Shown here piece after piece: positions 1-20,377 of a stretch of DNA of 20,377 bases. Position numbers and translations under genes: made by a program. The stretch covers positions 1-20,377 of IMG/VR virus record IMGVR_UViG_3300036715_002482; one strand, given 5' to 3'. A model generated the notes under the pieces. The model did no database searches and was not told the origin of the DNA. It was given only the letters and a program-made list of their open reading frames with translations. The stretch is from a virus. How positions within the stretch are numbered: position 1 is the first letter of the stretch; every line of letters starts with the position of its first letter.

Positions 1-988
1 ATAAATAATTTTTATAAAATTGCATTGAAGGTTTACCATTTATTAACAATTCACCAGAATCTGAATCTAAATAAATATCTTCTTTATAAATAGCTAATAA
101 TTCATTTAACGACTCCTTTGCTTTTTGTACTGATTTTGTTCCTATTGGAACAACCATTTTCATTCTATAAGTAGAATTCATTAAATTCCATATTAACCTT
201 GTATTTTCCATTATTCTTAATAAATTAAATGATCTTACAAGTCTCTCAGTATAAGAAGCTCTTGAAACAATTGAGCCTTTTGAATAAGAAATATAAATAA
301 TTTGAGAATCTAATAATTGTCTTTTTAAATTTGGTATTTCCTCGTATTGCATCCAAACTCTTTTAAAACCATTTGGAGTATTTATAACAGCTGGTCTTAA
401 AGAAGTAGGATCTAATTCTTTAAAACCTAAAATTTTATCACCTTTTTCATTATAAATTATCTCAAATGACAAAAAACCATCAATTAAAAATTGCTTAAAT
501 ATTTGCCAAGCTGAAATATCATCATTAAAGTGAAATGCATTATAAATCCATTTAAAATTACTCTCTATTTTATTTAAAATTTCATCTTTTAGTTCTTCTT
601 TTATATGATTAACTATGCCTGTTGTATCAGGTCTACAAAAAAAGTTTCTTTCATCATATACTATAGTTTCATCAGCTATAGTATCAAGAATCCATTCAAT
701 TTCACCATTCATTGCAAATTTTCTTAAAAATTCTCTTCTACTTTTATAATCTTTGTCAAAAAAAGCAATATATTTTTTAGGTCCTATATCACTCATTGCT
801 AATGAATATAGTAAATCTTGCGGTAATGGACCTTCAGCGGAAAATTGTGCTTCAGTTACTCCTACAGCTTTTGACATTGACACTACTTTATCGTCATATT
901 TCATACCTAAATTTGAAATATTTCTTATAGTATCAGAAATACCTGTAACTAAAGTACTATTGCCTAATCTTTTTATAAAACCTGCCAT
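1..988 (-). CDS. 20: Portal (head-tail connector) protein, gp20-like, N-terminal part, runs off the left edge
   Basis: The first about 329 residues of a T4-type portal protein, the ring at the head vertex through which DNA is packaged. I translated it by hand from the ATG at 988; it stays open to base 1. Supporting stretches are KYIAFFDKDYKSRREFLRKF near residue 70, a region around residues 90-180 matching the portal wing, and SYTERLVRSFNLLRIMENTRL followed by a basic and hydrophobic stretch (RMKMVVPIG). This corresponds to the T4 gp20 region with S-Y-L-x-R-A-I-K and the LxMLEDAxVIYRxxR segment. A GGAG Shine-Dalgarno sits 7-8 bases before the ATG (AAGTGGAGTGAAATG). The downstream end, including the crown, is outside the window. 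The next gene upstream ends 12 bases away, consistent with co-transcription of virion genes. Family assignment is by remembered motif similarity. Confidence 0.8.
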   Translation of the reverse strand, partial: MAGFIKRLGNSTLVTGISDTIRNISNLGMKYDDKVVSMSKAVGVTEAQFSAEGPLPQDLLYSLAMSDIGPKKYIAFFDKDYKSRREFLRKFAMNGEIEWILDTIADETIVYDERNFFCRPDTTGIVNHIKEELKDEILNKIESNFKWIYNAFHFNDDISAWQIFKQFLIDGFLSFEIIYNEKGDKILGFKELDPTSLRPAVINTPNGFKRVWMQYEEIPNLKRQLLDSQIIYISYSKGSIVSRASYTERLVRSFNLLRIMENTRLIWNLMNSTYRMKMVVPIGTKSVQKAKESLNELLAIYKEDIYLDSDSGELLINGKPSMQFYKNYL

Positions 989-1000
989 TTCACTCCACTT

Positions 1001-1678
1001 TTAAAATTTTTTTATTTTGTTTTTGTTATTCCAATAGATTTTTAAAAGTTCTCTTTCAGAAATCCCTACAATATCTTTTGCTTCTAAAAAACTTATATGA
1101 TGCCAATCTGTATAATCTATAAATTTTGCATTTAATATTCTACCCCATATATATTGTCTTATTGCAAATTTCCAATTTGTTTTAGCAATAGTTCCCAATA
1201 AATATTCTAAAAGTCCATAATAATCAAAATTATCAGTAAATAATAAAGTTTGTCTTAATTTAGGATTATCGTCTAATTGTCTTTTATCTAAATCTTGACT
1301 TATAACATTTTTAAATGAATTCCATATTGATTCCAAAATATAAACTCTAATTTCTCTTGGTATAAAATTTAAATTAATTCCTAGTTGTAAATTATTACCA
1401 GTATTTGGATGAATATAATGTTTTATTATTAATGTAATTGGCCTTTTATCGTAAAAATCTAATTCATCTTTATATAAAGGGTTATACTTATAAGTGTAAA
1501 TTCGTCCTGGTATTAAAAATTTAAAATTTGTTACAATATCAGATTTTGGATTTTTTTTAGGTCTAAAATATTCCTTTTGAAAATATCTATAAGATTCAAT
1601 ACCAGAACGCTCCCATCCTTGAGAACGTTCAATAATTTTATAAGCTGTTAAAGGTGATAAAATTTCAGAATAATTCAT
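1001..1678 (-). CDS. Probable virion-associated protein of T4-like phages (function uncertain)
   Basis: A 225-residue protein directly upstream of the portal gene. Residues about 55-110 carry the pattern PGRIYTYKYNP, then Y-K-x-x-L-x-x-YDKRP, then LQLGINLNFIP. I recall a similar 'PGxxYxFxYxPxxKxxLPYYDxFPL ... GxNLHYLP' signature from conserved proteins of marine and other T4-like myoviruses, usually annotated as hypothetical or structural, and perhaps as DNA end protector. I cannot decide between these. No signal peptide or membrane segment is evident. The C terminus is very basic (NNKNKIKKF). The start has an A-rich leader (AAATAAACATG) and no clear Shine-Dalgarno. It lies 14 bases after the stop of a repeat protein and 12 before the portal start, so it is probably expressed late with them. 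That the gene is real is well supported; its role is inference from position. Confidence 0.45.
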   Translation of the reverse strand: MNYSEILSPLTAYKIIERSQGWERSGIESYRYFQKEYFRPKKNPKSDIVTNFKFLIPGRIYTYKYNPLYKDELDFYDKRPITLIIKHYIHPNTGNNLQLGINLNFIPREIRVYILESIWNSFKNVISQDLDKRQLDDNPKLRQTLLFTDNFDYYGLLEYLLGTIAKTNWKFAIRQYIWGRILNAKFIDYTDWHHISFLEAKDIVGISERELLKIYWNNKNKIKKF

Positions 1679-1692
1679 GTTTATTTGATTTT

Positions 1693-3078
1693 TTACGCAT
1701 TTTCAGGTTTACCTTTGCCATTTTTCCAAATTCCTTTTTTCCATATTCCACCTTTCCATTCTCCATTTTCCCAAGTTCCATTTTCCCAAGTTCCATTTTC
1801 CCATATTCCATCTTTCCAAACACCATCTTCCCAAATTCCATCTTTCCAAATACCATTTTCCCAAGTTCCATTTTTCCAAGTTCCGTTTTTCCAAGTTCCA
1901 TTTTTCCAAGTTCCATTTTTCCATCTTCCATTCTCCCAAATACCATCTTCCCAAATACCTTTAGACCAATAACCATCTATCCAAGTTCCAGATTTGAAAA
2001 TAGGTTCGTCGTCTTTTTCAGAAAAAACAGAATCTTTAGAATATTTAGCATCTCCAAACCAAGGATATTTTTCAATAAAATAACTTGATCTTTTTACTGT
2101 ATACTTACCACTTATACTATAAAATGTATATATAATATATTTTACATTAGAGTCAATGTTTTTAATAACTTTATTGAATGTATCTTCTGTACATAAAATA
2201 AATTCTTTTTTGTCTATATTATAAACAGCATGATCAAAAGTATCTAAATAAGGCATGTATTTAGGTTTAAATTCAGAATCCATTTTAATTGTAATTGTAA
2301 AATCTTTTATTGTTTTTTTCATATCATACGCTTCTTTAATTTTATATGCTTTTTTTGCATATTCCATCATCTCTTCAGCAATTTTATTATTATTAGCATA
2401 AATACGATCTAAATACATTCCTTGATCTGTTTTCCAAAGTAATGCTCTTGCAACTATTTTATCAGTTGTTTTATTTCTTTTTATAAATAATTTAACAACT
2501 GGTTTAAATTCGTTAGCATAAACATTTATAAATTCATTTTTTTCTTTATATCTCATGCAAGATCCACCAAGACCTCCAGAAAGACATTCAAAATTTGACT
2601 CTAAATAATACTTATTTATGTCTTTACCATCAACAAGTGCATATTCATAATCTGTATCAATTTGTCCACCAGACTCTCTATAAGCATAAACTTTTCTAAC
2701 AAAAGCTTCTATGTCATTAGGTTTAATATGTATTTTTTTGTTCTTTATTTGATCCAATAAAGCTGTTATGAATTTTCCAACTTTCATTTCTTGTTTTGCT
2801 TTAGAACCATTAGGTTTTGTGTAGTGAATTTCAAAAAAATCAGATTTCTTAGGATGCACAAAAACTTCCTCTACATTTTTTATTTCACCGTCGATCTCCA
2901 TTTCACCTTTAGCACTTAATTGATCTAATAAAAACAAAGCAATTTGATTTTCATTTTGAATTTTATTAAAAATTTCTTTAACGTCTTCAGAAAAAGTTAT
3001 AGTTTGTTCATTTAAAGAATTATTTAATAAAGATTCTATTAGAACAAAAAGCTCAAATTGTTTAAAATTTAATATCAT
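1693..3078 (-). CDS. Repeat protein A: unknown N-terminal domain plus 18 Trp-rich pentapeptide repeats
   Basis: A 461-residue protein, paralogue of the gene just upstream. Residues 1-363 form a globular part containing LSGGLGGSCMRY (about 165-180), a V-x-x-LFIKRN / VARALLWKTDQGMYLDRIY segment and MPYLDTFDHAVY. I believe this arrangement recurs in phage proteins of unknown function. From residue 364 the chain is 18 perfect-length five-residue units of the form G-x-W-[KE]-[ND], followed by the tail GKGKPENA. Repeats of this period could stack as a beta-solenoid, suiting a fibre or adhesin; that is inference. It starts 13 bases after the stop of its paralogue, with an A-rich leader and no Shine-Dalgarno. 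All six frames are open across the repeats because the DNA unit is 15 bases, so the overlapping frames there are shadows. Confidence 0.85.
   Translation of the reverse strand: MILNFKQFELFVLIESLLNNSLNEQTITFSEDVKEIFNKIQNENQIALFLLDQLSAKGEMEIDGEIKNVEEVFVHPKKSDFFEIHYTKPNGSKAKQEMKVGKFITALLDQIKNKKIHIKPNDIEAFVRKVYAYRESGGQIDTDYEYALVDGKDINKYYLESNFECLSGGLGGSCMRYKEKNEFINVYANEFKPVVKLFIKRNKTTDKIVARALLWKTDQGMYLDRIYANNNKIAEEMMEYAKKAYKIKEAYDMKKTIKDFTITIKMDSEFKPKYMPYLDTFDHAVYNIDKKEFILCTEDTFNKVIKNIDSNVKYIIYTFYSISGKYTVKRSSYFIEKYPWFGDAKYSKDSVFSEKDDEPIFKSGTWIDGYWSKGIWEDGIWENGRWKNGTWKNGTWKNGTWKNGTWENGIWKDGIWEDGVWKDGIWENGTWENGTWENGEWKGGIWKKGIWKNGKGKPENA
1720..1989 (-). repeat. 15-bp coding minisatellite, 18 units (repeat protein A)
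   Basis: Imperfect 15-base tandem units, seen on the plus strand as variants of TTTTTCCAAGTTCCA. Each unit encodes one G-x-W-x-x pentapeptide. The array ends 24 coding bases before the stop codon. The central units (GTWKN, three in a row) are nearly identical at DNA level, which suggests recent unit expansion or slippage. Confidence 0.95.
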
Positions 3079-3091
3079 ATTTTATTTATTT

Positions 3092-4657
3092 TTATGCATT
3101 TTCAGGCTTACCTTTGCCATTTTTCCAAGTTCCTTTTTTCCATATTCCACCTTTCCATTCTCCATTTTCCCAAGTTCCATTTTCCCAAATACCATCTTTC
3201 CAAATTCCATCTTTCCAAGTTCCATTTTCCCAATTTCCATTTTCCCAAGTTCCATCGTCCCAAGTACCATTTTTCCAAGTTCCATTTTCCCAATTTCCAT
3301 TTCTCCAAAAACCTTTTTTCCAAGTTCCGTCTTTCCAAACACCATCTTCCCAAACTCCAATTTCCCAAGTTCCATCATCCCAAGTTCCATTTTCAAAAGT
3401 TCCATTTTTCCAAATACCATTTTTCCATTTTCCATTTCTCCAATCTCCATATTGCCATTCTCCATTTTTCCAAACACCATTTTTCCAAGTACCACTATGC
3501 CAAGTTCCATTTTCCCAAACACCATCTTCCCAAATTCCTTCACGCCAATAACCATCTATCCAAGTTCCAGATTTAAAAACAAGTTCATCTTCTTTTTCAG
3601 AAAAAACAGAATCTCTAGAATATTTAGCATTTCTAAGCCAAGGATATTTTTCAATAAAATAACTTGATCTTTTTACTGTATACTTACCATTTGTACTATC
3701 AAATATGTATTCAATATATTCTATATCAGAATCAATATCTTTAATAATTTTATTTAATGTATCTTCTGTACATAATGTAAATTCTTTTTTGTCTGTATTA
3801 TAAACAGCATGATTGAAAGTATCTAAATAAGGCATATATTCAGGTTTAAATTTAGAATCCATTTTGATTGTGATTGTAAAATCTTTTATTATTTTTTTCA
3901 TATCATACGCTTCTTTAATCTTATATGCTTTTTTTGCATATTCCATCATCTCTTCAACAATTTTATCGTCAGTAGCGTAAATACGATCTAAATACATTCC
4001 TTGATCTGTTTTCCAAAGTAGTGCTCTTGCAACTATTTTATCAGTCATTTTATTTCTTTTTATAAGTAATTTAACAAATTGCTTAAATTCGTTAGCATAA
4101 ACACTTACAAATTTATTTCTTTCCTCATATCTCATACAAGATCCACCAAGACCTCCAGAAAGACATTCAGAGTTTGACTCTAAATAATACTTATTTATGT
4201 CTTTACCATCAACTAATGCATATTCATAATCTGTATCAATTTGACCATCTGATTCTCTATAAGCATAAACTTTTCTAACAAAGGCTTCTATATCATTAGG
4301 TTTAATATGTATTTTTTTGTTCTTTATTTGATCCAATAAAGCTGTTATGAATTTTCCAACTTTCATTTCTTGTTTTGCTTTAGAACCATTAGGTTTTGTG
4401 TAGTGAATTTCAAAAAAATCAGATTTCTTAGGATGCACAAAAACTTCCTCTACATTTTTTATTTCACCGTCGATCTCCATTTCACCTTTAGCACTTAATT
4501 GGTTCAATAAAAATAAAGCGATTTGATTTTCATTTTGAATTTTATTAAAAATTTCTTTAACATCTTCAGAAAAAGTTATAGTTTGTTCATTTAAAGAATT
4601 ATTTAATAAAGATTCTATTAGAACAAAAAGCTCAAATTGTTTAAAATTAAGTATCAT
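3092..4657 (-). CDS. Repeat protein B: paralogue of A with 30 Trp-rich pentapeptide repeats
   Basis: A 521-residue protein. Its first 363 residues align without gaps to repeat protein A, with only about three differences in the first 165 residues, and more in residues about 175-350. The repeats begin at residue 364, exactly as in A, but number 30, one with Phe in place of Trp (GTFEN). The 12 extra units account for all 60 additional residues. The C-terminal tail GKGKPENA is shared. Repeats here are more varied than in A (GTWHS, GEWQY, GTWEI). A TATATATAA-type late promoter candidate lies 17-33 bases before the ATG, the only promoter-like element seen ahead of the four-gene minus-strand run to the portal. 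The role is unknown; a virion surface or fibre-associated protein is plausible from the repeats and neighbours. Confidence 0.85.
   Translation of the reverse strand: MILNFKQFELFVLIESLLNNSLNEQTITFSEDVKEIFNKIQNENQIALFLLNQLSAKGEMEIDGEIKNVEEVFVHPKKSDFFEIHYTKPNGSKAKQEMKVGKFITALLDQIKNKKIHIKPNDIEAFVRKVYAYRESDGQIDTDYEYALVDGKDINKYYLESNSECLSGGLGGSCMRYEERNKFVSVYANEFKQFVKLLIKRNKMTDKIVARALLWKTDQGMYLDRIYATDDKIVEEMMEYAKKAYKIKEAYDMKKIIKDFTITIKMDSKFKPEYMPYLDTFNHAVYNTDKKEFTLCTEDTLNKIIKDIDSDIEYIEYIFDSTNGKYTVKRSSYFIEKYPWLRNAKYSRDSVFSEKEDELVFKSGTWIDGYWREGIWEDGVWENGTWHSGTWKNGVWKNGEWQYGDWRNGKWKNGIWKNGTFENGTWDDGTWEIGVWEDGVWKDGTWKKGFWRNGNWENGTWKNGTWDDGTWENGNWENGTWKDGIWKDGIWENGTWENGEWKGGIWKKGTWKNGKGKPENA
3119..3568 (-). 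repeat. 15-bp coding minisatellite, 30 units (repeat protein B)
   Basis: Tandem 15-base units encoding G-x-W-x-x pentapeptides, the same repeat as at 1720-1989. The last few units of the two arrays (nearest the 3' end) are almost identical, while the interior units differ in kind and number. The array is in phase with the reading frame throughout, so changes in unit number never break the frame. Confidence 0.95.
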
Positions 4658-4673
4658 GTTTATTTTATTTTAT

Positions 4674-4690
4674 TTTTTTATATATATTAA
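4674..4690 (-). promoter_or_regulatory. Candidate late promoter for the repeat-protein/portal run
   Basis: Minus-strand TTAATATATATAAAAAA, 16 bases before the ATG at 4657. The same 17 bases occur exactly at 9588-9604, also ahead of a minus-strand gene. It resembles the T4 late promoter core TATAAATA, and this phage encodes a gp55-type late sigma factor. Promoter activity is inferred; the match between the two sites is directly seen. In such AT-rich DNA chance similarity is possible, but both copies lie in gene-free leaders. Confidence 0.5.
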
Positions 4691-4727
4691 GAATAATTAA
4701 AACTCAGTTAAATCTAACAAAATATAG

Positions 4728-4734
4728 TATAAAT
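4728..4734 (+). promoter_or_regulatory. Possible plus-strand late-type promoter core (TATAAAT)
   Basis: TATAAAT on the plus strand, upstream of the recombinase remnant and TnpB and the only such core seen ahead of the plus-strand genes. It is a short match in AT-rich DNA, so it is a weak call. Confidence 0.2.
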
Positions 4735-4743
4735 TTTTATAAA

Positions 4744-4776
4744 ATTTTAACATATATAATATATAAATGTTAAAAT
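4744..4776. repeat. 10-bp inverted repeat upstream of the TnpA remnant
   Basis: Arms ATTTTAACAT (4744-4753) and ATGTTAAAAT (4767-4776) are perfect complements with a 13-base spacer. The core TTTTAAC recurs at 6194-6200, just after TnpB. It may be a protein-binding site of the mobile element or near its left end; it is too AT-rich to be a convincing terminator. Confidence 0.4.
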
Positions 4777-4789
4777 ATATTAACCAAAT

Positions 4790-4921
4790 ATGTTAAAGAA
4801 AGTTGGTAGTAAAAAATTAGATTTACAAGAGATTTTTGAAGAAATAGTATCGTTGTTACATTATTATTCAATGAAATTATATTTTTCTAGAAGAAAAAAA
4901 GAAATATTTAATATATGTTAA
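4790..4921 (+). pseudogene. C-terminal remnant of an IS607-type serine recombinase (TnpA)
   Basis: A 43-codon plus-strand frame whose residues 12-37 (LQEIFEEIVSLLHYYSMKLY, then FSRRKKEIF) resemble the C-terminal end of IS607-family TnpA, where a segment like 'EDLxxIxxxFSxRLYGxRxxK' precedes the stop. The catalytic serine domain and DNA-binding MerR-like domain are absent, so it is probably a decayed fragment. Its TAA lies 5 codon-bases into TnpB: the tnpB ATG at 4915 overlaps it in another frame, the usual tnpA-tnpB arrangement in IS607. If it is not a remnant, it could be a small independent gene, but I see no Shine-Dalgarno. The likeness is from memory of the family. Confidence 0.55.
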
Positions 4922-6174
4922 CAGTTACCAGAGTAGAATCACATATATTTAAGAACAATAAAGAACTTGATAAACTTTGTTTTAAATCAAAGAATCTTTA
5001 TAATTCTGGTTTATATCTCTTTAAACAGACATTATTGAACGAGAATCATTGGTTATTCTATTCTGACTTTGTAAAACATTTTACGGGAACAGATGTTTAT
5101 AAAGAATTACCAGCTCAAGTTGCACAACAAACATTAAGAATGTTAGATAAAAATATAAAATCTTATATTAGATCTATTAAAGATTGGTCTAAAAATAAAT
5201 CTAAATATAAAGGACAACCTGCTTTACCAAAATATTTAGATAAAGAAAAAGGTAGATTTGTTTATATAAATCCTGGACAATCTATAAGTAGAAAAGATGA
5301 TACAATTACATTGTTAAAGAAAGCATTTAAATTTAAAACAAAAATACAAACAGACTGGAAAATAAACGAAGTTAGAATTGTACCAAAACTTGGTTACCAT
5401 AAAGTAGAAGTGGTTTACCAAAAACCTGTACAATTAAATGATACAAAAATAACTACAAGATTTTTAGGAATTGATTTAGGGCTTGATAATTTAATGAGTA
5501 TAACTAATATAGACACAAACAGGCCTGAAGCGTTATGTAATAAACTCCTTGAAACAGCAGGTGATATGTCAGACTTCAGCACCCTGGTCAAAGGTACTCA
5601 AATCAAGTCCTTTAATCAATTCTATAACAAACAATTAGCGCAGATTAAATCTACATTAAAAACAGTAAACAACAAACATTGGTCTAAAAAACTTTCATTA
5701 CTCACTCTAAAACGGAATCAAAAGATAGAAGATTATTTACATAAAGCAAGTCGAGCTATAATTGATTTAGCTTTACAATTTCAAATTGGAACAATTGTTA
5801 TTGGACACAATAAGGATTGGAAACAAAAAATTGAACTTGGTAAAAGAAATAATCAAAATTTTGTTGGTGTTCCATTCAACAAATTGATCCAAATGATTCA
5901 ATATAAAGCAGAAGAAGTAGATATTAAAGTTGTTGTTGTAGAGGAAAGTTATACAAGTAAAATAGACCATTTAGCAAAAGAGCCAATGAAAAAACAAGAA
6001 AATTATCTTGGTAAAAGAATCAAAAGAGGTTTGTTTCAAAGCTCAGTTGGCAAACTGATTAATGCTGATATAAATGGCGCTATAGGAATTTTAAGAAAAG
6101 TAGTTGGTGATGATTTCTTAGGAAGTCTAATCAATAGAGGTGATGTGTTTTCGCCAGTTAAATTAAGCGTTTAA
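4915..6174 (+). CDS. tnpB: TnpB, RNA-guided nuclease of an IS607/IS605-type element
   Basis: A full-length 419-residue TnpB. The N-terminal part has the usual KSKNLYNSGLY motif (about residues 24-34). The RuvC-type catalytic residues are present: D187 in LGIDLGLDNL, E343/E344 in VVVEESYTSKID, and D385 in LINADINGAIGI. The region GKRIKRGLFQSSVGKLINAD shows the subclass without a four-cysteine zinc finger. Residues about 202-225 look like an insertion relative to the form I recall, and the DNA there (near 5520-5610) is less AT-rich than its surroundings. TnpB cuts DNA guided by an RNA made from the element's 3' end and flank, aiding retention of the element. It sits on the plus strand among minus-strand genes, directly after a TnpA fragment and 54 bases before gp4. 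There are no frameshifts, so it is likely active. Confidence 0.93.
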   Translation: MLTVTRVESHIFKNNKELDKLCFKSKNLYNSGLYLFKQTLLNENHWLFYSDFVKHFTGTDVYKELPAQVAQQTLRMLDKNIKSYIRSIKDWSKNKSKYKGQPALPKYLDKEKGRFVYINPGQSISRKDDTITLLKKAFKFKTKIQTDWKINEVRIVPKLGYHKVEVVYQKPVQLNDTKITTRFLGIDLGLDNLMSITNIDTNRPEALCNKLLETAGDMSDFSTLVKGTQIKSFNQFYNKQLAQIKSTLKTVNNKHWSKKLSLLTLKRNQKIEDYLHKASRAIIDLALQFQIGTIVIGHNKDWKQKIELGKRNNQNFVGVPFNKLIQMIQYKAEEVDIKVVVVEESYTSKIDHLAKEPMKKQENYLGKRIKRGLFQSSVGKLINADINGAIGILRKVVGDDFLGSLINRGDVFSPVKLSV

Positions 6175-6228
6175 ATATTTTTTTTATAAAAACTTTTAAC
6201 GATATTTAACAAAATTTAAACATATTTT

Positions 6229-6714
6229 ATGTATAAACCAAACATAAACACAAAAAAATTCAAAAATGGTTTATTTAAACCTAAAAATCCTCAAAAATAT
6301 ATTGGAGAACTTAATAATATAATCTATAGATCATCTTATGAATATCAATTTATGGTATATTGTGATATGAATGTAAATATTTTAAAATGGAGTTCAGAAC
6401 CTGTTGCAATTCCATATATTTCAATTTTGGACAATAAAGTACACAAGTATTTTATTGATTTTTGGATAGAAACAAAAGATAAAAAAATTCTTATTGAAAT
6501 AAAACCTTATAAGCAAACATTAAAACCAATTTTAAAAGAAAATTATAATTATACACGAAAACAAATTGAAAATCATAGCTATGAATTAAAAGAATATATG
6601 TTAAATTTGTCAAAATGGAAAGCCGCAAAAGAATTTGCGGCTTCTAAAAATTTTGATTTTTGGATAATTACAGAAAATGAATTAAAAAAACTTTTTAATG
6701 ACAATATTCATTAA
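6229..6714 (+). CDS. 4: Head completion nuclease, gp4-like
   Basis: A 161-residue protein (T4 gp4 about 150) of the phage head completion family with a restriction-endonuclease/TnsA-like fold. Matches to T4 gp4 in order: YIGELNNIIYRSSYEYQF (about 24-41), ILKWSSEPVAIPYIS (51-65), HKYFIDFWIET (72-82), ILIEIKPYKQT (87-97) and LSKWKAAKEFAASKNFDFWI. The likely catalytic set is E38, D77 and E90-x-K92. In T4, gp4 acts with gp50 to make filled heads competent for tail joining. It is one of only two intact plus-strand genes, placed 54 bases after TnpB. Its TAA overlaps the TAA of the convergent gene by 4 bases. No Shine-Dalgarno is evident; the leader is A/T-rich. Confidence 0.9.
   Translation: MYKPNINTKKFKNGLFKPKNPQKYIGELNNIIYRSSYEYQFMVYCDMNVNILKWSSEPVAIPYISILDNKVHKYFIDFWIETKDKKILIEIKPYKQTLKPILKENYNYTRKQIENHSYELKEYMLNLSKWKAAKEFAASKNFDFWIITENELKKLFNDNIH
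6620..6643. other. Strong 10-bp stem-loop inside the gp4 gene
   Basis: Perfect arms AAGCCGCAAA (6620-6629) and TTTGCGGCTT (6634-6643) around the loop AGAA. This is the most GC-rich hairpin noticed in the window. It lies in the coding stretch for KAAKEFAAS and about 70 bases before the convergent stop codons. No clean U-tract follows on either strand, so terminator function is only a possibility. Confidence 0.6.
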
Positions 6715-6908
6715 AGATTTTCATTTTTTTTACCAATTATTTTTTCCCATTTTTCATAATCTTCATTAACAATTCTACGTATATAATCTGATTTACTTTC
6801 TGGAATATTATTACCATCAATAATTGCTCTCATTGTCAAATTATGATATATTTTATCTATAATTTCTTGTTCAAATTTAAAACATTGCATTTTTCTTGAT
6901 TCATCCAT
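6711..6908 (-). CDS. Small ribbon-helix-helix-like protein
   Basis: A 65-residue protein starting at the ATG at 6908, chosen because AAAGGAAA precedes it by about 9 bases; an upstream frame extension to 6941 lacks such a site. The layout is a short strand (MQCFKFEQEIIDKI), a helix, and then ESKSDYIRRIVNEDYEKWEKII, which resembles the second half of ribbon-helix-helix DNA-binding proteins (CopG/Arc type). A regulatory DNA-binding role is inference. It follows gp55 in the same direction and converges on gp4 with a 4-base overlap of stop codons. Confidence 0.55.
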   Translation of the reverse strand: MDESRKMQCFKFEQEIIDKIYHNLTMRAIIDGNNIPESKSDYIRRIVNEDYEKWEKIIGKKNENL

Positions 6909-6988
6909 AAATTTGTTTCCTTTTGTTGTTTTGGTGAACAACCACCTTTACTACCTTTACAACCTAATTTAACTTTAATTTTTTTCAT
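6857..6988 (-). CDS. Possible 43-residue Cys/Gly-rich small protein
   Basis: A short frame starting at an ATG 13 bases after the gp55 stop and ending at TAG. The N-terminal half reads MKKIKVKLGCKGSKGGC, with two cysteines seven residues apart, and is lysine-rich. It overlaps the start of the next gene by about 52 bases, and the second half looks like out-of-frame reading of that gene. It may be a real small protein, a leader peptide, or chance. There is no Shine-Dalgarno, only an A-rich leader. Confidence 0.3.
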   Translation of the reverse strand: MKKIKVKLGCKGSKGGCSPKQQKETNLWMNQEKCNVLNLNKKL

Positions 6989-7001
6989 TTTTTTTGTTTT
7001 T

Positions 7002-7361
7002 TTAGATATTGTAAATATTTTCACTTTGTTGTGAAAAATTAGTTATTTTTATATCTTTTCTTATTTCTGGATGACAAACATGCATACCCTTTGCAAATCC
7101 CATTTTAATAATTTGTGTATAATATGCAAAAACATTAGCCTTTGGGTGATTTTCGTTAAAAGATTTCCAATACATTAACAAATCCATATTTGCAGTTGAA
7201 ATACAATCTTGTTTATCCATTGGATTTTTCCATTTTAAAGTCGTTGATAATTTAGTAACCATTAACATTAAAAGCTCTAAAGCTCTTGGTGTTAACTCTC
7301 CTTTGTTTTTAGAATTTAAAATTTCAGTTAACAATTCTTTTTTATCTAAATAATTTGCCAT
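7002..7361 (-). CDS. 55: Late transcription sigma factor, gp55-like (short)
   Basis: A 119-residue protein resembling the N-terminal two-thirds of T4 gp55 (185 residues), the minimal sigma factor that directs host RNA polymerase to TATAAATA late promoters. Matches in order: NYLDKKELLTEILNSK against YxNNKELLQAIIDWK, ALELLMLMVTKLSTTLKW against GLAIMLIAEGLSKRFNF, and DLLMYWKSFNENHPKANVFAYYTQIIKMGFAKGM against the gp55 segment around NPHAYITQACFNAFVQRI (sigma region 2). It ends soon after region 2. The T4 C-terminal clamp-binding tail is not obvious; the last residues are SENIYNI. The probable clamp gene is at 19304-20059 and candidate late promoters are at 4674 and 9588. The leader AAAGAATTTAATG is a weak ribosome site. 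Confidence 0.8.
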   Translation of the reverse strand: MANYLDKKELLTEILNSKNKGELTPRALELLMLMVTKLSTTLKWKNPMDKQDCISTANMDLLMYWKSFNENHPKANVFAYYTQIIKMGFAKGMHVCHPEIRKDIKITNFSQQSENIYNI

Positions 7362-7405
7362 TAAATTCTTTTTTTAAAAAATTATATTAATTTTTTTAAT
7401 ATTGT

Positions 7406-7723
7406 TTACTTTACATTTTTCAATTCTTTAGCAATCTCTTCTTGATAACTTTTTAAAGTATTTATAACGGTTTGTATAGGATTTGGATTTATTTTTCCAA
7501 ATTTATCCAAATAATTATACATTTCTGTTAAATTATTAATATAATTTATAAGATTTTCTGATATTTCAGAAAGTACTTTTAAATCCTCCTCAACAATTTT
7601 AGTATATGGATTTACTATATTATTTGAATTTTTATTTACTTTAAAATCATCTTTAACACCAAAACCTATGTTATTGTTTCCAGTTTTTCCTATATCTTCG
7701 TATAAATTAGATATTGATTTCAT
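7406..7723 (-). CDS. Hypothetical protein, 105 residues
   Basis: I do not recognise it. The N-terminal 40 residues are Asn- and Gly-rich and probably flexible. Residues about 45-75 (VLSEISENLINYINNLTEMYNYL) and the C-terminal KSYQEEIAKELKN look helical and could form a short coiled coil. No signal peptide or membrane segment. It begins 4 bases after the stop of the 609-residue gene, so it is in the same transcript and possibly a partner of that protein. Confidence 0.8.
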   Translation of the reverse strand: MKSISNLYEDIGKTGNNNIGFGVKDDFKVNKNSNNIVNPYTKIVEEDLKVLSEISENLINYINNLTEMYNYLDKFGKINPNPIQTVINTLKSYQEEIAKELKNVK

Positions 7724-7727
7724 TTTT

Positions 7728-9557
7728 TTAATTTAAATTTTTAAGTTTTCCAAATAATTTTTTTGCTCTTTCGTCTTTTTCAGTTGCAAAATGTAAACTA
7801 TTTGCTTTTGCAGCTTTAGCTTCTATATCTGTTAAATTTTGTGCAATTTCACCATCAATTTTTTCTATATCATCTAAACTAGTCGAAATAGTATTACCTT
7901 CATCGTCTAAAACACTTATTTCTTTTGTAACTGTATTTATCGCTGTTACTTTTCCAACAATACCTGAGTTTTTAATTCTTACTGTATCACCTGCTTTTAA
8001 AGCATTATCATCTTCGCTAATATTACTTATTTTATTAATTGATTCTTCTAATGAAAAATATTCAGATTTTAATTTATTAATTTCATCTTCTATAATAATT
8101 TTTAATTTATTAATTGTCTCAATAGATTTTGAATCATTTAATAAAATATCAGCTTTAACTTGTTCATCAATTTGAATTAATTTTTGATGTAATTCGTTAA
8201 TTTTAGTTTGTATTTGTGATTGTTTTTCTTTTAATATACCTATTTCTTTAGCAGGTCCTTTTAAATATTCAAATAATTTTTCAGAAATATCATACTTCAT
8301 AAATTCAAATAATGAATTTCGCAATTGAAGTCCATTAATATTCTTTTCAAATATACTAATTCTTCGTTGAGGATCGGACTTTAATAAACAAAATTCTTCA
8401 TTAACTTTAAAAACTATTGCTTTTGAAAAACCTTGTTTAGATCTAATTTCTTGAGCAATATCAATATTTATTAACGTATCAAGATTTTCCCATACCTTTT
8501 TAACTTTTAACAAATCAGAATAATGTAATGAACTAAATAATTTTGATTCCATTAAAATTTTATAAACATCATTTGTAATTTCTACATTATTTAAAAATGC
8601 TCTATTAGGTAAGTTATCTCTAATTTCTAATAATATTTGTGAATTATTAATATTAATTAAAACTTTATTTTCAGTTACTTTAACATAACCATTATTAATA
8701 AATTCATTAATTACTTTAAATGTTTCTGGTAAAACTAATATTTCATTTTCACTTAATTGAGTCAATTCAGTTCCATTAAAATTAAAATATTTTCCACTTG
8801 TATAAAATTTCATATCTTCAGAAACTTCTGAATCAATATAAATAAATGAATATACATTATTTACATCGTATGCTTTATTTTCGTTAACTAAAAACATAGA
8901 ATCATCGTTTTCGTATTTCGCAATTCGTTTCATTGCTTCCATAACATTTGGATCATAAGAATATATTTTCATTTTTTCAATTAACGAACGCCTTGATTTT
9001 TTTTCATAAAAATGTTCTTCTAATAAATCGATTATATTGTTAAATTTTAATGAATATTTTGAAGCTTTCATTTCGTATATCGATTTCGCTAAATCAATAT
9101 CTTCTGAATATTTTTTAAAAATTTCTGTTATTTGATTAACTACCCTTTCAATTTTTGGATCATAATCGTAAGGCTTAATTGTTTCTAATAACGATTCTGC
9201 TATATAAATCACATTAAAACCGTTTTTATAACTTTTATAAAGACCATTTAACGGATACTGAATTTGAACATTTTTTTTAAAAACTTCAGATTCAAATATA
9301 TCATTAAACGACTTTTCTAATTTCATTGTATTCAGAGTTTGAATTTTTAATTCATTCTCAAAAAATTTTTTAGCAGGTTTATCTAATTTAACATGTGATA
9401 ATGTCTCTAACATTGATAATGCCTCTAAAATTGATTCTCGCAATAAATGTTCATTGCCAAACTGAACAATTTCTAAAATTCTTTTACATTCATTTTTCAC
9501 TTCTTGAACTGTTGTTTCCAGCTCTAAAGCAATAAGTCTATCTTTAAATGTTTTCAT
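7728..9557 (-). CDS. Large hypothetical protein with coiled coil and KOW/SH3-like domain
   Basis: A 609-residue acidic-basic mixed protein that I do not recognise. Residues 1-200 are mainly helical (for example KNECKRILEIVQFGNEHLLRE). The middle, about 220-440, looks mixed alpha/beta. Residues about 445-515 are a clear coiled coil (KEKQSQIQTKINELHQKLIQ onward). Residues about 520-570 (GDTVRIKNSGIVGKVTAIN, then a VLDDEGNTI-type strand) look like a KOW/SH3-like barrel, as in proteins that bind nucleic acid or other proteins. A candidate late promoter identical to one at 4674 lies 31-47 bases upstream, suggesting late expression and perhaps a virion or assembly role; that is inference. No Shine-Dalgarno. 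Confidence 0.8.
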   Translation of the reverse strand: MKTFKDRLIALELETTVQEVKNECKRILEIVQFGNEHLLRESILEALSMLETLSHVKLDKPAKKFFENELKIQTLNTMKLEKSFNDIFESEVFKKNVQIQYPLNGLYKSYKNGFNVIYIAESLLETIKPYDYDPKIERVVNQITEIFKKYSEDIDLAKSIYEMKASKYSLKFNNIIDLLEEHFYEKKSRRSLIEKMKIYSYDPNVMEAMKRIAKYENDDSMFLVNENKAYDVNNVYSFIYIDSEVSEDMKFYTSGKYFNFNGTELTQLSENEILVLPETFKVINEFINNGYVKVTENKVLININNSQILLEIRDNLPNRAFLNNVEITNDVYKILMESKLFSSLHYSDLLKVKKVWENLDTLINIDIAQEIRSKQGFSKAIVFKVNEEFCLLKSDPQRRISIFEKNINGLQLRNSLFEFMKYDISEKLFEYLKGPAKEIGILKEKQSQIQTKINELHQKLIQIDEQVKADILLNDSKSIETINKLKIIIEDEINKLKSEYFSLEESINKISNISEDDNALKAGDTVRIKNSGIVGKVTAINTVTKEISVLDDEGNTISTSLDDIEKIDGEIAQNLTDIEAKAAKANSLHFATEKDERAKKLFGKLKNLN

Positions 9558-9587
9558 TTATGTATTTTTATTTTGTAGTTTACAAAC

Positions 9588-9604
9588 TTTTTTATATATA
9601 TTAA
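9588..9604 (-). promoter_or_regulatory. Candidate late promoter for the 609-residue gene and gp55 run
   Basis: Minus-strand TTAATATATATAAAAAA in the 66-base leader before the ATG at 9557, identical over 17 bases to the site at 4674-4690. It would transcribe the 609-residue gene, the 105-residue gene, gp55 and the RHH-like gene. The exact repetition in two gene-free leaders supports a shared regulatory role. Confidence 0.5.
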
Positions 9605-9623
9605 AAAAATTTCAATTTGTTTT

Positions 9624-10517
9624 TTAGTTCATTTCAATGTCTTTGTTTAAAACTCTTCCAGTTAAAAGATCTTTATCGTCATAAATTTTATTGCCATCAC
9701 TACCATCATTTAAGTTTACATCGTTTACATTACCAATAGATGTTGTATTTAAACTGTCATCGGCAATATAATCACTAATTGGAATTTCGTCTCCAATATT
9801 TTTAAAATTAAAACTTGAACTATGAGTAGCTATATTAAACCCTTCCATTCGCTGAGATTTTTTAAATTCACTTGTTGGATCTTTAACATACATGTAACTT
9901 TCTATTTCTAAATTAAAAGTTAATGAATTTTCATTTAAATCTCCAAATGAAAATTCATAACTATGTTCAATTGTATTGTCTTCTGGAAATCCCACGTGAG
10001 CTCTAATTGGCATTCCTTCGTGCATAAACTCAAAAGCGTGAGACTTATAAAATATTTTTACAATATTTTCCCAAACTCTCATTAACATTGAAAGAGTATC
10101 TGTTTTAATTTTAACTTCAAATTGAAAACCTAAAGGAATTGTATTTATATTAGCAGACATTGTTTCAATTTCAGTCTCTGTTTCAACTTGATATTCTCCT
10201 CTAACAAATCTATTAGTTAAAGAAGATGCAATAATCGAGGCAGATGACAAAGTTATGTGACCTCTTGGTATAATATCATAACTACCCTCAGCAACTTTAT
10301 TTCTTATACTTTGATTAAAAGCTGTTTGTTGAAAAATATCTTGTATAAATCTTTCATCACCAGATGCATTATAAAAAAATGGAATTATGTATTCGGTTTC
10401 TTCGTTGTCTAAATATTGTTTAATAATTAATTTGTTGTTTAAAAATTGAATTAAAGCAACTATTAAATTAAAAACAAAATCATCATTTAAGTTTTGTTTG
10501 TATAAATATTCAGACAT
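9624..10517 (-). CDS. Probable virion structural protein (tail or neck type)
   Basis: A 297-residue protein starting at the ATG at 10517; a TTG one codon upstream is less likely. The central part, residues about 80-215, has the order IIPRGHITLSSASIIASSLTN, then NTIPLGFQFEVKIKTDTLSMLMRVWENIVKIFY, then a strand-rich stretch ending LTFNLEIESYMYV. This resembles a structural family of T4-like myoviruses in which 'PRxxxxxxG...', 'PxxxxxxLxIxTxxxxxxLQxxExIL..FxP' and 'LxxSxPxYL' follow each other. I recall the pattern but cannot name the T4 equivalent. The C-terminal 70 residues are Asp/Asn-rich and probably flexible. It is flanked by the 609-residue gene and gp46, with a weak TATATAA-type element just upstream. 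Confidence 0.45.
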   Translation of the reverse strand: MSEYLYKQNLNDDFVFNLIVALIQFLNNKLIIKQYLDNEETEYIIPFFYNASGDERFIQDIFQQTAFNQSIRNKVAEGSYDIIPRGHITLSSASIIASSLTNRFVRGEYQVETETEIETMSANINTIPLGFQFEVKIKTDTLSMLMRVWENIVKIFYKSHAFEFMHEGMPIRAHVGFPEDNTIEHSYEFSFGDLNENSLTFNLEIESYMYVKDPTSEFKKSQRMEGFNIATHSSSFNFKNIGDEIPISDYIADDSLNTTSIGNVNDVNLNDGSDGNKIYDDKDLLTGRVLNKDIEMN

Positions 10518-10530
10518 CAAATGTTATTTT

Positions 10531-10546
10531 TTTTATATATTTTTTT
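10531..10546 (-). promoter_or_regulatory. Weaker TATATAA-type promoter candidate before the structural gene
   Basis: Minus-strand AAAAAAATATATAAAA, beginning about 14 bases before the ATG at 10517 and overlapping the end of gp46. It shares the TATATAA core with the two stronger sites but not their flanks, and the spacing to the start codon is short. Confidence 0.3.
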
Positions 10547-12197
10547 TAATTCTTGAAAACCCATTTATTTTTTCAATAAAATAGCAATTATCAAATAAAT
10601 TCTCATCCATAATACTATGATTTATGACGAATGTATGGAAATTTAATTCTTTACTTAAATCTTTTAAAATAAGTAGTAAATTATCGATACTTTCTATATC
10701 CAAACTTGAAAAAACTTCATCTAAAAATAACAAATTAATTGATGGAATTTTTAATTTTAAAAAGTATAAAATACTTATTAAAACTGAAATATCAATTTTT
10801 TTCTTTTCACCTGTTGATAATGTGTGTACCTGTATCTCATCACCTAAAGAAGTTATTTTAGCATTAAAATTATCATCAAATTTAACATTATAATTAACAT
10901 TTAATTTTTTTAAATATTCTGGTATTTTTTTATTAATTGTGGGTAATAGTGTTTTTATGTAATACTTTTTAAAACCTTTATCAGAAAAAATTTCCATCAA
11001 TTTGTTTTGAATATCTTTTTCGTTTTCAAAAGTAATTAATTCTGTTTCAAATTCTTTAATTTTTTTTAAATTTGACTTAATAATACTTTTTAGTTCGCTT
11101 GTGTTATCGTTTATTTCTTTATTTGAAATTGATCGTTTTTCATAAACTAATTCAGAAATTTTAAATTCAATATTTTTTATTTCTTTTAAAATTTCATTAT
11201 ATTTTTGTCTATATTTTAATAATTGTTCATCGAATTTATTTAATTTAACTAAATATTCTTTAATTAAACTTTCTTTTTCATTAAACTCTTTTTTATATTC
11301 ATCTAATAATTTTTTAAAATCATCAGTATTAAATGGTGAACCACAAACAGGACATTGATTTTTACTAAATAAATTAATTTTTTCTTCTATTGACGATTGT
11401 TCGTATTTATTTTTTTGAACTAAATTTTTAATTTTTAAAATATTTGTTTCTATTTTATTAATTTTTGAAGCAAATTCTTCTTCTTTTTTACTTAATTCAG
11501 TATTTATAATATTTAAATCATTAATTTTTTCATCTATTTTATTTATATCAATTTGGATTTTTTCTTTTAATTGTTTTAAAATTAAAGCAATTTTATTTTT
11601 TAATTCACCATTTTGATTATTAAGTATATCTATTTTATTATTTAATAATTCAATATTTTTATTTGTTAATTTTGCTTCATTTTTAACATCTTCATTAATT
11701 TTATTAATTATTTCAATTCCAAAAATTTTATCTATAATCTTTCTTTTATCGTCAGGCGACAACTCAATAAAAGATTTAAAATTGTTTATTGAAACTGCTA
11801 TTGTATTATTAAATAATAACTGTGGTACACCTATTAGTTCATCTATAAGCTCTTGTTGCTTTGATTTATTTGCTTTGTTTGAAAATTTATCATCATTTTC
11901 TAACTCTACTTTAAGTGAAGTAGGTTCTAAAGTTCTTTGAATATTTAAATTTTTACCATTTACTTCTAAATCAATTTCAACTTTTAAATTTTTGTTTATA
12001 CGATTTGGCAAATCTTTTAAATTTTTATTAATTACTTTACCATAAATAGCAAATTCTATAATTTCTTTTAAAGTGGACTTTGCGCTACCATTTTTACCAT
12101 AAATTAAATCAAATGAATTGTCATTGTTGAATTCTAAAGTTTGGAGTTGATTACCATAAGCATTAAAATTTTGAAAAGTAATTTTTTTAATTTTCAT
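10533..12197 (-). CDS. 46: Recombination endonuclease subunit gp46 (SbcC/Rad50-like)
   Basis: A 554-residue SMC-like ATPase, close to T4 gp46 (560). Walker A is GKNGSAKST (about residues 34-42). Two long coiled-coil arms flank a zinc hook CPVCG at about residue 279. The ABC signature is LSTGEKKKIDIS (about 459) and Walker B with D-loop is INLLFLDEVFSSLDIE. With gp47 it resects DNA ends to make the 3' single strands used by UvsX in recombination-dependent replication. It starts 18 bases after the gp47 stop, so the two are co-transcribed. No strong Shine-Dalgarno (AAAGTAAACTATG). Confidence 0.96.
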   Translation of the reverse strand: MKIKKITFQNFNAYGNQLQTLEFNNDNSFDLIYGKNGSAKSTLKEIIEFAIYGKVINKNLKDLPNRINKNLKVEIDLEVNGKNLNIQRTLEPTSLKVELENDDKFSNKANKSKQQELIDELIGVPQLLFNNTIAVSINNFKSFIELSPDDKRKIIDKIFGIEIINKINEDVKNEAKLTNKNIELLNNKIDILNNQNGELKNKIALILKQLKEKIQIDINKIDEKINDLNIINTELSKKEEEFASKINKIETNILKIKNLVQKNKYEQSSIEEKINLFSKNQCPVCGSPFNTDDFKKLLDEYKKEFNEKESLIKEYLVKLNKFDEQLLKYRQKYNEILKEIKNIEFKISELVYEKRSISNKEINDNTSELKSIIKSNLKKIKEFETELITFENEKDIQNKLMEIFSDKGFKKYYIKTLLPTINKKIPEYLKKLNVNYNVKFDDNFNAKITSLGDEIQVHTLSTGEKKKIDISVLISILYFLKLKIPSINLLFLDEVFSSLDIESIDNLLLILKDLSKELNFHTFVINHSIMDENLFDNCYFIEKINGFSRIKKNI

Positions 12198-12215
12198 AGT
12201 TTACTTTAAACTGTT

Positions 12216-13238
12216 TCACAAATATTGTTCTATTTTTTTTACTAAAATATTTTTTAAATTTTCGTCATAATTTAAAGAATTTATATAATTTTTTATAGAT
12301 GTAAATATATCGTTGTTAAATATTTCAACTTCTTCAATAAGTTCATCATCTTTATTTTTAATAATTGAAAATTCTATTTTTTTTGCATTACCTTTTTCAA
12401 AATTTTTAATAATATCATTATTAAAATCTTCTTCGTTTATTTCGATTTCTACAAAATTATTATTAATTTCATTTTTAAAATCAATATTTTTTATGTCTTT
12501 ATATTGAATTTTTTTATATTCTGGTGAATAATTGTTTTCAATAAAATTAATTTCATCGTTATTTAAATCAATCCAATAAATTCCTTTTTTATTATTAATG
12601 TCATTCTTTGTTATATGATAGGGACTACCAATTACATATAAATTATTTATTTGTTGTCGTAAATGAATATGTCCTGTGAATATTTTTATTTTATTGTCAC
12701 TATCTAACTCTAAACCATTTTCTATTTTTGAAAAATTATTATAAGATACACCATTAAAATCTGTATGACAAAAAAAGTAATCAACACCTGATTTTTTTAC
12801 AAGTTCATATTCATTTTTTAAATCATTATGATCCTCGATCCAAGACAATGCATATACTTTTTTATTATTAAAATTTAAAATTTCTTTATTATAAATTATT
12901 TTAATATTTGGAATATTTTCAAAAATTTTAATTGGAGTTACTGAATTTTCATTTGAATTTTCTAAATTATTTAAATCATGATTACCAATTAAGATATAAA
13001 TTGGTAAAATTTCAGACATATATTTAAATATTTTTAAAGCACTATACAAAACTCTATTATTAGTTATAGTTCTATTGTCAAAAATATCACCTAATACAAA
13101 TAAATAAGAGTCTTTGCTGTGTTCAATTAAAATAGGTATTAAAAAATTATAAAAATAATTTTCTTGATTTTTTAAAAATTCAATTGAGTTACTATGAGCA
13201 CCAAAATGTATATCTGAAATTAAAAAAATTTTACCCAT
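12216..13238 (-). CDS. 47: Recombination endonuclease subunit gp47 (SbcD/Mre11-like)
   Basis: A 340-residue calcineurin-like phosphoesterase (T4 gp47 is 339). Metal-binding motifs are all present: D9 and H11 in SDIHFG, D51 in LGDIFDNR, N86-H87-D88 in IGNHD, H158 in FCHTDF, and H190-x-H192 in TGHIHLR. It is the nuclease partner of gp46. Its ATG overlaps the TAA of the gene upstream by 8 bases (ATGGGTAA), indicating translational coupling. It ends in TGA, which supports the standard bacterial code. Confidence 0.97.
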   Translation of the reverse strand: MGKIFLISDIHFGAHSNSIEFLKNQENYFYNFLIPILIEHSKDSYLFVLGDIFDNRTITNNRVLYSALKIFKYMSEILPIYILIGNHDLNNLENSNENSVTPIKIFENIPNIKIIYNKEILNFNNKKVYALSWIEDHNDLKNEYELVKKSGVDYFFCHTDFNGVSYNNFSKIENGLELDSDNKIKIFTGHIHLRQQINNLYVIGSPYHITKNDINNKKGIYWIDLNNDEINFIENNYSPEYKKIQYKDIKNIDFKNEINNNFVEIEINEEDFNNDIIKNFEKGNAKKIEFSIIKNKDDELIEEVEIFNNDIFTSIKNYINSLNYDENLKNILVKKIEQYL

Positions 13239-13602
13239 TTATGAAATACCAGTTAAATTCTAAATTTTGAGGTAAATCCAGGTATTCTTGTTGCTTTGTA
13301 GTATTTTCAGTATACTCAGTTTGTTCTATAGCATCTAATTCTTTTGACCAATTTGACAATAATTTAGTTACATCGTTTACAAAATTTTCGTTGTCTTCAG
13401 TCTCAACGTTTAATTCTGAAATCTTATTCATCGTTGCCATTATTTCATCAGTCATTTCAAAAATTTTATCATATTCTTTAAAAAAAATTCCAAATATTAC
13501 ATATTTTTCATCATAAATATCATAAATTTTAAAATGCTTAAAATCATTATCTTGTAAAATTATCCTTTTAGGAATTTTAATTCCAAATACTATTTTTGTC
13601 AT
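13231..13602 (-). CDS. Hypothetical protein, 123 residues, coupled to gp47
   Basis: I do not recognise it. The start is set at the ATG at 13602 because GGAG lies about 7 bases before it and the ATG overlaps the preceding stop as ATGA; a TTG at 13614 would place the Shine-Dalgarno inside the gene. The N-terminal half is strand-rich (KIVFGIKIPKRIILQ, KYVIFGIFFKEYD). The second half is acidic and helical. Its end overlaps the gp47 start by 8 bases, so it may be a partner or regulator of gp46/47; only position supports this. Confidence 0.85.
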   Translation of the reverse strand: MTKIVFGIKIPKRIILQDNDFKHFKIYDIYDEKYVIFGIFFKEYDKIFEMTDEIMATMNKISELNVETEDNENFVNDVTKLLSNWSKELDAIEQTEYTENTTKQQEYLDLPQNLEFNWYFING

Positions 13603-13856
13603 ATTTTTCTCCAATTCGTATTTAATTTATCTAAAAAAATTTCTCTTGGCATTGTTTTATTTATTAAAAAATCTTGCTCTTGTTTCATATTTAAATTTAA
13701 AACTTTAAGTATGATAACCCCATTTTTTTCAATCATTGGTTCCAATAATTTAAATGGTACTATACCATTTCCATTTTCGTAATCATCTGAATAAAAAATA
13801 GACCCTACTACAATATCTTCAGCTCTCACAGAGAACATTTTTTGTGGCATTTCCAT
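13599..13856 (-). CDS. Hypothetical protein, 85 residues
   Basis: A small strand-rich protein with FSVRAEDIVVGSIFYSDDY near the start and IILKVLNLNMKQEQDF in the middle; it could be a small beta-barrel. I do not recognise it. AAAGGA lies 9 bases before the ATG. It overlaps the next gene as ATGA, so the chain of small genes leading to gp47 is translationally coupled. Confidence 0.85.
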   Translation of the reverse strand: MEMPQKMFSVRAEDIVVGSIFYSDDYENGNGIVPFKLLEPMIEKNGVIILKVLNLNMKQEQDFLINKTMPREIFLDKLNTNWRKI

Positions 13857-13867
13857 ATATTTTTCCT

Positions 13868-14302
13868 TTAAAATAATTTTGTACTTTTTATATCTTTAAA
13901 AATATCATAATTTTTATCCAATTCTTTCAATAAAATTATTTTATATTGATTTGGGATCATATCGTAAAATAATTTATAATTTATATTCACAATATCTGCT
14001 ATTGTTATAAATATTTCAATTTCTGAATAAATTGTTTCTTTAAAATTAGATCGCATATATTCAAAATATTCAGAAATATCAAATTTTGATATTTTTTTAT
14101 TTGTTGTTTTATATTCTTTCCATTTTGAATTTTCTATAATATCATTCAAAATTTCATATAATTTATAATTATGATATTTTGTATAATCGTCTGTTGTATC
14201 TTTAAATACAGGATCTATAGCAAAATTATTATAACTCTCAAATTCAACAGTTCCCGAATTATACGAATTATCCAATATTTTATCCCCAGGTCGTCGGTTC
14301 AT
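13868..14302 (-). CDS. Hypothetical protein, 144 residues, overlapping the end of gp41
   Basis: I do not recognise it. The start is the ATG at 14302 (MNRRPGD), because GGAG lies 7 bases upstream; a longer frame reaches 14347 but would put this site inside the gene. The gene overlaps the 3' end of the helicase gene by 23 bases. Residues about 70-140 look helical, with an aromatic-rich C-terminal half (SEYFEYMRSNF, EIFITIADIVNINYKLFYDM). The extreme C terminus is IKSTKLF. Confidence 0.8.
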   Translation of the reverse strand: MNRRPGDKILDNSYNSGTVEFESYNNFAIDPVFKDTTDDYTKYHNYKLYEILNDIIENSKWKEYKTTNKKISKFDISEYFEYMRSNFKETIYSEIEIFITIADIVNINYKLFYDMIPNQYKIILLKELDKNYDIFKDIKSTKLF

Positions 14303-15671
14303 CAATATCTCCATTAATTTTATTAACATTTTTAAAAATGTTATCATTGGTATAACTTTGAGTATTCATATCCTGTTTAACTCTCATTTGTTCATAATTA
14401 ACTAAAAAATGTTGTTTTTCATGTATGTATTCACTGTCTCTTAATGCCAATGCTTTTAAAATATATTTTCCATCAGCTCTCATACTTTCATCTTGAATTA
14501 TTCCAAACAATGCATCGACAGTTGAAATTAAGCCTATTGATTCAGATACATCTTCTGCACTTAATTCAGTACTTGATTCTTTTTTTCTAACAGTTTGCGT
14601 TGCTGTAATAACAACATAATTTCCTCTAACAGCCATAGCTCTTAAATCTTCAGAGATTGTTTTTATTTTCAAATAAGTATTTTCAGAATTTGAATTTCTC
14701 CAATTTTTCATAATATTTATATAATCAACTATAACTGCATCGATTTTTATATTTTGTGTTTCTTCTAATTGCTTAATATAATTCTCTATTTCTGGTACAC
14801 CAGCAGCACTTGTTGGAAATTCTTTTATAAATAATTTACCTAATCCATCAAGACGTGACTCATATCGTTTTTTAAATTTATTTAAAATAAGTTTAAATTT
14901 TTTTTCGTCATTTGAAATTTCATCATAATCTTTCATATTTATTTTTAATAAATTTGAACCTACTCTTTTGATGACTGATTTCTCTGACATTTCTAATGTT
15001 ATAATAACTACATTTTTTCCAAGTTTAACTAATTCAGCTGCTAAATTTGTCATTATTAATGACTTACCAGATTTTTGTTTGCCTAAAAACGCTACTAAAG
15101 TTTTTCTTTTATAACCGCCACCTAAACATTTATCAAAAAACGGATAACCAGTTGTAAAATAATCACTTTTTAATTGTATATGTGCTTCGTAGTTTAAAAA
15201 ATCTAATCCTTGGCTAAAACCAAATGACAAATTATTTCGCTCTAAAATTATTTCTTTTACTTTTTCAACTATTTCAACAACGTTATCAACTTTTACATCA
15301 CTTGATTTCATAAAAGTAATAGCGTCAAACATTGAATTATCTAAAGTTTTCCAATAAATTATAGCTTCAATTGTCTTTTTTAACCATTCAGTGTCATATT
15401 CAGTTAAATCAATTTTGTATAAATTGTCTATTATTGTAAAATATGTTTCAGTATCGATTTCGTTATTTTTTTCAGATTCAATATTTATAAGTTCTTTAAT
15501 TTGTTTAGAAGTTGGTACTGAATTAAATTTTTCTACAAATCCTTTTTCAATTTTATAAATAAATGCTAATTCTTTATTTTCAAAATAATTAGTTTTTACC
15601 TTCTTATATAAATTGGGATTACTTCTTATATAAGAATATAGTATTTTTTCTAATTGAATAGAATTTGTCAT
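14280..15671 (-). CDS. 41: Replicative DNA helicase, gp41/DnaB-like
   Basis: A 463-residue hexameric 5'-3' helicase (T4 gp41 is 475). The N-terminal domain (1-150) is helical. The RecA-like domain has Walker A GKQKSGKS at 197-204, VVIITLEMSEKSVIKR at 221-236 (DnaB motif 1a), Walker B DAVIVDYI at 311-318, and the sensor TATQTVRKK at 357-365. It unwinds the fork and works with a primase not seen here. It begins 5 bases after the UvsX C-terminal gene. Its Shine-Dalgarno (GAAGG) lies in the last codons of that gene, so the two are in one operon. Confidence 0.94.
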   Translation of the reverse strand: MTNSIQLEKILYSYIRSNPNLYKKVKTNYFENKELAFIYKIEKGFVEKFNSVPTSKQIKELINIESEKNNEIDTETYFTIIDNLYKIDLTEYDTEWLKKTIEAIIYWKTLDNSMFDAITFMKSSDVKVDNVVEIVEKVKEIILERNNLSFGFSQGLDFLNYEAHIQLKSDYFTTGYPFFDKCLGGGYKRKTLVAFLGKQKSGKSLIMTNLAAELVKLGKNVVIITLEMSEKSVIKRVGSNLLKINMKDYDEISNDEKKFKLILNKFKKRYESRLDGLGKLFIKEFPTSAAGVPEIENYIKQLEETQNIKIDAVIVDYINIMKNWRNSNSENTYLKIKTISEDLRAMAVRGNYVVITATQTVRKKESSTELSAEDVSESIGLISTVDALFGIIQDESMRADGKYILKALALRDSEYIHEKQHFLVNYEQMRVKQDMNTQSYTNDNIFKNVNKINGDIDEPTTWG

Positions 15672-15676
15672 TGTTT

Positions 15677-17125
15677 TTAACCTTCAGTTTCATTTAGTTC
15701 TATTTCATTTTTTTCAAGCTCAATAATATTTGCTATATCTTCTAATTCAGTTTCTAAATCATTTGATTTTGGAAGTTCAAAAACTTTTTGAATTTTTTTA
15801 TCAAGCTCTTTTATAATTTCTTTTGTAAAAACTTTATTTGTAAACAACTCTTTTGGTGATATATGTTTCTCTAAATGTTTAACCGCTATTGTTCTACCAG
15901 TTGTTGTAGGTACAAATTCACCTTTTTCTATTTTACCCCAACCAATTCCACATGTTTCCCAGTCAACATAATCATCTAAACCAACATACGGATTCATACC
16001 TTTATAAAATGAAATATGAAACTTTATAGGAATATTTGATTTTGAAAACCTTGATTTTTTAATAACAGAACGAACTACTATTCCAGTTGCTGCAGAATCA
16101 GCTGTTTCTTTTAACTGTGATTTAAATAATTCTACAATTATTGAACCATTATATGCAGGACCACCACCACCTGACATTGTATTTCCGTGTGTAAACATAT
16201 CAATAGAAGCATAAACATGATTAGTTATTATAACTGGTATATCAATTCTACCTAATTTTGAAGTACAAACTCTAAATAATTTTCTTAATTCTTTAGGTCT
16301 TGTCATATCAGCTTTATCGGAACCTGTTTGAACATCTTTTATTTCTTTATCAGTTGACAAATTAGCTAATGAATCTATAATAACTATGTATTTGTCAACT
16401 TCAACGTTTTTTGCTTTTGCTTCTTGTAATGTATCAACAAAATTTACAAGAAATGTTGAAAGTCTATTCACTGTATCAATATCATCAACATAAATCATTG
16501 ATGTCGTATCGATCCCAAAACGCTCAAACATTAAATCATCAGCAGCTTTTTCACTATCGATCCATATTATTTTATAGCCCTTTTTTTGTGCATTTTTTGC
16601 TATATTAAGACATAAAAACGTTTTACCTGTGTTATGATTTGAAAATCCACCACATAAATATCTATGATTTATATGATTAATTTCAAAATCATAAACAATA
16701 GAATCTTCTATTGTTTCTTTACTTAAAATTACTTGATTTCCTTTTTCACCAACTACAAAAGAATTTATATTTAAATTTTCAGTTTTAATAAATCCTTCAG
16801 GTGTTTCAATTAAATGGTCATAAGAGCATTTTATTGAATAATCTTTAGTTAATAACTGATACATTTTACGTTTTGGCTTTTTAAAAATTCTGTTTATTTT
16901 ATTATAGCCATCTAATGAATTTACATATATTCGTTTATCTTTATATTTTGTAAATAATTCTTCTACTTCAATCTCTATTGAGTTTTTTTCACAATGAATA
17001 TTAAATATTTTTTCAATTAGTTCATCGTCTAAATCATGTTTGTTAATATTAAAAGTTTTTTCTATTTCACTAAAATTTTTATAAAATTTTAATAACTCAT
17101 TTAATTTTTCTTCTATTGTACTCAT
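15677..17125 (-). CDS. uvsX: UvsX recombinase, C-terminal precursor: C-intein (165 aa) fused to C-extein (317 aa)
   Basis: A 482-residue precursor. Residues 1-165 are the C-terminal part of a split intein; residues 166-482 are the rest of the RecA-family recombinase, starting at TGKT, the second half of the Walker A loop. Further recombinase marks are IIWIDSEKAADDLMFERFG, Walker B YIVIIDSLANLS, ITNHVYAS with MSGGGGPAYNGS (DNA-binding loop and Gly-rich turn), and an acidic C-terminal tail (ELEKNEIELNETEG) as in UvsX/RecA. Without splicing this half lacks the P-loop glycines. The joined product would be 396 residues, against 391 for T4 UvsX. The start ATG has only a weak GTGAG upstream. UvsX carries out strand exchange in recombination and repair. 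Confidence 0.95.
   Translation of the reverse strand: MSTIEEKLNELLKFYKNFSEIEKTFNINKHDLDDELIEKIFNIHCEKNSIEIEVEELFTKYKDKRIYVNSLDGYNKINRIFKKPKRKMYQLLTKDYSIKCSYDHLIETPEGFIKTENLNINSFVVGEKGNQVILSKETIEDSIVYDFEINHINHRYLCGGFSNHNTGKTFLCLNIAKNAQKKGYKIIWIDSEKAADDLMFERFGIDTTSMIYVDDIDTVNRLSTFLVNFVDTLQEAKAKNVEVDKYIVIIDSLANLSTDKEIKDVQTGSDKADMTRPKELRKLFRVCTSKLGRIDIPVIITNHVYASIDMFTHGNTMSGGGGPAYNGSIIVELFKSQLKETADSAATGIVVRSVIKKSRFSKSNIPIKFHISFYKGMNPYVGLDDYVDWETCGIGWGKIEKGEFVPTTTGRTIAVKHLEKHISPKELFTNKVFTKEIIKELDKKIQKVFELPKSNDLETELEDIANIIELEKNEIELNETEG
16631..17125 (-). other. C-intein of the split UvsX intein (165 residues)
   Basis: Splicing motifs seen: block B as IKCSYDHLIETPEG (residues 98-111, with the usual His; Ser replaces the usual Thr of TxxH), block F as SIVYDFEINHINHRYLCGG, and block G as FSNHN with the penultimate His and terminal Asn. 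The first extein residue is Thr. Residues about 51-165 cover the remainder of a mini-intein; residues 1-50 are an extra helical, charged segment with no obvious counterpart in mini-inteins. No homing endonuclease motifs are present. Confidence 0.93.
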
Positions 17126-17158
17126 TTAAAATCTCACTTTTAAAAAATTTCTTAAAGT

Positions 17159-17482
17159 TCATTTGTGATCTTGTATAGTTTCAATTTCTTTTTCTTCGTC
17201 AAATTGAGATATGTATACTTTTATTTTTTGAGTAGGATGCAAACATCCAGATTCTCCAGCTAACAATACAGTTCTACCAGAAGGTATACCTTTTTCTAAA
17301 GAACTTGAAATTTGTGCATTTAATAATAAATTGCCTGTGCTAATCCAATCTTTAATTTTAACTCGTTCATTCGTATCTGCAATATTAATTTCCTCAACTA
17401 AATTTAATATACTTAATTTTTTCGCCAAATCATTTATTGAAAATTTGGATCCAATACTTTCTTCTATTTTCTTTTTTGCCAT
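17159..17482 (-). CDS. uvsX: UvsX recombinase, N-terminal precursor: N-extein (79 aa) fused to N-intein (28 aa)
   Basis: A 107-residue precursor. Residues 1-79 are the N-terminal part of UvsX, ending GRTVLLAGESG, the first half of Walker A (GESG followed by TGKT in the other gene). Residues 80-107 are the N-intein, starting CLHPTQKIKVY (block A with Cys1) and ending IQDHK at a TGA. AAAGGA 9-10 bases before the ATG is a good Shine-Dalgarno. The C-terminal precursor starts only 33 bases downstream, so both halves come from one message with no gene in between. A frameshift artefact is unlikely because both pieces end and start cleanly and every splicing residue is intact. Confidence 0.95.
   Translation of the reverse strand: MAKKKIEESIGSKFSINDLAKKLSILNLVEEINIADTNERVKIKDWISTGNLLLNAQISSSLEKGIPSGRTVLLAGESGCLHPTQKIKVYISQFDEEKEIETIQDHK
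17162..17245 (-). other. N-intein of the split UvsX intein (28 residues)
   Basis: Begins with the nucleophile Cys codon at 17245-17243 and contains only block A. The second half is acidic (FDEEKEIETIQD). The split is between blocks A and B, as in the rare 'atypically split' inteins such as AceL-TerL, whose N-part is about 25 residues, and unlike gp41-1 or Npu DnaE inteins, which split after block B near the C terminus. Confidence 0.93.
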
Positions 17483-17484
17483 TT

Positions 17485-17763
17485 CTATTTTCCTTTTACA
17501 AAATTTTCATTGTTTACTAATCCCATTTTATTAAATAAGGTGTCATATCTATTTTGAATATAAAACTTTACCAATTCCTCAAGTGCTTTATCCTTTGTAG
17601 AATATAATTCACTTATATAATCTTTTATAAAAAAGAACCAAGCTTGTTCATCAGGATCTTCATTTAAATATCCAACTATATTATTATTTGCACTATCATA
17701 TATTATATCCAATGCTCTATGAATATCAAGTTGTTTTAAAATAGGTGGTTTTAATTGTTTCAT
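17485..17763 (-). CDS. Hypothetical protein, 92 residues
   Basis: I do not recognise it. A soluble, mostly helical protein with an aromatic run EQAWFFFIKDYISELY in the middle. The start is the ATG at 17763, which shares one base with the preceding TGA (TGATG) and has AAAGGA about 9 bases upstream; a TTG one codon earlier is a less likely start. It ends 2 bases before the UvsX N-terminal gene. Confidence 0.82.
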   Translation of the reverse strand: MKQLKPPILKQLDIHRALDIIYDSANNNIVGYLNEDPDEQAWFFFIKDYISELYSTKDKALEELVKFYIQNRYDTLFNKMGLVNNENFVKGK

Positions 17764-18158
17764 CAAATATTTCCTTTTATTTCTTCAATTTTCAATTCAG
17801 AACCAAGTAAATCTTTAAGTTTTTGACTGATTATTGTTTCATTTTTATATAAAATATTTATATTATCTTTTATTGTTGCTAATTTTAAGTCAATACTAAA
17901 GTTTATACCATTTGTCGCTAATCCAATTTTATTTGGAATTTCATTTTTTATAATCTTATCAATTTCTTGTTTAACATAATCTTCGATATACAATTCAAAA
18001 TTTGTAATATCATCTAAAACTTCTTTTAATTTTTTTCGCATATACGTTAAACTTAAATCAGCTTTTATTTTATCATCCGAAGGACCCCAAACTTCTTTAG
18101 AAGTTGTCAAATATTCAATTTTCTTTTTTATATCTTCAACACTTATTTTATCAGCCAT
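17763..18158 (-). CDS. Hypothetical protein, 131 residues
   Basis: I do not recognise it. It is helical and charged, with likely coiled-coil stretches (LTYMRKKLKEVLDDITNFEL and the C-terminal IISQKLKDLLGSELKIEEI). No membrane segment or signal peptide. The start follows the polymerase-fragment stop by one base and overlaps the next gene by one base, so it belongs to the replication operon. No Shine-Dalgarno; it may depend on coupling. Confidence 0.82.
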   Translation of the reverse strand: MADKISVEDIKKKIEYLTTSKEVWGPSDDKIKADLSLTYMRKKLKEVLDDITNFELYIEDYVKQEIDKIIKNEIPNKIGLATNGINFSIDLKLATIKDNINILYKNETIISQKLKDLLGSELKIEEIKGNI

Positions 18159-18159
18159 T

Positions 18160-19311
18160 TTAAAAAATTTTTTTAAATGTTATTAAATTTTCAGGTATAC
18201 TATTTTTATTAAAAAGTTTCATAAATTTTTGAATAGGTTCAACTATTAATTTATAAAACATTTTATCATAATCAAATTCAGGTGCAAATTCAATAGGAAA
18301 ATATCCATTTATAAAAGCAAAGGTTTCATAATTTCCTTTTGAGTAATAGTATTTTATTCTTGATGACTTACGTATTAACATGTACTTATTTCTAAAATTT
18401 CTATTTTTTAACAATTCACTATTATAATTTGCTGCTGCTTTTATGTGTATAGGAGTTTTACTTTCAACTATAATTTCATTTTTTTTGTGAGTAACATATT
18501 TTTCATATTCTCCTATACCAACTGACATTGAAATATCGTTAATATCTTGAAGTTTAAATTGTTTTTTAATGTTTTTTAATTTTTCAATAATTTCATTAGT
18601 TGATATATTAAAATTATTTTTAAAAAAATACTTCATCAATTCATTTAATTTATCTCTTGCAAATTTTGGGTATGTTTTATTTATAATTTCAACGCCTGCA
18701 ATTTTAAATTTCTCTAACGATTCATATACTATATCATTTGCCCATTTAATTGACAAAATATAATGATTTTTTGAAAAAAATGCAGCATATTCAGATATTG
18801 ATTTTAGTTCAAAATTATAAATACTATTTGTATTATAATTATTAGAAAATTTATCTATTTGTAATTTTATAAATTGCTTTAATCTATAATTATAAAGATT
18901 TAAAATGAATTCAATTTTTGAGTATTCAAATTTACAACTATTGATTACAGTATTAAAATCTATAAATAACGAATCAACAACACCAGCTATAATTAAATTA
19001 CGATCTATAGGTTTAACGTCAGTAACGTTCAATATTTTATGTAATTTTTTATCTTTATGCCAATAATCTAAAAAATATTTATTTATAATATTACTTGAAA
19101 ACTTTATTAATGTTTGTCCTTGTAAAGCTATTGTTTCAGCTATATCTTTATTAAAAAAATTAAAATATTTATTACCAAATACGCCATAGGAAGAAACAAG
19201 AATTCGTTTTATAGCTTTTTCTAAATTTGAAACATTATTCCTATTAGAAATTAAATTTTTTAATTCTATTTCCAGTTCTTCCTTGGTCATATTTTCATAT
19301 TCTTTATTCAA
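18160..19311 (-). CDS. 43: DNA polymerase family B, C-terminal fragment (gp43B-like)
   Basis: A 383-residue protein matching the palm-thumb end of T4/RB69 gp43. It begins in the fingers, just before motif B (KRILVSSYGVFGN, residues 35-47). Motif C is AGVVDSLFID (109-118). It continues through the KKRFAL-like segment (SKNHYILSIKWAND) to the thumb (TPIHIKAAANYN) and ends FKKIF. The exonuclease domain and motif A are absent and are not encoded next door: the gene upstream is the clamp. The usual motif B Asn is Val39, and the first Asp of the usual GDTDS is Val111; the essential second Asp (D113) is kept. The start is probably TTG at 19311, with AGGA 6-7 bases upstream inside the clamp gene; an ATG at 19290 is the alternative. 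The N-terminal half should be encoded elsewhere in the genome. Confidence 0.88.
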   Translation of the reverse strand: MNKEYENMTKEELEIELKNLISNRNNVSNLEKAIKRILVSSYGVFGNKYFNFFNKDIAETIALQGQTLIKFSSNIINKYFLDYWHKDKKLHKILNVTDVKPIDRNLIIAGVVDSLFIDFNTVINSCKFEYSKIEFILNLYNYRLKQFIKLQIDKFSNNYNTNSIYNFELKSISEYAAFFSKNHYILSIKWANDIVYESLEKFKIAGVEIINKTYPKFARDKLNELMKYFFKNNFNISTNEIIEKLKNIKKQFKLQDINDISMSVGIGEYEKYVTHKKNEIIVESKTPIHIKAAANYNSELLKNRNFRNKYMLIRKSSRIKYYYSKGNYETFAFINGYFPIEFAPEFDYDKMFYKLIVEPIQKFMKLFNKNSIPENLITFKKIF

Positions 19312-20059
19312 AATCGTCCTGTGACTCCAATAAACCTGAGGCTAATTTAAAATTGTTACTGTCAAAAAACAAAATAGCATTTTCTTTTAAATAAACATTA
19401 TAATCTTCACTGTCTATAAATTTAAAAATTGACCTGTTAATAATAAATTTTTTAATTTCATTGTTTAAAATTTTAAACTCACCATCGAAATTTAATTCAA
19501 ATTCTGAGCCTATAAAAGTAACTTTTGAATTCTCAGTACTAATTATAAAACCACCTTCAACTTCTAAATCAGTCAATTGCTTTAATTTAAATAAAAATTC
19601 TTTATCTAAATAAATATTAGCAAAACTATTTTTTATATCAAATAAATTTTCAATTTTATTATCTTCAATTTCATTAAATTCTAAATTATTTAAAACTTTT
19701 ATTATTTTTTTAATATTTTTTGTTTTTAATTCAATTTGAGTAGCTGACATATCTGTTTCGTCGTAAGAAATAATAAATTTACAATCTCCTACTGCTAATA
19801 AAGCTGCTTTAAATTTATCAATATTATAAACCCATAATTTTATAGTTTCATCTATTTTATCATTTTTTTTGGAATATGCAAATATATCATCAAATTCTAT
19901 AGTTCCATACTTCATAATATTTAATTCATCTTTAAATGTTTTTGCTATTAATTTATCATTACTAATTTCTAATAAAATATTTTTATCTAAAACTCTAAAT
20001 TTTACAATAAAATCAATTAATGATTTTGAATTTAATAAATTTAACTCAATTTTTTTCAC
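19304..20059 (-). CDS. 45: Probable sliding clamp, gp45-like
   Basis: A 251-residue strand-rich protein (T4 gp45 is 228). Its N-terminal IELNLLNSKSLIDFIVKFRV, followed by ILLEISNDKLIAKTF and a later repeat of this layout (IKNSFANIYLDKEFLFKLKQL), fits the two-domain clamp fold. The C-terminal ENAILFFDSNNFKLASGLLES is a typical final strand pair. The start is GTG at 20059, with GAGG about 8 bases upstream. It overlaps the preceding gene by 14 bases and the polymerase fragment by 8. The clamp tethers polymerase and, in T4, activates gp55-dependent late transcription. Identification rests on fold-like pattern and position next to the polymerase, not on strong sequence identity. Confidence 0.72.
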   Translation of the reverse strand: MKKIELNLLNSKSLIDFIVKFRVLDKNILLEISNDKLIAKTFKDELNIMKYGTIEFDDIFAYSKKNDKIDETIKLWVYNIDKFKAALLAVGDCKFIISYDETDMSATQIELKTKNIKKIIKVLNNLEFNEIEDNKIENLFDIKNSFANIYLDKEFLFKLKQLTDLEVEGGFIISTENSKVTFIGSEFELNFDGEFKILNNEIKKFIINRSIFKFIDSEDYNVYLKENAILFFDSNNFKLASGLLESQDDFE

Positions 20060-20377
20060 TTTTAACCTCGTAGTATTTGTTTAAATTTTCTATATATTTT
20101 TTTATTTTTTCGCATTTTTCATAATCTTCTTTATTAATATAAAATTGCAATAAAGTATTAAATATTTTACTCCTATATTCTAATGAATCTTCAATTACAA
20201 ATTCTGTATTGTCTATTTTTAATATAAAATTTTTCATTAATTGTTTAAAGCTTTTTTTACTACCAAACAAATATTTATATAAGCTTGACATTATTTTTTC
20301 AGTTATCATTTCTTTTCTACTTAATGATTGTGTAAATTCATTAGTTACTTCATCGTCTTCTTTAAGTAAAGAAAGTA
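20046..20377 (-). CDS. Hypothetical protein, C-terminal part, runs off the right edge
   Basis: An open frame that continues without a stop to the window edge, so the true start is probably outside; an ATG at 20309 could also be a start. The visible 110 residues are charged and mostly helical. The last part, LQFYINKEDYEKCEKIKKYIENL, resembles a UVR-type helical hairpin seen in UvrB/UvrC and some phage proteins. The TGA stop overlaps the clamp start by 14 bases. No function is assigned. Confidence 0.7.
   Translation of the reverse strand, partial: LSLLKEDDEVTNEFTQSLSRKEMITEKIMSSLYKYLFGSKKSFKQLMKNFILKIDNTEFVIEDSLEYRSKIFNTLLQFYINKEDYEKCEKIKKYIENLNKYYEVKSEKN

What the first reader, a model, noticed from the sequence alone, without database searches (positions are those of the whole stretch)
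15677..17482. Atypically split intein interrupting the UvsX Walker A loop
Two adjacent genes together encode UvsX. The first ends GESG plus a 28-residue N-intein (Cys1, block A). The second begins with a 165-residue C-intein (block B His, blocks F and G, HN end) followed by TGKT. Splicing would restore GESGTGKT and a 396-residue UvsX, near the T4 length of 391. The split lies between blocks A and B, which is rare; AceL-TerL is the example I know. Both halves are inactive as ATPases before splicing, so recombination would depend on trans-splicing. A very short N-intein is also of interest as a new protein-ligation pair.
Basis: partly seen in the sequence, partly recalled or inferred. Interest (0 to 1): 0.9.

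Follow-up and report, generated by a model that had tools for sequence, protein, structure and literature searches.

The report
Split intein interrupting phage recombinase UvsX
A phage's DNA-recombination enzyme is encoded as two separate proteins that almost certainly weld themselves together through a split self-splicing intein; the arrangement is real, but it belongs to a family that already includes the well-studied VidaL split intein, so it is a distant new member and not a new kind of system.

Summary
On the minus strand, UvsX is encoded by two adjacent ORFs. The first (17482-17159) ends GESG plus a 28-residue IntN. The second (17125-15677) starts with a 165-residue IntC ending HN, then TGKT. 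In-silico splicing gives a 396-aa UvsX that aligns without a gap at the junction to uninterrupted UvsX proteins. An independent 54-kb record shows the same break, and the halves and the intein core evolve under strong purifying selection, so this is not an assembly error or a decayed gene. An AlphaFold2 model of the intein matches the VidaL crystal structure best.

It is not a first. VidaL, a characterised atypically split intein, sits at this same site: its IntC is identical to that of a UvsX P-loop locus found here. A viral scan gave 64 loci encoding related inteins, nearly all at this P-loop. They are contiguous, split around an EDxHD/Vsr-like endonuclease gene ("fractured gene"), or split with the endonuclease gone. 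The window is of the last kind, in a divergent branch (29% identity to VidaL) with a longer IntN tail and a roughly 48-residue helical IntC extension. Its 28-aa IntN is not exceptionally short; 15-16 aa is usual in the family. Splicing itself is untested.

The parts
17246..17482 (-). UvsX N-extein (79 aa), ends with the first half of Walker A, GESG (17257-17246)
   Evidence: PHROG 97 UvsX-like recombinase E=5.6e-9; 43-46% identity to uninterrupted UvsX N-termini
17162..17245 (-). IntN, 28 aa (CLHPTQKIKVYISQFDEEKEIETIQDHK); Cys1 and block A in the first ~13 residues; tail variable (24 aa in L002)
   Evidence: aligns with CLP.xAKVxVR IntN/contiguous inteins of relatives; pN=0 for residues 1-24
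17126..17161 (-). TGA stop (17161-17159) and 33-bp spacer ending in an in-frame TAA; no significant endonuclease remnant
16982..17125 (-). N-terminal extension of IntC (residues 1-48), predicted helical, fast-evolving (pN 0.077, pS 0.26), shared by clade A only; ends in the FN[IL]HxExN motif
   Evidence: no Pfam family
16631..16981 (-). IntC core (residues 49-165): helix alpha1, block B S-Y-D-H (His104), block F YDFEINHINHRY, block G ending His164-Asn165
   Evidence: phmmer to VidaL 6vgv E=2.2e-11; AlphaFold2 + Foldseek top hit 6vgv E=1.1e-11, rmsd 1.2; pN 0.004 / pS 0.183
15677..16630 (-). UvsX C-extein (317 aa) starting with the second half of Walker A, TGKT (16630-16619), with stop
   Evidence: Pfam RecA E=1.1e-11; PHROG 97 E=4.4e-39; 42-45% identity to uninterrupted UvsX

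Best explanation
This is a naturally split class 1 intein inserted in the Walker A loop of phage UvsX (GESG^TGKT), split just after the second beta strand, as in VidaL. Shown from sequence: two co-oriented neighbouring genes, each carrying one part of UvsX fused to one part of the intein. Inferred: the two proteins meet, IntN completes the fold of IntC, and Cys1, the block B and F residues, the terminal His-Asn and Thr+1 drive trans-splicing. That removes 28 + 165 residues and joins GESG to TGKT, giving the 396-aa recombinase. Neither half alone holds a complete ATP-binding loop, so strand exchange and recombination-dependent replication would wait for splicing. The break probably arose by homing: an EDxHD/Vsr-like endonuclease gene entered the intein (as in the sister loci L018 and L019) and was later lost here, leaving a 33-bp spacer. 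The loss is inferred from relatives; the spacer itself holds no recognisable remnant.
For: Correct block residues and junction. Gap-free spliced alignment at the junction to six uninterrupted UvsX proteins. Phmmer match to VidaL, E=2.2e-11. AlphaFold2 model of the read-through intein with mean pLDDT 85.1 and pTM 0.79; best PDB match VidaL 6vgv, rmsd 1.2 over 119 columns, followed by gp41-1 and Mtu RecA inteins. Purifying selection against L002 on UvsX-N (pN 0, pS 0.14), IntN 1-24 (pN 0), IntC core (pN 0.004, pS 0.183) and UvsX-C (pN 0.01, pS 0.14), while the IntN tail, spacer and IntC extension are relaxed. Same site occupied in many phages, contiguous or split. IntC of UvsX locus L062 identical over 122 of 122 aligned residues to VidaL, which is known to trans-splice (PMC13014065). 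Endonuclease gene between the halves in the sisters L018 and L019, in PA5oct and in VidaL-type L062; endonuclease C-terminal remnants in seven short-spacer loci. No other UvsX found in the L002, L018 and L019 records.
Against: No splicing was measured. Identity to VidaL is only 29% over 121 residues. The block B motif is S-x-x-H rather than T-x-x-H. The IntC extension has no known family and no assigned role. The window spacer shows no significant endonuclease remnant. The related records are of unknown completeness, so a second recombinase elsewhere cannot be excluded.
Confidence: 0.88

Rival explanations
1. The intein no longer splices: the two ORFs are decaying relics and another recombinase (or the host's RecA) does the work.
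For: No splicing data. IntN length differs between two near-identical phages and the tail accumulates stops. The window's PolB C-part has lost one aspartate of the YGDTDS motif, so some genes of this phage drift in unusual ways.
Against: pN is about 0 in UvsX-N and IntN 1-24, and 0.004 in the IntC core, against pS of 0.08-0.18. All splice residues are intact. No second UvsX in the 54-kb twin record or in the 139, 211 and 238-kb relatives.
Confidence: 0.06
2. The halves are normally joined by stop-codon read-through and spliced in cis: they lie in one frame with only stops between them.
For: Same frame in the window (TGA, TAA) and in L002 (three stops). The read-through chain is predicted to fold as an intein.
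Against: Two stops in the window and three in L002 must be passed. Both stop codons end other genes of the window. The second ORF has its own ATG. Most short-spacer relatives are out of frame (gaps of 29, 58, 65, 68, 91, 101, 226 and 251 bp), so the family does not depend on read-through.
Confidence: 0.04
3. Assembly error or chimera at 17126-17161.
For: A single contig of unknown coverage.
Against: An independent 54-kb record with dozens of mostly synonymous differences has the same break. Many relatives are split at the same site.
Confidence: 0.01

Closest known systems
VidaL split intein (PDB 6vgv/6vgw; IntN 16 aa)
   Same: Same insertion site: the crystallised construct carries ESG...SGK flanks, and its IntC is identical to that of UvsX P-loop locus L062. 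Same split position after beta2; same fold (Foldseek top hit); Cys1 nucleophile.
   Different: 29% identity in IntC. The window has IntN of 28 aa against 16, IntC of 165 against 123 with a ~48-aa helical extension, and Thr instead of Ser at +1. The VidaL-type locus L062 has an endonuclease gene between the halves; the window has 33 bp.
Fractured genes with split inteins and EDxHD/Vsr endonucleases (Dassa et al. 2009, cited in PMC12350094)
   Same: Sisters L018 and L019, phage PA5oct and many relatives have a host enzyme broken by a split intein with a free-standing endonuclease between the halves.
   Different: The window itself has no endonuclease gene between the halves.
AceL-TerL and GOS-TerL atypically split inteins
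   Same: Short IntN, split between blocks A and B.
   Different: Host gene TerL; split at S2, after helix alpha1 (PMC13014065). Campylobacter phage terminase inteins matched our IntC only weakly (E about 0.01).
Contiguous P-loop inteins of UvsX (Salicola phage SCTP-2, L029 and others)
   Same: Same gene, same site, homologous intein.
   Different: One continuous ORF; splicing would be in cis.
PolB16 OarG intein
   Same: Naturally split after beta2, IntN 15 aa, IntC 168 aa (PMC10189870, PMC13014065).
   Different: DNA polymerase host gene; Ser1/Ser+1 chemistry instead of Cys1/Thr+1.

Membership tests
Class 1 inteins | Cys/Ser at position 1, block B His, C-terminal His-Asn, Cys/Ser/Thr at +1 | tested here: met
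   Cys1, His104 of IntC, His164-Asn165, Thr+1
Class 1 inteins | HINT fold | tested here: met
   AlphaFold2 model, pLDDT 85.1; Foldseek top hits are all inteins
Class 1 inteins | Splicing activity | not testable with these tools
   needs co-expression of the halves
Atypically split inteins of the VidaL type (S1 split, UvsX P-loop) | Two ORFs, IntN holding block A only, split after beta2, helix alpha1 in IntC | tested here: met
   VidaL alignment begins at the alpha1 segment
Atypically split inteins of the VidaL type (S1 split, UvsX P-loop) | Insertion between GxxG and (S/T)GK of UvsX | tested here: met
   GESG^TGKT in the window; ESG..SGK in 6vgv; L062
Fractured genes (split intein plus free-standing endonuclease between the halves) | Endonuclease gene between the halves | tested here: not met
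   33-bp spacer only, no significant remnant; met in sisters L018 and L019
UvsX/RecA recombinases | RecA-type ATPase core with Walker A restored by splicing | tested here: met

The most novel reading that the evidence does not exclude
At this P-loop site, one intein lineage has repeatedly moved between contiguous, endonuclease-fractured and endonuclease-free split states, and some contiguous copies are re-fused split inteins. L043 and L081 keep a methionine exactly where split relatives start IntC and sit among split relatives. The window, with both halves in one frame and only stop codons between them, would be one small step from re-fusion. In its branch the IntC extension would have become an added docking or control module for IntN.
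Probability: 0.3. Interest if true: 0.55.

Novelty: new member of a known kind. Interest (0 to 1): 0.38.

Why it matters
It shows that VidaL is not an isolated curiosity but one member of a widespread phage allele at the UvsX P-loop, present in a cultured Pseudomonas phage (PA5oct) and once in a PhoH-like ATPase. The family holds contiguous, fractured, decaying and endonuclease-free forms at one site, so how natural split inteins arise (and whether they re-fuse) can be tested on real intermediates. The window gives a distant, possibly orthogonal ligation pair, though with a longer IntN than VidaL or PolB16.

Tried and rejected
Assembly error: rejected by independent record L002. Recoding of TGA/TAA: rejected, both end other genes and L002 differs in its stops. 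An endonuclease remnant in the window spacer: tested in two frames against endonuclease C-termini, not significant (1878/2000 and 268/2000 shuffles as good). Pfam family for the IntC extension: none in the window and near relatives. Pfam intein models: no hit to either half; NCBIfam intein_Nterm only below its cut-off. GTDB genome scan with the IntC profile: no relative. Literature: Dassa 2009, Burton 2020, Neugebauer 2017 and the PA5oct proteomics paper are not held, so whether VidaL's UvsX origin is stated in print was not read; that VidaL was named as a UvsX intein is my recollection, and the identity with L062 is the test done here. No held paper combines 'split intein' and 'UvsX'. A single origin of the split state: rejected by the AU test on the intein tree (p=1.8e-4), with the caution that only 136 columns were used and the grouping was by trait.

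Full report
WHAT IS THERE. The window is itself a complete IMG/VR virus record of 20,377 bp, 23% G+C. On the minus strand lie, in order, a sliding-clamp-like gene, a PolB C-terminal part, two small genes, the two UvsX ORFs, a DnaB-like (gp41-type) helicase and SbcCD-like genes (the clamp and SbcCD names are my reading of the sequences, the polymerase, RecA and helicase are Pfam hits). The first UvsX ORF (17482-17159) gives 79 residues of UvsX ending LLAGESG, then CLHPTQKIKVYISQFDEEKEIETIQDHK and TGA. After 33 bp in the same frame (ending TAA) the second ORF (17125-15677) begins with 165 residues ending HN, then TGKTFLCLNIAK and the rest of UvsX.

IS IT REAL. An independent 54-kb record, L002, has the same structure at 97% amino-acid identity; its IntN stops four codons earlier (24 aa). 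Counting changes between the two phages, non-synonymous change is absent in UvsX-N and IntN 1-24 and nearly absent in the IntC core (pN 0.004, pS 0.183), while the IntN tail, spacer and the first 48 residues of IntC are relaxed (simple Nei-Gojobori-type counts, uncorrected). Profiles built without the window or its twin score it far above shuffled sequence (97.8 against 7.6 bits for IntC; 51.0 against 7.1 for the N part, which includes 20 residues of UvsX). Joining the exteins in silico gives 396 aa that align to six uninterrupted UvsX proteins at 43-45% identity, with no gap at GESGTGKT.

WHAT IT IS. IntC matches the VidaL split intein in the PDB (E=2.2e-11). The chain read through its stops folds with pLDDT 85.1 and pTM 0.79, and Foldseek puts VidaL 6vgv first (E=1.1e-11, rmsd 1.2 over 119 columns), followed by gp41-1 and Mycobacterium RecA inteins. 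VidaL's crystal construct carries ESG and SGK as flanks and starts (C1A)LPKEAVVQIRLTKKG, and UvsX P-loop locus L062 encodes an IntC identical to VidaL over all 122 aligned residues. VidaL is therefore a UvsX P-loop intein, and the window is a distant relative (29% over 121 residues) at the same site with the same split position.

THE FAMILY. Scans of viral contigs and phage genomes gave many inteins of this type at the UvsX P-loop. Of 49 distinct inteins, 16 are contiguous, 19 are split with a gene of about 1.1-1.5 kb between the halves, 11 are split with a spacer of 29-251 bp, and 3 are split with the N half not found. The cultured phage PA5oct is fractured: IntN 17 aa, a 477-aa gene, then IntC-UvsX, the last annotated as detected by ESI-MS/MS. 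Salicola phage SCTP-2 has the contiguous form. In huge-phage record LR756500 the same kind of intein sits in the P-loop of what I read as a PhoH-like ATPase (GKAG^TGKT), while its UvsX is intact. The genes between the halves share a VDFYH...TVIEFYGDFFH type motif and repeated YW..GYT..EA segments, resembling the CapR-like plus EDxHD/Vsr endonucleases described in PMC12350094; no curated Pfam family passes its cut-off. Short spacers in seven other loci (L033, L048, L060, L061, L075, L082, L083) keep significant remnants of the endonuclease C-terminus (0 of 500 shuffles as good), so those splits are fractured genes that lost the endonuclease; the window's 33-bp spacer does not.

PLACE OF THE WINDOW. 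The intein tree has two parts: clade A (window, L024 which is the same record as L002, L025 = L019, L026 = L018, and the PhoH-type locus; support 100/99) and clade B (VidaL, PA5oct, SCTP-2 and the rest). All clade A members carry an extra N-terminal segment on IntC and an IntN of 24-28 aa, against mostly 15-17 in split clade B members. The window's nearest sisters all have the endonuclease gene, so loss in the window's lineage is the simplest reading.

MECHANISM. Shown: anatomy, conservation, fold, same-site relatives, one of which (VidaL) is known to splice. Inferred: trans-splicing in the infected cell, inactivity of unspliced halves (each has half of Walker A), and dependence of recombination on splicing. 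Records L002 (54 kb), L018/L021 (49 and 238 kb) and L019/L023 (139 and 211 kb) hold no second UvsX, but their completeness is unknown.

NOVELTY. New member of a known kind. What remains of interest is the distant clade with its helical IntC extension, and the family as a record of how split inteins form: the split state is not one clade (AU p=1.8e-4), and two contiguous copies (L043, L081) carry a methionine where split relatives start IntC, which hints at re-fusion but does not prove it.

Noticed in passing
L022 3426-4890: A second UvsX intein site (TAHTYA^S) is split, and the gene between the halves is a TnpB (IS605 OrfB; Pfam Cas12f1-like_TNB E=1.9e-21) instead of a homing endonuclease. A follow-up scan found no second case (upstream genes of its loci were not all read). 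At the same site L018 has a DUF7487-type endonuclease gene.
   Followed up: partly
window 18160-19311 (-): PolB C-terminal part as a separate ORF, also separate in L018, L019 and L022. Its motif C reads AGVVDS (L002: AGIVDS) where L018, L019 and L022 have DTD, so the first aspartate is lost.
   Followed up: no
L022 6182-8372: gp41-type helicase also broken at its P-loop (GETKIGK^S) by another atypically split intein (IntN 32 aa, CASKNTKIKIRNKKTGEIREMTMEEFHTLNKK), with a small ORF between the halves. L022 PolB carries an intein at YGDTD.
   Followed up: no
L036 2767-6029 (LR756500): A VidaL-type split intein with an endonuclease gene between the halves, in the P-loop of a PhoH-like ATPase: a jump of the allele to another P-loop gene.
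   Followed up: partly
window 4915-6174 (+): TnpB-like gene (OrfB_IS605 E=1.2e-13, TNB domain E=6.4e-11) on the opposite strand to most genes.
   Followed up: no
window 1693-3078 and 3092-4657 (-): Two tandem, closely similar paralogues ending in long WxNGxWxNG repeats that differ in repeat number.
   Followed up: no
L043 2019-2438 and L081 4001-4420: Contiguous UvsX P-loop inteins with an internal Met exactly where split relatives start IntC (MYLEKEV, MEIKEVTV): candidate re-fused split inteins.
   Followed up: partly
L048 3687-3990: Endonuclease caught in decay: a 251-bp spacer keeps its C-terminal ~85 residues, very close to the intact gene of L049.
   Followed up: yes
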